Below, one piece after another: positions 1 to 64,000 of a stretch of DNA of 64,000 bases. The translations under genes and the position numbers were made by a program. Source of the stretch: Fervidicoccus fontis Kam940 (GTDB lineage Archaea > Thermoproteota > Thermoprotei_A > Sulfolobales > Fervidicoccaceae); the NCBI RefSeq assembly GCF_000258425.1, contig NC_017461.1:310001-374000 (forward strand). Reading direction: 5' to 3'. Positions within the stretch are counted from its first letter, which is position 1; every line of letters begins with the position of its first letter. A model generated the notes under the pieces. That model saw nothing but the letters and a program-made list of their open reading frames with translations, was not told the DNA's origin and made no database searches.

Positions 1-1
1 T

Positions 2-1168
2 GAATATTGGGAAACCTTGGCTGGAAAGTATGGTCCAGAAGCTGAAAACAAGCTAATTTGGAGATTTAAGGATCCTTTTAGTGAAAAAGAGTATGCTTTA
101 AGATACGACTTAACTGTACCATTAGCTAGGTATGTAGCATCACATCCTGAGCTTCAGCTACCTTTTAAAAGGCACCAAATTAGCTATGTATGGAGACATG
201 AAGAACCACAGAGAGGAAGATATAGAGAATTCCTTCAGGCAGATATCGATACAGTAGGTTCAAAATTTGTAGAATCTGATGCCGAAATAATAAATACAAT
301 GAGTTTAGTTCTAGAAGAGCTTGGCTTAGACGACTTTATAGTTAAGATTAACCATAGAAAAATCCTTTATATAATATTCGAAAAAAGACTTGGAAGTAAC
401 GTGACGTCAGTTTTGAGAGCTATTGATAAACTAGATAAAATAGGAATTGATGGAGTTATATTAGAATTGCAGAAAATTGGGTTGGACGAATCCAGTATAA
501 ATTGGATTATAAATCTCATAAGCAACAGAGATTCGATAGATAACTTAGAAAACATAAAAAAGAATCTCGTCGAATTCGATTTTTCGCTCGAAGATCCATT
601 AAATGAGCTAATAGAATTTAGAGAGTTTTTGGCTCATAGAAAACATATAGTGTTCGATTTAAGTCTTGTAAGAGGGTTGGATTATTACACTGGCATTATA
701 TTTGAAATTTCTCTGGAAAAGGGAAGTCCTGGTTCGATAGCAGGAGGAGGCAGATATGACAATCTTATTAAGATGTTTAAAGGAAGCGATCTTCCAGCTA
801 CAGGGGGTAGTCTGGGCATAGAAAGAATTTTTGATGTACTTGAAGAAAGAAATATAACGAGTAAATTTAAGAAGAAAAATAAGGTTTTTATTATCACTTT
901 AAATGAAGATAGCTATAAATACGCATGGAACTTTTCATATGAGCTAAGAACAAGAGGTATTAAAACTGAAATTGATTTAATGAGAAGGAATGTTGATAAA
1001 CAGAAGAAGAAAGGTGCTTCTGAAAATATTTTATTCCATGTATATATAGGCAAGAAAGAAAAAGAAGGAAGATACATAACCATTGTAGAAAGAGATACAG
1101 GTAAAAGGCTAGAGCTTCCTTATGATAAGGCAATTGATTACATATTGATTCAATTAAAAGAGAGGTAA
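2..1168 (+). CDS. hisS: Histidyl-tRNA synthetase, 5' end cut off
   Basis: Class II aminoacyl-tRNA synthetase that charges tRNA-His in the cytoplasm. The reading frame is open from base 2, and the first codons (EYWETLAGKYG) belong to the catalytic core, so the N-terminus lies outside the window. Visible family marks are the motif 2 region (YVWRHEEPQRGRYREF), the HisA motif (LVRGLDYYTG), a GGGRYDNL stretch, motif 3 (GGSLGIERI) and a C-terminal anticodon-binding domain rich in Lys. A FeoA-type gene follows after 8 bases and may be co-transcribed. Identity is very secure; only the start is missing. Confidence 0.96.
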   Translation, partial: EYWETLAGKYGPEAENKLIWRFKDPFSEKEYALRYDLTVPLARYVASHPELQLPFKRHQISYVWRHEEPQRGRYREFLQADIDTVGSKFVESDAEIINTMSLVLEELGLDDFIVKINHRKILYIIFEKRLGSNVTSVLRAIDKLDKIGIDGVILELQKIGLDESSINWIINLISNRDSIDNLENIKKNLVEFDFSLEDPLNELIEFREFLAHRKHIVFDLSLVRGLDYYTGIIFEISLEKGSPGSIAGGGRYDNLIKMFKGSDLPATGGSLGIERIFDVLEERNITSKFKKKNKVFIITLNEDSYKYAWNFSYELRTRGIKTEIDLMRRNVDKQKKKGASENILFHVYIGKKEKEGRYITIVERDTGKRLELPYDKAIDYILIQLKER

Positions 1169-1176
1169 ATGTAAAG

Positions 1177-1401
1177 ATGAAGAGGTTAATAGATGTAAGA
1201 GAAGGAGAAAAAGTAAAAATTGTTAGAATTGATGCTGGCGAAGAAGCTGTAAAAAAACTTTTGAGATTGGGAATTATTCCAGGAACCGAGGTTGAAGTTA
1301 TAAAAAACAATTATGGTCCTTTGCTTGTAAAAATAAGAGATTTAAATATTGCAATCGGTAGGGGGATTTCTCAAAAAATATTGGTTGAAGAAACGCAATG
1401 A
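1177..1401 (+). CDS. FeoA-domain protein (74 aa)
   Basis: Small beta-barrel protein of the FeoA/SH3-like family. The sequence shows the family pattern in which a Gly-rich turn follows a helix (KKLLRLGIIPGTEVEVI) and the chain ends with a conserved Gly-Arg-Gly (AIGRGISQKI). FeoA proteins are cytoplasmic partners of the ferrous iron transporter FeoB or C-terminal parts of DtxR regulators. No feoB lies nearby, so the iron role is inferred from the family only. It starts 9 bases after the hisS stop and ends about 40 bases before the convergent porB. Confidence 0.8.
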   Translation: MKRLIDVREGEKVKIVRIDAGEEAVKKLLRLGIIPGTEVEVIKNNYGPLLVKIRDLNIAIGRGISQKILVEETQ

Positions 1402-1444
1402 TGTTATTCTTCAAAATTTTAATTAAAAAATTTGTTTATGGATT

Positions 1445-2311
1445 TTATAATAATTTTTTAATCCATTCAATGTTATTATCTCTCATCCTTTGGATTTCTA
1501 AAATCCCTTCTCCGTTTATATTGCTAAATCTTCTTTGGATTTTAATATAATCTTCAATAGGTTTAATTTTTCCTTCTTTTATTACAGGCATGCTAGGACC
1601 TGAAACTCTCAACTTGTTATCAAAGTACTCATAGAGTATCCACATGCCAGTCTCTACAGCCAGTCTTGCTACTTCTACGGTTTTCGATGCATCAAATCTC
1701 CATCCTACAGGACAAGGAGAATGTAACTGAATAAATCTAAATCCTCTAATTTCTTGAGCTTTTTTAAGTTTTTGATAAAGATCTTGCGGATATGCAATGC
1801 TTGCAGTAGCGACATATGGAACATTATGAGCAATCATTATTCTTGCTACATCTTTTTTAGGTTCGCTCTTTCCATATACGGGAGTTGTAGTTGTCCAAGC
1901 CTTTATTGGTGTAGAACTGCTTCTTTGTATTCCTGTATTCATATATGCTTCATTATCATACATTATATATATTATGTCTTCGTTTCTTTCTGCAGCCCCA
2001 CTTAGTGATGCCATACCAATGTCTGCAGTACCACCATCTCCAGCCCAAACTATAACTTGTGTATCCTCTAAGCCTCTTTGTTTTAGGGCTTCTCTCAAAC
2101 CGCTGGCTACGCTTGCTGAACTGGCAAATGGTGTATGAACAATATTCATTTTTAAACTGCTATATGGATATGTTCCAACGACAACTGATGTGCAACATGC
2201 AGGGATAACCAAGACAGCATTACCGTTAAATGCTGCAGCAACAGTCTTTAGTCCGATGGGTATTGGACATCCAGGGCAAGCTGCATCTCCTGGAAGAACA
2301 TGCTCTCTCAT
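1445..2311 (-). CDS. porB: Pyruvate:ferredoxin oxidoreductase, beta subunit
   Basis: TPP-binding subunit that, with alpha, gamma and delta, oxidises pyruvate (or a related 2-oxoacid) to acyl-CoA and CO2 and reduces ferredoxin. It carries the Cys pair CPGCP (C12, C15) for a [4Fe-4S] cluster and the TPP/Mg motif GDGGTADIGM near residues 91-100. It is last in the gamma-delta-alpha-beta operon. The ATG at 2311 is preceded in frame by codons for NKPPIPYQ, which resembles the conserved start of family members, so translation may begin earlier at a rare codon overlapping the end of porA. Substrate specificity cannot be read from sequence alone. Confidence 0.93.
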   Translation of the reverse strand: MREHVLPGDAACPGCPIPIGLKTVAAAFNGNAVLVIPACCTSVVVGTYPYSSLKMNIVHTPFASSASVASGLREALKQRGLEDTQVIVWAGDGGTADIGMASLSGAAERNEDIIYIMYDNEAYMNTGIQRSSSTPIKAWTTTTPVYGKSEPKKDVARIMIAHNVPYVATASIAYPQDLYQKLKKAQEIRGFRFIQLHSPCPVGWRFDASKTVEVARLAVETGMWILYEYFDNKLRVSGPSMPVIKEGKIKPIEDYIKIQRRFSNINGEGILEIQRMRDNNIEWIKKLL

Positions 2312-2330
2312 TTGATACGGTATTGGTGGT

Positions 2331-3545
2331 TTATTCGAAGCTGAAATTGTTCATCACCCCTTTATGATACCATACAACTTTATTCGATTCATCACCTGAT
2401 TCATATTGCTTCAAAAATGACCTGAAAATTTCGTAAAAGTCTTTTAATGTCATATCGACTCCTCCTATTCCGGCAATAACATTATGTACAACATTAATTT
2501 TGCTAGAAGCTAAATGCAAACTACTTATGACATCTTGATATATTGAGCCAGTACTTCCATAACTGATGCTTCTATCGAATACAATAGTCATTTTTGAATT
2601 AAATAGATACTTTTTATAGTCCTCTGTTGGCATCGGTCTGAAGTACCTTACCCTTAACAATCCAACAGGATAACCTTCACTTCTCAAGACATTAACTGCT
2701 TCAATAGCATCTCCGCTCCAAGCACCCATAGTTACCATCATATATTTTGCATCCTCACATTTATAACAGGCGGTAAGTCCGCCATAGCTTCTCCCAAAAA
2801 TCTTTCCATATTCTGAATCAATTTCTTTAGCTTTCTTATATACGTTCATCATCGATTTCTGCATATCCATAAACATTTCTTCAGTACCTTCAGGAAGAGT
2901 CATGTTTCCAATAGCTATTGGGTTTTTAGGATCAATAGTGTACGGCTGAGCTCTTTCTCCCACAAAATCTTCAGCTTCTCTCTCGTCTGGCAATATTACA
3001 GGCATATAAGTTCCTCCTAGTACAAATCCTTCTAATCCAACTATAACAGGAAGATATATATCTGGATCTTCGCTAAGTTTAAATGCCTGCAAAGTCAAGT
3101 CTAAAACTTCCTGATTATCCATTCCAAATGTCATTATCCATCCTGTATCTCTTTGATCCATGTAGTCGGAATGATCAGGCCAAATATTCCAAGGAAGTCC
3201 AATTGTTCTTGTTACTATTGCCATTACTACAGGTATTCTGCTTCTTGATACCCAGTGCAACCATTCGTGCATATAAAGCAATCCATGGCTTGAAGTTGCA
3301 GTAAAAGCTCTTGCACCTCCTAATGCTGCTCCAAACGTTGCTGCAAGAGCACTGTGCTCAGACTCAACTTTTATTATTCTCGCTTTTAATTCCCCTCTTT
3401 CTACAAATTCAGATAGTTTTTCAATTATTGCTGTTTGAGGTGTAATGGGATAGGCCGATATGACAGAAGCTTTTGATAATTTAACTCCATAAGCAACTGA
3501 ATGATTTCCACTTAAAACTTTTTTATTGATATTTTTAGAACTCAT
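2331..3545 (-). CDS. porA: Pyruvate:ferredoxin oxidoreductase, alpha subunit
   Basis: Pyrimidine-binding and transketolase-C subunit of the 2-oxoacid:ferredoxin oxidoreductase. The N-terminal region has the family signature SAYPITPQTAIIEKLSE, and the later part (RVRYFRPMP, then FDRSISYGSTG) matches the PorA C-terminal domain. A longer reading frame exists, but the ATG at 3545 is chosen: it overlaps the porD stop (ATGA) and has a GAGGTG ribosome site a few bases upstream. This gives 404 residues, the usual length. It sits between porD and porB and is surely co-translated with both. Confidence 0.94.
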   Translation of the reverse strand: MSSKNINKKVLSGNHSVAYGVKLSKASVISAYPITPQTAIIEKLSEFVERGELKARIIKVESEHSALAATFGAALGGARAFTATSSHGLLYMHEWLHWVSRSRIPVVMAIVTRTIGLPWNIWPDHSDYMDQRDTGWIMTFGMDNQEVLDLTLQAFKLSEDPDIYLPVIVGLEGFVLGGTYMPVILPDEREAEDFVGERAQPYTIDPKNPIAIGNMTLPEGTEEMFMDMQKSMMNVYKKAKEIDSEYGKIFGRSYGGLTACYKCEDAKYMMVTMGAWSGDAIEAVNVLRSEGYPVGLLRVRYFRPMPTEDYKKYLFNSKMTIVFDRSISYGSTGSIYQDVISSLHLASSKINVVHNVIAGIGGVDMTLKDFYEIFRSFLKQYESGDESNKVVWYHKGVMNNFSFE

Positions 3546-3838
3546 TTTAACACCTCTGAAGATTGTTCTGGAACCATAGTAATTGCTTTTACTGGGCAGA
3601 CATTCATGCAGATTCCGCATCCCTTGCAATATTCGTAATTTATTGTCGCTCCTGTGTCTTTTTCGACCCTAATAGCGTTTACAGGGCAATAAGTTTCGCA
3701 AAGCATGCATCTTGTGCATTTTTTGATATCAACTATTGGTCTTTCAGTCCTCCACTCGCCTGTTTTCCCTGCTGCACCCTCTTTTGGATAGGATATAGGC
3801 AATTTGCTCTTTGAAGGAATAATTTTTAAATTACTCAT
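3542..3838 (-). CDS. porD: Pyruvate:ferredoxin oxidoreductase, delta subunit (2x[4Fe-4S])
   Basis: Ferredoxin-like subunit that passes electrons from the TPP site to free ferredoxin. Two classical cluster motifs are visible, CTRCMLCETYCP and CKGCGICMNVCP, with the Cys-Pro endings expected for two [4Fe-4S] clusters. At 98 residues it has normal PorD length. It overlaps porG by 8 bases upstream and porA by 4 bases downstream, so the four por genes form one translationally coupled operon. Confidence 0.95.
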   Translation of the reverse strand: MSNLKIIPSKSKLPISYPKEGAAGKTGEWRTERPIVDIKKCTRCMLCETYCPVNAIRVEKDTGATINYEYCKGCGICMNVCPVKAITMVPEQSSEVLK

Positions 3839-4427
3839 TTTTTATTTCACCCATTTCCTTTAAGCTTTCATAAGCAACTTTTACCGCTTTTTTATTCTTT
3901 TCCGCAATCTGACCTTCGAAGTTTTCATCTATTGCATTTAATAGAGAATCTAGTTTTATTATTCCGAGGATTTTTATGAAAGCTCCCAATATGCTTGTAT
4001 TTACTAGAGGCCACCCTGCCATTACTAAGCCCTCATTTTTTGCTATAGCATTGGCATCAACAGTATAAACTTTAACATTTTCTATAAAGTTCAAGTATTT
4101 TTTTAGGTCATTTAGATTGATTAATGAAGCATTAATTAACAGATTTCCATTTTTCCTAATTTTAATATCTTTTAGCTTTGGCAAAACAGCTCTATCTAAA
4201 ACTACTAGACTATCCACTTCAAAAAACATTCCATGTTTGTATATTACACTATCGCTTATCCTGCTGAAAGCCATTACTGGAGCTCCTCTTCTTTCCGCTC
4301 CGTAAAATGCAAAGGCTTGAGAATAGAAGTTTTCATATGATGCTGCAGCCGCTAAAAGTTCAGAAGATGTAACTGCTCCTTGCCCTCCTCTTCCATAAAA
4401 TATAATTTCTTGCAACAATATTCTCAA
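3831..4427 (-). CDS. porG: Pyruvate:ferredoxin oxidoreductase, gamma subunit
   Basis: First gene of the por operon. The gamma subunit is recognised from the N-terminal GRGGQGAVTSSELLA motif and the FYGAERRGAPV segment that are standard in PorG/VorG proteins. The start shown is a TTG at 4427; other in-frame TTG codons (near 4418 and 4415) lie about 5 to 8 bases behind a GGTTGAG stretch and are equally possible. The upstream 300 bases are non-coding and should hold the operon promoter. Confidence 0.92.
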   Translation of the reverse strand: MRILLQEIIFYGRGGQGAVTSSELLAAAASYENFYSQAFAFYGAERRGAPVMAFSRISDSVIYKHGMFFEVDSLVVLDRAVLPKLKDIKIRKNGNLLINASLINLNDLKKYLNFIENVKVYTVDANAIAKNEGLVMAGWPLVNTSILGAFIKILGIIKLDSLLNAIDENFEGQIAEKNKKAVKVAYESLKEMGEIKNE

Positions 4428-4736
4428 CCTTTTTTATTTCGAATGATTATTATCATTAATCACTTAAAAATTTTTTGTTAAAACTACTAATTTTTAAAAA
4501 TTAGATACTAAACGTTGTTTTTATATTAAAAATATCTCTAATTAAGGCGTAAAATTAGTTTACCGAATTTGTTCAGATATTTCTGTTTATCTTAAAAGAT
4601 ATAGTAAGATAATATTTTTGAAAAATTTTAAGTTAATCTTTTCTGAACCCGCAAAGAGAATTTTTCAAATCTTATAAAATCTCAATTGATTAAAAAATAT
4701 AAGATAGTGATCATTTTCCAAAATATTAAATAACGA
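4428..4736. other. Intergenic, AT-rich, no gene seen
   Basis: About 310 bases between the por operon start and the flippase-like gene, which ends at 4737 on the same strand. It is strongly AT-rich, with several TATA-like stretches on the minus strand that could drive porG. No ORF, RNA gene or clear repeat was recognised. Confidence 0.5.
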
Positions 4737-5720
4737 TCATACATACTCAAGAGATCTTTTAAAATTCTCTTTAAATATACTTCTTAGCTTGACGAAAAAC
4801 ACCATTGAAAAAGCTGCAGGTATTATAGAAACAAAGATATAGGAAAGCCTCCAAATCATCGCGTTTGCAACTCCAGTAGAAATTATCAGTGCATATTCAA
4901 AAAAACCGCTTCCTCCAGGTGTGGGATACAATTGTACCGAGTAACTCATAGAGTATGCAAATAATCCATTAATAACGTTTATTAAGCTTAAATCATAACT
5001 TGGATCTAGAACTAAAAAGCTAAATACATATATAATAATAATAAAAATTGTATATAATATTGCTCCTTTGTTAATCTCACTGCTTATTCCCTTTTTAACC
5101 AAATCTCTAAAATCTTTATATTTTTCTAAAAATATGCCAAATATTTTTGGAGTCAATCTTTTTTTGAAAAGTTTCCCAACAATTTTTACAAGAATATTTT
5201 CTTTTAAAACAAAACCTAAAAATATAAACAACCACAAGGAAATTGTAATAAGTGTTGAAATTAAGACTAAAATTGATGTTGGAAAAAAGACAATAGAGCC
5301 CACAAATGCAATCGCAGTTAAAATTATTGAGTCATAAAAAGTTTCCAGCAATCCAGATGAAATTGCTATCTGTATCGGAATACCTTCTAATGAAACAATC
5401 GTGGCAATTCTAGTCGGTTCAGAACCTATATTAGATACAGTTATCAATCCCATAAAGTCCCCCATAAATCTCGAAAGAAAAAGTGTTTTTAGTGAAACTT
5501 TCACCTTTAATTTATTAAATATAAACCTTAGCCTAAAGATCTTCATTGTTTCTGCGATAAATATTAGTAATGTAGAAAGGAGAAAACCTGTAGGATCTTC
5601 TAAAATTAGATAAATAAAATTTAAGCGAAACATTTTTATCAAAATAGTATAAATCGCTACAACGACAAAGATGCTGGAAACAGCAACTACCCAAATTATG
5701 TTGTTTTTTACTTTTTCCAA
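4737..5720 (-). CDS. Flippase-like / lysylphosphatidylglycerol synthase TM-region membrane protein
   Basis: Polytopic membrane protein of the UPF0104 / LPG-synthase transmembrane family, 327 residues, with about eight hydrophobic segments. Family marks are the conserved NIGSEPTR segment after the third helix and the PGGSGFFEYA motif near the C-terminus. Family members are proposed lipid or glycolipid flippases; the soluble transferase domain of bacterial MprF is absent, as usual in archaea. The start is a TTG behind GAGGT. It stands alone between two non-coding stretches, so context gives no substrate. Confidence 0.82.
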   Translation of the reverse strand: MEKVKNNIIWVVAVSSIFVVVAIYTILIKMFRLNFIYLILEDPTGFLLSTLLIFIAETMKIFRLRFIFNKLKVKVSLKTLFLSRFMGDFMGLITVSNIGSEPTRIATIVSLEGIPIQIAISSGLLETFYDSIILTAIAFVGSIVFFPTSILVLISTLITISLWLFIFLGFVLKENILVKIVGKLFKKRLTPKIFGIFLEKYKDFRDLVKKGISSEINKGAILYTIFIIIIYVFSFLVLDPSYDLSLINVINGLFAYSMSYSVQLYPTPGGSGFFEYALIISTGVANAMIWRLSYIFVSIIPAAFSMVFFVKLRSIFKENFKRSLEYV

Positions 5721-5943
5721 GGGATTAACCTCAATTTTTACTTAATTGCTTATTTGCTCTATATTTAGCATAAAATTAAAAATTAAAAAATATTTTGTTT
5801 CGAATATACAGCTTTTTTTCAAAATTTATTTAAGAAAATTTTCCAATTGTGAAAAGAGAAGAAATAAGAAGAGAATCGCCTTTAAGCTTTTCACCACGCT
5901 CTATGTCTTCTATCTTAAAGTTTAGCTAAATATGTTTACAACT

Positions 5944-5985
5944 GAAAGCCTTGCCCTTTATGGCAGGGAAGAGGTCAGATTATTG
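5944..5985 (+). mobile_element. Orphan right-end hairpin of an IS200/IS605-type (tnpB) element
   Basis: A GC-rich island in AT-rich DNA. Bases 5949-5955 and 5962-5968 form a perfect 7-bp stem (one G-U pair) with a six-base loop, followed by GAAGAGGTCAG. This layout, a GCCCTTTA-type hairpin then a short tail, is typical of the right end of archaeal IS200/IS605 elements and of the 3' end of TnpB guide (omega) RNA. No tnpB reading frame remains next to it, so it is a solo end or a deletion product. The assignment rests on pattern memory, not an alignment. Confidence 0.5.
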
Positions 5986-6004
5986 AAATGCTAATTTTTA
6001 AATT

Positions 6005-6925
6005 TTAATATCTTTTTTCTTTTGTATATGGTATTACCTCCTTTTCCAAAATTAGAATGCTTTCTTCAAATTGGGCAACTTCCCCATTTCCAGACTCAAT
6101 CAGCATTGGATATCCGATAGCTAACTTCTTTGAAACTAGTGTTGCTATATTTTTTCTGAAGGTATTTTTATCAATGTAATTTTTAAAGTATCTTTCATTA
6201 AATGGAAGCTCCTTAAATTCATCAAATATATATCTATAAAAATCTCTTAGGGTAGGTTCTAGCTTTTTCGTTTCATGAGGTGATTTTAAATTTAATGAAT
6301 AAATAGCAGTGAAGTTACTATCTATAACTACTCCTGCACCATTCGTAGCAAAAGGTTCAATTGCTATTGCAATATTCGGCTTTAATCTTCCGCTTACAAG
6401 TAAATTTTTTGTATTTGGAATAACAAGACCACTGTGCAATTTATAATTTTGCAATTCATGACCAGTTAAGTTCCTTATAGGCTTTGCTTCATAACTTATT
6501 ATTGTTTTTTCTATTATCTCACTTATTTCAGATATCTTTATTCCCGGTCTTATAATATCAATTGCCCTCTCTAATGCTTCTTTTGAAGCCATTAGGAGAT
6601 TTTCATTTTCACCTGAAAAATCTATGCTAAAAGCAGTATCGGCAATAAATCCATTTACATGCACACCAAGGTCTATTTTCAATATTCCATTTTCCGGTAT
6701 TATATCTTCAGAATCTAAAAGAGGAGAATAATGCGCCGCTACATGACCAAAGCTAAGATTACAGGGAAAAGCTAATTTTCCTCCTAGCTCTTGGATTTTT
6801 CCTTCAATCTTTTCTGCAAGTTCGAAAAAAGTCATCCCCGGCTTAGCTATGCTTCTCGCATATTTTTTCGCTTCTATGGAAATTTTTCCCGCATTAATAT
6901 ATGATTGAATCTCTTCTTCCTCCAT
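6005..6925 (-). CDS. map: Methionine aminopeptidase, type II
   Basis: Removes the initiator methionine from nascent proteins using two divalent metal ions. All five metal ligands of the pita-bread fold can be placed: D85 (KIDLGVH), D96 (IADTAFS), H156 (TGHELQ), E190 (AIEPFA) and E287 (AQFEES). The long insert between the last two ligands marks the archaeal/eukaryotic type II enzyme, and 306 residues is close to the usual length. The ATG follows GAGGAGTT at good spacing. It is convergent with nothing and probably monocistronic; the Lon-like gene ends 30 bases upstream on the same strand. Confidence 0.95.
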   Translation of the reverse strand: MEEEEIQSYINAGKISIEAKKYARSIAKPGMTFFELAEKIEGKIQELGGKLAFPCNLSFGHVAAHYSPLLDSEDIIPENGILKIDLGVHVNGFIADTAFSIDFSGENENLLMASKEALERAIDIIRPGIKISEISEIIEKTIISYEAKPIRNLTGHELQNYKLHSGLVIPNTKNLLVSGRLKPNIAIAIEPFATNGAGVVIDSNFTAIYSLNLKSPHETKKLEPTLRDFYRYIFDEFKELPFNERYFKNYIDKNTFRKNIATLVSKKLAIGYPMLIESGNGEVAQFEESILILEKEVIPYTKEKRY

Positions 6926-6955
6926 AACTCCTCACACGCTAAAAGCTAAAAATTA

Positions 6956-8968
6956 TTAAGTAGAAGATGGTTCTTTTTCTTTCTTTTTATTTAGAGCATA
7001 TGCTCCAGCAATGACAAACACGATAATCACAATAACAATAATCAAAATGATATATGCATTTGGAATCATAGTAGTTGACATCGTTGAAGAACTAGTTTGA
7101 GAGCCTGTTGTACTTAAAGTTTGTGGTTGTGTTTGAATTGTTATGTTCGACATGTTAATTCCGCTTAGCATTGAGAATAAGGATGCATAAATAGAACTTT
7201 CTACGGCCAGAGATATTGCACTAGTAAGGTAAGAAGAGTCCTTGGTTTGATTATATTGGGAAAGCAGATTTTGAACTTGTTGTAAATATGCAATTGAGAT
7301 CAAGCTTTTGTATGAAGAATTATTTAATATATTAGCTGCGTTATTAATTTCTGCAATTATATATTCTAACATATCGGTATCAAAAATCACATGAATATCT
7401 TTAGTGCTAGTGGCAATTACTTCTATACTGTAGTAGATCGCAGCTGGATAGTCGCCACTATAAAAGTAGTTCAAAGCATTATTGCACTCGTTAGAAATTA
7501 AATCAAGATCGGTAGATACACCAACATCATTAGCTAAGCTTTGATAGTATGTATATACCGATTTTGCATATTGAGTATAATAGTCAGCAACATAATATAA
7601 AGTTGAAGAAGTAATAGGTTCAGATGATACATTTGAAAGACTTAACCAATTCCTCGCTGAAATTACACTCATATTTGCAATTGCTAAATCAAAAGGATCT
7701 TGCAAAGTATACACATAGGTCATTTGAGATGGATTATAGTAAGAAACTACCGAACTAGCAGCTGCATTAAGAGATTGATTAGCAGTGTTTAATCTATCAA
7801 GCGATGCGATATAGCCTTCCATTCCAGTAATTGTAGTAATATTCACTTTTTTAATTTCAGAAAGGAGTGAATTATACGTTTGATTTATCTGGGTAATATA
7901 AGTAAAAATGTTCGTCTGATTTGTAGAAGTAGTGAGAATAATATAAAGCCCATCTAAGATTATGTCACTCTGATATATATTAGAAAGTGCACTATAGTAT
8001 TGTTTATTGCTCCAAAGTATTTGAGCGTTGCTATAAAGAGATGTGCTAGTATTTATGTACTGATTTACATAACTTATCAAATTGCTAGAATAAACTCCGC
8101 TTTTTAATAAATCGGTCACCTGTTTCATCGTTATATTGTAAATTTGCTCAAGTTGAGCTTTCCAATTATAAAAATATTGGACAACTTCTGGAGGGAAAGT
8201 TAAATTAAAGCCAAAATATCCTGGTTGTAAAGTAACATTGTTAAAGAAATAAGTCATAGCCTGTTGTATAGTTGATACTTCTATAACCTTTACACCAAGT
8301 TTCTCGCCTAGTTCTGTAACATTAATTTGCTGAGGCACATATCTTATTATCGTCCCAAAAGGAGTTGATTGCTCTACGGTCTTTTCCTCAGTTACAATTT
8401 CCTGCCCTACTGGAATCAAAAAGATCTTGTATCCAGCCTCCGCTGCAGCTTGTAATTTTTCTGGTATACCGCCTACTGGACCAATTGTCCCATCAGGGTT
8501 TATCATTCCCGTCATTGCAACATTGGTATTAGGAGTAAGATTTAATAAAGCCGATATTATTCCAATCGTCATAATAGCACCTGCACTAGGTCCTCCTACA
8601 ATATAGCTGGGAGATTTTATTGAAATGAAGTAATCATATTTTTTATAGTCAATTCCCAAAATGCTTGTTGCCACGAGAACAGCGATCCTTGCTGCAGATT
8701 GTGTGTCTATTTCAGTCGCAGGATCTGCGGAAAAGTATACTTCTCCTGTTCCAGGGTATGCCACAGTTACAGTTAGATTTGTGACTACTCCAGTATTGCT
8801 AGAAGTTACTGCTAATGCTGGCAGTGACACTTTAGTTAAATAATTATAATTAAACGTTTCTATAGAGCTTGCGTTGGGAATTAAAATGCTGGAGTTAAGA
8901 GAAATAAATAAAAGAATCACGATCCCGAAAGCTTTTTCAAAAAAATTCAAAAAAATCACCCTCGTCAT
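6956..8968 (-). CDS. Membrane-anchored extracellular Lon-like (S16) serine protease
   Basis: A 670-residue protein with an N-terminal signal or anchor helix (about residues 10-32), a Lon-type proteolytic domain (about 45-240), a long helical region rich in Asn, Ser and Tyr with many N-glycosylation sequons, and a C-terminal membrane helix (about 638-660) followed by a Lys-rich tail. The Ser-Lys dyad is visible as Ser128 in GGPSAGA and Lys171 in GGIPEK. There is no AAA ATPase domain, so this is the ATP-independent archaeal type (COG1750) acting outside the membrane. Its ATG overlaps the stop of the upstream nucleotidyltransferase gene (ATGA). Confidence 0.88.
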   Translation of the reverse strand: MTRVIFLNFFEKAFGIVILLFISLNSSILIPNASSIETFNYNYLTKVSLPALAVTSSNTGVVTNLTVTVAYPGTGEVYFSADPATEIDTQSAARIAVLVATSILGIDYKKYDYFISIKSPSYIVGGPSAGAIMTIGIISALLNLTPNTNVAMTGMINPDGTIGPVGGIPEKLQAAAEAGYKIFLIPVGQEIVTEEKTVEQSTPFGTIIRYVPQQINVTELGEKLGVKVIEVSTIQQAMTYFFNNVTLQPGYFGFNLTFPPEVVQYFYNWKAQLEQIYNITMKQVTDLLKSGVYSSNLISYVNQYINTSTSLYSNAQILWSNKQYYSALSNIYQSDIILDGLYIILTTSTNQTNIFTYITQINQTYNSLLSEIKKVNITTITGMEGYIASLDRLNTANQSLNAAASSVVSYYNPSQMTYVYTLQDPFDLAIANMSVISARNWLSLSNVSSEPITSSTLYYVADYYTQYAKSVYTYYQSLANDVGVSTDLDLISNECNNALNYFYSGDYPAAIYYSIEVIATSTKDIHVIFDTDMLEYIIAEINNAANILNNSSYKSLISIAYLQQVQNLLSQYNQTKDSSYLTSAISLAVESSIYASLFSMLSGINMSNITIQTQPQTLSTTGSQTSSSTMSTTMIPNAYIILIIVIVIIVFVIAGAYALNKKKEKEPSST

Positions 8969-9930
8969 TTTAATTTATATATATATGTATGAGCTTCTCT
9001 GATTCCAACAATTGCAGTTATATTTTCTTTTTTGCTTATATATGTTTTTGCTCTTATTTTAAATAGATTGAATTTTTTTAGAATGTTGAAGAATAATGAT
9101 TCATAGACTATTAGCTTGCAATTTTTTCCTTCAATACTTTTACTTCCCTTTATAACTTTCTTTATTGTTAAGTCGACTACATGAGGATAAAAATAACTTA
9201 GTTCACTTATTTTGGCAGATTCTGCGATAAAATCAAAAATTCCTGCATATTTTCCATCAACTTTAAAGATACCTTTCGGCATATTTCTATTGACCGGTAT
9301 TAAAGAAACATCATATCCTTTATATTTTCCCCTTCTTTTCGGTTCATATGAATCATAAATATATTTAACAGGTACTGACAAACGAACTGAATTTTTTATA
9401 AACCAATTTTCAAGCTCATTATTTTTATAAGGTTCTATAATATTGGATTGTTCAATGACTTTGAGACTTTTAGAATCATATATAATTACATCTATATCAC
9501 TTACATTTGGGTTGTGAATACCAAGTGCTATGCTTCCTCCTATGCCTATAGAATCTAATTTTATTCCATTTTCTTCAAGTTTTAATATTAATTCTAAAGC
9601 AGTTTTTTCTAAGCTATCTCTGGTTTTTCTCAATAACCTTTCGATGCTCTTACCCGGATCAATATGAAATTTTATATCAATAAAGTTTACATACGGAAGG
9701 AATGTCTTAAGGTTCGGATCGTATATAGTTTTAAACCCTTTATGTGCGATTTCCGGGGAATATTCCCTAAATATTCTCATATAGAAATTTGGTTCACTTC
9801 CCCATATTGAAGGAAATGCACTTAATTTGTATTTTTTAAACGCATAAATGATTCCTATCGGATGATAGTAGCCCATTACTTGATAAATAGTTCCATACTT
9901 ATCGATTATTAGGTCATGGTCTATAAACAT
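8965..9930 (-). CDS. Predicted nucleotidyltransferase (Pol beta fold)
   Basis: 321 residues. The centre holds a Pol beta-type nucleotidyltransferase motif, GIGGSIALG followed by SDIDVIIYD, giving the Gly-Ser and Asp-x-Asp metal ligands. The N-terminal 100 residues and the C-terminal part match archaeal conserved proteins annotated only as predicted nucleotidyltransferases. Substrate is unknown; tRNA, protein or small-molecule targets are all possible. The ATG sits behind GAGGTAAA. It overlaps the Lon-like protease gene by 4 bases, so the two are co-translated, but no functional link is known. Confidence 0.75.
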   Translation of the reverse strand: MFIDHDLIIDKYGTIYQVMGYYHPIGIIYAFKKYKLSAFPSIWGSEPNFYMRIFREYSPEIAHKGFKTIYDPNLKTFLPYVNFIDIKFHIDPGKSIERLLRKTRDSLEKTALELILKLEENGIKLDSIGIGGSIALGIHNPNVSDIDVIIYDSKSLKVIEQSNIIEPYKNNELENWFIKNSVRLSVPVKYIYDSYEPKRRGKYKGYDVSLIPVNRNMPKGIFKVDGKYAGIFDFIAESAKISELSYFYPHVVDLTIKKVIKGSKSIEGKNCKLIVYESLFFNILKKFNLFKIRAKTYISKKENITAIVGIREAHTYIYKLK

Positions 9931-9987
9931 TTTACCTCGCCATTGTAAAGAAAATTTAATTAAAGAATCGAGATTTTATCTGTAATC

Positions 9988-10407
9988 TTATAAACTTCTA
10001 AGAGATCTTTTTGAAAAGCTCATCGGTAAGAGGTCTTTAATTCGTGCTGATTTAAATATTCCATCTTTATTAGCAATAATTACTAAAGCGTTTGGATTAA
10101 ATTCTAAAATCACCTGTCTGCAAGCGCCGCATGGATATATGTGTTGTTTGGTAGGTGTGTATACTAATAAAATCTCTATTTCCCTATCTCCTTCGGAAAC
10201 AGCTTTAAATATTGCAACTCTTTCAGCACAAATGGAAAGTCCGTAGCTTGCGTTTTCTATATTTACACCTGTATAAATGTTTCCTTTTTTAGTTTTTACC
10301 ACTGCGGCAACTGGAAAATGAGAATAAGGAGAATACGAGTTTTTAATTATATCTTTTGCTATAGCTAATAGCTTTTCTAAATTAATTTTCTCGGAAATGG
10401 CTTTCAC
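9988..10407 (-). CDS. cdd: Cytidine deaminase
   Basis: Zinc hydrolase that deaminates cytidine and deoxycytidine in pyrimidine salvage. The catalytic CAE motif (YGLSICAERVAIFKA) and the zinc motif PCGACRQVI are both present, with the substrate-binding NIENASYG just before. At 139 residues it has the size of the homotetrameric enzymes. The start is a GTG in AAGGTGAAAG; because this GTG also looks like part of a ribosome site, a rare ATT nine bases downstream cannot be excluded. A 220-base non-coding stretch separates it from the divergent speD. Confidence 0.94.
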   Translation of the reverse strand: MKAISEKINLEKLLAIAKDIIKNSYSPYSHFPVAAVVKTKKGNIYTGVNIENASYGLSICAERVAIFKAVSEGDREIEILLVYTPTKQHIYPCGACRQVILEFNPNALVIIANKDGIFKSARIKDLLPMSFSKRSLRSL

Positions 10408-10584
10408 CTTATTTAATAATAATTAAGACCGAATAAAAATTTTATTTCCATTATATAAATTTTATATGAACATTTAAAATGTATAAATAATCAATTATGC
10501 AACAGTAAAATTTATATTGAGGGGGTATTACCATATAGCTAAATTAACATATTTATTTATTGAGTTTTCGCTAGAACTGAGGGG

Positions 10585-10596
10585 TTATATTTAAAT
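10585..10596 (+). promoter_or_regulatory. Likely TATA box for the SpeD-family gene
   Basis: TTATATTTAAAT on the plus strand, about 40 bases before the ATG at 10632. TBP-dependent start about 26 bases downstream would give a short leader of roughly 15 bases. This is inference from spacing and composition only. Confidence 0.4.
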
Positions 10597-10631
10597 TTTC
10601 CTTTTTCGCATTATTTATCGGTGTTTTAGCT

Positions 10632-11024
10632 ATGGAGTCTGGATTATTAATCAAAGAAAATATAAGAGAAAATGTAAGCGTAAAAGTATATGGAAGCCAT
10701 ATATATGGAAACCTTAAGAATTGCAACAGGGCTAAGCTCTCCGATGAAGGAGAGCTTAAAAACATAGTAGCAAATGCTGCTAAGATTGGGAAGATGACGA
10801 TGTTGGACTTAAGATCATGGAAAATAGGCGAAGGAGTTTCTGTAGTTGCAGTTATACTAGAAAGCCATATTACCGTACATACATGGCCAGAATATAATTT
10901 TGCAACTGTAGATGTTTACAGCTGTGGAACGCATACAAATCCGAAAGCTGCTTTTGAATATATAGCAAGAGAACTAGAAGCAGAAGAAGTTGAATACGGA
11001 GAAGCAGACAGAAGTCTTGCATAG
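10632..11024 (+). CDS. SpeD-family pyruvoyl decarboxylase (arginine or S-adenosylmethionine decarboxylase)
   Basis: Self-cleaving pyruvoyl enzyme for polyamine synthesis. The processing site is Glu77-Ser78 within [12 protein letters not shown]; Ser78 becomes the pyruvoyl group of the alpha chain. The catalytic Cys is in VYSCGTH. In crenarchaea this family includes both AdoMet decarboxylase and a paralogue that decarboxylates arginine to agmatine. The N-terminal extension and the ending EADRSLA remind me more of the arginine decarboxylase branch, but I cannot run a tree. No other polyamine gene lies nearby. Confidence 0.85.
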
Positions 11025-11055
11025 TTTTAACTTTTTTTTATTTTTTGTGATTTTT

Positions 11056-11733
11056 ATGATAAATAGAAAAGATCTACCTAATTTGGTCACAGTCATTAAT
11101 GGATTAGTTGGATCCTTTGCATTATTGTTAGCGATTAGAGGAGAAACCGAATTATCTATTAGATTAATTTTTCTATCATTGTCTTTGGATGTACTTGACG
11201 GTCTTCTAGCAAGAAAACTTAATGCTATGAGCGAAAGCGGCGAGCTTTTAGATAGAGTTTTTGATAGGGTTTACCAAGTAATTGCTCCGTCGATAATTTA
11301 TTGCTACATGCAAAATTGGAATGTAGGGAGCATGTTCTACTCAGCCTCTATAATTACGCTCAGCTTTTGGAGGATCATACGACGAACACCAAGTAAGGAA
11401 TATTTTTTAGGTCTTCCTCTTTTTGTTCACACATTTGTCATTTTATCCAGCTATTTATCGGGCATTGCGTTGCCTTATTATCTCATGCTTGTTTTGGTCA
11501 TTGCTTCATTATTTCCAATAAAATATTTTAGAAGAATAAGAACATTATCTCCAAATGAAACAAAAGGAACTTTTTGGCAAATAAGGATTATAGTTCCGTT
11601 ATTTCTTTCAATCATTCCATATTCTAAATTAGAAATTTTGTTCGAATTACTATTTTATATTTTTATTATATATGCACTTTTTGGTTGGATACCTTTGCTT
11701 CGTAATAAAAATTTCTTTTTAAGAGAGAAATAA
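11056..11733 (+). CDS. CDP-alcohol phosphatidyltransferase (archaetidylserine/inositol synthase-like)
   Basis: Integral membrane enzyme that joins a CDP-activated lipid to an alcohol head group. The complete family motif D-x2-DG-x2-AR-x8-G-x3-D-x3-D is present at about residues 45-72 (DVLDGLLARK then GELLDRVFD). The N-terminal NLVTVINGLVG is typical of phosphatidylserine-synthase-like members. A longer frame begins inside speD, but the ATG at 11056 gives a normal 225-residue protein starting just before the first helix. Serine, inositol phosphate or glycerol phosphate as acceptor cannot be decided. Confidence 0.87.
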   Translation: MINRKDLPNLVTVINGLVGSFALLLAIRGETELSIRLIFLSLSLDVLDGLLARKLNAMSESGELLDRVFDRVYQVIAPSIIYCYMQNWNVGSMFYSASIITLSFWRIIRRTPSKEYFLGLPLFVHTFVILSSYLSGIALPYYLMLVLVIASLFPIKYFRRIRTLSPNETKGTFWQIRIIVPLFLSIIPYSKLEILFELLFYIFIIYALFGWIPLLRNKNFFLREK

Positions 11734-11749
11734 TTTAAAGGTCTAAAAG

Positions 11750-12994
11750 ATGGAAGAAATTCTTTTTAAAAATATAAAAGGAATTGTTGGGGTATACGAA
11801 AAGAAACCTACATTGTTGCGAACTAGTGAAATATTTATTGATGAACAGGGAAGCTTACATTATGAAAAAATAAAAAAGACAGGAAGAGTAATAGATTGCA
11901 AAAATGGTGTAGTTATACAGTCTTTTTTTAATGGCGGATTAGATTTAAACATATATATGAAAAATTCCGAGAACATTATTGATAACATATATTTTGATAA
12001 CTCTTATTTGTTAAGAGGAGAATCAAAGATTTCTAAAGAATTATTAGAGTTAGCAATAAGAAGAAATATTATTGAATCCCTTCTAGGAGCTGTAACAGGA
12101 ACTATACACATCGGATTGAAATGTTCCCATGTAATAGAACATTCTAGCAAATTTGGCTTTAAGACACTTTGTGGTCCTATTATATATGGAGAAAACATAA
12201 TTGATAAAAATGAAATTAATAATTATGCATATTTAAAGAACATAGTTTTGAATGTCTACTTAAATAAGAATTTAAAGTTAGAACATCTAAAAAATTTTAT
12301 AGAAAATTATGATAACAAAGTAACAATAAATTATAGACTTCCCAATTCTCATTTGGAATATCTAAGTATGTTAAAAACTACAGGGAATACTCCTATACTG
12401 TCTCTAGCGAAAATGAATCTAATAAAAGGAAAAATAATTATATCAAATGTAAATTGGATTACCAATACTGAAATTGAGCTTATGAAAGAAAAAGATATCT
12501 TCTTAGAAAATTCTCCTGTAATGTCATCATATCTAGGAATAGGAAGCGTATTGCCGATTGCGGAATTTATGAAAGATAAACTAACTGATAAAATAATTAT
12601 TGGGACTGATTACTTTTTTGAAGGCCTTTTTCAAAATTTAGTGACAAATTTATTTATATTTTTTATTCTTCAAAGGTTCTTCTATTCTTCACGGGCAATA
12701 AAATGGAATGATGTTATAAATATGTTATGGAATGGTTGGCAATTAATATCTAGTGAAAAATATTGTATAAAAGATGGATGCGAGCCAGATTTAGTGCTCA
12801 TTGACAATATAAATTGGGGAGATTTAAATTTCGAAAGAGCAATTTTTAATAGCAACCTTTTCAATATAAAAGGGATATATATAAATAAAAAAAGTTACTT
12901 GAATTCGAGAGATTTAGATAAACTGAGAAAAGAAAAACATTCAATTGAAGGTGAACTTATTTCAAAAATGGACATTCTATTGACAAAGGTTTAG
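11750..12994 (+). CDS. Degenerate amidohydrolase-like protein, metal ligands missing
   Basis: 414 residues that align by eye with the SsnA/chlorohydrolase branch of amidohydrolases: a short beta-sandwich N-terminus, a TGTIHIGL segment, then TNTEIELMKEKD, NSPVMSSYLGIGSVLP and an IIIGTD strand. In active enzymes an HxH pair ends the first strand and a His lies before the E-rich helix. Here the first site reads SFFNGGLDLN and the later His position reads NVNW, so metal binding seems lost; only the GTD Asp remains. Function is unknown. It begins 16 bases after the CDP-alcohol transferase gene, and its end overlaps the convergent HD gene by 18 bases. Confidence 0.6.
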   Translation: MEEILFKNIKGIVGVYEKKPTLLRTSEIFIDEQGSLHYEKIKKTGRVIDCKNGVVIQSFFNGGLDLNIYMKNSENIIDNIYFDNSYLLRGESKISKELLELAIRRNIIESLLGAVTGTIHIGLKCSHVIEHSSKFGFKTLCGPIIYGENIIDKNEINNYAYLKNIVLNVYLNKNLKLEHLKNFIENYDNKVTINYRLPNSHLEYLSMLKTTGNTPILSLAKMNLIKGKIIISNVNWITNTEIELMKEKDIFLENSPVMSSYLGIGSVLPIAEFMKDKLTDKIIIGTDYFFEGLFQNLVTNLFIFFILQRFFYSSRAIKWNDVINMLWNGWQLISSEKYCIKDGCEPDLVLIDNINWGDLNFERAIFNSNLFNIKGIYINKKSYLNSRDLDKLRKEKHSIEGELISKMDILLTKV

Positions 12995-13546
12995 AATATC
13001 TTTTCTTATTTCACTATCGAACTCTTTTAGTATTTCATCGACTTCTCTTTTTGTATTGACAATGATGTCTTTAACATTTTCATATCCATTATCATAAAAA
13101 CGTTGAGCTTGAATACAAGTAGATAACCGGTCAGATAATTTTACAATTTTTGCTTCTAAGGTTTTGCCAATCGAATATTCTTCATAGATCTCTAATATTT
13201 TGTTATATCCTTTAAAAATATCTGAAAATATTTGCAGTTCTAATGCTTTCTTCTTTTCATCTCCTAATAAGTTCTCTTTTGCAAACAAAGTTATATCTCC
13301 AATTATGCATTCTGAGAAATCGTGAAATAAACTCATTGATATAGTTTTTTCCATATTGATATTGTAACCATGATTAATTAAGATATTTGATATAACTCCT
13401 GCAATCGTAGCGCTTTCAAATGAATGGGATGCAACCGTTTCTGTAATCGATGGGGGGATTCCCCTTTGCATCCAGCCTGTCCTTGCAAGTTTTTTTAAAG
13501 CATCTATGCAATTGTTGATTCGTGAAAAATTGCTATTTTTGTTCAT
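12977..13546 (-). CDS. HD-domain phosphohydrolase (YfbR / HDDC2-like nucleotidase)
   Basis: 189-residue metal-dependent phosphohydrolase. The HD signature is complete: His in ASHSFE, the HD pair in LFHDFSE and the later Asp in KLSDRLS. The nearest known relatives (COG1896) are 5'-deoxynucleotidases that remove phosphate from deoxynucleoside monophosphates; the IPPSITETVASHSFES segment is typical of that group. Substrate is inferred from the family. It is convergent with, and overlaps, the amidohydrolase-like gene. Confidence 0.82.
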   Translation of the reverse strand: MNKNSNFSRINNCIDALKKLARTGWMQRGIPPSITETVASHSFESATIAGVISNILINHGYNINMEKTISMSLFHDFSECIIGDITLFAKENLLGDEKKKALELQIFSDIFKGYNKILEIYEEYSIGKTLEAKIVKLSDRLSTCIQAQRFYDNGYENVKDIIVNTKREVDEILKEFDSEIRKDILNLCQ

Positions 13547-13609
13547 ATTTTTCAGCCTTAATTTAAAATTAATTTAAAATAAATATTTTTTATTAAGCGA
13601 TAATTTTCA

Positions 13610-14854
13610 TTGTTATTAAATTTATTTAGAGTTAAATTTTTAAAAATATTGGAATTATCCAGAAAAGCGTATATTTTAAAACTTAAAAATGCTTTGAATA
13701 TAAGGTGGGTAGAAATTTTTAAAGATCTAAGCAAAAAGATAAGAATGGATCCTTTTTACGTTGTAATGTTTATCGAAGGACTTGCTTTTGGAACATATAT
13801 AGTAACAATAAGAACTAATATTGGAATGGAAAATTACAATGCTTATTCTTTTTTAACTTTAATAGCAGCTATGGAAACAATTCCCGGAATTTTTTCTGTA
13901 TTCGCAGGAGGAATTAGTGATAAAATAGGCAGAAAAAAGATAATCTTTTTTTCTGGACTAATGTCGTCAATTTTTCTTATTTTATTGAGCAAAGTTCAAC
14001 TATCACAGTTACCAATCTTTGTATTTTTGTTTATGAGCTTTTATACGATGTTTTATCCAATAATTTTTGGCATTTCAATAAGCAAAAGTAAGGGCTCAGG
14101 CTATTCCCTTAGCAAGTTTTTGTTTTTTAATTCTTTTGGATGGAGCTTGGGAGGGATACTTCCTGGTCTAATATTAAACTTATGGAATTTAAATATTCTT
14201 TATATAATAGCTGCTATTTTAATAATTATTGCATCAGTAATTACCGTAATATCTTATAATGAAAAAGAATATCAAGATCCAACTGTAACTTTGACTGACT
14301 TCAAAAATGAAATTAAAAAGGCCATACCTTTTTTGTTTCCTCTTATATTAGGATCTGCCGGATTTTATATGCTTAACAGTATTATGTCGCTAAGGCTTTT
14401 TATTTCAGTTAATAACATTTTACTATATGGAATATTTTATAATACGATAACAGGTCTCTTGAGTAGTATAGCTAGACTGATTGCTGGTAAAGCAATAGAG
14501 AAAATTCATCCTTATAAAGTAACTTTTTCATCTTTCTTTTCATATTTGATATTAGCGTTATTAATGGAAAAAGCCAATAGCACTTTGACTATATTACTGT
14601 GGTTACTGCCCATATATCCATTTTTTGAAACGTCTAGTTACTATGTTTTAGGTAGAATGATAAAAACTACTTTTCATTCGACAGCATCCGGACTTTTTAC
14701 GACTGCTGTTTCATTAGGGGGAATAATTAATCTTTCATTATCTTTAGTTTTTTATCATTCGAGCTATCAAACGCTATTAATCATAGATTCTATATTATTA
14801 TTAATTCCTTCCATATACTTAATTTTTCTAGTCAAAAGTTCAAACCGTAACTAG
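13610..14854 (+). CDS. MFS transporter
   Basis: Membrane protein with about twelve hydrophobic segments. The major facilitator signature between helices 2 and 3 is visible as GGISDKIGRKK, and a related loop (ARLIAGKAIEKI) lies in the second half. The frame opens with a TTG at 13610, giving a Lys/Arg-rich N-terminus of about 45 residues before the first helix; the ATG at 13745 region (MDPFYVVMF) would be a more usual start. Substrate unknown. The 3' end overlaps the convergent pyruvate kinase gene by 15 bases. Confidence 0.78.
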   Translation: MLLNLFRVKFLKILELSRKAYILKLKNALNIRWVEIFKDLSKKIRMDPFYVVMFIEGLAFGTYIVTIRTNIGMENYNAYSFLTLIAAMETIPGIFSVFAGGISDKIGRKKIIFFSGLMSSIFLILLSKVQLSQLPIFVFLFMSFYTMFYPIIFGISISKSKGSGYSLSKFLFFNSFGWSLGGILPGLILNLWNLNILYIIAAILIIIASVITVISYNEKEYQDPTVTLTDFKNEIKKAIPFLFPLILGSAGFYMLNSIMSLRLFISVNNILLYGIFYNTITGLLSSIARLIAGKAIEKIHPYKVTFSSFFSYLILALLMEKANSTLTILLWLLPIYPFFETSSYYVLGRMIKTTFHSTASGLFTTAVSLGGIINLSLSLVFYHSSYQTLLIIDSILLLIPSIYLIFLVKSSNRN

Positions 14855-16225
14855 CTTTATTGTGTGGACTTCCCCTTCCTTAAATCTATAAGTTTCAATT
14901 AACGTATCTCCTTTGGATAGTTTTCCTTCTGAAATTAAGACTTTACGGATTTTTTCAAGGCCATTTTCATAACTATCAGCAGCCAAGACGTAAGGTTCAA
15001 CTCCCCATATAATTGATAGTTTTCTTGCTGTATGCATATCTGGGACCCCAGCGTATATGATTCCATAAGGTCTATATAACGATATATTCTGAGCTGTTAG
15101 TCCAGATTTTGTATAGACGGAAATCTTTGCATTTAATTGCCTAGAAAATTCCGAAATTCCCAAAGCAAATCTATGGGCTAAAGAATTTTCAATAGGCTTT
15201 ACTGGGTAGACTATAGCGGAGTTTTTTTCGGCTTCTATAATGACTTTTTTTAACCATCTGACAGCATCGATAGGATAATTTCCAATAGAAGTTTCATTTG
15301 TAAGCATTAAAGCATTTGCACTTTCTTGGACAGCATTATAGATATCGACAATTTCACTTCTAGTTGGTATAGGAGAATTGAGCATAGATGATAAAAGTTG
15401 AGTTGCAACAATTGATGGCTTGCCTTGTACAATAGATTTGCTTATTAAATCTTTTTGGATAGTTGGCAAAGTTTCCATTGGAAAATGTGTCCCAAGATCA
15501 CCTCTTGCTACAACTATTCCGTCGGCCACTTTTAGTATTTCCTCTACATTATATACTCCTCTTTTCGTCTCGATTTTTGCTAATATGTTTAGTTGTTTAT
15601 TGCACTTTTTATTAAGGAGTTCTTTTAACTGAAAAATATTATCTTTTGATTCAACAAAGCTTGCCATCAAATGTGAAAAATCATTGTTACATGCAAATTC
15701 TATATCTCTTTCATCTTTTTCTGTAACATATGGAATTTCTATATCTTTATCTTTTATAGAAATTGATTTCCTGGAAGTTATAACTCCTCCAGCTATAGTC
15801 TTAGCAATAAAAGATTTGGGAGAAGTTTCTAAAACAATTAGTTGTATAGCACCATCAGCCAGCTGAATCACATCTCCCCTTTCAACTGTCTTGAAGAACT
15901 CCTCATATGGTAGTGGGATATCGTTCGTTTCGGATTTGTTTCCATAAAAGAATTGGACAATATCATCTTTTTTTAAATTAATCTGATTTATAAGTTGCCC
16001 AATTCTAATATTTGGTCCTTGAAGGTCTCCAATTATACCAAGTGGAATGCTTAATTCTTTTTCGACGCTTTTCAAGTTATTTATGTAATTATACCATTGG
16101 CTAGGATCCCCATGACTGAAGTTAATTCTAAAACCTCTTGCACCTTCTTTGACTAATGACAAAAGAACTTCATATTTTTCGATCGAAGGTCCCATAGTAA
16201 CAATTATTTTTGTTTTGTTTTCCAA
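14840..16225 (-). CDS. pyk: Pyruvate kinase
   Basis: Last step of glycolysis: PEP plus ADP to pyruvate plus ATP. Family segments are TKIIVTMGPS at the start, RINFSHGDP, the metal and PEP region AKIETKRGVYN then VVARGDLGTHFP, and ATQLLSSMLNSPIPTRSEI. The usual DTKGPEIR reads GDLQGPNIRIG here. I choose the TTG at 16225 because AGGTGG lies 5 bases before it; the GTG at 16234 is part of that ribosome site. PPDK in the same window can run the reverse reaction. The C-terminal domain lacks recognisable fructose bisphosphate site features. Confidence 0.94.
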   Translation of the reverse strand: MENKTKIIVTMGPSIEKYEVLLSLVKEGARGFRINFSHGDPSQWYNYINNLKSVEKELSIPLGIIGDLQGPNIRIGQLINQINLKKDDIVQFFYGNKSETNDIPLPYEEFFKTVERGDVIQLADGAIQLIVLETSPKSFIAKTIAGGVITSRKSISIKDKDIEIPYVTEKDERDIEFACNNDFSHLMASFVESKDNIFQLKELLNKKCNKQLNILAKIETKRGVYNVEEILKVADGIVVARGDLGTHFPMETLPTIQKDLISKSIVQGKPSIVATQLLSSMLNSPIPTRSEIVDIYNAVQESANALMLTNETSIGNYPIDAVRWLKKVIIEAEKNSAIVYPVKPIENSLAHRFALGISEFSRQLNAKISVYTKSGLTAQNISLYRPYGIIYAGVPDMHTARKLSIIWGVEPYVLAADSYENGLEKIRKVLISEGKLSKGDTLIETYRFKEGEVHTIKLVTV

Positions 16226-16518
16226 ACTGACCACCTGGATAATCAGAGTCGCTCCACTTCTTCATTGCAATACTGCTCTGTGTCGTTATATCATCATATT
16301 AAAATCTTATTATAATTAAAAAAACTTTTAAGTTTTTATAAAACTTATTCGAGAACTTCACTTATTTATCTTGATTTACTTTTCAGATTTTATACTTTTT
16401 TCATCAGAACGCATGCTATTTTAATTACTCATTCTCAATCAAAAAAATGAGGCAAGAAGAGCTTAAAAACCATTCCTGCCTTATACAGTAAAGCTTTCAG
16501 ATATTAATTTCAAAGAAA

Positions 16519-17379
16519 CTAACGATATGTATATACGTCAAGGACCACTTGTGCCTTTCTAGGTCCTACAGTTCTTACAATCCTTCCGAAAATTAGCTCT
16601 GACTTCCACCCTAAGCTTAAAAATTTTTCTTTTACTTTTTCGTAAGCTTTATTTATTGCGCACTCTTTTTTACCATCATATTTTTCGAATTCATAAATGT
16701 GTAGAAAGCCATACGGATTTCTTAAAGATGTCAGTGCAGCATTATAAAAGCTACTGTCAATATTTGGAAGAGGCAAAAGAACTCTATCGGCGGTATTTTT
16801 TAGATCTCTTGTCATAATCTCTCTTGCATCTCCGAGCAACACTATTATTTTTTCAGTTAAGTTGTTCAATTCCACATTTTTCTTTTGTAATTCAACAGAA
16901 AAAGGATTAATATCAATCGAATATATTATTTTTGGATTTGAATACTTGGCAATTACAATACTAAAACCTCCTATGCCCGAAAACATATTTATTATTATTT
17001 CGTTGTCCTTTACAAGCTTTGCAATACGGATATGCTCATAGCTTAACCTTGGAGAAATATAACTTTTTTCTATATCAACATAAAAAGAGCAATCATGTTC
17101 TTTATATATAGTTACTGTTTTCCTTTCGCCATAAAGATGAATATATTTCCTTGTCCGTTCAATGCCATATATGGGCGTTTCGGTGAGCCATATACTCTTA
17201 ACATATGGCATTCTTGATGCCAATTTTTCTGCAATCTTTTTAAAAATTTCTAGCTCATAATTTTTAATCCAGACCGGAGATTTTATCACTGCTATATCTC
17301 CTATCAAATCAATAGAAGCTTCAATTTTTTCATTGATATTCAATTCTTTCAAAATATCACTTATGACATCATTCCTCAA
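16519..17379 (-). CDS. Trm5/Taw22-family tRNA (guanine-N1) methyltransferase
   Basis: Class I SAM methyltransferase of COG2520, which methylates G37 of tRNA (Trm5) or the wyosine intermediate (Taw22/Taw2). Visible are the segment SYISPRLSYEHIRIAK before the fold, the SAM loop MFSGIGGFS near residue 132, the acidic strand end SIDINPFS and the DRVLLPLPN strand in place of the usual NLP motif. At 286 residues it resembles the shorter archaeal forms without the D1 domain. A link to wyosine synthesis is plausible because Taw1 is encoded 3.5 kb away. The TTG start follows GGTGG. Confidence 0.85.
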   Translation of the reverse strand: MRNDVISDILKELNINEKIEASIDLIGDIAVIKSPVWIKNYELEIFKKIAEKLASRMPYVKSIWLTETPIYGIERTRKYIHLYGERKTVTIYKEHDCSFYVDIEKSYISPRLSYEHIRIAKLVKDNEIIINMFSGIGGFSIVIAKYSNPKIIYSIDINPFSVELQKKNVELNNLTEKIIVLLGDAREIMTRDLKNTADRVLLPLPNIDSSFYNAALTSLRNPYGFLHIYEFEKYDGKKECAINKAYEKVKEKFLSLGWKSELIFGRIVRTVGPRKAQVVLDVYTYR

Positions 17380-17429
17380 AAAAATCCACCTGATAATATT
17401 AACAATAACAAGAATGGTAAAAATTTATG

Positions 17430-17645
17430 TTAGAAAAACTTTTCTATCTTAATTATCAGTTTTTCTGTTCCATCAACTTTTGACACGCTAATTTGCTGGT
17501 CATTTACTTTGTAGTTACAGACTGGACATTTATAGAAGCTTTTTATTCTCTTCGTTCCATCTGTAAATTTTTCTGTCTCTATCGAATATTCCATTATAGT
17601 TTTACATTTCGGACATTGTATTCCTTCCCCAGTCTGCATTTGCAT
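17430..17645 (-). CDS. Small zinc-ribbon protein (71 aa)
   Basis: Two Cys pairs, CPKC near residue 10 and CPVC near residue 40, would bind one zinc ion in a zinc ribbon; the rest is short and basic with a beta-rich tail. Nothing more specific is recognised. The ATG follows GGAGATG. It lies just upstream of the methyltransferase gene on the same strand (50-base gap) and may share its transcript. It could be a nucleic-acid-binding protein or a structural adaptor. Confidence 0.65.
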   Translation of the reverse strand: MQMQTGEGIQCPKCKTIMEYSIETEKFTDGTKRIKSFYKCPVCNYKVNDQQISVSKVDGTEKLIIKIEKFF

Positions 17646-17736
17646 ATCGCATCTCCTACTTTTTCTAGAAGTCTATAATAATATTAAATTCTTTTGATTA
17701 AAACCTTAATCGTTAGTAGAATTAAAAAATAAAAGC

Positions 17737-20496
17737 TTATAAAGATTTTTTATTTTTTATTGCAGCGTGCGCGGCAGCAAGTCTTGCAACCAATATTCTA
17801 AATGGAGATGCACTGACGTAATCTATTCCTCCTATTTTATGGAAGAATTCTATCGATGTAGGATCGCCTCCATGCTCACCGCAGACGCCAATTTCAATGT
17901 TTGGGTTAACACTCCTTCCTTTTTGCACAGCTATTTTAACGAGCTCTCCTACTCCTTTTTCGTCTATTACTTCGAATGGATTGTTCTTGAGTATTTCCAG
18001 CTCAAGATACTTTGGCAAGAATTTATTCTCAACATCGTCTCTGCTGAAGCTGAAAGTTGCCTGCGTTAAGTCATTCGTGCCAAAGCTAAAGAATTCAACA
18101 TTCTTTGCAATTTCGTCTGCAGTTATTGCTCCCCTAACTGTTTCGATCATCGTTCCTATTTTGAAGTTTAATTTTATTTCATATTTTTTCTGAATTTCCT
18201 CAGCAGTAGGCAATATGGCTTTTTCTTTTACAAACTTTATTTCATCTGCTATTGCTACCTGAGGGATCATTATTTGGACAATTGGGTTCTTGCCTTCCTT
18301 TATCAATTCTGCCTGTGCTTCAAGTATGGCCCTAGTTAATCCCCTATAAACTTCTGGGAATGTTATACCTACTCTAACACCTCTATGTCCCATCATTGGA
18401 TTCGCTTCAACAAGAGCTTCTACCTTCTTGTAAAGCTTCTCCAAGTCCTTAATCTTATCTTCGCTCGCACCAGACATTTTAGCTTCATAAATTTGTCTTA
18501 GTAGTTCTTCTGGCTTTGGCAAAAATTCATGTAATGGAGGATCTATTAGTCTTATCGTGACTGGTAACCCATCCATTATGCTCAACATTTCCTTGAAGTC
18601 TTTCTTTATCATTTCGGAAAGTTCTTCCATTGCCGCTGTTCTTTCTTCCGTAGTTTCAGATAGTATGACCTTCCTTAGTTTTTCTAATCTTTCAGGTCTT
18701 CTGAACATTCTTTCGATTCTGAGCAATCCTATACCCTCCGCGCCATATTCTCTCGCGATTCTTGCATCTTCAGGTACATCAGCATTTGCCTTAACCTTCA
18801 ATACTCTTACCTGGTCTGCCCAAGTCAAAAGCTCTTGTAACTCCCCACCAACCTTTGGTTGGACTGTTGGAACTTTTCCTAAGTAAACGTTACCTGTATT
18901 ACCATCTATTGTGATTATGTCTCCTTCTTTTATCACTACTCCATTAACTCTGAATTCTTTCTTTTCATAGTCTATCTGAATTTCTTCTGCACCAACAACT
19001 GCGGTCTTCCCAATTCCTCTTGCTACGACAGCTGCATGACTGGTCATCCCTCCTCTGCTAGTAAGAATGCCTTTAGCGGCGTAAAATCCGTGAACATCAT
19101 CAGGTTTAGTTTCGACCCTAACCAAAATTACTTCTTTTCCTCTCTTAGCCCATTCTACAGCATCGTCAGGATCAAATACTACCTGTCCATATACTGCACC
19201 TGGAGAAGCAGCAAGACCTTTAGCGATAGGCTTTGGAGCACTAGTTTCATCTACTTTAGGATACAGTAATTGCAGGACGTGTTCAGGCTTAACTTTAAGT
19301 ATAGCTTCTTCTTTTGTTAAAATCCCCTCTTTTGCCATATCGACCGCAGTCTTCACTCTCGCAAGAGGAGTCATTTTTGCATCTCTAGTTTGTAGGAAGA
19401 ATAGCTTCCCTTTTTCTACGGTAAATTCCACATCTTGAACATCTTTATTAACTTTTTCAAGCATTTTTAAATTCTTATAAAGATCCTGATAAAGGGAGGG
19501 AAATCTTTCCTTTAGGTCGCTAATATGCATAGGTGTTCTGATTCCAGCTACTACATCTTCTCCTTGAGCATTAGGTAAGAACTCTCCGTATATCTCGTTT
19601 TCTCCAGTAGCGACGTTTCTAGAGAAGACGACACCCGTACCTGAATCCATTCCCATATTACCAAATACCATAGATTGAACTGTTACTGCCGTACAACCTG
19701 CAATTTCTGGTGTTATTTTATTTGCAATTCTATAAAATATAGCTCTCGGGTTCATCCAGGACCTGAATACTGCTTTAATAGCCATTTCTAATTGGTACCA
19801 GTAGTCTTGGATAAATTCGCCTTTCTCCTCACGAATAATCTTCTTATATTCTTCAACTAATTCTTTAAGGGCATTGGTGTCCAAGTCTATATCATTTTTT
19901 GCATTGTATTTTTGCTTAATTTTATTGAGAGTCTCATCAAACTTTTTATCATCTATTCCAAGGACAATTTTTCCATACAGCTGGAGGAATCTTCTATAAG
20001 AATCATAAGCAAATCTTTCGTTATTTGTCTGTTGTGCTAATCCCTTTACAGTTTCATCGTTAAGACCCAGGTTTAAAACGGTATCCATCATACCTGGCAT
20101 TGAAACCGGAGCGCCGCTTCTCACCGAAACAAGTAACGGATTATTTTTATCTCCAAACTTTCTTCCTCTTTTCATTTCGAGCTTCTTCATATGTTCCCTA
20201 ACTTCATCCATTAATCCCGCCGGAAGTGAAAGAGTATCTATAATTCCCCAGAGCTTTTTTATAAGCTCATCCCTAACTTGAGGAGGCACGCCTTTCTCTA
20301 ATTGCTTCACAATTTCATCAATTTCTTGCTTTCTTTGCTGGAAGAAATCTCTACAAGCATCGGTAGTAATGGTAAATCCGGGAGGAACTGGTAATCCAGC
20401 TTGAGTCATCAGTGCTAGTCCTGCTCCTTTGCCTCCAAAGAGCGCCTTATTTTTTGGATCTCCTTCTTCAAAGTCATATACATATTTCTTACTCAT
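17737..20496 (-). CDS. ppdK: Pyruvate, phosphate dikinase
   Basis: Interconverts pyruvate, ATP and phosphate with PEP, AMP and pyrophosphate. The N-terminal ATP-grasp part (FGGKGAGLALM, SVRSGAPVSMPGMMDT) is followed by the swivelling domain with catalytic His487 in GGMTSHAAV and the PEP-binding TIM barrel ending with VCGEHGGDP, which carries the catalytic Cys. The SVRSGAPVSMPGM form is typical of PPDK rather than PEP synthase. About 919 residues is normal. The ATG at 20496 is chosen because AGGTGA lies 8 bases before it; a GTG at 20508 is part of that site. Confidence 0.97.
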   Translation of the reverse strand: MSKKYVYDFEEGDPKNKALFGGKGAGLALMTQAGLPVPPGFTITTDACRDFFQQRKQEIDEIVKQLEKGVPPQVRDELIKKLWGIIDTLSLPAGLMDEVREHMKKLEMKRGRKFGDKNNPLLVSVRSGAPVSMPGMMDTVLNLGLNDETVKGLAQQTNNERFAYDSYRRFLQLYGKIVLGIDDKKFDETLNKIKQKYNAKNDIDLDTNALKELVEEYKKIIREEKGEFIQDYWYQLEMAIKAVFRSWMNPRAIFYRIANKITPEIAGCTAVTVQSMVFGNMGMDSGTGVVFSRNVATGENEIYGEFLPNAQGEDVVAGIRTPMHISDLKERFPSLYQDLYKNLKMLEKVNKDVQDVEFTVEKGKLFFLQTRDAKMTPLARVKTAVDMAKEGILTKEEAILKVKPEHVLQLLYPKVDETSAPKPIAKGLAASPGAVYGQVVFDPDDAVEWAKRGKEVILVRVETKPDDVHGFYAAKGILTSRGGMTSHAAVVARGIGKTAVVGAEEIQIDYEKKEFRVNGVVIKEGDIITIDGNTGNVYLGKVPTVQPKVGGELQELLTWADQVRVLKVKANADVPEDARIAREYGAEGIGLLRIERMFRRPERLEKLRKVILSETTEERTAAMEELSEMIKKDFKEMLSIMDGLPVTIRLIDPPLHEFLPKPEELLRQIYEAKMSGASEDKIKDLEKLYKKVEALVEANPMMGHRGVRVGITFPEVYRGLTRAILEAQAELIKEGKNPIVQIMIPQVAIADEIKFVKEKAILPTAEEIQKKYEIKLNFKIGTMIETVRGAITADEIAKNVEFFSFGTNDLTQATFSFSRDDVENKFLPKYLELEILKNNPFEVIDEKGVGELVKIAVQKGRSVNPNIEIGVCGEHGGDPTSIEFFHKIGGIDYVSASPFRILVARLAAAHAAIKNKKSL

Positions 20497-20549
20497 TTTA
20501 TTAATCACCTAACTATTCTGATTTATTTCTTTTGTAATTATAAATAACT

Positions 20550-20876
20550 TTATTTATAAAAATTATTCTCGTTTTTTGTTATGAAATTATTATTAAGTGT
20601 ATATATAAAATTCTCATCATTTAAATTTTTAGAAGTATAACAGATATTTTTAAATGGACAGCCATCGCAAAAGCTCTTAGATCTTTTTTGAGGAATTAAT
20701 ACGTTTTTTATAATCAATAAGTCTAGAATTTTTCTAATTTTAGATTTATCTAAACTTGTTTCTTTTTCTAAGATTTGTTCATCTATTTGTCCATATTTTT
20801 GTAATATTTTAAGAACAAGAATCTCCTCATCATTCAAAGTTACAGTTTTTTTGATTTTTTCTAGATCAATATTCAC
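20550..20876 (-). CDS. Winged-helix protein with a CxxCPFxxxC cluster motif
   Basis: 108 residues. The N-terminal half is a winged helix-turn-helix (LNDEEILVLKILQKYGQIDE, then a recognition-like helix). It is followed by SFCDGCPFKNICYT, three Cys in a C-x2-C-x5-C pattern that could hold an Fe-S cluster or zinc. This suggests a small redox- or metal-sensing regulator, but the function is unknown. It overlaps the end of taw1 by 11 bases and lies just upstream of ppdK on the same strand, so it could belong to either unit. Confidence 0.6.
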   Translation of the reverse strand: MNIDLEKIKKTVTLNDEEILVLKILQKYGQIDEQILEKETSLDKSKIRKILDLLIIKNVLIPQKRSKSFCDGCPFKNICYTSKNLNDENFIYTLNNNFITKNENNFYK

Positions 20877-21879
20877 TATTCCATCCTTCAGGGCAACCTT
20901 TTCCGAATCTTATCGGCTTATCAAGTTTGGAGAGTAACACTATCCTGCTAGGTTTGCTTTCGCTTCTTATAGGATATCCAGTCGCTTTAGAGAGCTCCTC
21001 CGCAAATTTTCTTACTTCGTCATGTGTTGGCATATTGTCTCTGCTCAGTCTGAGCATGCTGGCACCTACATACATGTATCCTTTAGGCTCTATATAGGTA
21101 GGTTGCATTATTTCTACAATTTTAGCGAATCCATTAATAGCTTTTTCATCCATGTTTATTCCCTTCATCAAAGTTATTCGAAGCACCGTCGGTCTTCCAT
21201 ATTCAGGTAAACCTTTTAGAGTTTCCATGGTTAATTCCCATGCGTTAGGAACTAAGGGCTGGTTCAGCCATTCGTACATTTCTTTATTGTATGCTTCCAT
21301 ACTTATATATAATTGAGATGGCTTTTCTTTTAGGTTAAGTATAACATCCGGTCTTACGCCTCTTGTCACTAAGAAAGTAGTCATACCTCTTCTATGAAAT
21401 TCCATTATAAGATCTTCAAGTTTATTGTATAAAGTAGGCTCTCCTGTTAGACTTATTGCAACATGTTTTGGATCCATCGCTTCTTCAAACATTTTTTTAT
21501 CAACGTTTTTATGATCTTTGTAACCACTGAGCATCTTTCTCTGTTCTTCTATTAATCTATCGACAACTCTTTTGACATCATCATTATAATCAGGCATTTT
21601 CACCTCATTCCATTTTAATCCAGTATCAGAAGGCCTAAGCCTCCAGCAGTGAACGCATGCATTCCAGCACCAAAATGCAGCTGGGGACATTTGAATGCAT
21701 CTATGGCTTTCAATTCCATAGAATTTGCATTTATAGCAAAATCTTCTCTGGGTAAGCGCATTTCTCGTCCAGCTACAAGTTTTCAAAGTAGTATGTGAAT
21801 CAACAAAATGATACCCTTGCTTCTTCATTACTTCTGAAAGTACATCATAGACGTTTTCTTTCTTTTCGATAACGTTCAT
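20866..21879 (-). CDS. taw1: tRNA 4-demethylwyosine synthase (radical SAM)
   Basis: Makes the tricyclic wyosine core from N1-methylguanosine-37 of tRNA-Phe, with pyruvate as carbon donor. Both clusters are visible: the radical SAM motif C71-x3-C75-x2-C78 (CWNACVHC) and three further Cys (C35, C48, C61) for the second [4Fe-4S]. The SLTGEPTLY segment is conserved in Taw1/Tyw1. The ATG at 21879 has GGTGG in front; an in-frame GTG at 21888 is part of that site. It overlaps the upstream DedA gene by about 35 bases. Confidence 0.95.
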   Translation of the reverse strand: MNVIEKKENVYDVLSEVMKKQGYHFVDSHTTLKTCSWTRNALTQRRFCYKCKFYGIESHRCIQMSPAAFWCWNACVHCWRLRPSDTGLKWNEVKMPDYNDDVKRVVDRLIEEQRKMLSGYKDHKNVDKKMFEEAMDPKHVAISLTGEPTLYNKLEDLIMEFHRRGMTTFLVTRGVRPDVILNLKEKPSQLYISMEAYNKEMYEWLNQPLVPNAWELTMETLKGLPEYGRPTVLRITLMKGINMDEKAINGFAKIVEIMQPTYIEPKGYMYVGASMLRLSRDNMPTHDEVRKFAEELSKATGYPIRSESKPSRIVLLSKLDKPIRFGKGCPEGWNSEY

Positions 21880-22582
21880 TTTTTCCACCTTTCTTTCCAG
21901 TTGACTTATAATAATAGTAAAGAAAAATTAATAAAAGTAACACAATTATCATAGCATAATCTAAAATTTTTGAGTATCCAAGGATTATTTCCCAGTTATC
22001 TTTCAATATAATTCCTATATAAATTAACATTAAATTCCATGGGATCGATCCTATAAGCGTATAAATCGAGAATTTTTTAAAATTCATCTTTGCTAAACCT
22101 GCAGGAAGAGATATCACAGTTCTGATAGCTGGTAACATTCTTCCGATGAGTATAATTTTTGATCCATGATTCATAAAAAGTCTATTTGCTCTATCTAAAT
22201 CGCTATCATCTATAAGAAAATATTTTCCATAGTATTTCAGAAACTCTAAACCAATTTTTTCTCCAACGAGATATAATATAATAGAGCCGAGCAGGTTTCC
22301 CATAGTACCTGATATTAAAACAAAATATACATTTAATACATTGCTCCCTACTAAGAAACCGGAAAATGTCATAACTACTTCACTCGGAATAGGAATCAAA
22401 GCGCTCTCCAAAGTCATCAAAAAGAAAATTCCAAGATATCCTATTTTTGAGATAATTGTTACAGAATAGTTGGTAACTAACTGTAAAATAGAATTAGAAC
22501 TTAAAGAATGGTAAAAATAGACGGAAGTTAAAATAATCAGAAATGATAAAGCAAATATGATAAAAAAACTTTGCTTTTTCAT
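21845..22582 (-). CDS. DedA-family membrane protein
   Basis: 245-residue membrane protein of the DedA / SNARE-associated Golgi (VTT) family. Marks are the E-x3-PIPSEVVM reentrant segment (ESALIPIPSEVV), the GSIILYLVGEKIG helix and the conserved R-x3-PAIRTVISLPAGLA motif. Family members are linked to lipid flipping and to membrane potential upkeep. The C-terminus is a Lys/Arg-rich tail. The gene reaches into the start of taw1, and the ATG follows GAGGTG, so it is probably in one operon with the RHH gene upstream. Confidence 0.88.
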   Translation of the reverse strand: MKKQSFFIIFALSFLIILTSVYFYHSLSSNSILQLVTNYSVTIISKIGYLGIFFLMTLESALIPIPSEVVMTFSGFLVGSNVLNVYFVLISGTMGNLLGSIILYLVGEKIGLEFLKYYGKYFLIDDSDLDRANRLFMNHGSKIILIGRMLPAIRTVISLPAGLAKMNFKKFSIYTLIGSIPWNLMLIYIGIILKDNWEIILGYSKILDYAMIIVLLLLIFLYYYYKSTGKKGGKNERYRKERKRL

Positions 22583-22597
22583 CTGAGCACCTCAAAA

Positions 22598-23116
22598 TCA
22601 CTTTGATGTTATTTTTTTCACAAATTGTGATTTCTGCGCTATTGTCATTGAAGATATTGTTTTTGGAATAATCACTTCATCAGATACTTTTATAGCTCTT
22701 ACCTTATTCTTTATGAGCTCTTCTGTTACGTTATCCGCGAAAACGATCCTTTTTACATTGACAAATATTAGTGGTTTTTCCGAAGATTCTAAATCGTTTT
22801 TTGATACGGTTATTTCACCTATGTTAGAAATTATAATGTAATCCTGTGTAGTAATACTTGACTTTAATTCGCTTAATGGAGTCTTTATTGCTTCAGAAGC
22901 TGCTTTGATAGTTGTATCGACTATTTTTGAAGTTTTTTCTATACCTATATCTATACTTGCTAGTAAATTTCCTATAGCCTCATTGACGAGAGAGCCAACC
23001 GTTGTATTAAGTTGTTTTGCCTTATTAGATATTTTTTCATAGAGATCTTTATCAATACCTCTAATTGTTATCGTTATTTTTTTCTCTTCATTTTCATTAG
23101 ATTTATTTTCTGTCAT
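22598..23116 (-). CDS. Ribbon-helix-helix protein with extra C-terminal domain
   Basis: About 172 residues. Residues 10-60 look like an RHH DNA-binding domain (KITITIRGIDKDLYEKI, then a second helix starting near TTVGSLVNEAIGNLL). The remaining 100 residues have a beta-rich pattern that I do not recognise. The ATG at 23116 is preceded by GGTGAC; a longer frame from 23128 is less likely. It sits 15 bases upstream of the DedA gene on the same strand and may regulate it or itself. Function unknown. Confidence 0.55.
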   Translation of the reverse strand: MTENKSNENEEKKITITIRGIDKDLYEKISNKAKQLNTTVGSLVNEAIGNLLASIDIGIEKTSKIVDTTIKAASEAIKTPLSELKSSITTQDYIIISNIGEITVSKNDLESSEKPLIFVNVKRIVFADNVTEELIKNKVRAIKVSDEVIIPKTISSMTIAQKSQFVKKITSK

Positions 23117-23246
23117 ACATGTCACCATTGTATTACTATTAGATTAAATAGTTTATTAATTTTGCTTTTAGTTTAATTTGGATAAGATACTCTAATAGGG
23201 GTTCAGGTCTCATATAAGTTCATAGATTAATCTCATCCCCTCATTT

Positions 23247-23483
23247 TTAATTTCCTGCATCCCTTCTTGGTTCTGCACATGGCTTAGTGACTTTAACAAC
23301 ACCCCGGGACTGCACATCTTGAGTATTTGGAGAACATGTTTATGCATGCAACAATATCCTAAAGCATCTGAGGGTTCTATAGATTTTATCGCGAAGCATC
23401 CAAAGAAATTCTACAATCTTCTTATCGCTGCTCTCTGGAAGAGCTCTTTTCCCTTCACAGAGCAGCTCAACTCTAGAATTCAA
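23247..23483 (-). pseudogene. Decayed tnpB (IS200/IS605-type) remnant
   Basis: Within the 570-base gap before the MATE gene. On the minus strand a short frame reads VELLCEGKRALPESSDKKIV then EFLWMLRDKI, like the start of crenarchaeal TnpB proteins. After a stop at 23340 the same frame continues as VVKVTKPCAEPRRDAGN, like a TnpB C-terminus, and then meets a stop at 23247. The middle of the gene is gone. The bases after it (AATGAGGGGATGAG) are shared with the right end near 44.0 kb. The rest of the gap holds no gene I can support. Confidence 0.45.
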
Positions 23484-23684
23484 ATGCGGAGAGATTTATA
23501 AATAGCGAAGAAATAACATTAACATCAAAATATAAACTTTTATGAAACTCAAAACAGTTTGTCGAGGCAATTTTTTCAAGTAAAGATTTTCAAACCGAAT
23601 TTCATCGTATAATTATAAATAAAAAAATATAAAAATAACATTAAAAAAATACTTGTTTATGTCTAATTTGAAAAAGGTATTACT

Positions 23685-25037
23685 ATGAAAACCATAGACA
23701 AAGAAGAAATTTTTTCGGAAAATATTGGAAGTACTTTAATAAAACTTTCAATTCCGCTAATAGTATCGGATTTAGTACAAGTTATATATAACTTTGTTGA
23801 CACTTTTTGGCTAAGTAGATTAGGTACTGAAGCTCTTAGCGCTCCAGTAGTTTCATGGCCTCCAGTATACTTTTTAATTTCCTTCGGTGCAGGATTGTTA
23901 TCAAGTGGCATCGCAACAATTTCTCAAGATTATGGAAAAGGAGATTATAAAAGCGCAAGAGAATATTCTGGGGTTCTCTTTCTCTTTACATTAGTTTTTT
24001 CACTAATTGTATCAGTTATTCCTGCTATCTTTTCTTATTATATTCTAAAAATTATGAACATTCCGGAAGACTTGATTCCATTTGCTAACATTTATTTGAG
24101 AACAATTCTTCTTGCAACGCCATTTGCATATATAGGCATTACATTTACTACGATAACATCTGCTTTAGGAGATGTAGGACTAACAATGAAAATCAATTTG
24201 CTTTCTGTTGTTATAAATGTTATTTTAGACCCATTCATGATATTTGGAATTTATCCTTTTCCAAAAATGGGTGTGTTTGGATCAGCATTAGCAACTCTTG
24301 TTTCTGAAGTTGTCGTTGCGATTTATTCTATATTCATGCTTTTCTATAAATATAAAAAACTGAATATTGGAGTAAAGGATTTGAAGTTCGATATGAAATG
24401 GTTAAAAGAAATCTTCAGAATTGGGGTGCCGCTAGGCATCCATAGATCTTCTAATTCTTTAGCCCAAACTTTTTCAATATCTTTACTTTCTTTTTATGGA
24501 GCGGATGTAATAGCTGCGTATGGTATTACCACACGAATTATAGATTTTGTTCAATCAATAACAACTGGTTATGCTAGGGCGACTGCCATTATGGTTGGCG
24601 CTAACCTTGGGAGAAAGTTCATAGACAGGAGCAAAGAAGTAGTGAAAAAATCTCTTCTCGATCTCTCTTTGATTTTGGTTTTCATAGGAGTTATTTTAGT
24701 TTTATTTAGAGATCAGCTCATAGGTATTTTTACCCAGGATCCATCTGTGTTTAAATATGCTGTTGATTACTTATTTATTTCTTCGATAACGTTACCATTT
24801 TATGGATGGTTCTTTATTAGTTACGGTGTAGCAAATGGATCTGGAAATACTTATTTCTTTGGATTATTATCTGTATTGAGAATGTGGGTTTTTAGAATTC
24901 TTCCCATGTTTATATGTATTTATATATTAACCTTTAATGTAATTTATATATGGCTTGTAATAGCAGTAAGCAATATAATAAGCGGTATTACGGGACTAAT
25001 GTGGGTTAACAAAAAAACATGGATTGTTATAAAATAA
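23685..25037 (+). CDS. MATE-family efflux transporter
   Basis: 450-residue multidrug and toxin extrusion type protein with about twelve membrane segments in two similar halves. The N-terminal half has LIVSDLVQVIYNFVDTFWLS followed by GTEALSAP, typical of the family; a repeat-like region (AAYGITTRI) marks the second half. It probably exchanges Na+ or H+ for a small organic compound, but the substrate is not predictable. The ATG has no clear ribosome site. It is flanked by the tnpB remnant on one side and a tiny convergent gene on the other. Confidence 0.85.
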   Translation: MKTIDKEEIFSENIGSTLIKLSIPLIVSDLVQVIYNFVDTFWLSRLGTEALSAPVVSWPPVYFLISFGAGLLSSGIATISQDYGKGDYKSAREYSGVLFLFTLVFSLIVSVIPAIFSYYILKIMNIPEDLIPFANIYLRTILLATPFAYIGITFTTITSALGDVGLTMKINLLSVVINVILDPFMIFGIYPFPKMGVFGSALATLVSEVVVAIYSIFMLFYKYKKLNIGVKDLKFDMKWLKEIFRIGVPLGIHRSSNSLAQTFSISLLSFYGADVIAAYGITTRIIDFVQSITTGYARATAIMVGANLGRKFIDRSKEVVKKSLLDLSLILVFIGVILVLFRDQLIGIFTQDPSVFKYAVDYLFISSITLPFYGWFFISYGVANGSGNTYFFGLLSVLRMWVFRILPMFICIYILTFNVIYIWLVIAVSNIISGITGLMWVNKKTWIVIK

Positions 25038-25042
25038 AAAAA

Positions 25043-25219
25043 TCATTTCTTCTTTTGGAGCTTTTCTATTTCTTTTTTGCTTAAAAGTCTATATACAGTA
25101 ATTCCAGTTTCTGGACTTTTTCCTTTGATTGCAAGCCTCCCGTTCTTAAGCGTAACAACTTCGACATTAGTAAGTTTTACTTTTTTCTTAGCTTTAACAT
25201 CAAATGCTTCATATTCCAT
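25043..25219 (-). CDS. Small basic protein related to DUF5679 zinc ribbons but without cysteines (58 aa)
   Basis: A short frame starting at ATG 25219 behind AAGTGAT and ending 6 bases from the convergent MATE gene. The core reads VEVVTLKNGRLAIKGKSPET then GITVYRLLSKKE. I see the DUF5679 layout (a Cys pair, then TLKNGRPAL, then CPxCG, then YRIL), with the Cys pairs replaced: the N-terminal pair by AFDVKA and the CPxCG by SPETG. Lys content is very high. It may be a nucleic-acid-binding or structural protein. Homology is by eye and the function unknown. Confidence 0.6.
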   Translation of the reverse strand: MEYEAFDVKAKKKVKLTNVEVVTLKNGRLAIKGKSPETGITVYRLLSKKEIEKLQKKK

Positions 25220-25595
25220 TTCATATCACTTCTTTTTAATATTTTTATATTTTTATTTTTTTAAACTTTTCTCTCTTTTTTTGTAATATAAAAAAATGAT
25301 AGGCCAATATTTCTCACCTTTTTAATATAAATGACAAAAAGCTTTGTATTTATTTTTAGCTTACTATTCTTTAATCGTGGAAAATATAGGATGGAGGTCC
25401 AGCTTTGATTATTAAAGGAGATCTTTTTTGATTAGTGAAAGATCATCCCAAATCTCAAGCTGATGAATCTTTATACTTTCAAGGTTAATTATCTAGTTAT
25501 AAAAAAGATGCAGGTCTTAAACTGTGAGACAATATATAATAAGTTAGATATTATTTCCAATAGATTATCAAAACCCTTTGCTAAGTGAAAAATTA
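25220..25595. other. Intergenic, no gene recognised
   Basis: About 375 AT-rich bases. A stretch at roughly 25380-25490 (around GGATGGAGGTCCAGC and GATCATCCCAAATCTC) is less AT-rich than its surroundings and contains GAGATC/GATC repeats, but I cannot fit it to a known RNA family. No ORF is supported. Confidence 0.4.
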
Positions 25596-25994
25596 TCAAT
25601 ATAACTTAAGTTCTTTGCTTTCTAATATCTTACCTATAAAATCCCTGATAATTTTTGCACATTTGTCCATATCTTTTCTGAGCTTACTTTCAATTATCTC
25701 CTTTGATGAATAGTAGGTGTATTTAGGTCTCCCGACCCCATAATTTTCAATCTCTCTATTTCTTACGACAAAGCCCAAATTAAGTAAATTTGTTAGACTT
25801 CTACTTATGGTAGCCTTACTTAGCTTAAGATCATTACTTAGCTCTTCAATAGTCGTTTTTTTATCAATAATTTTAAATAAAATCATAAGGTCAGTTTCAG
25901 AAAAATCATAGCAAAATTTTACAAGCTCATACAGCGTTAATTCTTTTCCGCTCGGAAGTTTTATTTCCTCTTCCTTTAATTCATCACTCGTCAT
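25596..25994 (-). CDS. Winged-helix transcriptional regulator (TrmB/MarR-like)
   Basis: 132 residues. The helix-turn-helix lies at about 48-80 (TIEELSNDLKLSKATISRSL), followed by the wing GVGRPKYTYYSS and a C-terminal helix that would serve for dimer formation. The layout resembles small archaeal TrmB/Lrs14-like regulators. The ATG at 25994 is close behind AAGGTGA; a GTG at 26000 is the alternative. It stands alone with long AT-rich flanks, so its target is unknown; self-regulation is likely for such genes. Confidence 0.75.
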   Translation of the reverse strand: MTSDELKEEEIKLPSGKELTLYELVKFCYDFSETDLMILFKIIDKKTTIEELSNDLKLSKATISRSLTNLLNLGFVVRNREIENYGVGRPKYTYYSSKEIIESKLRKDMDKCAKIIRDFIGKILESKELKLY

Positions 25995-26000
25995 AATCAC

Positions 26001-26392
26001 CTTGAAATAAAATATCTAGTATATTTTTTATTATTTTTATTATTTTTATTTTTTGTTGCATTTATTATTATTATTTCTATCTATTATTTATAACTTATTC
26101 TATGGAGGAGTTTTAGATTACAAAAATGTTTTTAGAGCTTCAATATCGATATAATTTTAATTTGAAGTTCTTTTTTATTCTTTATTAATATGTTTTTATA
26201 ATGAAAAATTATATAAAAATAGATGAATTTTTTGTTAGGGTAAAAAGCTTATAAGAAAGTTTTGCAAATCTTTTTTTGTCTTAATGGTAGGTATTTAAAT
26301 CTTGAAGGGCATAATGATGGTTAGTCTGTGAACAAAAAAGTTTGCCATTCTAAAAGTCCAAAAAATGTCAATTCAAAATAAAGATTTTAGAA
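26001..26392. other. Intergenic, very AT-rich, no gene recognised
   Basis: About 390 bases between the regulator and tRNA-Ala. The first part has long runs of TTTATTATT-type repeats. AAAAAGCTTATAAGAAAG near 26250 looks like a plus-strand promoter, but no coding region or RNA is recognised downstream of it. Confidence 0.4.
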
Positions 26393-26466
26393 TGGACCGG
26401 CCGGGATTTGAACCCGGGGCCTCTCGGATGCCAACCGAGCGCTCTTCCAGGCTGAGCTACCGGCCC
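26393..26466 (-). tRNA. tRNA-Ala(GGC)
   Basis: Complete cloverleaf on the minus strand. Acceptor arm GGGCCGG/CCGGTCC contains the G3-U70 pair that defines alanine tRNAs, and the discriminator is A. The anticodon stem is CTCGG/CCGAG with the loop TTGGCAT, giving anticodon GGC. T-arm is CCGGG TTCAAAT CCCGG. There is no intron and CCA is not encoded. Confidence 0.97.
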
Positions 26467-26586
26467 GTCATGAAAAATATATAAAGTTTAGAAGCATTAA
26501 AAAATTTTCCTTTATATTTAACATGAAAAAAATCAAACATTAAAAAATATTAGATTTGACTTTTATTTTATATAATAGGTGAAATT

Positions 26587-27099
26587 ATGTCTTATAAGAA
26601 AAAAAGGACAAGTCCATTTGACTTGATTGACGATTTCTTCAAGGAAATCGAAGACATGTTCGAAGAAGAATTCGAAAGGATGGAAAAACTATCGAAAGAT
26701 TTTACGAAGTCACCGCTTGTATATGGATTTAGGATGACAATTGGTCCAGACGGGGTTCCACATATAGAGGAATTTGGGAACGTTAAGAGGGTCGGAATGA
26801 AACCAAAAATTTCAGAAGAAAGAGAGCCTTTAGTTGATATATTTGAATCTGGCAATTTACTTACAATAGTTGCTGAACTTCCAGGTGTAGAGAAAGATAA
26901 AATCGATGTAAAAGTAGTGGATAGTAAATTAATAATAAGAGCGAGTAATGGAGATAGAAAATATTACAAGGAAATTGAATTGCCAAAGCCAGTTAAACCG
27001 GAAACAGCAAAAGCGCAGTATAAAAATGGAGTTTTAGAAGTGAAAATTGAGCTGAAGGAACGGGAAAAGGAGGAAGGTCATAAGATAAAAGTCGAATGA
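26587..27099 (+). CDS. hsp20: Small heat shock protein (Hsp20 / alpha-crystallin)
   Basis: 170-residue ATP-independent chaperone that holds unfolding proteins. After an acidic N-terminal part and a GFRMTIGPDG segment, the alpha-crystallin domain runs from about 82 to 160: EPLVDIFESGNLLTIVAELP, then GVEKDKIDVKV, then YKNGVLEVKIEL, the conserved end of the domain. The tail ends with HKIKVE, the I-x-V motif that docks onto neighbouring subunits. The ATG follows GGTGAAATT. It is monocistronic and meets the convergent RHH gene. Confidence 0.94.
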   Translation: MSYKKKRTSPFDLIDDFFKEIEDMFEEEFERMEKLSKDFTKSPLVYGFRMTIGPDGVPHIEEFGNVKRVGMKPKISEEREPLVDIFESGNLLTIVAELPGVEKDKIDVKVVDSKLIIRASNGDRKYYKEIELPKPVKPETAKAQYKNGVLEVKIELKEREKEEGHKIKVE

Positions 27100-27103
27100 T
27101 AGT

Positions 27104-27484
27104 TTATTCAGCTGTAAGGTTCATAAGATAGTTAAAAAGGTCTCTTAGAAAATCACTTCTAGTATAATAACCTTTTTTCTCAACAATTTTATCTAATTTT
27201 TCTAATAGTGAATTATCAATTTTAAAAGTGACAGTATATTTGCACTTAAAAGGGAGAAGACCATTATTTTTAAAATTATATTTATCCGTATTTATTACAA
27301 CGTCCTCTATTATATTCCTTAAATAATCACTTCTTGAAGAAAAGCCGTTCTCCTTCCAGGCGCTCTCGATCCATTTCTTTAAATTTTCATCTACTCTGAA
27401 GGAAACTATTTTGACAGAGTTTATAATTAGCTCAAATCTTGATGATTCTTTTTTATCTGCAATGAATATTATGTCGCTTGGCAT
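27104..27484 (-). CDS. Tandem ribbon-helix-helix DNA-binding protein
   Basis: 126 residues with two CopG-type RHH units in one chain. Unit 1 is VSFRVDENLKKWI to SSRSDYLRNIIED (about residues 31-65); unit 2 is VTFKIDNSLLEKLD to TRSDFLRDLFNYL (about 84-122). Each has the beta strand, the turn with SRSD/TRSD and the second helix. RHH proteins normally dimerise to make one DNA-binding sheet, so this chain could form the pair within itself. The target is unknown; the convergent Hsp20 gene ends 4 bases away and the gene's own promoter faces ZPR1. Confidence 0.75.
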   Translation of the reverse strand: MPSDIIFIADKKESSRFELIINSVKIVSFRVDENLKKWIESAWKENGFSSRSDYLRNIIEDVVINTDKYNFKNNGLLPFKCKYTVTFKIDNSLLEKLDKIVEKKGYYTRSDFLRDLFNYLMNLTAE

Positions 27485-27655
27485 CTGAGATCCCTAATTC
27501 AAAAATAAATCAAAAAAGAAAAAAAATATTGACATTTTTTTAGTTAGGCATGCTTATAAATCCTTTTTATCAATATATTATAGAAACTTCCTATTGATGC
27601 TAGCGTGTTTATTGATGTTTTTTACTGTTATTTAAACTGTAATACGGTGTATATA

Positions 27656-28171
27656 ATGAGCGACAAAAAAATTATAAATGAATATTTAATGGACTGTCCG
27701 ATTTGTAAAGCAAAGAACTCTCTAGTTATAAGGGAAATCATTTACGATATGCCACAATATGGAATGTCATTGATTGTAGGAGCTAAATGTGAAAAATGCG
27801 GATATAGATTTTCATATATAATTCCATATGAAATTGGAAAAAAGAGGATCATAGAATTAAAAATAGAAAATGAGAGAGATCTCAATATAATTATGTTTAT
27901 CGGTGAAAATACCGATATTGAAATTCCTGAAATAAAAACCGAAATATTGTCTTCAGAATTAGACGAAGGTTTTGTGACAACAGTCGAAGGTTTATTAGTA
28001 AGAATAAGAGAACAGGTCAAAACAATCTGTACAGACGAAGATAATTGTAAAAATTATTTAATGCAAATAGATAGGTTACTTCACTTAAATGAAGCATTTA
28101 CAATAAAATTACATGATAATTACGGGAGGACAAGAATATATTCGGAAAAAATCAAAGTAAATTATGAATAG
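27656..28171 (+). CDS. ZPR1-type zinc-finger protein
   Basis: 171 residues. N-terminal zinc finger CPICK...CEKCGYR with the signature GAKCEKCGYRFSYI, followed by the beta-rich ZPR1 domain (TTVEGLLVRIREQV). In eukaryotes ZPR1 proteins bind and help fold EF-1A; single-domain archaeal homologues are thought to act in translation too. The ATG at 27656 is chosen over an upstream in-frame start because the extra 17 residues are unlike the family. It is convergent with the ABC ATPase gene. Confidence 0.88.
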   Translation: MSDKKIINEYLMDCPICKAKNSLVIREIIYDMPQYGMSLIVGAKCEKCGYRFSYIIPYEIGKKRIIELKIENERDLNIIMFIGENTDIEIPEIKTEILSSELDEGFVTTVEGLLVRIREQVKTICTDEDNCKNYLMQIDRLLHLNEAFTIKLHDNYGRTRIYSEKIKVNYE

Positions 28172-28174
28172 TAA

Positions 28175-28903
28175 TTATCTTTTTGAATTTAAAATGCATT
28201 TATTCTGATCTGTTTCACCTGAACCTACAATCTCTCCATTTTTTATGTAATAAATTTTTTGCGCACAATTTCCAACTTCAATATCATGAGTAACCAAGAT
28301 TATAGTTTCACCCGCCTTGTTTAGTTCTTTAAGTGTTTCCATAACTATTCTTCCTGAGTCTCTATCTAGATTACCCGTCGGCTCATCTGCTAAAATCAGT
28401 TTTGGTTTTCCTACTAGGGCTCTTGCAATTGCGACCCTCTGTTGCTGTCCACCAGAGAGCTGGTTAGGCTTTTTCTTTAGCCAGCCCAAATCTCCGCCAG
28501 CTCTTAGAAGGGCTTCACGAACAAGCTTTTCTCTTTCCTCTTTGCTTATATCTCTTATAAGAAGAGGCAGTTCTATATTTTCATATACCGTTAATCTTTG
28601 AATTAAATTAAATTGCTGAAAAACGAACCCAATTTTCCTATTTCTTATTTTTGCTATTTCGCTATCCTTTAATTTTGCTACATCTATTCCATCTATATAT
28701 ACTTTTCCAGCATTAGGTCTATCAAGCAGGCCAATTATATTCATCAAAGTGCTCTTGCCAGAGCCTGAGGGGCCCATTATAGAAATAAACTCTCCGCTTC
28801 TGACTGTAAGGTTGATTCCCTTTAAAATATGATATTCTATTTCTCCTGTTTTGTATATCTTATGAATGTTTTCTAATCTAACGATATTTTTTTGGCTTTC
28901 CAC
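28175..28903 (-). CDS. ABC transporter ATPase (LolD/MacB type)
   Basis: 242-residue nucleotide-binding subunit. Walker [11 protein letters not shown]-loop VFQQFNLI, signature [15 protein letters not shown], Walker [13 protein letters not shown] and the switch His in VTHD are all present. The [11 protein letters not shown] and VFQQFNL features fit the LolD/MacB/FtsE group that exports or extrudes lipids, peptides or drugs. No permease gene is adjacent, so the partner must be elsewhere. The GTG start follows GAGGTTA, 17 bases after the tRNA-binding protein gene. Confidence 0.92.
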
Positions 28904-28919
28904 TCAATTTTAACCTCAT

Positions 28920-29272
28920 TTAGCATACTTTAGTTCCAGGAGAAACGTCTTTTTCAGGTAGCAATAAAACTGGCAATTGGTTGCTCTCACATCCAATAGC
29001 TAAGATCATGCCTTCACTCACATACCCCAAAAATTTTTTGGTTTTAAATTAGTTAGAACGGGAACCTTTTTTCCCACAAGCTCTTCAGGTTTATATGATT
29101 CAGCGATTCCAGAGATTATTTGTCTTTCACCGATAGATGGACCAAGATCAATAATCAGCCTCAAAAGCTTATGACTCCCTGGAATTTTTTCAGCAAATTT
29201 TATTAGCCCTATTCTTATGTCTAATCTAGAAAACTCTTCATATGAAATTTCGTTAGTATTTTGTTTAGACAT
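28920..29272 (-). pseudogene. MetG-C-like tRNA-binding protein, one-base frameshift
   Basis: OB-fold tRNA-binding domain of the CsaA / methionyl-tRNA synthetase C-terminal type. The first frame reads RLDIRIGLIKFAEKIPGSHK onward to LKPKNFWGM and stops. Adding one base in the run AAAAAATTTTTGGGG restores LKPKKFLGYVSEGMILA and a normal ending (LLLPEKDVSPGTKVC) at 28920. The whole stretch is 353 bases, one short of 118 codons. So the gene is either broken by a deletion in a homopolymer or the read is wrong there. Intact it would be a 117-residue tRNA-binding partner of MetRS. Confidence 0.8.
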
Positions 29273-29556
29273 TTTTCCACCTTATTGAGACTTTTTAAAT
29301 TTATTTACTCTTATATAAATTTTTTACAATTAAAATTGTTTCACATTATAGCAAATAATACATTCTCATTTTCATGCTAAGAAAAGCTTAAAAACGAAAT
29401 TAAAATTAATCTTTTTCTCTAAAACTTAATACTCAAGATCATATTTATAAGAGGTTTTAACATAAAAATTAACATGCATGTGTGCTAAGTATAAACAAGG
29501 TTATTATAGCATTTGGTAACTCGCTATAATGCTAATGAGGAGGTGCTGTAGAAATA

Positions 29557-30063
29557 GTGAAAATTCCTCTCGATTATATTTGTGTCAAGACAGGAGTTTT
29601 GTGTCCGCGATGCCAGAGGCTAGTAGATAGTGGAAAAGTCGATAAAAAAGAAATTCCTGTAATGAAAGCACTGATTGAACTAGAAGAAGAGAAAGAATTC
29701 AAATTTTTAAAAGATCTTAATTATATAAGAACCATTTGGAGCGAAGATCTTTGCGTTATAGTCGTAAAATCCGATATGCAAAGTCAATATCAGCTCAAGA
29801 AAGTTGCTAAGGCGTTGAGTGAAAAGTTGAATGTAAGGGTTCAAATAGTGGAAGATACAAGAGATCTCAAAAAATTAGCTTCAGAGCTTTTAAGCCCGGT
29901 TAGAATAGTAGGTGTTAATACGATATGGCTTCCAGATGGAACTACAGAATATGTTATAAGGATAAGTAAATATGATGCGAGAGCACTTCCCACTAAAGTT
30001 GAGGTTTTAGAAGATGTGTTTCATAAGCTTTTTAAATCTCCTGCAAAAATAAAGATGGAATAA
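29557..30063 (+). CDS. NusA-like KH-domain transcription factor
   Basis: 168-residue protein with a Cys-rich start (CVKTGVLCPRCQRLVDSG) and two KH-like RNA-binding units. The first contains WSEDLCVIVVKS, the second SPVRIVGVNTIWLPDGTTEY. This is the crenarchaeal NusA-like protein with an N-terminal extension; family members bind RNA or RNA polymerase in elongation or termination. The Cys pairs may bind zinc. The GTG start lies 8 to 10 bases behind GGAGGTG. It stands alone. Confidence 0.8.
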   Translation: MKIPLDYICVKTGVLCPRCQRLVDSGKVDKKEIPVMKALIELEEEKEFKFLKDLNYIRTIWSEDLCVIVVKSDMQSQYQLKKVAKALSEKLNVRVQIVEDTRDLKKLASELLSPVRIVGVNTIWLPDGTTEYVIRISKYDARALPTKVEVLEDVFHKLFKSPAKIKME

Positions 30064-30101
30064 AAATAAAAAATATATTAATTATTTAAAAAGTTCAGCG
30101 T

Positions 30102-31445
30102 TTACTTTTTCTCTCTTCTTTTCATAATATCAGGTATCGCTAGTAACACTAGCATCACAACTTCTGAAGCGGCTCCAAGTATTATGTCATGCCATCCAAA
30201 GAGTATTCCATATGCCCAACAGTACATAAGGCTAAGCACACCAATAATAAAGAATCCAATTATCAGCCACCATGGAGCCTTCCAAGCTGCTTTCTCGTGC
30301 CACTCCTTTGTTGCTCTGATCTTCAAGTTTGCTACGCTTAATAGAAATATTGTTAACATGTATGGAACTTGGAACATAGCGACAAGTATAGCGTATATCG
30401 GAGTATATAACAACATTGCTATGTTTATGATATAAGTGAAAATCAGGCCAATTATTGGAACTCCATATTTGTTTGTTTTTGCAAAGATCTTTGGGATGTC
30501 TCCCTCAACAGCCATTTGATAAAGGACTCTAGATCCTCCTATCATAGCAACATTCGCATTTGTTAGTGTTCCGCTTATTAATGCAGTCCACATTAATGCT
30601 AAACCGACACCGCCTAATACAATTCTTGAATATTCAAATAATGGCGCTTCCCCTGTCCCTAGATCGCTTCCTAGAACTCCAATGCCGGTTATCGTTATGA
30701 GGCTTACAAATAGTAATGGAATCAAAGTAGAGGCAAGCCCTGCTCTTGGGACGTTTTTCTCAGGATCCTTTATTTCAGGCACTATTGATGCAAATATATC
30801 TGTAGCATATGTGCTCCAAGTCGAATATAAGGATGCTGCTAAAAATAGCATGAACATTCCGTAGAGCGAATTTGCGGATGCACCCGGTATTTCACTGCTA
30901 GCTACCCAAAATGGATGAAAGTTTGATAAGTTAACATATGGTATTGCAACTAAACCAACAAAAATTGTAGGTACAATTCTCAATAATGTCATAATAACTT
31001 CAGCTAATCCAGCCAATTTTATTCCGAAGTAATTAATTATGAAAAACACCGTCACCGTTACGCCAGTAAATATCGTTTGATACGTAGTATTAGTAGGCCA
31101 TATATACCATCCGGTAATTAATGTACCTATAGTTGCTGCTGTTCCCCAGCTTACATAGAATCCCCAAGCAGTTAGCCCTCCAAGATATTTTCCTAAAGCG
31201 ATACGAACGGGAGCATACTCAGAGCCGGCCTTGTCAGGCCATATCGTAAAGTCGTATGCAAGGGTCATTGCTAGAAATCCGCCGAAAATCATCGTAACGA
31301 TCCATACAAAAGATGCTGCCGGGCCTGCAATTCTATAAGTTACAGGGTAATTTCCAAAAAGACCATTCGACCCCAACGTTCCCAATACTAGTGAAGCTGA
31401 CACAAACCATCCAACCTGCCTTTTTAGACCATGAGAGTCTGCCAT
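30102..31445 (-). CDS. APC-superfamily amino acid permease
   Basis: 447 residues with about twelve membrane segments. The amino acid-polyamine-organocation signature is visible: an N-terminal helix LVLGTLGSNGLFGNYPVTY, the AGSEYAPVRIALG segment, and PEIKDPEKNVPRAGLAS after helix 6. It imports amino acids or related amines by ion symport. The substrate is unknown. The ATG follows GGTGTG. It is flanked by a convergent NusA-like gene and a 500-base AT-rich gap. Confidence 0.88.
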   Translation of the reverse strand: MADSHGLKRQVGWFVSASLVLGTLGSNGLFGNYPVTYRIAGPAASFVWIVTMIFGGFLAMTLAYDFTIWPDKAGSEYAPVRIALGKYLGGLTAWGFYVSWGTAATIGTLITGWYIWPTNTTYQTIFTGVTVTVFFIINYFGIKLAGLAEVIMTLLRIVPTIFVGLVAIPYVNLSNFHPFWVASSEIPGASANSLYGMFMLFLAASLYSTWSTYATDIFASIVPEIKDPEKNVPRAGLASTLIPLLFVSLITITGIGVLGSDLGTGEAPLFEYSRIVLGGVGLALMWTALISGTLTNANVAMIGGSRVLYQMAVEGDIPKIFAKTNKYGVPIIGLIFTYIINIAMLLYTPIYAILVAMFQVPYMLTIFLLSVANLKIRATKEWHEKAAWKAPWWLIIGFFIIGVLSLMYCWAYGILFGWHDIILGAASEVVMLVLLAIPDIMKRREKK

Positions 31446-31954
31446 TCATAACACACCTTTTATTTTATTAAAAGATTTACTTATTTTTAATTTTCGCATA
31501 ATATTTAAATTTTTCTTCACATTCTAAAAAATTTCTATAACAATTAGATTTATAAGATAAAGTTTTTTTAAATTATGTAAAAAGAAAATTAAGAAGAAAT
31601 AAAATTTCAAAAAAACGAATTTTTTAAAAAAGAATCTTTTGAATATAAACCATTAAAATGTTTTTTATTATAGAAAATTATTACTTGTCAGACTTTAATA
31701 ATATAATTTTTATATAATCTATTTAAAATCAATTTTTTTATTCGTATTTCATAAATTTTACTCTTACAACTTCTTAATTAAATGCATAGGATATATTCGC
31801 GAATTTTTTCTTTGAAATAAAAATTTGCGATAAACAAATTAAAATATTGAAGTCTTTAGTAAAAAATAATTTTTGTTCCTCAGCTTTCTACTAAAAAAGA
31901 AAGCAACTATCTACCTTACGCTATTTAATGAAAGGGGACTAATATAAAAAGGCT
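31446..31954. other. Intergenic, long AT-rich stretch, no gene recognised
   Basis: About 510 bases between the permease start and the end of pth2. It is dominated by A and T runs. I saw no ORF, RNA, origin-recognition repeat or transposon end. It must hold the promoter of the permease. Confidence 0.5.
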
Positions 31955-32320
31955 TCAATACAAATCAAGCATACCAGTTATTTTGTCAACGAGTTCTTCT
32001 GGTGCTGGTCCTATGCCTACAGCAGTAATAGTACCTTCTGGTACCTGGGTTAAACCTGCATCTTTAATAAGTGAAGCGGGAAGACCTAAGCTTTTTGCAT
32101 TATTGTAATATACTAATAATTCATCTAAAGAACTTACTTTTAAGACAACTTTTTTTTGTCCTTCTTTTATCCATTCTTCAAGCCATTTTTTCCATTCATT
32201 TCTATTGCTATTTAAAATTTGCAATACGCATTCAACGCTGGCATGTGCAACTTGAGCAGCCAATTTACCTGGACTAAGTCTCAAGTCTTTTCTGGCAACT
32301 ATAACTTGCTTACATTGCAT
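31955..32320 (-). CDS. pth2: Peptidyl-tRNA hydrolase, archaeal type
   Basis: Releases peptides from prematurely dropped peptidyl-tRNA. 121 residues with the Pth2 marks KQVIVARKDLRLSPGKLAAQ, VAHASVE, the KVSSLDEL segment and the end GLTQVPEGTITAVGIGPAPE. This is the usual length of the family. It is divergent from the zinc-ribbon/EF-1beta pair, with about 130 bases between them for both promoters. Confidence 0.96.
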   Translation of the reverse strand: MQCKQVIVARKDLRLSPGKLAAQVAHASVECVLQILNSNRNEWKKWLEEWIKEGQKKVVLKVSSLDELLVYYNNAKSLGLPASLIKDAGLTQVPEGTITAVGIGPAPEELVDKITGMLDLY

Positions 32321-32454
32321 AATAACTTCACTTAAAGCAATGCGAAGAATTTTTAAATATAAAATTTGTTTAGGTTTTTAGCCTTTTTTAGGTTTATGCT
32401 TACACCCTCATCTTTTTACCATAGAGACCATTTGTTAGGATAGGGGAGGTTTAC

Positions 32455-32763
32455 TTGAGTTTAACATATAGTACTATTGCGGAAAATTTAAAATTTATTA
32501 ACGATTTGAAAATTAATAGTAAAAAAATGAAAATGTTAGATGTGATAAGTATGCAATCAAGCAATGTTGCATCAAAATTAAGCGTACATAACACCGTAAA
32601 AACAAGAACTTGCACCAGTTGTGGAAAGACAGTTTCTCCTGAAGAAAAGCCAACAATTTTCCTGTGCCCGAACTGTGGACAAGTTGAAATAGTAAGATGC
32701 AGTAAATGCAAGAAGCAAGGTGTAAAATATAAATGCCCGGTTTGTGGTTTTGAAGGACCGTAA
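32455..32763 (+). CDS. HVO_2753-like zinc-ribbon protein, upstream of EF-1beta
   Basis: C-terminal 55 residues form a double zinc ribbon: CTSCGK, CPNCGQVEI, CSKCKKQG and CPVCGFEGP. This family lies next to EF-1beta in many archaea, as it does here (15-base gap), and is expected to act in translation. The TTG at 32455 has an excellent GGGGAGG site and gives an unusual N-terminal extension of about 45 residues; the ATG at 32551 would give a product closer to the family. The extension is therefore real or the ribosome site is coincidental. Confidence 0.85.
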   Translation: MSLTYSTIAENLKFINDLKINSKKMKMLDVISMQSSNVASKLSVHNTVKTRTCTSCGKTVSPEEKPTIFLCPNCGQVEIVRCSKCKKQGVKYKCPVCGFEGP

Positions 32764-32778
32764 AAGGGATGAGAAGAA

Positions 32779-33057
32779 ATGGCAAGAGTACTTGTAAGCT
32801 TAAAAATTTATCCAAAAGATGCTGAAGCTAAAAGAGAGGAGGTTGCTGACAAAATCAGAAAGGCTTTACCGCAGGATTATATCATAATTAAGGCATCTGA
32901 AGAGCCAATAGCATTTGGCTATACGGCATTAAAATTATATTTGACTTTTCCTGAGGAGACAGAAGGTGGAACAGAAAAACTGGAGGAAATATTAAGAGGT
33001 ATCGAAGATATAGATGATTTTGAAATCGAAAGCGTCTCAAGATTAAGTAGTTTCTAA
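32779..33057 (+). CDS. ef1b: Elongation factor 1-beta (aEF-1B)
   Basis: Guanine nucleotide exchange factor for EF-1A. 92 residues with the ferredoxin-like fold typical of the family: VLVSLKIYPKDAEA at the start, IAFGYTALKLYL in the core, and EDIDDFEIESVSRLSSF at the end, close to the invariant pattern. The ATG follows GGGATGAGAA. The gene is co-transcribed with the zinc-ribbon gene. Confidence 0.95.
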   Translation: MARVLVSLKIYPKDAEAKREEVADKIRKALPQDYIIIKASEEPIAFGYTALKLYLTFPEETEGGTEKLEEILRGIEDIDDFEIESVSRLSSF

Positions 33058-33291
33058 ACCTATTTATTTCTGACTTTAAATAATTCTCAATAAAATCTTT
33101 TATAAATATCGCGGCTGTAGTAAAAACCAAAGATTTCACATGCGAAAATACAATTTAGCAACTTCTTAGAAAAATGTTTATTATATCTTTTGCAGTACTT
33201 TTATTTTGTAGTTAAAGATGTTTTATAAAACATATTGTCGCTATATTTTTAATCGTTTCTTCACTTATTAAAAATTTAGAAGTGTTGTAAT

Positions 33292-35487
33292 ATGAGTACT
33301 ACTAATGAAAAAAAGGAGCTTTTATTAAGAGTCGCAGAAGCTAAGCAAAAAGATGTTGGGAGAGGAAAGGTAAGAATAGACCTGGAGATGTTGAAGGAAA
33401 TTGGAGTAGAACCTGGAGATGTCGTTGAAATTGAAGGAAGAAGAAAAACAGCCGCTATTGCCTGGCCAAACTATACTGAAGATCAAGGTCAGGATATAAT
33501 AAGAATGGATGGATTGGTTAGGAAGAACGCAGGTGTGAGCATTGGGGATAAAGTAATCGTGAGAAAAGCACAGACGAAGCCAGCTACATACGTAAAGCTT
33601 GCCCCAAATAACTATAACATCGAGGTTGAAAACAGCTTTGTAAATTACATAAAGAGGAGGCTAATTGATACTCCTGTGGTAGAAGGAGATACAGTACTCA
33701 TTCCAGTATTGGGTCAGCCAATTCCATTTTCAGTGATACAAACCAAGCCTATCGGGATAGTCATAATAACTAATGAAACTAACTTAATAGTTTTAGATAA
33801 GCCGGTAGATACGGGGAAAATGCCTAGAGTTACATATGAAGATATTGGAGGACTTAAACCGATTGTTGAAAGAATCAGGGAGCTTGTTGAGCTACCGCTT
33901 AAATACCCGGAGGTTTTCAAAAGATTAGGAATCGAACCTCCCAAAGGAGTACTACTTTATGGAGCACCAGGAACTGGTAAGACCCTTTTAGCTAAAGCTG
34001 TTGCAAACGAGACCCAGGCATACTTTGTTGCGATAAACGGCCCTGAAATTATGAGTAAGTTCTACGGAGAAAGCGAACAAAGGTTGAGAGAAATATTTGA
34101 GGAAGCCAAGAAGCACACACCAGCTATTATATTCATAGATGAAATAGATGCAATTGCCCCTAAGAGAGACGAAGTAATTGGTGAAGTTGAAAGGAGGGTA
34201 GTAGCTCAGTTGCTAGCACTGATGGACGGACTCGAAACTAGAGGAGATGTTATTGTAATTGCAGCAACGAATAGACCTAACGCCATTGACCCAGCATTAA
34301 GAAGACCGGGAAGATTTGATAGAGAAATTGAAATACCTCTGCCAGATAGACAAGGAAGGCTCGAAATACTTCAAATTCATACGAGAAATATGCCCTTAGC
34401 GGAAGATGTAGATTTAGAAAAGATAGCTAGTATTACTCACGGATATACGGGGGCTGATCTTGCAGCCCTTTCAAGAGAGGCAGCGATGCATGCATTGAGA
34501 AGGTACTTACCGAAAATAGATTTAAACAGTGAAAGAATTCCAGAAGAAGTACTTAATAGCATGGTAGTTACTATGCAGGACTTTATGGAAGCATATAAGG
34601 AGATTATTCCAAGCGGATTAAGAGAAATATATATTGAGGTTCCAAATGTTAAGTGGAGCGATATAGGTGGGCTTGAAGAGGCAAAACAGCAGCTGAGAGA
34701 GGCAGTTGAGTGGCCTCTCAAGTACCCTGAGTCATTTAAGAAGATCGGCATAAGACCTCCAAGAGGCGTATTACTCTTTGGACCTCCTGGTACTGGGAAA
34801 ACGATGCTCGCTAAGGCTGTTGCAACTGAGAGCGAGGCGAACTTTATAGCAGTCAGAGGTCCAGAGGTGTTGAGCAAGTGGGTTGGAGAGAGTGAGAAAG
34901 CTATAAGGGAAATATTCAGGAGAGCAAGACAATACTCTCCTGTTATTATATTCTTCGACGAAATTGATTCGCTTGTACCAATAAGGGGAATGTCAAGCGA
35001 CTCTTATGTTACTGAAAGAGTAGTAAGCCAATTGCTGACAGAAATGGATGGAATTGAAAGCTTAGAAAACGTTATAGTTATAGCTGCAACTAACAGGCCA
35101 GATATAATCGACCCTGCTCTCTTGAGGCCAGGAAGGCTTGAAAAGCTCATCTACATTCCCCCTCCGGACAAAGACGATAGACTAGAGATTCTAAAGATTC
35201 ATACAAAGAAGATGCCTTTAGCAAGCGACGTCGATCTGGAGAGGATTGCAGAAATTACTGAGGGATATACGGGTGCAGATATAGAGGCTTTGGTTAGAGA
35301 AGCAGGGTTGAGGGCATTAAGAGAGAATTTATCGGCAACTGAAATTAGGATGAGACACTTTGAGGATGCCCTGCAAGTAATAAAGCCGTCAATTACTAAG
35401 CAGATGATCGAATACTATATTAAATGGTTTGAGCAAGCGAGACAAGCTATTAGCAAGAAAATAATAGAGACGACTCCTTATATTTAA
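33292..35487 (+). CDS. cdc48: Cdc48/VAT AAA+ ATPase
   Basis: 731-residue hexameric unfoldase that extracts and unfolds proteins for degradation. The N-terminal double-psi-barrel domain (about 10-190) is followed by D1 with Walker A GAPGTGKT near 224 and Walker B IIFIDEID near 279, and D2 with GPPGTGKT near 497 and IIFFDEID near 552. Both have second-region-of-homology Arg residues ([20 protein letters not shown] and its partner). The C-terminus ends in TTPYI, which may be a degenerate proteasome-docking tail. The next gene begins right after the stop codon. Confidence 0.97.
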
Positions 35488-35733
35488 ATGGAGGGGGTAA
35501 AAATAAAAAGCATCTGGAGGAATTTGCCTCTTCAGGAGATAATTTATAGAGTTCTCCAGCTCAAAAATGGAATATCTACTGATAAAGAATTATATGAGGC
35601 TGTCAACAATGCTGCAGAAGTAAGTTATTCTGAATTTTTGAAAACTATTATGAAAATGGAATTATATGGACTTTTAAAGACAAGCTTAATAAAAGAGGAC
35701 GTCTTAAGTATAGAATTGAACAAAGAGAGTTGA
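35488..35733 (+). CDS. Conserved small protein between cdc48 and fen (81 aa)
   Basis: The ATG directly follows the cdc48 stop and the end overlaps the fen start (TTGA), so the three genes are tightly coupled. The chain is mostly helical (IKSIWRNLPLQEIIYRVLQL, then a second helix pair around SYSEFLKTIMKMELYG) and has the look of a small winged-helix domain (helix, helix, recognition helix, then a beta hairpin near LLKTSL). I do not recognise a named family. Position suggests a role with the chaperone or in DNA replication and repair, which is inference. Confidence 0.6.
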   Translation: MEGVKIKSIWRNLPLQEIIYRVLQLKNGISTDKELYEAVNNAAEVSYSEFLKTIMKMELYGLLKTSLIKEDVLSIELNKES

Positions 35734-36782
35734 GCATCTTGGGAGTAAATATAAGGGAGCTTATTCCTCCTGAGGCTATAAAAGAGATTGAGCTTGAATC
35801 ACTTAAAGGAAGAACGATTGCAATTGATGCATATAATGCACTATATCAATTTCTAGCGGCTATAAGGCAACCTGACGGGACACCCCTTATAGATAATAAA
35901 GGAAGAGTAACAAGCCATTTAAGCGGAATTTTTTATAGAACAATAAATCTTATTGAAGCAGGAATTAAGCCTATATATGTATTTGATGGTCTACCTCCTA
36001 GTTTGAAGGAAAAAGAACTAGAGAAAAGAAGAAAAGTAAAAGAAGAGGCAGCCAAAAAATATCAGGTAGCAATTGCTGAAGAGAAATATGAAGAAGCTAG
36101 GAAATATGCCCAGATATCTACGAGGCTTAATGACGAGATGGTGAAAGAGGCTATTAAGCTACTTGATGCCATGGGCCTTCCAACTGTACAAGCTCCAGCA
36201 GAGGGGGAGGCTCAGGCTGCATATATGGCAAAAAAAGGAGATGTCTGGAGCTCTGGAAGTCAGGATTATGACAGTATATTGTTTGGGTCGCCAAGAGTGG
36301 TTAGGAACCTTACAGTCTCTGGAAAGAGAAAGCTACCTAAAAAAGATGTCTATATTGATATCAAACCGGAAGTTATAGAATCAAACGTAATTTATGAAAA
36401 GCTCGGCATCAACAGAGAGAAGCTTATAATCATAGGAATTATGCTAGGTACGGATTACAATCCTGACGGTATTAAGGGGGTTGGAATCAAAACAGCTTTG
36501 AAAATTGTAAAAAGCTATGAGAAAACGGAGGAAATTCTCAAGAGCCTTCCTCAAACTCAGGTAGATTACTATGAAATCTTCAACTATTTTATGAACCCCG
36601 AAGTTACCGATAATTATACAATACAGTGGAAAGAACCTTCTGTTGAAAAAATTAAAGAAATATTAGTGGAGGAGCATGACTTTAATGAAGCTAGAGTTGA
36701 AAACGCTATTGAAAGACTTCAAAAGTCTTTTAAAGAAAATGTAAAATCTCAAACTAAAGGTCTCGACTTTTGGTTCAAATAA
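35730..36782 (+). CDS. fen: Flap endonuclease 1
   Basis: Structure-specific 5' nuclease that removes RNA primers and flaps in replication and repair. The N region (TIAIDAYNALYQFLAAIR, PIYVFDGLPPSLK) and the I region (APAEGEAQAAYMA, SGSQDYDSILFG, GTDYNPDGIKGVG) supply the acidic metal ligands. The C-terminal tail GLDFWF fits a PCNA-binding box, with Thr where the usual Gln stands and Gln one residue earlier. 350 residues is normal. The TTG start overlaps the upstream stop. Confidence 0.96.
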   Translation: MSILGVNIRELIPPEAIKEIELESLKGRTIAIDAYNALYQFLAAIRQPDGTPLIDNKGRVTSHLSGIFYRTINLIEAGIKPIYVFDGLPPSLKEKELEKRRKVKEEAAKKYQVAIAEEKYEEARKYAQISTRLNDEMVKEAIKLLDAMGLPTVQAPAEGEAQAAYMAKKGDVWSSGSQDYDSILFGSPRVVRNLTVSGKRKLPKKDVYIDIKPEVIESNVIYEKLGINREKLIIIGIMLGTDYNPDGIKGVGIKTALKIVKSYEKTEEILKSLPQTQVDYYEIFNYFMNPEVTDNYTIQWKEPSVEKIKEILVEEHDFNEARVENAIERLQKSFKENVKSQTKGLDFWFK

Positions 36783-36803
36783 AAAACATTTTGAATTTTA
36801 GAA

Positions 36804-37676
36804 TCAAATTAGTTTGCTAATCAGTTTTGGAATTTCAAATGGGTTTTTTGCTACAGGTATTCCTGCATTTTCTAAAGCTTTGATTTTTCCCTCATAAGTG
36901 CCTTCTCCCATAGTAATTATAGCTCCCGCATGCCCCATTCTTTTGCCCGGAGGTGCTGTTTTGCCTGCTATGTAAGCAACTATCGGCTTGTCAAATTCTC
37001 CTTTCTTAAATCGCATTGCTACTCTTTCTTCAATGTCGCCTCCTATTTCCCCCACCATAACTACCGCCTTCGTTTCTTTATCATCATTAAATAATTTCAT
37101 AACTTCTATGAAGTTTAGACCGATTATCGGATCTCCTCCAACGCCTATAACAGTCGATTGCCCAATTCCCTCTCTTGATAGAGCGTAACTTATCTCATAA
37201 GTCAAAGTACCGCTTCTTGACATTATGCCTACGGGGCCCCTTGTAAATACGCTTCCTGGCATTATGCCAATTTTCGTCTCGTTTGGAACTATAATTCCAG
37301 GACAGTTGGGACCTATAATTCTTATGCCTTTCTCATTCGCATAATTGACAAATTTCATCGTCTCATGCACGGGAATCCCTTCAGTTATAACGATAATGTT
37401 TTTTATTTTATTTTTAATTGCTTCATACACAGCATCTGCAGTAAAAGCGGCTGGTACAAAAATTATAGATGCGTCAATATGCGGATTCTCAGACATAGCA
37501 TTCTCTACGCTGTTATATACCTTTACACCGTAAACCTCTTGACCTTCTTTGCCAGGTGAAACTCCTGCAACAATTTTTGTACCGTATTCAAGCATTAACT
37601 TAGTATGGAAGGATCCCTCTTTCCCGGTAATCCCTTGGACCAATACTTTTGTATCTTTGTTGACTAATATTGCCAT
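36804..37676 (-). CDS. sucD: Succinyl-CoA synthetase, alpha subunit
   Basis: Carries the phosphohistidine of the ligase that converts succinyl-CoA to succinate with NTP formation, and binds CoA. Visible are the nucleotide loop [14 protein letters not shown], the [10 protein letters not shown] segment and the catalytic His in KRMGHAGAI. The ATG at 37676 is preferred to an upstream in-frame GTG (37688) because GGAGGTGA lies 9 bases before it. It follows sucC by four bases and is coupled to it. Confidence 0.96.
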
Positions 37677-37680
37677 TTTG

Positions 37681-38826
37681 TTATTCACCTCCCTTTACAG
37701 AATTGACAGTGCTTCTCGCAGCTTCAATTGGATCATTATATGAACTTATTCCCAACTCTTTAAGTATCCTTTTCCCTTCCTCTTCATTTGTGCCTGAAAG
37801 CCTGACGAAAATCGGCTTAATTTTACCAACAGACTTCAATGCTCCTTCTATTCCTCTAGCTACTTCATCGCACCTGGTTATTCCTCCAAATATATTGATA
37901 AATATACTTTTAGCTTTAGGGTATTCAAGCAAGAGAGAAACAGCCTCCTTCACTCTTTCTGAATTAGCTCCACCGCCTATATCAAGAAAATTCGCAGGAC
38001 TCCCACCGAACTCATAAATCAAATCCATAGTTGCCATTGTTAGTCCTGCACCGTTTCCTATAATCCCAATATTCCCATCTAACTCGACAAATGCAAAGCC
38101 TCTTTGTTTAGCTCTGATCTCCCATTCAGTTTCTTCACCGCTCATTTCTTTGTTCGCAACAAGTTCCTTATGCTTATAGACAGAATTATCGTCTATTATA
38201 ATTCTCGAATCTAAAGCTATAACTTCTCCGTTTACAATAGTGAATGGATTGCTCTCGACTAAATCTCCATCATACATTTCAAAAATGTTATATAGGCTCT
38301 TCAGAAATGATGTGAAGCTAGCTAGCTCTTTTCCACTCAGACCTAGCTTATATCCTATATTTCTTGCTTCGAAATCTCTCATACCAAGGATCGGGTCAAC
38401 ATGATATTTTATAATGCTTTCCGGGCTTTTTTTAGAGACTTCTTCAATTTCCATACCGCCGCTTTTGCTTACTAATATAACTGGGCATCTTTCGGCTCTA
38501 TCGATAGTTATAGAAGCGAAATACTCATTATCATGTTCTACTGCTTCTTCAATAAGCAGGAAATTCGGTTTTAGTCCTTTAATTTCTAAATTAAACAGAT
38601 TGTTCGAAACTGTAACAGCTTCGTTAATATCTTTAGCAAATTTTACTCCTCCTGACTTTCCTCTTCCTGCAACCAAAACTTGGCTTTTTACAACTAATGG
38701 GAATTTCAGTTTGCTCTCTTCAATCTTCTTTTCTATATCATCACTTTTTGCAATGACGACCCCCTTAGGAACCTTAATACCGTGCAATTTGTAAATTTCC
38801 TTTGCTTCATATTCAAAAAGCTTCAC
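37681..38826 (-). CDS. sucC: Succinyl-CoA synthetase, beta subunit
   Basis: ATP-grasp subunit of succinyl-CoA ligase. Marks are [15 protein letters not shown] at the start, the [18 protein letters not shown] loop, the [16 protein letters not shown] metal site and the C-terminal [16 protein letters not shown]. Two GTG codons are possible; the one at 38826 gives MKLFEYEAK, which fits the family and has a GTGAT site in front. The ancestral 3' end contains the GGAGGTGA site for sucD. It may also serve in a reverse TCA or hydroxypropionate-type route, which cannot be told here. Confidence 0.95.
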
Positions 38827-39073
38827 TTTTATCACTATCCTTTTTAATTTTTTAGATATTTAGTTAATTTAAACTCTTAAAATTTATCGTTGTGGCATTA
38901 AACAACTATTTTTGTATTGAATAAAATCTTAATATGTAGGAAAATGGTAAGTGCATTTTTAGGAAACTTCTATGTGTGGTTAAAAAATTACGAAAAATTT
39001 TTTAAAGCGAAACGTTACTCAACTCTCAAAGAAGATTGCTGCTCATGTAGTTAACTCAATAGCTAAAGGGAAG

Positions 39074-39158
39074 TGCGGGGGGTGGGATTTGAACCCACGC
39101 AGGACTTCTCCATCGGAGTCTGAATCCGACCCCTTTGGCCATGCTCGGGCACCCCCGC
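39074..39158 (-). tRNA. tRNA-Leu(CAG)
   Basis: Class II tRNA of 85 bases on the minus strand. Acceptor GCGGGGG/CCCCCGC, anticodon stem TCGGA/TCCGA with the loop TTCAGAC (anticodon CAG), a long variable arm (TGGAGAAGTCCTGCG) and the T-arm TGGGT TCAAATC CCACC. Discriminator A. No intron and no encoded CCA. The variable arm and anticodon both fit leucine. Confidence 0.95.
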
Positions 39159-39188
39159 ATTTACTAGGTAAAAATCTTTTTTTTAATA

Positions 39189-39980
39189 TTATATATATTT
39201 TTCAGGTATATTATTTGGATAAAATGCTTTTCTTGGCCATATCTTATTTTTTCTGAGGATTTCAACGACATGAGGATATAGAAAGACGAATTCTTCCTCG
39301 TAATTTTCATATAGTGAAGAATCAATGTCACCGAGCTTTTCACGTAAATCTTTGCAACTCTCTTCTTCACTGAAGCTCTCCATAACAGCAGGATGCGCTC
39401 TGACATTAGAATCTATTAGGTTTTTTAATGCATTTATTTGCACTTGAAAAAATTCCTTTTTTGCACCTGTAATTGAATGAAAGTCTTCTGGAGTGCATCC
39501 TTTTATTGAAACCCTCACGTGAACGTTTTCAAAATTCGATAACTCCGGAGAAAGCTCATTATAATAGCCGAAGTAAATTCCATTTGTCTCCAAAATGAAT
39601 GTCATGTCATAGTTTTTTAAATTTTCAAGCACTTGAATTAAATGTTCGAAGCCTAAAGTTGGCTCTCCTCCACTTATTCTTATATTTTTGTAGCTTTTTT
39701 CGTTTGCAATTCTTATTAGTTTAGAAGCTACTTGCTCGGGAGAATAGAAATTTCCAAACCTCTCTGGATAATCTCTTTGTCTCCAGGCCCAGCAGAACTT
39801 ACATCTTAAATTGCACCCTATGCAGTCAGCTGTAGCGATCCCTCCATACCATTTCCCACCTCTAAATCTATAATACTTCCTTAGCCAAATGCCGTGATCT
39901 TCTTTTAAGATTATCTTTTCAATAGTTTTTCCAAGCTCTATTGGATTATAACCCGTGTTGTCAATAAAAGAATTTATCAT
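39189..39980 (-). CDS. Radical SAM protein (activating-enzyme-like)
   Basis: About 263 residues with the radical SAM cluster motif C56-x3-C60-x2-C63 in GCNLRCKFCWAW, the SAM-binding SGGEPTLG and a later Asn/Ser-rich strand. This shape is close to archaeal uncharacterised radical SAM proteins of the pyruvate-formate-lyase-activase type. The substrate is unknown. The start ATG 39980 is placed behind AGTGAAATC; an ATG at 39998 overlapping the upstream gene is an alternative. It lies at the end of the pilin/signal peptidase gene group but no role there is evident. Confidence 0.78.
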   Translation of the reverse strand: MINSFIDNTGYNPIELGKTIEKIILKEDHGIWLRKYYRFRGGKWYGGIATADCIGCNLRCKFCWAWRQRDYPERFGNFYSPEQVASKLIRIANEKSYKNIRISGGEPTLGFEHLIQVLENLKNYDMTFILETNGIYFGYYNELSPELSNFENVHVRVSIKGCTPEDFHSITGAKKEFFQVQINALKNLIDSNVRAHPAVMESFSEEESCKDLREKLGDIDSSLYENYEEEFVFLYPHVVEILRKNKIWPRKAFYPNNIPEKYI

Positions 39981-39984
39981 GATT

Positions 39985-40542
39985 TCACTTTTTTTCATTT
40001 TTTAGGATTATTTTAACAGAAGCAAACAGCACTGCGACTATAATCCCTATATCTATATATATGTAAATGTTCTTAAAAAAGATGTATCCGTTAAGCGTGT
40101 AGTATATTGCTGAACAGCCGTAATATAAGTCTCCTGCGGACGATGAACTCGAAAATGTTCCAGAGATATATGGGAGTATCAGCTCAACCCTTCTCTTCAA
40201 TGTGAGCATCATAGAAATTACGACAAACTGAGAGACATAAATTCCATATGTCAACCAAGAAAGGAAACTCAACCTTTTTCCCTTATCTAAAAGCAGAGCC
40301 AAACTAACGATGAAAGTAGGAAGGATCAAAGCGAGTAGGATTGTTGAAATGATATTGACTTCGTTCAGCATTTCCAAATTTAATTGAGTTTTTTCAAAAT
40401 ATTTTATTGAATAATAAACCAAGGAAATAGTTCCCGAAAAAGGGTTCCCTTTGATTAAAACTAAAGGGAATATGAATATAAGTAGGTTGAAAACGAAATA
40501 TATGAATCCAGCTATAAAAAGAGTAAGCTTTTCTCTATCCAT
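39985..40542 (-). CDS. Small polytopic membrane protein in the pilin operon
   Basis: 185 residues with about four or five predicted helices: an N-terminal pair (residues 8-30 and 60-85), one near 95-115, and a C-terminal one at about 155-178. Between helices 3 and 4 is a short SSSSSAGDLYYGCSAIYY loop. No family is recognised. It starts 5 bases after the signal-peptidase gene ends, so it is probably part of the same unit. It could assist the export or anchoring of the pilin. Confidence 0.6.
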   Translation of the reverse strand: MDREKLTLFIAGFIYFVFNLLIFIFPLVLIKGNPFSGTISLVYYSIKYFEKTQLNLEMLNEVNIISTILLALILPTFIVSLALLLDKGKRLSFLSWLTYGIYVSQFVVISMMLTLKRRVELILPYISGTFSSSSSAGDLYYGCSAIYYTLNGYIFFKNIYIYIDIGIIVAVLFASVKIILKNEKK

Positions 40543-40547
40543 TTTTC

Positions 40548-41612
40548 TTAACCTGAAACATAATATTTTAAAAATATTTGATTTCCATCATATATGTACT
40601 GTACATCCACATATTCATATGCATGTTTCTCAAAAGGATATGCGAGCTCTGAATTTTGAGGTACTCGCAATTCAAATGACTTTGAATCGAATTGCCTTCC
40701 AGGAAAATCCGCATAATCTAAAGTTATATTTACATCTACTGGGAAGAAGTTGCCGTTTCTTATAAAAAGGGTAAAGTTATCAATGCTGAATTCAAGCTTC
40801 TGAAAAGGCACGTTTAAATAGTATATCCCAGATAAGTTTCCTTTATCCAATTCTGCACTTATTCCGACTTCTAATATGTTTGAGCCATTATAATATGCAC
40901 GCTGATAAATAACATATGGAACTTCAATCACGATTGTCTGATTATTTATAAAACATTGTGTGAGGTTCTCACTTACAGGAGAGAGAATGTAGCAACTCTT
41001 TATATTCTGAAATGAGATGTTCTCCGCGCTGTAGTTTAAAGATACGCTTCCATCCGAATTAAAATTATAGCCTGTAAGGTTTACTCCAGGCTGGTAAGGT
41101 AAGATAGAAGATGTCTCTATCTCAACAGGCATTGTAATAAGGAGAATTACCGATATTAGGACATATATACCGAAAACCAAAACAGAAATTGAAAATCCGC
41201 TAGGGAGGAAGCTTTTTCTATTAAAAAATATGTAGAGAGCAACTAGAAGGAATATTAAAATCCATATATAATTAGGTATTACGAAAAGCTCCTTATATTT
41301 TACGTTCGAATAGAGGATGGGAGGGTCTATATAAGGATTGTTATCGCCCTTCGTGATTACATACTCATTGTACGTGCCTACAATCCTATGAATCACACAC
41401 TGAGTTTTAGATACGCACCAAACTACAACTTCTCCGTTTTTATAATTTTTATCGGTAATACCTACGACAATATCTCCCGTTTTCAAAGTCGGATACATGC
41501 TATTTCCGCTTACTACAAATAATGCGACAGGAAGTCCTATAATCTTCCCCATAAGAAGGAGAACCAGAATTAAAGAAATAGAACCAATAATAACTTTTTT
41601 AAGATGCTTCAC
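40548..41612 (-). CDS. Signal peptidase I (S26) with large C-terminal extension
   Basis: Archaeal signal peptidase with Ser38 (SGNSMYPTLKTGD) and His75 (CVIHRIVG) as the expected Ser-His pair; the Lys of bacterial enzymes is absent, as in archaea. The peptidase part ends near residue 125, followed by two hydrophobic helices (about 108-125 and 135-158) and an outer beta-rich domain of about 190 residues. The extension and its place next to the pilin gene suggest a dedicated processing enzyme like SipW. The GTG at 41612 is chosen over 41624 by the GGTG spacing. A second, standard enzyme lies at 48.8 kb. Confidence 0.85.
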   Translation of the reverse strand: MKHLKKVIIGSISLILVLLLMGKIIGLPVALFVVSGNSMYPTLKTGDIVVGITDKNYKNGEVVVWCVSKTQCVIHRIVGTYNEYVITKGDNNPYIDPPILYSNVKYKELFVIPNYIWILIFLLVALYIFFNRKSFLPSGFSISVLVFGIYVLISVILLITMPVEIETSSILPYQPGVNLTGYNFNSDGSVSLNYSAENISFQNIKSCYILSPVSENLTQCFINNQTIVIEVPYVIYQRAYYNGSNILEVGISAELDKGNLSGIYYLNVPFQKLEFSIDNFTLFIRNGNFFPVDVNITLDYADFPGRQFDSKSFELRVPQNSELAYPFEKHAYEYVDVQYIYDGNQIFLKYYVSG

Positions 41613-41660
41613 ACCATATAGCACCTTTAAAAATATAAAAATTTAAAAATTAAATTATGG

Positions 41661-42218
41661 TTATGGTGTTGAGTTTGGAGTTTCTGGGCTTGGACTGTAT
41701 ATTATATACAGCGAACCACTTGCTGAACTCGGCAGAGTGCTCCCTTCAGGAATATATACATGCAGACCGATGACGTATTCATTTCCTCCACTTAGAGTTC
41801 CAAGGTTGAGCGGCGAACTGCTAGATAAAGTTAAAAGGTCGCCTTTGATTGTTCCGTTGACAATTAAATAGACGTGGGAACCGGATGGCAGTCCGCTTAT
41901 AGGATTATTAACACTTATCCATACATTATAACTTTGACTGTCAGTGTTTTTAATAATTGCTATATTTTCATAATCTGTATATTGATATGTTGGATGAATG
42001 GTAATGCTCAAGCTAGATTGATTATTTCCTGGCGTTACAGTTATTGTATTTCCACTTACGAGATCATGACTACCGGCATTGGTTCCTGCTAGCAATTGTA
42101 TTGGGTTGGATACTGGGCTCAGTGATAAAGTTACTGGATTGTAAACGAAGACGCTGGCATAAACAACTGCTAATGCTACTCCAAGTATTACTGGAATTAA
42201 TAGTTTATATGTTTTCAT
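41661..42218 (-). CDS. Secreted TasA/AbpA-like fibre subunit
   Basis: 185 residues with a signal peptide (about 1-22: Lys, then a hydrophobic stretch ending near VVYAS) and an all-beta secreted domain rich in Ser, Asn, Thr and Gly. Its pattern, a cleavable leader, a jelly-roll like chain and a neighbouring dedicated signal peptidase, matches bacterial TasA/CalY and the archaeal bundling pilus protein AbpA, which are assembled by donor-strand exchange. The match is by layout, not by an alignment. A long 5' leader is likely; the gene is first in the unit. Confidence 0.6.
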   Translation of the reverse strand: MKTYKLLIPVILGVALAVVYASVFVYNPVTLSLSPVSNPIQLLAGTNAGSHDLVSGNTITVTPGNNQSSLSITIHPTYQYTDYENIAIIKNTDSQSYNVWISVNNPISGLPSGSHVYLIVNGTIKGDLLTLSSSSPLNLGTLSGGNEYVIGLHVYIPEGSTLPSSASGSLYIIYSPSPETPNSTP

Positions 42219-42519
42219 ACTCTTCCCTCATTAATAGATTTCATTTATAGTAAAATTATATGAGTTCTTTTTTGCTAACAAGATATTTTAAGAATAACTC
42301 CTAAAAAAAAGAGACAATTTATCAAATAAAAAATTTACATAAAATTTTATTATTCTAGTTTTATAGCTATGATGGAGAACCGTACCTACTTTAATGCGAG
42401 AAAAGCTTGAAAAAACCTTAAAAGCTCTTTTCATTTAATAAACCTTTTAAAAACAATAATTGAAAAATACTGCTGGCGATCTGCATTTTGCTGTTATTTA
42501 AAAAGGAAGTGAATATGGC
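42219..42519. other. Intergenic between two divergent units, no gene
   Basis: 300 AT-rich bases that hold the promoters for the pilin unit (minus strand) and the MFS gene (plus strand). GAGAAAAGCTTGAAAAAACC near 42390 resembles promoter-like strings seen elsewhere in the window. No ORF or RNA is recognised. Confidence 0.4.
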
Positions 42520-43776
42520 TTGGACAAACGTTTCCTTGCACTCAGTTCAATTATTTTTACATACAGCTTTGTCAACTCTATTGTATCTTTAGCTTCAAGC
42601 TTGAGAGTCTATGAACTTACTCAATCTACTTTTATGCAGTCTTTGACGTCTTTTTCATATAATACATTGTATGCATTGGGAAGCTATTATTACTCCAGAA
42701 TATCTGGTAAGCTGAAGCAGGACCAGTTCGCAATTTTCTCCCTTATTTTGATGGCATCAAGTATACTATTTATGGCTTTTTCCCCTTCAGCTATCTTTAT
42801 AATACTGTTCAATGGAGTTTTTGGGATGTCAATCGCATTTATCTCTCCTCTCATGGCTGGGATGATAATAAACTACTTGATGAAAGATAATATAGGAATA
42901 ACTAGAACGAATGTGATAAGTAGCTTAGGTATAATATTTGGATATATATTTGCAGCTTTTGGGGGTGCACTATTTTCATCAAAAGATTTGATGTTTATTA
43001 ATACTGCTTTTACGTTAGCTGTTTTGCCTCTAGTAAAATATTTTCCAGAAAAGTTCAAAACCAAAGGAGAGAGAAGAGCTCTTATCCTTTCATTAATGCC
43101 TCAGGTTGCAGGAAGGATTAGAGCCATCCCGCATGAAATCGTTAAATATGAAAGGGAGTTATCATTTAAAGCTCTTTACAACGACTTCAAAAAAATGTTT
43201 TATTTTAAAAAACTTAGGGAAATGCCTACTGTGCTCCTTGGAGCGACAGTTTTATATACAGCCATTCAGATATTTTTCACTCCGATGCCCTCATATTTGA
43301 AAATATTCGGCTATACGGATAGCGACATTTATACTCTGTACTTAATTAATAACTTTACGACTTTACTCCTATATGACTTTATGAGGAAGAGAACTGAGAC
43401 TGAATCTGGAACATGGAAATTGCTTATCATAGCCGTTATGGTAAGACCTATTCTCTTTCTCTTTCCTTTGCTTACATATTTGAAGGTACCGATAAACTTG
43501 ATATTTGTAATTTTTTACATAGGAATTGGAATAAGCTGGTCCGGTATTTCAGTAGCTCTACCAGTTCTTATAATGAAGAACGCAGATCCCGAATCAAAAG
43601 GATTGGCCCTGAGCAAGATGAATGCAACAACTACAATAGGAACTATAGTTGGCTCTTTTGTGGGAGGAATAGTTTCTAAATATTATTTTATAACTGGAAC
43701 ATCTATCCTAGCAAGTTTGATGGCTTTGGTATCATTGGCAATATTCTTTAAAGCTTCCAAAATCATACCGACCTAA
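42520..43776 (+). CDS. MFS-type transporter
   Basis: 418-residue membrane protein with about twelve helices. The N-terminal half has a helix 2-3 loop (YYYSRISGKLKQDQ) in the place of the MFS signature, and the middle (around residues 185-215) is a basic cytoplasmic loop. The second half shows an ISWSGISVALPV helix and a GTIVGSFVGGIVSKYY segment typical of MFS transporters. The TTG start lies behind GGAAGTGA. Substrate unknown; the neighbouring pilin unit is divergent. Confidence 0.72.
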   Translation: MDKRFLALSSIIFTYSFVNSIVSLASSLRVYELTQSTFMQSLTSFSYNTLYALGSYYYSRISGKLKQDQFAIFSLILMASSILFMAFSPSAIFIILFNGVFGMSIAFISPLMAGMIINYLMKDNIGITRTNVISSLGIIFGYIFAAFGGALFSSKDLMFINTAFTLAVLPLVKYFPEKFKTKGERRALILSLMPQVAGRIRAIPHEIVKYERELSFKALYNDFKKMFYFKKLREMPTVLLGATVLYTAIQIFFTPMPSYLKIFGYTDSDIYTLYLINNFTTLLLYDFMRKRTETESGTWKLLIIAVMVRPILFLFPLLTYLKVPINLIFVIFYIGIGISWSGISVALPVLIMKNADPESKGLALSKMNATTTIGTIVGSFVGGIVSKYYFITGTSILASLMALVSLAIFFKASKIIPT

Positions 43777-43961
43777 TTCTTCACTTACGACAGGATGTAG
43801 TTTAAATAATTTTAAACGATTTAAATCTTTCAAAGCTTAGTGATGAGCTTTGTTAGCAATGAATTTTTCTAGTTAAATTTTCGTATAAAAGTTATCTTAT
43901 AGCTCAAAGCATTTTCGTAGCATACAAACAATAAATATATCATTGAATAGGACAGAGACAT

Positions 43962-44061
43962 GTGAACTGCTCCACGACTAAAGTCGGGAGCTTCCAGCGT
44001 TTAGGGTAGGCTTTGCGCCTATCCCCTCATTTGCTGGTTTGCGAGGCTCACAGCTCAGCCG
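43962..44061 (-). mobile_element. Right end (omega-RNA-like) of a decayed tnpB element
   Basis: GC-rich island downstream of the TnpB C-terminal remnant. Read on the minus strand it has GATAGGCGCAAAGCCTA, a hairpin, then GCTCC-CGAC-TTTA-GTCG-T-GGAGC (43969-43991), a 9-bp stem with one bulge, and ends with CAGTTCAC. Such a terminal hairpin followed by GTTCAC is typical of IS200/IS605 right ends, from which TnpB guide RNAs are made. The structure looks better preserved than the gene. Confidence 0.6.
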
Positions 44062-44220
44062 TCACACAGAGCTCATTGACCTGTGGGCTATATTAATTCC
44101 TACAGCTGTCAATTGAACATCCTTTTGTACAGTAACATCCATTGAATTCTCTATTTCACTAACATCTAAGCTTTGCCCATTCATGCTAGAACTGAAGCTC
44201 TGGGTTTTCTGGGAACTCAT
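44062..44220 (-). pseudogene. TnpB C-terminal remnant (52 aa frame)
   Basis: A short frame ending with VTVQKDVQLTAVGINIAHRS, which I recognise as the C-terminal tail of crenarchaeal TnpB proteins. The catalytic RuvC part is missing. It runs straight into the right-end hairpin on the same strand. A TATA-like TTTTTATAT lies just upstream on the minus strand, so the fragment could still be transcribed. It is a relic rather than a gene. Confidence 0.5.
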
Positions 44221-44336
44221 AATATAAATCGATATAAAAAGAACTTCTTATACTTTATGAGGAAGATTTCAGAAAAAATTTTATGATTTTTATAAATGAA
44301 AATATTTTAAAATTGTCATATAGGAGGAAATCAAGC

Positions 44337-45044
44337 TTGCTAAGCGGATTTTACCTTTTTATACTTTTTGCTTTAAATGCATTATTTTTCGGTTACGTTG
44401 GAATTGTTGATTTGAAATATAGAGAAATAGACGACAAAGCCTTTTACTGTTTCATCCCGATAATACTAATCTTAAGCATTTACTCCTATTTCCAAAATGA
44501 GATTATTGAAATTGTCAATATAATAATAGGGGCTTTTCTATTCATTTTTGCTTTTTTCATGTCAAGGTCTGGGTTTATAGGCTCTGCCGATGCGTTTATA
44601 ACATCATATGTTTTTTTTCTAAACCCATATGTCTTATTAATTAGACATTATGTAATGCCTGCAGGAATATTTATTATTATAACTTCCCTTTTGCTCTCAT
44701 TGCTTTTAATTTTTAAAAACATTATAATTAATCTTAAAAGAGTGAAATATTTCAGAGATATCACAAACGGTTTGGGGCTTTTAGTAAAAATATACTATTT
44801 TCTCTTTTGTGAGACTTTGAACAAGGAGGAATTTAAGAAAAAGAAATTTTACTTTGTTGTTGCAACTAAAAGCAAAAAAAGGATATACGCAAATGTGGAA
44901 AAAGAGCCTTTTTCTTTTGAAGAAAAGGGCATAAAAACCGATTGGATTATAGCAATGTATGGCATACCTCTCGGATTTTTCATCTTTTTAGGATTATTGC
45001 TCACATATATGATGATTTTTTTAAAAATAATATTAGTTTTTTGA
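44337..45044 (+). CDS. Archaeal type IV prepilin peptidase (PibD/FlaK-like)
   Basis: Membrane aspartic protease that cleaves class III leaders of pilins and archaellins. The two catalytic Asp are visible, D25 in VDLKYREIDD and D85 in GFIGSADAF. The TTG at 44337 is preferred because GGAGGAAATC lies before it and the distances of the two Asp then fit PibD; an upstream ATG at 44283 gives a longer chain. The later 100 residues include a cytoplasmic, Lys-rich loop and a last helix pair. No pilin or archaellin gene is near; it lies between two decayed tnpB elements. Confidence 0.82.
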   Translation: MLSGFYLFILFALNALFFGYVGIVDLKYREIDDKAFYCFIPIILILSIYSYFQNEIIEIVNIIIGAFLFIFAFFMSRSGFIGSADAFITSYVFFLNPYVLLIRHYVMPAGIFIIITSLLLSLLLIFKNIIINLKRVKYFRDITNGLGLLVKIYYFLFCETLNKEEFKKKKFYFVVATKSKKRIYANVEKEPFSFEEKGIKTDWIIAMYGIPLGFFIFLGLLLTYMMIFLKIILVF

Positions 45045-45109
45045 TTTTCTTTTAAAATAAAGCGAAATTTTTGATCAATATAAATATAATTTCATGTTTT
45101 TCATACTAA

Positions 45110-45323
45110 GTGAACTACCCCGCCCTTACTGAAGAGGCATCTCCCCCCTTGCGGTGGAGGTTTCCTGTTTCTTCCAGGAAACTTACTATACACTCATCTT
45201 TTTTACATCTTCTCTCGTTGGATAAATCTTGTACTTGAATGCCAATTGGATCACGTTATTCTCTCTCTTTGGCTCTTCACATATTTTTTCAGGGCCTCCA
45301 GTGTTAAATGTTGTCCACTCCAT
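45110..45323 (-). pseudogene. Deleted tnpB element: N-terminal fragment plus right end
   Basis: On the minus strand a 45-codon frame from ATG 45323 ends at 45186 with LAFKYKIYPTREDVKKMSV, the N-terminal strand and FKYRIYPT-type motif of TnpB. It is followed by a perfect 8-bp hairpin (45160-45167 with 45175-45182), a G-rich stretch and CAGTAAGGGCGGGGTAGTTCAC at 45110-45131, a right end. The central 300 or so codons are missing. This looks like an internal deletion derivative. The rest of the 45045-45367 gap holds nothing else. Confidence 0.55.
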
Positions 45324-45367
45324 CCCCGCCTCATTGAAGGAGACTTTCGCCCAAAAAAGTTAAAGGT

Positions 45368-46930
45368 CTAATCTATTACGTGGTATTTCTTCTTAATATA
45401 GCTGTACATAAATGCCCAAACAGTTCTATTTACTATAATAATAAACATTACCAATAAAAACACATATGTAGATAAAGCCAACATATTTCCGCTGTATGTC
45501 GAAAGGGAAATAAGGTAACCAATGCCAAAGAAAGTTATAAGGTTTGTTCCAATACTAGCATATTCTGCAACAATATCCGCATTCCACGCGCCTCCCCAAC
45601 CAGCAGATAGGCCTGCTACTAAATATGGAGATATCATAGGGATGTATATATAAAAAAGCTTGTATATTCCTCTTATCTTGTAAATTCTAGACATTTCCAT
45701 AAGATTTTTCTCAATTGGTCCTATTCCTGTAAGGAATACATTGAAGAAGATATACCATATGGAACCTTGAAAAATTATGAAAAAGGATACTAGTAGAGGG
45801 GGGAATCCTCTTTCAATAAGTAAGAGGAAAATCGGCCACCATAATATTGAAGGCATTGAAGCCAAAACTTCTCCAGCCAATGTAAATATGGATCTATAAA
45901 TAGTAGGCTTTTCATATAAATAATAAGATATAAGAATTAAAAAAATCAAACCCAACATCATAACGAGTACTACTCTTGCTGTACTTATTAAAAGTCCTTC
46001 AATGCCATTTAATATAAGGCTAGCCTGAAAAGTTTCTGCAATATAATTTTCGATTGCTTTAGGGATTTCTATAATGCTGTATATGTTAAATAATATAATA
46101 ACAGATAGAAAAGCTAAAAGTAAAAATGACGCTATAAATTTATAATTCCTAGATTGAGTGTGCAAGCTTATTTTGCTATTTATTTTTCCATTAATAATGA
46201 TCAAGCCATCAACGATTTTGCTTACAAGAGGTGAGAAAAAGGAAGTAAGTTTTTCGTACAAAATGTCTACGGATAGACCTTTAAAAGATTCTTTTCCTTC
46301 ACCTGCAGCGGAGTTAAAAAATGGATTCAAAAACAAGACATATATCAAAACAGACGTTATCATCAAAATAAAAGTTCCAATAAATACTAAAGAGAAATTG
46401 TTCGAATCTGCTGCCATTTGAATATAAGTTCCTATTCCTGTTAATTCATAGTTTGTTGATCCTAAAGTGATAACTTCCGATGCTGTAAGAAAGAACAAAC
46501 CTCCTGCCCAAGATATTAAAATGTTTCTTGCTAGAGCTTGTTTGGAATAAGGAATATAAATTTTAAAAATCTTTGCAACAGTTGAGAGTTTATAAATATT
46601 AGCCATATCTATTATTTCTTGAGGAATTACCTTTACAGCAGAATACACTCCAATTATAAGATTCCAAGATTGGCTTGTAAATATTAAAAAAATTGAAGCT
46701 AATTCAGGACCTAACCACCCTGGCAAATTGTTTACAAATAGCAATATTATGAGAGGAAAGAAGCCTAAAATAGGAACGGACTGTAGCACATCGATAATAG
46801 GATATAAGATCTTTTCCACTTTTTCATTTCTTCCCATCGGTATTCCAGCTAAATATGCAACTAATATTGAAAGAAACAATGCTAAAAACATTCTAAGCAT
46901 GCTTAGTGCTAACGCTATGATAATGTTCAC
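45368..46930 (-). CDS. ABC transporter permease, two fused permease domains (NitT/TauT type)
   Basis: 520 residues with two BPD_transp_1 units in one chain and about twelve helices. Each unit has its EAA-like loop: DMANIYKLSTVAKIFKIYIP in the first and SRIYKIRGIYKLFYIYIP in the second. Fused permeases of this type occur in archaeal transporters of the nitrate/taurine/anion class. No ATPase or binding protein is adjacent. A gene with an ATPase-associated domain of the same transporter group lies 2.3 kb away. The GTG at 46930 follows GGTGATATT and is preferred to the longer frame. Confidence 0.82.
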   Translation of the reverse strand: MNIIIALALSMLRMFLALFLSILVAYLAGIPMGRNEKVEKILYPIIDVLQSVPILGFFPLIILLFVNNLPGWLGPELASIFLIFTSQSWNLIIGVYSAVKVIPQEIIDMANIYKLSTVAKIFKIYIPYSKQALARNILISWAGGLFFLTASEVITLGSTNYELTGIGTYIQMAADSNNFSLVFIGTFILMITSVLIYVLFLNPFFNSAAGEGKESFKGLSVDILYEKLTSFFSPLVSKIVDGLIIINGKINSKISLHTQSRNYKFIASFLLLAFLSVIILFNIYSIIEIPKAIENYIAETFQASLILNGIEGLLISTARVVLVMMLGLIFLILISYYLYEKPTIYRSIFTLAGEVLASMPSILWWPIFLLLIERGFPPLLVSFFIIFQGSIWYIFFNVFLTGIGPIEKNLMEMSRIYKIRGIYKLFYIYIPMISPYLVAGLSAGWGGAWNADIVAEYASIGTNLITFFGIGYLISLSTYSGNMLALSTYVFLLVMFIIIVNRTVWAFMYSYIKKKYHVID

Positions 46931-47091
46931 AATATCACCGCATTTTTTATTCAAGCCCTCCGCATTAAAACGCGAACTTATCAAGTGTAACAGTTGAAAT
47001 TTAATTAAAAAGTATAAAGCTTATAAATTTTAGTCATTTTTATTTATAATTAAATTATTCTTGTTAACTGTCGCTTGATTATTTAAGAAAG

Positions 47092-48687
47092 TTAAAAAAG
47101 AGATTTTATGAATGATAAATAAACTGGCGAAGGCGTGAGCGGTCTACTTTTATATTCGGGATGGGACTGAGTTCCAACGAAGAACCTATTGCTGTTATAT
47201 TCGATAAACTCTACTCTGTTTCCTTCTAAGCTGTAGCCCGAGATTGTTAAACCGTTTTCAATTAATTTGTCAATATACTTTGGATTTATTTCATATCTAT
47301 GCCTATGCCTTTCATATACTATTTCCTGCTTATACATATCATATACTTTGGTGTTTTTCACTAGCTTTATTGCATAGCTTCCCAACCGCATAGTTCCTCC
47401 TAAATATTTTACGTTCATTTGTTCTTCCAATAAAGAAACAACCGGATAAGGAGTTTGCGGATTTATTTCTGTACTGTGAGCCCCTTCTAATCCAACAACA
47501 TTTCTTGCAAATTCGACAACAGAAAGCTGCATTCCGAAACAAATTCCCAAAAGTGGGATATTGTTTTCTCTTAACATTTTTATAGCCCTAATTTTTCCCT
47601 CTACCCCTCTCTTCCCAAAACCTGGCAATATAATTCCTCCATTAATTCCATTCAATTCTTCTTCTAAATTTATCTTGTCTTCTTCGATATCCGTTGATTC
47701 TATCCAGATAAGCTCAGGTTTTATTCTGTAAAATGCACTAGCATGAATTATTGCTTCTTTTATGCTCAAATAACTGTCATGGAGTTTCGTATACTTTCCT
47801 ATCATTGCAATTTTCACGCTTTTTGATGGATTTTTCAGCCTCTCTAAGAAATCTTCCCAATCATCTAATGAGTATTCTCTATAGTTCAATCCTAGCTTTT
47901 GAACAATATACTTATCTGCACCTTCTTTTTTCAACATTATTGGTACTTCATATATAATATCAACATCATGGGTACTAATAACGCCATTCATTGGAACGTT
48001 TGTAAATAGAGAAATTTTCGATTTAATTTCTTCATTTATGGGAACCGTGCTTCTTCCAAATATCATATCTGGCTGGATACCTATTCTCCTTAGTTCATTA
48101 ACGCTATGTTGAAGCGGTTTCGTTTTTAATTCACCAGTGTTTGGAAGCAAGGGAATATACGCAATATGGATATAAACTACATTTTCCTTTCCAAGGTCAA
48201 TAGACATCTGCCTAGCTGCTTCTAAGAAGGGAAGACTTTCGATATCGCCCACTGTTCCTCCTATTTCTACAAATGTAACATCACTTGAATATTTTTTGCT
48301 AATATCTTTTAGTTGATCTTTTATTTCATTTGTTATATGAGGTATTATCTGCACAGTTTGACCGAGAAAAACCCCCTTTCTTTCTTTCTCAATTACAGAA
48401 CCGTATATTTTTCCAGTTGTTATGTTATTTTCTTTACTTAGATTTATGCCTAAAAATCGCTCGTAGTGGCCTAGGTCTAAATCTGTTTCTCCACCATCAT
48501 CAGTAACAAAAACTTCGCCATGCATATATGGATTCATTGTTCCAGCGTCTTTATTTAAATAAGGATCAATTTTTACAATCGTTACAGTGTATCCCATTTT
48601 TTTTAGCAACATAGCTAAACTTGCAGTCGTAATACCCTTTCCTATACCGGACATTACTCCACCTGTAACAAAAACATACTTGTTCAA
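47092..48687 (-). CDS. pyrG: CTP synthase
   Basis: Amidates UTP to CTP with glutamine. The synthetase part starts with FVTGGVMSGIGKGITTASLA and contains DDGGETDLDLGHYERFL; the C-terminal glutaminase part has the nucleophile elbow GICFGMQ and a catalytic His/Glu pair in SHPEYKSRP. At 531 residues the length is normal. The TTG start lies behind GGTGTTGG. It stands alone, divergent from nothing; the next gene upstream on the same strand is a signal peptidase. Confidence 0.97.
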   Translation of the reverse strand: MNKYVFVTGGVMSGIGKGITTASLAMLLKKMGYTVTIVKIDPYLNKDAGTMNPYMHGEVFVTDDGGETDLDLGHYERFLGINLSKENNITTGKIYGSVIEKERKGVFLGQTVQIIPHITNEIKDQLKDISKKYSSDVTFVEIGGTVGDIESLPFLEAARQMSIDLGKENVVYIHIAYIPLLPNTGELKTKPLQHSVNELRRIGIQPDMIFGRSTVPINEEIKSKISLFTNVPMNGVISTHDVDIIYEVPIMLKKEGADKYIVQKLGLNYREYSLDDWEDFLERLKNPSKSVKIAMIGKYTKLHDSYLSIKEAIIHASAFYRIKPELIWIESTDIEEDKINLEEELNGINGGIILPGFGKRGVEGKIRAIKMLRENNIPLLGICFGMQLSVVEFARNVVGLEGAHSTEINPQTPYPVVSLLEEQMNVKYLGGTMRLGSYAIKLVKNTKVYDMYKQEIVYERHRHRYEINPKYIDKLIENGLTISGYSLEGNRVEFIEYNSNRFFVGTQSHPEYKSRPLTPSPVYLSFIKSLF

Positions 48688-48770
48688 GGACCAACACCGC
48701 GAGCTTAAAGTAGTTTAACAAAAACTTAATAAAATGAAAATTTTCTCTGAAAACAATTAAAAATTTTTTG

Positions 48771-49253
48771 TTAAACTATACTTTCGATAAATATTGTCAC
48801 ATATCCTAAATATGGAATGACAAAAGTGCGATTGTCGGGAGACCAAACTACACCTATAATTCTATCATATGTTATTCCAAGACCACTGGGAAATTGCCCA
48901 AGAGCGCTGTCATCGATTGGATTATTGTCTCCCTTAGTTGTATAGTAAACTACTCCGCTTATATTTTCAATAGCGACAACTCTATGTATAATGTATCCAC
49001 CACCTAACCTTTCATAAACTACTATATCCCCGACTTTTATTTGATCAGGTGACTTATGTATGAGAAAAACGATATCTCCTTCCTTAAGCAATGGTAGCAT
49101 GCTAGTTCCTTTAACAACTGCTACTGGATTAGAGAGGCCAGTTGCTTCTGATAAAGCAGGTCTAATAGAAATTACCAATATTATAAGTACTATTATAAAG
49201 ATCATATCACTTTTATACTTGCTTAAAAAGCCTTTTCTATTCGAATAGCTCAT
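48771..49253 (-). CDS. Signal peptidase I (archaeal S26 type)
   Basis: 160 residues: an N-terminal membrane helix (about 17-33), then the catalytic Ser51 (KGTSMLPLLKEGD) and His90 (GGYIIHRVV), with the KGDNNPIDD segment of box D/E and a C-terminal hydrophobic stretch. This is the housekeeping form, in contrast to the extended one at 40.5 kb. It starts 15 bases after the AAA-associated-domain gene and probably shares its transcript. Confidence 0.92.
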   Translation of the reverse strand: MSYSNRKGFLSKYKSDMIFIIVLIILVISIRPALSEATGLSNPVAVVKGTSMLPLLKEGDIVFLIHKSPDQIKVGDIVVYERLGGGYIIHRVVAIENISGVVYYTTKGDNNPIDDSALGQFPSGLGITYDRIIGVVWSPDNRTFVIPYLGYVTIFIESIV

Positions 49254-49268
49254 AAGTGAGCGCCCTTT

Positions 49269-49784
49269 TTACTGAATTTTATTTCTAACGATCAAAACTC
49301 CTTCTTCGTAGTCCCAATAAGCGATCTCAAAAAAGAAAAGCCACATGCTTATGCACTTTAAAGCTTTACCGATTTCCTCCTCTCCATAGTATCTAGACAG
49401 GATCTGATAAACTTCATCTTCTGTTAATATATTGTTGCTATCTCTTGATTTTTTTATTATATCTTTTATCGGCTGAAGCGTTGAGATTTTTTCTTTCAAT
49501 AAATCTCTAACTTCTAAATGATGAGTCATTGCTATTTTTTTGCCAAAGTCTGTTAATAATAAATCTCCATTGTTATAAGAAATAAGACCTAGTCTTTCAG
49601 AAATATCTATTGCATGGGGTAGAACATCTATGTCTACATCTGTCACATCATTAATGTATGATACGTCTGCCATGCCCCCGACGCTATAAAGAGATTCTAC
49701 AAGCCCTAGAACATGATCTACACTGATGCATTTAGGAGAAACAGGCAGGACGTACTCTTTTTCTATGTTCAATTTATAATTCAT
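49269..49784 (-). CDS. Stand-alone AAA-associated C-terminal domain (AAA_assoc_C)
   Basis: 171 residues: a winged-helix-like N-terminal half (VDHVLGLVESLYSVGGMADV, then LLLTDFGKKIA) and a helical second half ending with WLFFFEIAYWDYEEGVLIVR. This pattern is the C-terminal domain that in archaeal nitrate/taurine-type ABC transporters is fused to the ATPase. Here it is alone, without Walker motifs. It may act as a regulator for an ATPase encoded elsewhere, possibly that of the fused permease at 45.4 kb, but it could also be an independent regulator. Confidence 0.65.
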   Translation of the reverse strand: MNYKLNIEKEYVLPVSPKCISVDHVLGLVESLYSVGGMADVSYINDVTDVDIDVLPHAIDISERLGLISYNNGDLLLTDFGKKIAMTHHLEVRDLLKEKISTLQPIKDIIKKSRDSNNILTEDEVYQILSRYYGEEEIGKALKCISMWLFFFEIAYWDYEEGVLIVRNKIQ

Positions 49785-50051
49785 CCTCCTAAAATAGACA
49801 AAACGTTTGGTGTTTAATTAGTTACACATTTTTATAATTAATTTTCAATAAGAAACTAATAAACATAACCTGTTAAACTATAGTTGCTTTAAATTTATTA
49901 GATATTAGTATCTTTTCTTCTTGTAGAAAAAGTTTAAAAATAAAAAAGCTTAAATCAATTGCAATCTTATTTATTTATAAATCCCTTTATTTCTTTAAAA
50001 ATATTAAAGTCAAGTAAGTTTATTAGGAATATTATGCTTATGGTGTGCTAT

Positions 50052-50654
50052 ATGAAAAAAACAAATTCGATATCAAAACCTGTAGTACAAATAGAAAATA
50101 TTGTAGCAACTGTTACACTTGATCAGCAACTGGATCTGCATGAAATAGAAAGAAAAGTTCCCAGAGTAGAATATAATCCTGATCAGTTCCCTGGGCTTGT
50201 TTTCAGGCTAGATAGACCAAAAATAACTGCACTAATTTTCAAATCAGGAAAAATGGTTGTAACAGGTTCAAAAAGTACCCAAGAATTGATAACTGCAGTT
50301 AAGAGAATTATAAAAACATTTTATAATCATGGGATAAAAATTACAGGAAGACCTAAAATACAGATACAAAACATCGTTGCTTCTGCCAATCTTAATGTAG
50401 ATGTTAATTTAGAAGATGCAGCATATAAATTAGAAAATAACATGTATGAGCCAGAGCAGTTCCCTGGACTAATTCATAGAATGACCGACCCATATGTGGT
50501 ATTACTGATATTTAGCAGTGGTAAAATGGTAATTACTGGTGCTAAAAGGGAGGAAGAAGTTTCAAAAGCAGTCGAAAACATATATAAGACTTTAAAAGAA
50601 TTAGATTGCCTCGTAACGAAAAGCGAAGATGAGCAAGAAGAAGAATTTTTTTGA
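50052..50654 (+). CDS. tbp: TATA-binding protein
   Basis: General transcription factor that bends promoter DNA. Two direct repeats form the saddle: [12 protein letters not shown] to [13 protein letters not shown] and [12 protein letters not shown] to [13 protein letters not shown], each with the [13 protein letters not shown]-type segment. The C-terminus is acidic (DEQEEEFF), as in other archaeal TBPs. The ATG at 50052 is chosen over a much longer frame because GGTG lies 7 bases before it and the 200-residue product is normal. Confidence 0.97.
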
Positions 50655-50805
50655 ATGAACAAAATAGAACTATTTTTTGATCTGACATCGTTCTCGTCTA
50701 TTAATGGGTTTTTTCAATTGTAATACAATTACAAAGTCTCATGGCAAGAAAATTCGTAAATTTAATAAAAATTCAATAATATATTCAACCGTTATCTTTT
50801 TAAAC

Positions 50806-50817
50806 TTTTTATATAAT
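50806..50817 (+). promoter_or_regulatory. TATA box of the tRNA 5'-half gene
   Basis: TTTTTATATAAT centred about 25 bases before the first base of the tRNA half, the standard archaeal distance. The upstream AAAC could be a BRE. This suggests the half is transcribed by itself. Confidence 0.6.
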
Positions 50818-50835
50818 TTTAATAAATTCGATTGT

Positions 50836-50884
50836 GGGCCCGTGGCTCAGCCTGGTAGAGCGGCGGAGGGCCTTGCCTAGTACC
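50836..50884 (+). tRNA. Split tRNA gene, 5' half (anticodon not encoded; Lys-like)
   Basis: Bases 50836-50866 give the tRNA acceptor strand GGGCCCG, positions 8-9, a perfect D-arm (GCTC AGCCTGGTA GAGC) and the start of the anticodon stem (GCGG). Then, instead of a loop and 3' half, comes a GC-rich stretch AGGGCCTTGCCTAGTACC and a T-rich terminator. No T-arm follows. This is the layout of archaeal split-tRNA 5' halves, whose leader pairs with that of a separately encoded 3' half. The D-arm and the GCGG stem resemble tRNA-Lys, but the identity is not certain. A truncated tRNA relic is the alternative. Confidence 0.72.
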
Positions 50885-50898
50885 TTTTCTTTTTTCTT
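50885..50898 (+). terminator. T-rich terminator after the tRNA 5' half
   Basis: TTTTCTTTTTTCTT directly after the GC-rich leader of the tRNA half, as expected for an archaeal RNA polymerase stop signal. The remaining bases up to 51122 are AT-rich and hold no other feature. Confidence 0.5.
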
Positions 50899-51122
50899 TC
50901 ATAAAAACTTGTAAAATTTTTACAATAAGAAGCTTTTTGAAATAATATTTTTCATTTTTTTAACATTTATGCAATTTTCTTTTTACTTTTTATTAAAAGA
51001 ACAAAAGGAAATAAAAATACCTTTTTGTAGGAATATTTATTTAAAAATCGCGAAAAATTAATAAACATCTGATAAAAATAATTATTTAATAATTATTTAT
51101 AAAGTAAAAAGGTGGAAAAGGG

Positions 51123-51473
51123 ATGCAATCTCAAAGTAGTATCGAAGAAGGAAAAAATATTAAAAAACCGCAAAAAGCAGGAATTTTTGAAGAAAATGGA
51201 GTACTATATGTAAATGGAGATGAGTATATAATTAGAGTTACCTCAGCTTTGGCCAACAGCACAAGACTTTTCATCCTAAAATACATTAAAGAGCATGAAT
51301 CAGATGTCGGTGAAATAGCTGATCTAATTAAACAAAGTAAAGCTAATGCAAGTGCGCAAATAAAGAAATTAGAAGAAGCAGGACTAATAAGAACGACTTA
51401 CAAGCCAGGACAAAGAGGAGTTAAAAAAATTACTGTTAGCAATGTTAAACAAATAGTGATAAACCTGGAGTAA
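51123..51473 (+). CDS. ArsR-like winged-helix regulator
   Basis: 116 residues. After a Lys-rich N-terminus the winged helix-turn-helix lies at about 40-105 (NSTRLFILKYIKEH, DVGEIADLIKQSKANASAQI, KKLEEAGLI), with the wing TTYKPGQRGVKKITV. No metal-binding Cys pair is visible. The ATG has a good AGGTGG site. It stands alone after TBP and the tRNA half, and its target is unknown. Confidence 0.75.
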   Translation: MQSQSSIEEGKNIKKPQKAGIFEENGVLYVNGDEYIIRVTSALANSTRLFILKYIKEHESDVGEIADLIKQSKANASAQIKKLEEAGLIRTTYKPGQRGVKKITVSNVKQIVINLE

Positions 51474-51819
51474 TCATTGAAAATAATTAAAAATCCAAAG
51501 CATTTCCGACACAATAAAATAAAAAATTAATAAGACAAATAATTGGTAAATTTTAGCATTTTTCGATGACTATTGAAAAACTTTTCTCTATAAAATATAA
51601 CATAAAAAAGTTTAAAACGGTTGATTTTTTCTGAAGGACAAAGTTTCAGGTATAAAAATTTATCTAGCAATTTCAAAAATTTTAAAAAAAAATTCTAAAA
51701 GTTAAAATTTTTCAGACAATGCTTGTTTTTTAACTTATTATATTTAGAAAGCTATTTAGTTTTGATTTAGGAAATTTTTATTTCTAACTTTTTATATAAT
51801 TTCAAATGGTTGATTTAAT
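51474..51819. other. Intergenic, very AT-rich, no gene
   Basis: About 345 bases before gcvPA with long A and T runs. TTTTTATATAATTTC at about 51789-51804 is a likely TATA element for gcvPA. No RNA, riboswitch or ORF is recognised. Confidence 0.45.
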
Positions 51820-53178
51820 ATGAAATACCATCCATGGATACCTAATGATAATGAAGAATTATTAAATATAATGTTAAAAACAATAGGCATTAATAACTGG
51901 GATGAACTTTTTACAAGCATTCCTGAAGAAATAAAGTTGAAGAAAAAACTGAAAATTGGTGCAGAACGTCCCCTTAATACAATAGAGCTAGAAAAACATA
52001 TGAAAGAAGTTGTAAGGGCACAAAATATAGTAGATTTAGAAAGAGTTTTTTCTGGAGGACCCGTTGCACCTCACTTTGTTCCACAAGTGACTACTTATCT
52101 AATAAATAGAGGAGAATTTTTAACTGCTTATACTCCATATCAGGCAGAAATTTCACAGGGTTTGCTAAAAGCCTTATATGAATACCAGAGTCTAATGGCA
52201 ATACTTTATGACATTGAAATAGTTAATGCTGGTATGTATGATGGAGGAACCGCGCTTGCAGAAGCCTCGCTATTATCTATAAGAATTAAGAAAAATAAAA
52301 AAATTGCGATTTCTTCTACGCTTTTCGAGGAGTATAAATCTGTAATTAAAACATATTTATATGGTCAAAATGCAACCTTAATTGAATATGATTTTGATAA
52401 AGATACCGGAGAGATAACGGGAGAAACTATTGAAAAAATTAAAAATGAAAAACCTTCTGGAGTAATAATAGATTATCCATCAAATTTTGGTCCAATAAGA
52501 AAATCGACAAAAGAACTTATCGAAGAAGTCCATAAATATGGATCGCTTGCAATAACATTTTCTGACCCTTCATCTCTACCTATATTAACGCCACCCGGAG
52601 AGCTAGGTTCAGACATTATTGTAGGAGAAGGACAAAGCTTGGGACTTCCGATGTCTGGAGGAGGAAGTCTTTTAGGTATATTGGGCATAAAAAATGATAA
52701 GGAACTTTTAAGAAATCTTCCAGGTAGGCTTATAGGGGAAACTGTTGATGCGGATGGAAAGAAAGGATATATGATGATACTTCAAACAAGAGAACAGCAT
52801 ATAAGAAGAGAGAAGGCAACATCTAATATAACAACAGCCACTACTTTGAATGCAATTGCAGTAGCTATTAATGTTTTACTATATGGAGAAAAAGGCCTAA
52901 AAACCAGAGCTGAAAAAATCCTTGAAAACACCAAAATGCTTAAGCAAGCACTAGAAAAAAATGGAATTGAAGCAAGTTATAAAAAGGCCCTTCATTTTAA
53001 GAATATTAGCTATAAAATTGACGATCCTTTCACAGAAGGAAGAGAGATTATTGAAAAATATAAAATAATACCCTTTACACCATATCAAAATTATGCGATT
53101 TCTTCTGCTACTGAAGTGCATAATAATGAGGATATTTCACTTTTTAGTGAAGCCATAGGAGGTGTGTTGAGAAAATGA
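51820..53178 (+). CDS. gcvPA: Glycine decarboxylase P protein, subunit 1
   Basis: Half of the two-chain PLP glycine decarboxylase of the glycine cleavage system. 452 residues beginning YHPWIPNDNEELLNIMLKTI as family members do, with GGPVAPHFVPQVTTYLINRG, a conserved YQAEISQGLLKALYEYQSL stretch and the GLPMSGGGSLLGILG region. It lacks the PLP Lys, which is on subunit 2. Its stop overlaps the gcvPB start (ATGA). Confidence 0.95.
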   Translation: MKYHPWIPNDNEELLNIMLKTIGINNWDELFTSIPEEIKLKKKLKIGAERPLNTIELEKHMKEVVRAQNIVDLERVFSGGPVAPHFVPQVTTYLINRGEFLTAYTPYQAEISQGLLKALYEYQSLMAILYDIEIVNAGMYDGGTALAEASLLSIRIKKNKKIAISSTLFEEYKSVIKTYLYGQNATLIEYDFDKDTGEITGETIEKIKNEKPSGVIIDYPSNFGPIRKSTKELIEEVHKYGSLAITFSDPSSLPILTPPGELGSDIIVGEGQSLGLPMSGGGSLLGILGIKNDKELLRNLPGRLIGETVDADGKKGYMMILQTREQHIRREKATSNITTATTLNAIAVAINVLLYGEKGLKTRAEKILENTKMLKQALEKNGIEASYKKALHFKNISYKIDDPFTEGREIIEKYKIIPFTPYQNYAISSATEVHNNEDISLFSEAIGGVLRK

Positions 53179-54654
53179 GCTTTAGACAAGCTAAATGGAA
53201 TGAACCTATAGCTTTTGATATTGAACATCAAAATAGGTCTTCCCTTGAATTTGAAGTCGATGAAAAACTCGAATTACCAAGTGAGCTAAAAAAGAAAAGA
53301 GCTAAAAATTCCTGGAATGAGTGAAATAGAGGTAGTAAGGCATTATACAAGGTTCACAGAAGAATCTTACGGCGTAGATAATGGTCCTGTTCCTCTTGGA
53401 TCCTGCACGATGAAGTACAATCCTAGAATTGCAACGAATTATGTAAATAGCGAATATTTAGCAAACATTCACCCATCTCTATTAAAGTTTGAAACAGCAC
53501 AAAACATATTGAAATTAATGTATCAGCTTCAAGAATGGCTAAAAGAAATAACAGGAATGGATGCCTGCACTCTTCAGCCACCTGCAGGGGCTTCAGGAGA
53601 GCTCACTGGAGTCTTGATAATTAAAAAATACTTCCAAGAAAGAGGAGATACTCAAAGAGATGAGATGCTAATTCCAGACAGCGCCCACGGTTCAAATCCC
53701 GCAAGTAGTAGCATGGGTGGTTTTAAATCTGTAAGAATCCCAAGTGACGAACATGGGCTTGTCAATTTAGAAGCTCTAAGAGCTTCTGTAAGTAATAAAA
53801 CAGCAGGCCTGATGCTGACTAATCCAAACACTCTTGGTCTTTTTGAGAAGAATATTACAGAAGTAACAAAAATTCTTCATGAGAATGAAGCGATAGTTCA
53901 CTACGATGGTGCCAATCTGAATGGAATAATAGGAATTGCTAGGCCTGGAGATATGGGATTCGATATCGTACATTTAAATCTTCATAAAACATTTTCAGCT
54001 CCTCACGGAGGAGGAGGACCAGGCGCTGGAGCTGTATGCGTTAAAAAGTATCTAGAAGATTATTTGCCTGGATATATTGTTAGTAAAGACGACAATGGTA
54101 GGTATTTCCTCAAGAAAATGAGCAAGTCTATAGGAGATGTATACTCAACGTATGGAAACCTTCCGGGCATGATATATGCGTATATATTTATACTTTCCTA
54201 TGGAAGCGACATTTACAAAGTGGCGAAATATTCGACACTTAATACTAATTTTTTCATTTCTTTATTAAAAGGAGTAAAGGGAATAACGCTACCTTACGAT
54301 GAAAAAACTCCAAGGCTTCATGAAACTGTGCTAAGCTTCAAAAAGTTAGCTGAAGAGACTGGAGTGACGGTTGAAGATGTAGCCAAATACCTCCTTGATA
54401 ACGGCTTTTATGCACCAACGATTTACTTCCCATTAATAGTGGATGAAGCTTTTATGATAGAATTTACAGAAACCGAAAGCTATGAAAATATAGTAAAATA
54501 TGCTGAAGTTGTAAAGAAAGCCATTGAAATAGCGTATACAAATCCAAGTGAATTGAAGCAGGCACCAATTAATACAAGTGTAAGAAGGTTAGATGCAGTT
54601 AAGGCAAACCATCCATCAACTCTCAAGCCATCTGTAAAGTTTGGGAGGAAGTAA
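53175..54654 (+). pseudogene. gcvPB: Glycine decarboxylase P protein, subunit 2, with an apparent one-base frameshift
   Basis: PLP-binding subunit, with the lysine in HLNLHKTFSAPHGGGG and conserved QPPAGASGELTG. The ATG at 53175 overlaps the gcvPA stop and gives the expected N-terminus (SFRQAKWNEPIAFD), but this frame ends at about 53324. Removing one A from the A5 run at about 53306-53310 gives RAKIPGMSEIEVVRHYTR and joins the two frames. The stretch is 1480 bases, one more than 493 codons. Either a sequence error or a real break; the rest is intact and the system would fail without it, which favours an error. Confidence 0.85.
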
Positions 54655-54660
54655 AAAGGT

Positions 54661-55413
54661 TTGAACTATAAACCTAACAAATTTTTTTGGGAGAAAATCT
54701 ACAACTGGTTAAAATCTTTTATTGAGCTTTCTTTTTACTCAGATAACAATAGCGCTCTTCTGCTACGTTCGTTTTTGTTAGATTATCCGAGGATTTCGCT
54801 CGAGGAGATATATTCTTCGGTAGAAGGAAAAAAAGTTATAGTCATTGCGGGCTCGAAATGCTACGAGGATTATATAAATTGTAAAAACCCAAATGAAGCT
54901 ATTATTTTTGTAGCGGATAAAGGGATTAAATGCTTGTCAAGAAATGATATAAAACCGACCGCAATTATAACAGATTTAGATGGCATTAATGATAACATTT
55001 TATTTCACCCTAAATACAAAAATTCCTATTTTTTTATTCATGCACATGGCGATAATCAGGAATTAATAAAAAAATATTTACCTTCTATTATGAAGCAAAA
55101 AATTAAAATAATAGGTACTACACAAACTAAACCTTTTTATCCTTTATTCAATTTTGGGGGATTTACTGATGGTGATAGAACGGTTTTTACCGCATTATTT
55201 TTTAAAGCGAAAGAGATAGAAATCTATGGAATAGGTGAAGAATATTTCAATATCGATGTGTTCTATAATCTTAATAAATTGGATATAAAAGCAAAAAAGT
55301 TCCTTGCGGGCTACTTAATTATAAATTGGTTGAAGTGTAAGTGGAAATATAGAATAAGCATTCCGTATGAGAATGATGAAAAATGTCTGGAAATATATCC
55401 TTGGGAAGAGTAA
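54661..55413 (+). CDS. mptE: 6-Hydroxymethyl-7,8-dihydropterin pyrophosphokinase, MptE type
   Basis: Archaeal enzyme that activates hydroxymethyl-dihydropterin with pyrophosphate for tetrahydromethanopterin-like cofactors. DUF115/MptE marks are PTAIITDLDGIND, the IHAHGDNQELI loop, GTTQTKP and NFGGFTDGDRTVF. 250 residues. It follows gcvPB after 6 bases and overlaps the PTPS gene by 31. The TTG start lies close to AAAAAGG. Its place with mptA and gcvP fits one-carbon metabolism. Confidence 0.88.
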   Translation: MNYKPNKFFWEKIYNWLKSFIELSFYSDNNSALLLRSFLLDYPRISLEEIYSSVEGKKVIVIAGSKCYEDYINCKNPNEAIIFVADKGIKCLSRNDIKPTAIITDLDGINDNILFHPKYKNSYFFIHAHGDNQELIKKYLPSIMKQKIKIIGTTQTKPFYPLFNFGGFTDGDRTVFTALFFKAKEIEIYGIGEEYFNIDVFYNLNKLDIKAKKFLAGYLIINWLKCKWKYRISIPYENDEKCLEIYPWEE

Positions 55414-55832
55414 ATAAAATTCAAGTTGGCGTCGAGAATATTTCCTTTGATGCATCTCACTATACTAAAAGTTCTGATGGAAAATGCGAAAACCTTCACG
55501 GCCATACTTTTATTCTATCAGTAGAATATGAAGGAAATTTTAATCAGGAAAGCGGCATGGTCTTTGATTTTATAGAACTCAAAAAAATCATAAAAGATGT
55601 TATTAAAGATTATGATCATAAGCTAATTCTTCCAGCAAAAGATAAAGAGAATACTAGAATTGAAGGGGAATTTTCCTTATCTGTTAAGTACTTAGATTAT
55701 CCGGCAGCAACAACAGAATATATTGCCCTTTCTATTTTTCATGATATTGCCGAAAAGTTAAAAGGAAGAATTAAAATTAAGCTATATGAAGGAATGAATA
55801 ATTATGTAGTTATAGAGGGAGAAAGTGCTTGA
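55383..55832 (+). CDS. 6-Pyruvoyltetrahydropterin synthase family protein
   Basis: 149-residue zinc enzyme of the PTPS/QueD/PTPS-III family. Zinc ligands are H26 (DASHYT), H39 and H41 (C35-x3-HGH), and the DYDHKLI pair supplies the Asp-His relay. In archaea without FolB, such proteins can supply the aldolase step (PTPS-III) or make queuosine precursors. Location between mptE and mptA points to the pterin pathway. It overlaps mptE by 31 bases and mptA by 4. Confidence 0.85.
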   Translation: MSGNISLGRVNKIQVGVENISFDASHYTKSSDGKCENLHGHTFILSVEYEGNFNQESGMVFDFIELKKIIKDVIKDYDHKLILPAKDKENTRIEGEFSLSVKYLDYPAATTEYIALSIFHDIAEKLKGRIKIKLYEGMNNYVVIEGESA

Positions 55833-56656
55833 CGAAGTTCTCTCCTGACATTCATGAGAATCCACCCGAATATAAAATTGCAATTAATAAAGCAGGAATC
55901 GAAGGTTTAAAGAAAAAAATAAAAATTAAGATCGGAAACTCATGTAGCGAAAAACTGTGTACAATCAACTTATATATAGATCTTGACAAAGAATTAAGAG
56001 GGGTTCATCTATCAAGATTAGTAAATTCTTTAAATCAAGAGCTAAACAGTAATGAATGTTTTAAATTAAATGATCTTCTGGAAAAGACAGCTAAAAGAGT
56101 TTTAAACACGCATTTTTCTTCAAGCCGTTCAGAAATACATGTATCGTTTGAAGACATTATTGAAGATACGCGGTTTGTACTGCATGCGAGTTATGTAAGA
56201 GAAAAAAATGGTTCACAAGAAGGAAAAGTTTCTATTGAATTAAATGGAATCACGTCGTGTCCATGTGCAAAGGAAGTGTTTAAATTCTATGAAAACACGG
56301 AATATGAAAAAACTCCTACTCATATGCAGAGGGCTGAATTGCACATCACCTTAAATTCAAAATATAACCTAGATCTGTTGTACAATGAATACTTACTGAA
56401 GGCTATAAGTGTCGGAAAAAGCTCATTTTCCGACATTTTAAAAGAAACACTTAACAGAGATGAAGAATATGAATTCATAAAGAAAACTATTAATAATCCT
56501 ATGTTTGCAGAAGATGTGTGCAGAAAAGCTTATTTTTATCTTAAAAAGGAGCTACCAAGTGACATTGGGCTTAAGATTAAAGTCATTAGTTATGAGTCAA
56601 TACATCCATACAATGTAATAGCAGAGGTTAGTGACCTTGAAGAGCATAGGTATTGA
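55829..56656 (+). CDS. mptA: GTP cyclohydrolase MptA (FolE2 type)
   Basis: Opens GTP to 7,8-dihydroneopterin 2',3'-cyclic phosphate, first step of archaeal pterin synthesis. Family marks: RGVHLSRLVN near residue 58, the GITSCPCAKEVF Cys pair and the THMQRAELHI His-Gln-Arg segment. Metal ligands His60 and the Cys are present. 275 residues. It overlaps the PTPS gene by 4 bases and the DUF1464 gene by 26. Confidence 0.93.
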   Translation: MTKFSPDIHENPPEYKIAINKAGIEGLKKKIKIKIGNSCSEKLCTINLYIDLDKELRGVHLSRLVNSLNQELNSNECFKLNDLLEKTAKRVLNTHFSSSRSEIHVSFEDIIEDTRFVLHASYVREKNGSQEGKVSIELNGITSCPCAKEVFKFYENTEYEKTPTHMQRAELHITLNSKYNLDLLYNEYLLKAISVGKSSFSDILKETLNRDEEYEFIKKTINNPMFAEDVCRKAYFYLKKELPSDIGLKIKVISYESIHPYNVIAEVSDLEEHRY

Positions 56657-57767
56657 TCCTGGAACAAAAAGCTTTGACATAGTAGTTATGGATGAAGAAA
56701 AAATAATCGAAGAGAAAAGCATTCCCACAGAAATCATCGCATCAAATCCTGATATTCTAATAGATGAAATTTTAAAAATAAAAGATTTTGACGTTATAAT
56801 TGCCCCCTCAGGGTATGGATCTCCATTTGTATGTAACGAAAATATAAAAGATATAAGGTTATTTGCATCCGAAATCCTTCTTCTTTCTAAATATAAAGAA
56901 TTATTGAATTTAAAAGATGAGGGAAGTATGGTCTATAAGGCTCTTTACAAGACTTCAGTAAAGCTTTGGAAGAATAAAATAAATGCATGTTATATCCCAT
57001 CGGTAAAACTTTTAAATAGCGTTGAATTAAAATTTAAGATTAATACAATTGATTGCGGAACTGCTGATAAGCTAGCTTCAGCTTTTTATGTTATTAACTA
57101 CCTTCGTGATCGAGAAAGCTTCGATATAGATAAAATTAACTTCACTATGCTAGAAATAGGGTATGGGTATAATGCTTTAATTAAAGTAAGGCGTGGAAGA
57201 ATAGTTGGTGGCATAGGAGGCACTAAGTTAGGAATTGGTCACTTAACTATAGGTCCGATTGATGCTGAAATAACTGCATATAAAAGGCGGTGGAAAAGAA
57301 ATGATATATTTTATGGAGGTCTAAAAGATTATTGTAAAACTTCTTCTCTTGATGATGCTTTGAAATCAACTGAACCTATTTGTAGGGCTGCTGTTGAGCA
57401 AATGTTTGATTCTATTTTTGAGAAAATTTTAATATTAAACGAAGATACTAAGGACATATTGATTGTAACTGGAAGATATTCTAGCTCAAACGAATTAAAA
57501 GAAAAATTGTCTAGTAATCTTTCGAAAAAATTCGAGCGTATCATATTCCATCCAAAATATTTTGAAAATTCTTTTGTAAAAGAATCTGCATTAGGTCAAG
57601 CAATGATAGGTCTCGGTTTTATGGGAAGCAAATACAAGGAAACTTTTGATGTTTTAGGTATAAAAGAAAGTAAAGGTACAGTTCTCGATTACATTATGCA
57701 TCCAAAAATCCTTGAGCTAAGAGAAAGACTTCTTCAAATTTATGAAAAAGCTTTAGTTAATAGATGA
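56631..57767 (+). CDS. DUF1464 / butyrate-kinase-like ASKHA-fold protein
   Basis: 378 residues. The N-terminus SIGIDPGTKSFDIVVMD is the phosphate loop of the actin/sugar-kinase fold, and INTIDCGTADKLASA, the EIGYGYNALIK loop and GRIVGGIGGTKLG are the later nucleotide contacts. This is the archaeal family DUF1464 (COG2441), predicted to be a butyrate kinase-like enzyme; real substrate unknown. It overlaps mptA by 26 bases and ends the pterin operon, but a pterin role is not known. Start GTG 56631 or TTG 56637. Confidence 0.78.
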   Translation: MTLKSIGIDPGTKSFDIVVMDEEKIIEEKSIPTEIIASNPDILIDEILKIKDFDVIIAPSGYGSPFVCNENIKDIRLFASEILLLSKYKELLNLKDEGSMVYKALYKTSVKLWKNKINACYIPSVKLLNSVELKFKINTIDCGTADKLASAFYVINYLRDRESFDIDKINFTMLEIGYGYNALIKVRRGRIVGGIGGTKLGIGHLTIGPIDAEITAYKRRWKRNDIFYGGLKDYCKTSSLDDALKSTEPICRAAVEQMFDSIFEKILILNEDTKDILIVTGRYSSSNELKEKLSSNLSKKFERIIFHPKYFENSFVKESALGQAMIGLGFMGSKYKETFDVLGIKESKGTVLDYIMHPKILELRERLLQIYEKALVNR

Positions 57768-57852
57768 TTTTGTTGTATTTTGAAGTTAATTATTAAAAGT
57801 TTATGAAAGCAATAGCTTAATATTAAAAAATAAATGTATATTTATGATAAAA

Positions 57853-57913
57853 AGCAATGATGACAGTCATGCCGAGTGAACGAAAGGATGTGCCTCTCCG
57901 GGGAAACTGAGCT
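57853..57913 (+). ncRNA. Candidate C/D-box sRNA
   Basis: 61 bases with the C box ATGATGA at 57857-57863 and the D box CTGA at 57907-57910, flanked by a short AGC/GCT terminal pair. A 12-base spacer separates the C box from a weak D' GTGA (57876), and AGGATGT at 57885 could be C'. Length and order fit archaeal 2'-O-methylation guides. The internal boxes are degenerate, so confidence is moderate. The target was not identified. The rest of the gap to 58113 is unassigned. Confidence 0.4.
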
Positions 57914-58113
57914 ATTTATTACAAACAAAAAGCCTCCTTTTCAAGGCTGGAATGAAGATTATAAGCTTTTCTATTCCTGCTTTTTATTACTGATAAAAAT
58001 TAAAACAGCGTATGCATTAAATGAGGCGTTGTCTTCAAGAACTTAACAAAGAATAGTCGGCCCAGATAAATCTTTAGAAAGGAGATCTTTGGTCTCTCTC
58101 ACTACCTAGCAGA

Positions 58114-58187
58114 TGAAGCATGCAATTGTAAATAATTGCGAAGAACCTCTCGCCCTTGAGGACGAAAATGAGTTCATTTATGCTTCA
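58114..58187. repeat. 74-base perfect four-way-junction sequence
   Basis: An outer 8-bp inverted repeat (TGAAGCAT at 58114-58121 with ATGCTTCA at 58180-58187) encloses three hairpins: 58122-58139 (6-bp stem), 58146-58161 (GC-rich 4-bp stem, loop with CGCCCTT) and 58166-58179 (5-bp stem). The second hairpin with its GAACC lead resembles tnpB right-end motifs, so it may be a small non-autonomous element; a structured RNA is the alternative. It lies about 135 bases from the end of cdvC. Confidence 0.45.
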
Positions 58188-58322
58188 ATATTATATTGCA
58201 AGTTGATATTTAACGATTGAAATTTTTATCTCATAAATTAAGTTCGTAAAAGATTGCTTTTTTGTGAAAAATAAAGATATAAAATTTGCAATATATAACA
58301 TGTGATAACCGGGTTATGTATC

Positions 58323-59453
58323 TTAAAGAGCTTTAAACTTTTCAAACCATGCATCATATCTCTTTACAAACAAAGGATCCACGCTAGGCTTTCTCTCCTT
58401 TAGTATATTGAGAAAATCTTCCATGGTTATCGACCTTGGCTCACCTTCTCCATTTTTCTGTTCAAAGAATTCTCTAATAACTAGCGTATGTGTAGCCTGA
58501 ATTATATCCCTTATATCACTTGCTGAATATCCTTCAGTTAATTGAGCGAGTCTATCCAAATCTACATCTGAAGATAAATTCAAACCTTTCGTATACAAAG
58601 CAAACAACTGTCTCCTTGATTCCAGATCTGGAAGAGGTATCAATATTCTTTTATTGAACCTTCTCACAAATGCCTCATCTAATTGCCACGGTTTATTTGT
58701 TGCACCGATTACATACACATGTATTTTTTTATCTTTATCTTGAATCCCATCCATTTCTTTGAGGAACTGATTTCTTACCCTTACTTCTCCTCCAACTTCT
58801 CCGCTAAACGTACCCAACAGTGCGTCTATTTCATCTATGAAGATTATTGCAGGACTACCTTCTTCGCTCTTTTGTCTTGCATATTTGAAAATTTTTGAGA
58901 CGTTTTTCTCAGCTTCTCCTAACCATTTGGACATTATACTCGCCGCATCAACATATAAGAAATACCCGTTGACTTCATTGGCAACAGCTGCCGCAAGCAT
59001 AGTCTTTCCGCACCCAGGAGGACCGAAGAGTAGTATACCTCTTGGCCATCCTAAGGGAAAGAGATCTGGTCTTTTCACCGGATATACTATAGCCTCAACA
59101 ATTGCCTGTTTGGCCTCTTTAAGGTCAGCAATATCACTAAACTTTACATTAGGCTTTTGAGTCAGAACGATATCATTTATAAAGCTATCTTTTTCGTTAG
59201 ATTTACTCGCAGTATTAGATTCTATTGCTTCGGTATTGCTTTGCAGTTGCTGGATCCTCTTTTCGTAGCTTTTAATCATTTCTAAATAAGTACTTATCAA
59301 AGGACTGTCAGGATACATTCTAACAATTTTTGTCAAAATTTCGATAGCCTTTCTATAATTGTTTATGGCCGTCTCATAATCTCCGTCTTTATCAGCTGCT
59401 ACTGCTGCTCTTGCATATCTAGTTGCCATTTCTTGTAAATAAGGGAAAGCCAT
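58323..59453 (-). CDS. cdvC: CdvC, Vps4-like AAA ATPase of cell division
   Basis: Disassembles ESCRT-III polymers during division. About 376 residues: an N-terminal MIT domain (ARAAVAADKDGDYETAINNY through KSYEKRIQQLQ, about 12-72), a linker, and an AAA domain with Walker A GPPGCGKT (144-151) and Walker B IIFIDEID (about 203-210). The MIT domain binds the MIM2-like motif of CdvB. The ATG at 59453 has AAGGTGA 8 bases upstream and is preferred to the GTG at 59465. Last gene of the cdvA-cdvB-cdvC unit. Confidence 0.95.
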   Translation of the reverse strand: MAFPYLQEMATRYARAAVAADKDGDYETAINNYRKAIEILTKIVRMYPDSPLISTYLEMIKSYEKRIQQLQSNTEAIESNTASKSNEKDSFINDIVLTQKPNVKFSDIADLKEAKQAIVEAIVYPVKRPDLFPLGWPRGILLFGPPGCGKTMLAAAVANEVNGYFLYVDAASIMSKWLGEAEKNVSKIFKYARQKSEEGSPAIIFIDEIDALLGTFSGEVGGEVRVRNQFLKEMDGIQDKDKKIHVYVIGATNKPWQLDEAFVRRFNKRILIPLPDLESRRQLFALYTKGLNLSSDVDLDRLAQLTEGYSASDIRDIIQATHTLVIREFFEQKNGEGEPRSITMEDFLNILKERKPSVDPLFVKRYDAWFEKFKAL

Positions 59454-59477
59454 AAGTACCTTCACCTTTAAAAAAAA

Positions 59478-60431
59478 TTATTTAGGATTATCTTTGATCT
59501 CTATCTTTCCTTTTTTCTTTAAATTATATAGAGCTTCGTATATCTTCTCCTTATCAATTCCGTAGTTTGTAGTTATTTCTTGAATATTCAGCTTTCCTCC
59601 TGTCTTTTTTATTTCATTTAGAATTATATTTTCCACAATTTCAATATTGTAGGAAGATGATGATGTTTGCGCCTCTAATTGGATTTTTTCTGTTTTATTT
59701 ACAATGCTTTTTTGCTGGTTAATTTCCCTCTGAGTTGACTGCTGAGTACTTAAATTTGTGATTTGTGTTGTCTGCTGGATTAGTTTCTTTGGCTCCGGTA
59801 GCATTTTTTCCACGTTGCTGTCAGCCAACTTCCAAGCTTCTTGAATTATTTTTTCCACATCTTCATTAATCATAAAAGTCTGGTTTGTATTGAACCCCCC
59901 CATTGAATTACTAGTGGAAATCATCATGTCAGTTATGTTTCTATTAATTTCATCTAAAGTTTCTCCTACTTTAGGGAATATAGCAGAGATTTCGTTTTTA
60001 ACTCCAGCGAGCATTTTAGAAACCGGACCGAGCGCTGCTTGAAAGTCTTTATAATCTCTTACAGTTTGAAGTCTTTGAATTACTCTTTCGAAGCTTATTT
60101 TAGTAAATAAGATCGCTTTTAAAAAGTTTCTCAACTCGTAAACTTCTTCTGCATACATTTTTGCTAAATTATGATATGTTCTTTTTTCATCTTCCTTTAT
60201 ATTCGGAGAATCATATTTTTTCAAGTTCTCTACGATTCTGTCCGTAAGCTCTTGTATCCTTTTTTTCGTTCTATATTCCAGTTCATCAAATTTTTCTCCT
60301 TCGTCCTTTAACCTTACTATTACATCCTGTATCATGTCTTCCCATGTATAGTTCTTTGGACTGCCGAAAATATTCTTTAGCCAGCCTAGCAGGCCTGCCT
60401 TTTTTTCATCCCTATCGATACTTAGACCCAT
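59478..60431 (-). CDS. cdvB: CdvB, ESCRT-III-like division protein
   Basis: Polymer-forming subunit of the crenarchaeal division ring. The helical ESCRT-III core spans about residues 30-200 (basic first helices, then acidic ones). MLPEPKKLIQ near 210-219 is a likely MIM2 site for CdvC. A flexible Gln/Ser-rich link leads to a C-terminal winged helix (about 262-315) that docks CdvA in Sulfolobus. The ATG follows GGTGG. It is placed between cdvA and cdvC, as in other Cdv organisms. Confidence 0.94.
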   Translation of the reverse strand: MGLSIDRDEKKAGLLGWLKNIFGSPKNYTWEDMIQDVIVRLKDEGEKFDELEYRTKKRIQELTDRIVENLKKYDSPNIKEDEKRTYHNLAKMYAEEVYELRNFLKAILFTKISFERVIQRLQTVRDYKDFQAALGPVSKMLAGVKNEISAIFPKVGETLDEINRNITDMMISTSNSMGGFNTNQTFMINEDVEKIIQEAWKLADSNVEKMLPEPKKLIQQTTQITNLSTQQSTQREINQQKSIVNKTEKIQLEAQTSSSSYNIEIVENIILNEIKKTGGKLNIQEITTNYGIDKEKIYEALYNLKKKGKIEIKDNPK

Positions 60432-60464
60432 AACCCGGTTACCACCTTTATTTTTTAGTATTTA

Positions 60465-61211
60465 TTACTGGGATGATACGGCAGGCACATTTGCATTATC
60501 AGATTGAGGAGCAGATTCGTGAAGCTCAACGACTATAGGTTGCTCTACTTGAGGAACTTGGGGAGTGACATTTTGAACTTCTTTAACTACGCTTTCAACA
60601 TCTAGGCTTGATGTTTCTAGCTTAACTATTAAATCCATTATCTTTTTTGCATCATTTTTCTCCTCAAGGTTTCTATCTTTATTTAATCTTAAGATATCTG
60701 CAGCTGGTTTATATCCCCTTTCACTGATTTCTCCAGCTATATAGCTCATTTTCAGCGCAGTTATAGCTTTTTCTATTTGAACGATTTGGTCTTCGAGCTC
60801 ATTTATCCTCTTCTTAATCATGTCTTTTGCTTCATTCGCATCTTTTTTTAGAGTATCAAGGTCTTTTGAAACGTTGGCTTTAAATTCCTCATATGATTGC
60901 CTTGTTATTTCTCCTTTTGCATATAACTCATCTAAAGCTTTTGCTCTTCTTCTCGCTCTTTCAAGCCTTTCAATAACTTTTAAAGCTGAATATTTCCATT
61001 CTGGAAGAAGAATAATATCATCTTTCTGGATCAATATTCTTTCGGCTGGAAGTGTTTTAAAATTTATATCTCCAAATAATATCTCTACGGCATTAACATT
61101 CCCATCCACATTACTATAAATACTTGCGAGAGACCCTACAACCCTCTGATATGGATCTTTTACTTTCTGTCCGACATATTTATCCAACATGTCTACAGTA
61201 TATATGACCAT
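60465..61211 (-). CDS. cdvA: CdvA, membrane-recruiting division protein
   Basis: First gene of the cdv unit. About 248 residues: an N-terminal PRC-like beta-barrel (about 1-75, DPYQRVVGSLASI), a long coiled coil (about 80-160, KVIERLERARRRAKA and onward) and a C-terminal helical part ending in a Val/Pro/Ser-rich tail that should bind the CdvB winged helix. CdvA forms filaments at the membrane and recruits CdvB. The ATG at 61211 is preferred to 61217 by the GGTGG distance. Confidence 0.93.
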   Translation of the reverse strand: MVIYTVDMLDKYVGQKVKDPYQRVVGSLASIYSNVDGNVNAVEILFGDINFKTLPAERILIQKDDIILLPEWKYSALKVIERLERARRRAKALDELYAKGEITRQSYEEFKANVSKDLDTLKKDANEAKDMIKKRINELEDQIVQIEKAITALKMSYIAGEISERGYKPAADILRLNKDRNLEEKNDAKKIMDLIVKLETSSLDVESVVKEVQNVTPQVPQVEQPIVVELHESAPQSDNANVPAVSSQ

Positions 61212-61375
61212 TTTCATACTCCACCTGCTTCTTTCTAAAATATTATACTAATATCATAGCATTTAAAAGCAAAAAGACAATGAATTTCAGATCGAGAAAA
61301 TTTAGCTTCAAATTCAACAAAATTAAACATCATTTCATGAGATCTATGTAATACTAACTTGCTTTAGCGAAAAAA

Positions 61376-62491
61376 CTATTTTTTCTGAATTAATGGGAAG
61401 TCTGAAAGCTTAGCTTCTGCTTCTTTCCCTTTCGCATCTTTTATTTTTATACTTTCACCTACTATGGCATATCTACTATCAATATATAACTGTGCAATTC
61501 CTCTTTCCAATACAGGACTATATGTGCCACTTGTCACCCACCCTACTTCTATGTCCTCTACATAAATCTTGTAACCGCTTCTTGGAACGAATCTTGAAAA
61601 GTCCTTTTTCATAATTGCACCTAGTCTGATCCATCTAGCTCCTTCTCTTCTACATGCACGAAGTGCATTTTCACCGATATATCCGTGCTTTTCCCAGTCT
61701 ATAGAACCAAGACCGTACCTTAAAGAAATTGCACACGGAAATCTCATTGGGTCTTCGCCATATTCGTTTCCTCCAAGCACATAACCCATTTCCATTCTAA
61801 GCGTATCTCTTGCGACAATACCTATAGGTTTTGCACCAGCTTCTAAGAAATTTTTATAGACATTTTCTGCAATGCTATTTTCAACCCATATTTCAAAGCC
61901 ATCTTCTCCTGTCCATCCGCTTCTACTAATTAAAAATATAGGATATTCTCCTAATTTGATATCTAACTTAAACTCCAGAGGTTTAAGCTGCAATGCCCCA
62001 TTTATTCCAGCTTTTTCTGCTACTTCAGGACTTTTTGGGCCCTGAACTGCAAGCATGACATATCTTTCGGTAAGATCTTCTATTTCTGCATCAAAATTAA
62101 ACTCTTCTTTTACTTTCTCAAGATGCTCCAGCACTCTTAGCCTAGTAGCAGCATTTGCAACACCTAGCCACTCTTCATCATTAACCTTATACCACATCTC
62201 ATCATCAATTACTCTTGCATATTCATTTAAAGCCAAAGCAGGGCCACTCATAAAATTAATTTTGGTCTTTGCAATTTTCTTTGTAAAAACCTTTTCCAAA
62301 AGCTCCAAAGAATCTTTACCTTTTAAACGAAGCCTTCCCATATGTGAAACGTCAAAGATACCGACTTCATTTCTGACATTTAAATGCTCACTGATAGTAG
62401 AATTATAAACCATTGGAACTTCCCAACCTGCAAATTCTCCTATAGTTGCTCCTAGGCTTTCATGCAGGCTTTTTAGAACTAAACTTTTCAT
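61376..62491 (-). CDS. gcvT: Glycine cleavage T protein (aminomethyltransferase)
   Basis: Transfers the methylene of aminomethyl-lipoyl GcvH to a pterin carrier and releases ammonia. Family marks are FAGWEVPMVYNS, VGIFDVSHMG, the acidic GWTGEDGFEIWV loop, and the RDTLRMEMGYVLGGNEYGED segment that holds the catalytic Asp/Arg. The C-terminal barrel (IEVGWVTSGTYSPVLERGIA) is complete. 371 residues from the ATG at 62491, which has AGGTGA; a longer frame from 62518 is unlikely. It is separated from gcvPA/PB by 7 kb. Confidence 0.95.
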   Translation of the reverse strand: MKSLVLKSLHESLGATIGEFAGWEVPMVYNSTISEHLNVRNEVGIFDVSHMGRLRLKGKDSLELLEKVFTKKIAKTKINFMSGPALALNEYARVIDDEMWYKVNDEEWLGVANAATRLRVLEHLEKVKEEFNFDAEIEDLTERYVMLAVQGPKSPEVAEKAGINGALQLKPLEFKLDIKLGEYPIFLISRSGWTGEDGFEIWVENSIAENVYKNFLEAGAKPIGIVARDTLRMEMGYVLGGNEYGEDPMRFPCAISLRYGLGSIDWEKHGYIGENALRACRREGARWIRLGAIMKKDFSRFVPRSGYKIYVEDIEVGWVTSGTYSPVLERGIAQLYIDSRYAIVGESIKIKDAKGKEAEAKLSDFPLIQKK

Positions 62492-62643
62492 ACTACAATC
62501 ACCTATACGGAAAATCAAGTCATTTTAATATTTAAAAGTTTGTATATAAAAAAATTACCAGTGCTTAATACTTAAAAATTTAAGCGGGATTTTAACTAGA
62601 CTTTTATTATTTTTACTGAAATTTTTGGGTTCACAAAAATCCT

Positions 62644-63423
62644 CTATTTTCCAAGCTCCTTTGAAATTAGTTCGGCTACCTTCTTACCTGATATTAGCAT
62701 CCCAGAAAAAATCGGCCCCATTCTGTAAAGCCCATGTAAAGTAGCAACCGACATTCCAGCAGCATAAAGTCCATCACATACTTTTCCACTAAATTCAACA
62801 ACTTGTTTTTCTCCTAGTTCAGCATGTGCAGATGATTCATTTTTAACATTTATCGCAAAACTTGGATTCTTTTTTGCTAATATTTTTATCAACTCTGCAT
62901 CATGTCCAGTTGCATCCAATATAGCTTTTCCAGTGAAAAATATGGGATCTACATGTAGCTGTGCCAAATCTATAGCACTCCATTTTACAACAACTCCACT
63001 TACCCTAAGTGGTTTTTCCCTAACAATCAAATCCTCAACAGAGTATCCAAAAAGAATCTTAGCACCTGAATTTATTGCTCCAGTAGCAAGTTTTGAAATC
63101 AACTCGGATGCGTCAAGTGTGTATAAGTCTTCAAATTCTGTTTTTTTATATTCAATTTCAAAATCTTTGATGATTTTTAGTGCGTCAGATTTAATTACAA
63201 TTTTATGCATTAAATTTCCTCCTCCTCCTATTCCTCCTCCAAAGCTAAGTTTCCTTTCTAAAACTAATACTTTGAGCTTCTTATCTGCTAAATACTTAGC
63301 TGCAGTCATTCCGGATGGTCCAGCACCTACTATAATCACATCGCTGTCAGCAAACTCAATAAGGTCTTTCATGCTATGCTCAAGAATCAACTTTGTGATC
63401 TTGAATTCTAAATTCTCACTCAT
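62644..63423 (-). CDS. thi4: Thiazole synthase Thi4, archaeal type
   Basis: Makes the thiazole part of thiamine from NAD and glycine. 259 residues. FAD/NAD loop GAGPSGMTAA (33-42), Gly-rich FGGGIGGGGN, and at the position of the yeast sulfur-donor Cys the sequence LHVDP with His157, so this is the catalytic, sulfide-using archaeal type rather than the suicide enzyme. The link to the nearby glycine genes is substrate sharing at most. The divergent gcvH lies 200 bases away. Confidence 0.93.
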   Translation of the reverse strand: MSENLEFKITKLILEHSMKDLIEFADSDVIIVGAGPSGMTAAKYLADKKLKVLVLERKLSFGGGIGGGGNLMHKIVIKSDALKIIKDFEIEYKKTEFEDLYTLDASELISKLATGAINSGAKILFGYSVEDLIVREKPLRVSGVVVKWSAIDLAQLHVDPIFFTGKAILDATGHDAELIKILAKKNPSFAINVKNESSAHAELGEKQVVEFSGKVCDGLYAAGMSVATLHGLYRMGPIFSGMLISGKKVAELISKELGK

Positions 63424-63624
63424 AAGAAATCCCTGATATAACTATATAATCAATAATATAAAAATTTTGTTATAAACTCATTTAAAGAGTTTAGAATACT
63501 TGCAAAATATGATTAACTACTTGAAGATGTTTATAGAAGAAGCTTAAGCGATTGCATGAAAATAATTTATATTTACTAGAAAAATAAATAATTAATTTGA
63601 ACTAATCTTTAGAGGCTGTTTACT

Positions 63625-64000
63625 ATGACCGAAATTGTCAAAATCAAGGATTATAACGTAAGAAAAGACTTTTATTATACAGAAACAGATGAATGGATAA
63701 AACTTGAAGGAATGAATGCTAGAATTGGAATAACCGATTACGCTCAAAAGCACTTGAAAGACATAATCGGAATTGACCTTCCTGAAAAAGGAAAGAAGAT
63801 CAAAAAAGGGGAAGTTTTAGCAACGTTGGATTCTATAAAGGCAACGTCAGAAGTCTACGCTCCAATTTCTGGCGAGATTTTAGATGTAAACGAAACTCTG
63901 CTTGAATCTCCAGAGCTTATGAACAGCGATCCATATGAAAGCGGCTGGATAGCTTTAATAAAAATAGAAAATAATGATGAGCTGAATTCGCTTCTTACAT
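63625..64000 (+). CDS. gcvH: Glycine cleavage H protein, 3' end cut off
   Basis: Lipoyl carrier of the glycine cleavage system. 125 codons are visible from the ATG at 63625. The lipoylation site is Lys72 in ATLDSIKATSEVY, preceded by the TDEWIKLE and GITDYAQKHL strands of the H protein, and followed by the end segment SGWIALIKIEN. The window stops within the last codons, so the exact stop is unknown. Together with gcvPA, gcvPB and gcvT this gives P, T and H in the window; the L protein is not seen. Confidence 0.94.
   Translation, partial: MTEIVKIKDYNVRKDFYYTETDEWIKLEGMNARIGITDYAQKHLKDIIGIDLPEKGKKIKKGEVLATLDSIKATSEVYAPISGEILDVNETLLESPELMNSDPYESGWIALIKIENNDELNSLLT

What the first reader, a model, noticed from the sequence alone, without database searches (positions are those of the whole stretch)
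50806..50898. tRNA 5' half with its own promoter, GC-rich leader and terminator: a probable split tRNA gene
Seen: a TATA box, then a perfect tRNA 5' half (acceptor strand, positions 8-9, full D-arm, first bases of the anticodon stem), then an 18-base GC-rich stretch AGGGCCTTGCCTAGTACC and a T run. No anticodon loop, T-arm or 3' acceptor follows. Known: in some archaea (Nanoarchaeum, Caldivirga, several Desulfurococcales) tRNAs are made from separate halves whose GC-rich leaders pair and are trans-spliced at a BHB motif. Inference: this is the 5' half of such a tRNA, with a Lys-like D-arm and stem; the split lies in the anticodon stem.
Basis: partly seen in the sequence, partly recalled or inferred. 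Interest (0 to 1): 0.85.

Follow-up and report, generated by a model that had tools for sequence, protein, structure and literature searches.

The report
Split tRNA-Lys gene in Fervidicoccaceae archaeon
This heat-loving archaeon stores the two halves of a lysine transfer RNA 88,000 bases apart and almost certainly pastes the two RNAs together, and it appears to make all its glutamine transfer RNAs the same way, as do its whole family of relatives.

Summary
The 31-nt tRNA 5' half at 50836-50866 has its missing partner 88 kb away on the opposite strand of the same one-contig, 99.9%-complete genome (G000:C1:272924-272855). Thirteen bases of the 3' half's leader are exactly complementary to the 5' half's trailer. 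The pair forms a canonical bulge-helix-bulge (4-bp helix, two 3-nt bulges), and splicing at 30/31 gives a perfect tRNA-Lys(CUU), the isoacceptor with no contiguous gene. Known cases share the position (Nanoarchaeum, Staphylothermus); my pattern search recovered both Staphylothermus pairs at their published coordinates. Going further, tRNA-Gln is split too: two 5' halves (CUG, UUG) share one 3' half. With these three, the tRNA set is complete at 46. Split tRNA-Gln occurs in all eight Fervidicoccaceae genomes held; split tRNA-Lys in five. Leaders differ between genera but match within genomes (best of 40,320 assignments for Lys). In many genomes of the order the TBP-linked tRNA-Lys locus holds an intact gene, a gene with a 30/31 intron, or only a 5' half, so the split most likely arose from an intron. 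No RNA evidence was available. Novelty: new members of a known kind; I found no report of them in the paper library.

The parts
50796..50816 (+). Probable archaeal promoter (TATA-like CTTTTTAAAC 50796-50805 and TTTTTATATAA 50806-50816), about 20-40 nt before the tRNA 5' end
   Evidence: Sequence. Relatives G095-G097 and G101 have a similar AT-rich box at a comparable distance upstream of their 5' halves. Function inferred.
50836..50866 (+). 5' exon of split tRNA-Lys(CUU), 31 nt, tRNA positions 1-30
   Evidence: Joins with GCTCTTAACC... of the 3' half to a 77-nt tRNA-Lys(ctt) incl. CCA, recognised by ARAGORN. Size 31 equals that of the Staphylothermus halves in PMC3218864 Table 1.
50867..50884 (+). 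3' trailer/leader of the 5' half AGGGCCTTGCCTAGTACC: third bulge base, h' helix and 13-nt trans-pairing segment CTTGCCTAGTACC
   Evidence: Exact complement of GGTACTAGGCAAG in front of the 3' half; named BHB structure has 24 standard pairs, -37.1 kcal/mol.
50885..50899 (+). T-rich run, probable transcription terminator
   Evidence: Sequence. Pyrimidine/T-rich stretches follow several of the relatives' 5' halves as well. Function inferred.
49959..50654 (+). TATA-binding protein (TBP) gene, conserved neighbour of the tRNA-Lys locus
   Evidence: Pfam PF00352 E 7.8e-65. The tRNA-Lys locus or its 5' half lies next to TBP in many genomes of the order.
51123..51473 (+). ArsR-family HTH gene downstream; bounds the region and shows that no 3' half follows
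   Evidence: Pfam PF01022 E 7.9e-10; ORF.

Best explanation
50836-50884 is the 5' half of a split (trans-spliced) tRNA-Lys(CUU). The 3' half (leader plus positions 31-76) is a separate gene 88 kb away on the other strand, G000:C1:272924-272855. Inferred mechanism: each half is transcribed from its own promoter. [quoted passage not shown] This forms an hBHBh' motif with central helix CGGC:GCCG and bulges GG^A and AG^G. The heteromeric splicing endonuclease cuts both bulges and a ligase (RtcB in archaea, not searched here) joins 30 to 31. The same genome makes both tRNA-Gln isoacceptors from two 5' halves sharing one 3' half, spliced at 37/38. Shown: halves, complementarity, BHB, missing contiguous isoacceptors, conservation with matched leader changes, genes for two endonuclease subunits. 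Inferred: transcription, cutting, ligation, charging.
For: Partner half with a 13-nt exact complementary leader and a canonical BHB. The joined RNA is a standard tRNA-Lys(ctt) cloverleaf. No other Lys(CUU) among 46 Rfam tRNA candidates, all matches to a conserved T-arm motif and hand-annotated intron-bearing tRNAs. The three split tRNAs fill exactly the gaps of a 46-tRNA set. Positive control: the same searches return the published S. hellenicus and S. marinus halves at their published coordinates (against PMC3218864 Table 1). Leaders diverge between genera but stay complementary within each genome: Lys cognate mean -38.8 against -23.9 kcal/mol for permuted pairs, observed assignment best of 40,320. 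Split Lys next to TBP is conserved in G095-G097. Two PF01974 proteins, one of alpha and one of beta type. AAG is well used: 312 AAG to 741 AAA in window ORFs.
Against: No RNA data: neither the half transcripts nor the mature tRNA was seen. Promoter and terminator are read by eye. Rfam's tRNA model does not reach its cut-off on either half. RtcB was not searched. In principle Lys(UUU) might read AAG by wobble, so essentiality of this tRNA is not proven.
Confidence: 0.96

Rival explanations
1. Truncated tRNA relic, or fragment left by an integrating element (att-like tRNA piece), without function.
For: tRNA fragments from integrations occur in these archaea (partial fragments noted in PMC3218864).
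Against: A matching 3' half with a complementary leader exists. The arrangement is conserved in other genera with co-varying leaders. The 5' exon is intact and differs from its nearest full tRNA in the genome, Lys(UUU). No full copy exists.
Confidence: 0.02
2. Real halves that still anneal but are dispensable, because tRNA-Lys(UUU) with a modified U34 reads AAG as well.
For: A contiguous Lys(UUU) gene exists (L003).
Against: Selection keeps leaders matched across genera. AAG is used 312 times in the window's long ORFs. For Gln the same architecture supplies the only tRNAs found that could read CAA and CAG, so it must work in this cell.
Confidence: 0.04
3. One long or permuted precursor processed in cis (giant intron or circularly permuted tRNA) rather than trans-splicing.
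For: In G097 (156 nt) and G073 (299 nt) the halves lie adjacent on one strand, so cis read-through is possible there.
Against: In this genome the halves are 88 kb apart on opposite strands. In G096 and G101 the halves are on different contigs.
Confidence: 0.01

Closest known systems
Split tRNA-Lys(CUU) of Staphylothermus marinus and S. hellenicus (Chan et al. 2011, PMC3218864)
   Same: Same isoacceptor, same ligation site 30/31, canonical hBHBh', 13-nt perfect trans-pairing, 31/43-nt mature halves; 5' half next to TBP in both lineages.
   Different: Different leader sequence. Halves 88 kb apart on opposite strands, against about 4.5 kb on the same strand. 5' half downstream of TBP on its strand, not divergent upstream. 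Different family.
Split tRNA-Lys(CUU) of Nanoarchaeum equitans (listed in PMC3218864 Table 1)
   Same: Same isoacceptor and ligation site 30/31; distant halves on opposite strands.
   Different: Different phylum-level lineage; leader sequence not compared here.
N. equitans split tRNA-Glu(CUC/UUC) with one shared 3' half, and split tRNA-Gln(UUG) (PMC3218864 Table 1)
   Same: Two 5' halves sharing one 3' half at 37/38 is the architecture seen here for Gln(CUG/UUG); Gln is split in both.
   Different: In N. equitans the shared 3' half is for Glu and Gln is split at 32/33. Here both Gln isoacceptors are split, at 37/38.
Intron-containing tRNA-Lys(CUU) with a 30/31 intron in relatives (L056/G098, G065, family f7)
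   Same: Same gene, same interruption site, same kind of BHB at the 3' site; near TBP in L056/G098, L064 and L079/G065.
   Different: Contiguous gene with a 13-32 nt intron, removed in cis.

Membership tests
Archaeal split (trans-spliced) tRNA | 5' and 3' tRNA halves encoded at separate loci, not readable as one transcript | tested here: met
   + strand 360836 and - strand 272924, 88 kb apart in one contig.
Archaeal split (trans-spliced) tRNA | Complementary G+C-rich leaders between the halves | tested here: met
   13 exact bp plus 4 more across a single A bulge; cognate leaders best among genera.
Archaeal split (trans-spliced) tRNA | Canonical bulge-helix-bulge at the exon-leader junctions | tested here: met
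   h GAG:CTC, H CGGC:GCCG, bulges GGA and AGG, h' GGGC:GCTC. The 3' strand of the central helix can pair with CGGC in all 19 interrupted 3' halves examined.
Archaeal split (trans-spliced) tRNA | Joined exons make a complete tRNA absent as a contiguous gene | tested here: met
   ARAGORN reads tRNA-Lys(ctt); none in the contiguous inventory.
Archaeal split (trans-spliced) tRNA | Each half has its own promoter | tested here: inconclusive
   AT-rich TATA-like boxes upstream of both halves; no promoter model was trained.
Archaeal split (trans-spliced) tRNA | Heteromeric (alpha-beta) splicing endonuclease in the genome | tested here: met
   EndA-like 203 aa with Tyr/His/Lys residues aligned by eye, and a 150 aa beta-like subunit lacking His and Lys. 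Assembly into a heterotetramer is inferred.
Archaeal split (trans-spliced) tRNA | RtcB-type ligase present | not tested
Archaeal split (trans-spliced) tRNA | Half transcripts and the mature ligated tRNA detected as RNA | not testable with these tools
   No RNA data.

The most novel reading that the evidence does not exclude
In the whole family Fervidicoccaceae, decoding of both glutamine codons depends on trans-spliced tRNAs, and in most of its genera with data AAG decoding by tRNA-Lys(CUU) does too. The splits are derived: the TBP-linked tRNA-Lys locus passes from an intact gene, through a 30/31 intron gene (G098) and an adjacent pair of halves (G097), to halves dispersed over the genome. Leaders evolve as matched address codes. 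They are private where each isoacceptor has its own 3' half (G100) and shared where one 3' half serves two 5' halves.
Probability: 0.8. Interest if true: 0.75.

Novelty: new member of a known kind. Interest (0 to 1): 0.68.

Why it matters
Split tRNAs were counted in only seven hyperthermophilic archaea in a 2014 review (PMC4033280), and whether they are ancient or late is disputed. Here a whole family carries them, with many more in the order, and one conserved locus next to TBP shows intact, intron-bearing, adjacent-split and dispersed-split states. That makes the intron-to-split route testable by comparative genomics and in cells. A genome whose every glutamine tRNA is trans-spliced would also show that splitting is no bar to supplying an essential, constantly used tRNA, and the sharing or privacy of 3' halves is a natural test of how RNA leaders keep partners apart.

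Tried and rejected
Search of the genome for the full 18-nt complement with up to 3 mismatches found only the 5' half itself, because the real leader has one extra A; the 3' half was found through its acceptor (CGGGCCC) and T-arm. A second candidate 3' half (1188646, L046/L142) ends like Lys but reads as tRNA-Trp(CCA) with introns (hand reading). Other T-arm-like matches (324994, 343928, 363689, 462510, 645474, 875215, 1030241) are not tRNAs. Relic, att-site and cis-precursor readings were rejected for the reasons under rivals. Literature searches for Fervidicoccus with split or trans-spliced tRNA found nothing relevant, but the Fervidicoccus genome paper (from memory, Extremophiles 2014) and tRNA databases are not in the library.

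Full report
WHAT IS IN THE WINDOW. The sequence at 50836-50866 is GGGCCCG-TG-GCTC-AGCCTGGTA-GAGC-G-GCGG, a perfect tRNA 5' portion up to position 30. It is followed by AGGGCCTTGCCTAGTACC (50867-50884) and a T-rich run (50885-50899). Upstream lies TBP (49959-50654; PF00352); downstream lies an ArsR-type regulator (51123-51473). Neither ARAGORN nor Rfam calls anything here.

THE GENOME. The window is G000:C1:310001-374000 of a one-contig genome of 1,319,206 bp, 99.92% complete; the window is 33% GC. Family-level identity: the TBP relative L057 (Fervidicoccus sp. ARK-14, POCB01000097.1) appears to be the same place as G095:C154 (identical 5' half and flanks at contig position 9162), and G095 is listed as the same family as G000. 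So the organism belongs to Fervidicoccaceae.

THE PARTNER. A search for an acceptor/T-arm ending that would pair with GGGCCCG gave 12 places. Ten belong to complete or intron-bearing tRNAs, one is this partner and one is tRNA-Trp. The partner, on the minus strand at 272924-272855, reads GGTACTAGGCAAG-A-GCTC-GCCG-AG^GCTCTTAACCCGTAGGTCCCGGGTTCAAATCCCGGCGGGCCCG-CCA. GGTACTAGGCAAG is the exact reverse complement of CTTGCCTAGTACC of the 5' half. The joint molecule can be written as h (GAG:CTC), bulge GG^A, H (CGGC:GCCG), bulge AG^G, h' (GGGC:GCTC with one G-U), one bulged A, and 13 bp: 24 standard pairs, -37.1 kcal/mol as a named structure. Cutting each bulge between its second and third base and joining gives GGGCCCGTGGCTCAGCCTGGTAGAGCGGCGG+GCTCTTAACC..., which ARAGORN reads as tRNA-Lys(ctt). 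It differs from the genome's Lys(UUU) at four positions. The cut sites are inferred from the canonical rule. Unconstrained co-folding of the two whole halves gives the same leader duplex with a slightly different arrangement around the bulges.

IS IT NEEDED? Contiguous tRNAs: 42 above Rfam's cut-off plus initiator Met (two introns) and Trp (introns), which by hand reading make 43 different tRNAs. Missing are Lys(CUU), Gln(CUG) and Gln(UUG). Window ORFs use AAG 312, CAA 190 and CAG 113 times.

GLN IS SPLIT TOO. A 3' half GGGAGGAGAGGAGGCAGGAGAGAT^CCCCCGCGACCGGGGTTCGAATCCCCGCCCGGCTACCA lies on the minus strand near 1009051-1009145. Two 5' halves...GGGGCTCTGG^ACCTCCCCCTCTCCTCCC (102158 down, Gln-CUG) and ...GGGGCTTTGG^ACCTTCTCCTCTCCTCCC (963128 down, Gln-UUG), are elsewhere. 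Both form BHBs with it (H CTCT or CTTT: AGAG, bulges GGA and ATC, splice 37/38; -40.9 and -40.2 kcal/mol, close to the unconstrained minimum), and both joined molecules are tRNA-Gln. So 43+3 = 46 tRNAs. Two 5' halves sharing one 3' half is known for N. equitans tRNA-Glu (PMC3218864 Table 1).

COMPARATIVE EVIDENCE. Of 214 genomes of the order, 50 have a tRNA-Lys(CUU) 3' part interrupted at 30/31. Thirty-one carry an intron of 13-32 nt (29 in family f7, one in f4, one in f1); 17 have no 5' exon upstream on the same strand in the stretch held (1500 nt, but only 39 nt for G059, cut by a contig end); two have it 156 (G097) and 299 nt (G073) upstream. As a positive control G075 and G076 give the published S. 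hellenicus and S. marinus coordinates. In Fervidicoccaceae, G000, G096, G097 and G101 have both halves and G095 the 5' half. Gln 3' halves without an adjacent 5' exon are in all 8 family genomes, with 5' halves elsewhere. G100 has two 3' halves whose leaders fit its CUG and UUG 5' halves respectively.

MATCHED CHANGE. Taking one genome per genus (8 genera), cognate Lys trailer-leader duplexes average -38.8 kcal/mol against -23.9 for all assignments, and the true assignment is the best of 40,320. For Gln(UUG) (5 genera) it is the best of 120. Caveat: Gln leaders are low-complexity C/G-rich; G000 CUG and G100 CUG score better with G101's leader than with their own. The genera are related, so the permutations are not independent trials.

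ORIGIN. The tRNA-Lys gene, intact, intron-bearing or as a 5' half, sits near TBP in many of the TBP loci fetched. In this family it lies downstream of TBP: with a 26-nt 30/31 intron in G098/L056 (opposite strand), as adjacent halves in G097, and as a 5' half alone in G000, G095 and G096. The most economical reading is that a 30/31-intron gene near TBP gained a terminator and a promoter inside the intron, and the 3' half later moved away. Because leaders and position relative to TBP differ between Fervidicoccaceae and Desulfurococcaceae, at least two separate splits at the same intron site are likely. This is inference; no species tree was built.

MACHINERY. Two PF01974 proteins: 733112+ (203 aa, EndA-like with N-terminal domain; Tyr, His and Lys line up by eye with M. 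jannaschii EndA) and 1097724- (150 aa, best NCBIfam match the beta subunit, below that model's cut-off; His and Lys absent). This fits the heteromeric endonuclease that Chan et al. correlate with split tRNAs. RtcB was not searched.

VERDICT. The finding is real and the first interpretation correct. It is a new member of a known kind, extended here to three split tRNAs in the genome and a family-wide trait that I did not find described in the paper library.

Noticed in passing
G000:C1:102158 and 963128 (5' halves, minus; L144, L145) and about 1009051-1009145 (3' half, minus; L047/L230): Both tRNA-Gln isoacceptors of this genome are split and share one 3' half; no contiguous tRNA-Gln was found.
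   Followed up: yes
G100: L221, L226 (5' halves), L233, L235 (3' halves): This relative has two separate Gln 3' halves, each with a leader complementary to its own CUG or UUG 5' half, unlike the shared 3' half elsewhere in the family.
   Followed up: partly
G001-G004 (family f2) L239-L242, L259-L262, L269-L271; Another family of the order also appears to make Gln(CUG) and Gln(UUG) from two 5' halves and one shared 3' half. Further genomes of f3 and f4 (for example G022, G033, G047, G048, G074) have widely separated or adjacent Gln halves.
   Followed up: partly
G097:C9:427908-428125 (L210/L163): tRNA-Lys(CUU) halves lie 156 nt apart on the same strand, with a T-rich stretch and an AT-rich box between them: a possible intermediate between intron and split gene, like A. 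pernix tRNA-Asp.
   Followed up: partly
L142 (G000:C1 about 1188646-1188867, minus): tRNA-Trp(CCA) with an apparent 30/31 intron and a long 37/38 intron containing box C/D-like motifs (TGATGA, CTGA).
   Followed up: no
L044 (G000:C1:115573-115689, plus): Initiator tRNA-Met with two introns, missed by Rfam's cut-off and misnamed Ser by ARAGORN.
   Followed up: no
G101:C33:110358 (L236/L285): A second Gln 3' half whose leader (GGGGTCAGGAGCCGAAATC...) has no 5' partner found in that 91%-complete genome.
   Followed up: partly
L138 and L139 (G000:C1:645474 plus; 875215 minus): Two copies of GGTTCAAATCCTATATAAGTTTATATTAGTTGGTGC that contain a T-arm-like motif but are not tRNAs; perhaps ends of a repeated element.
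   Followed up: no
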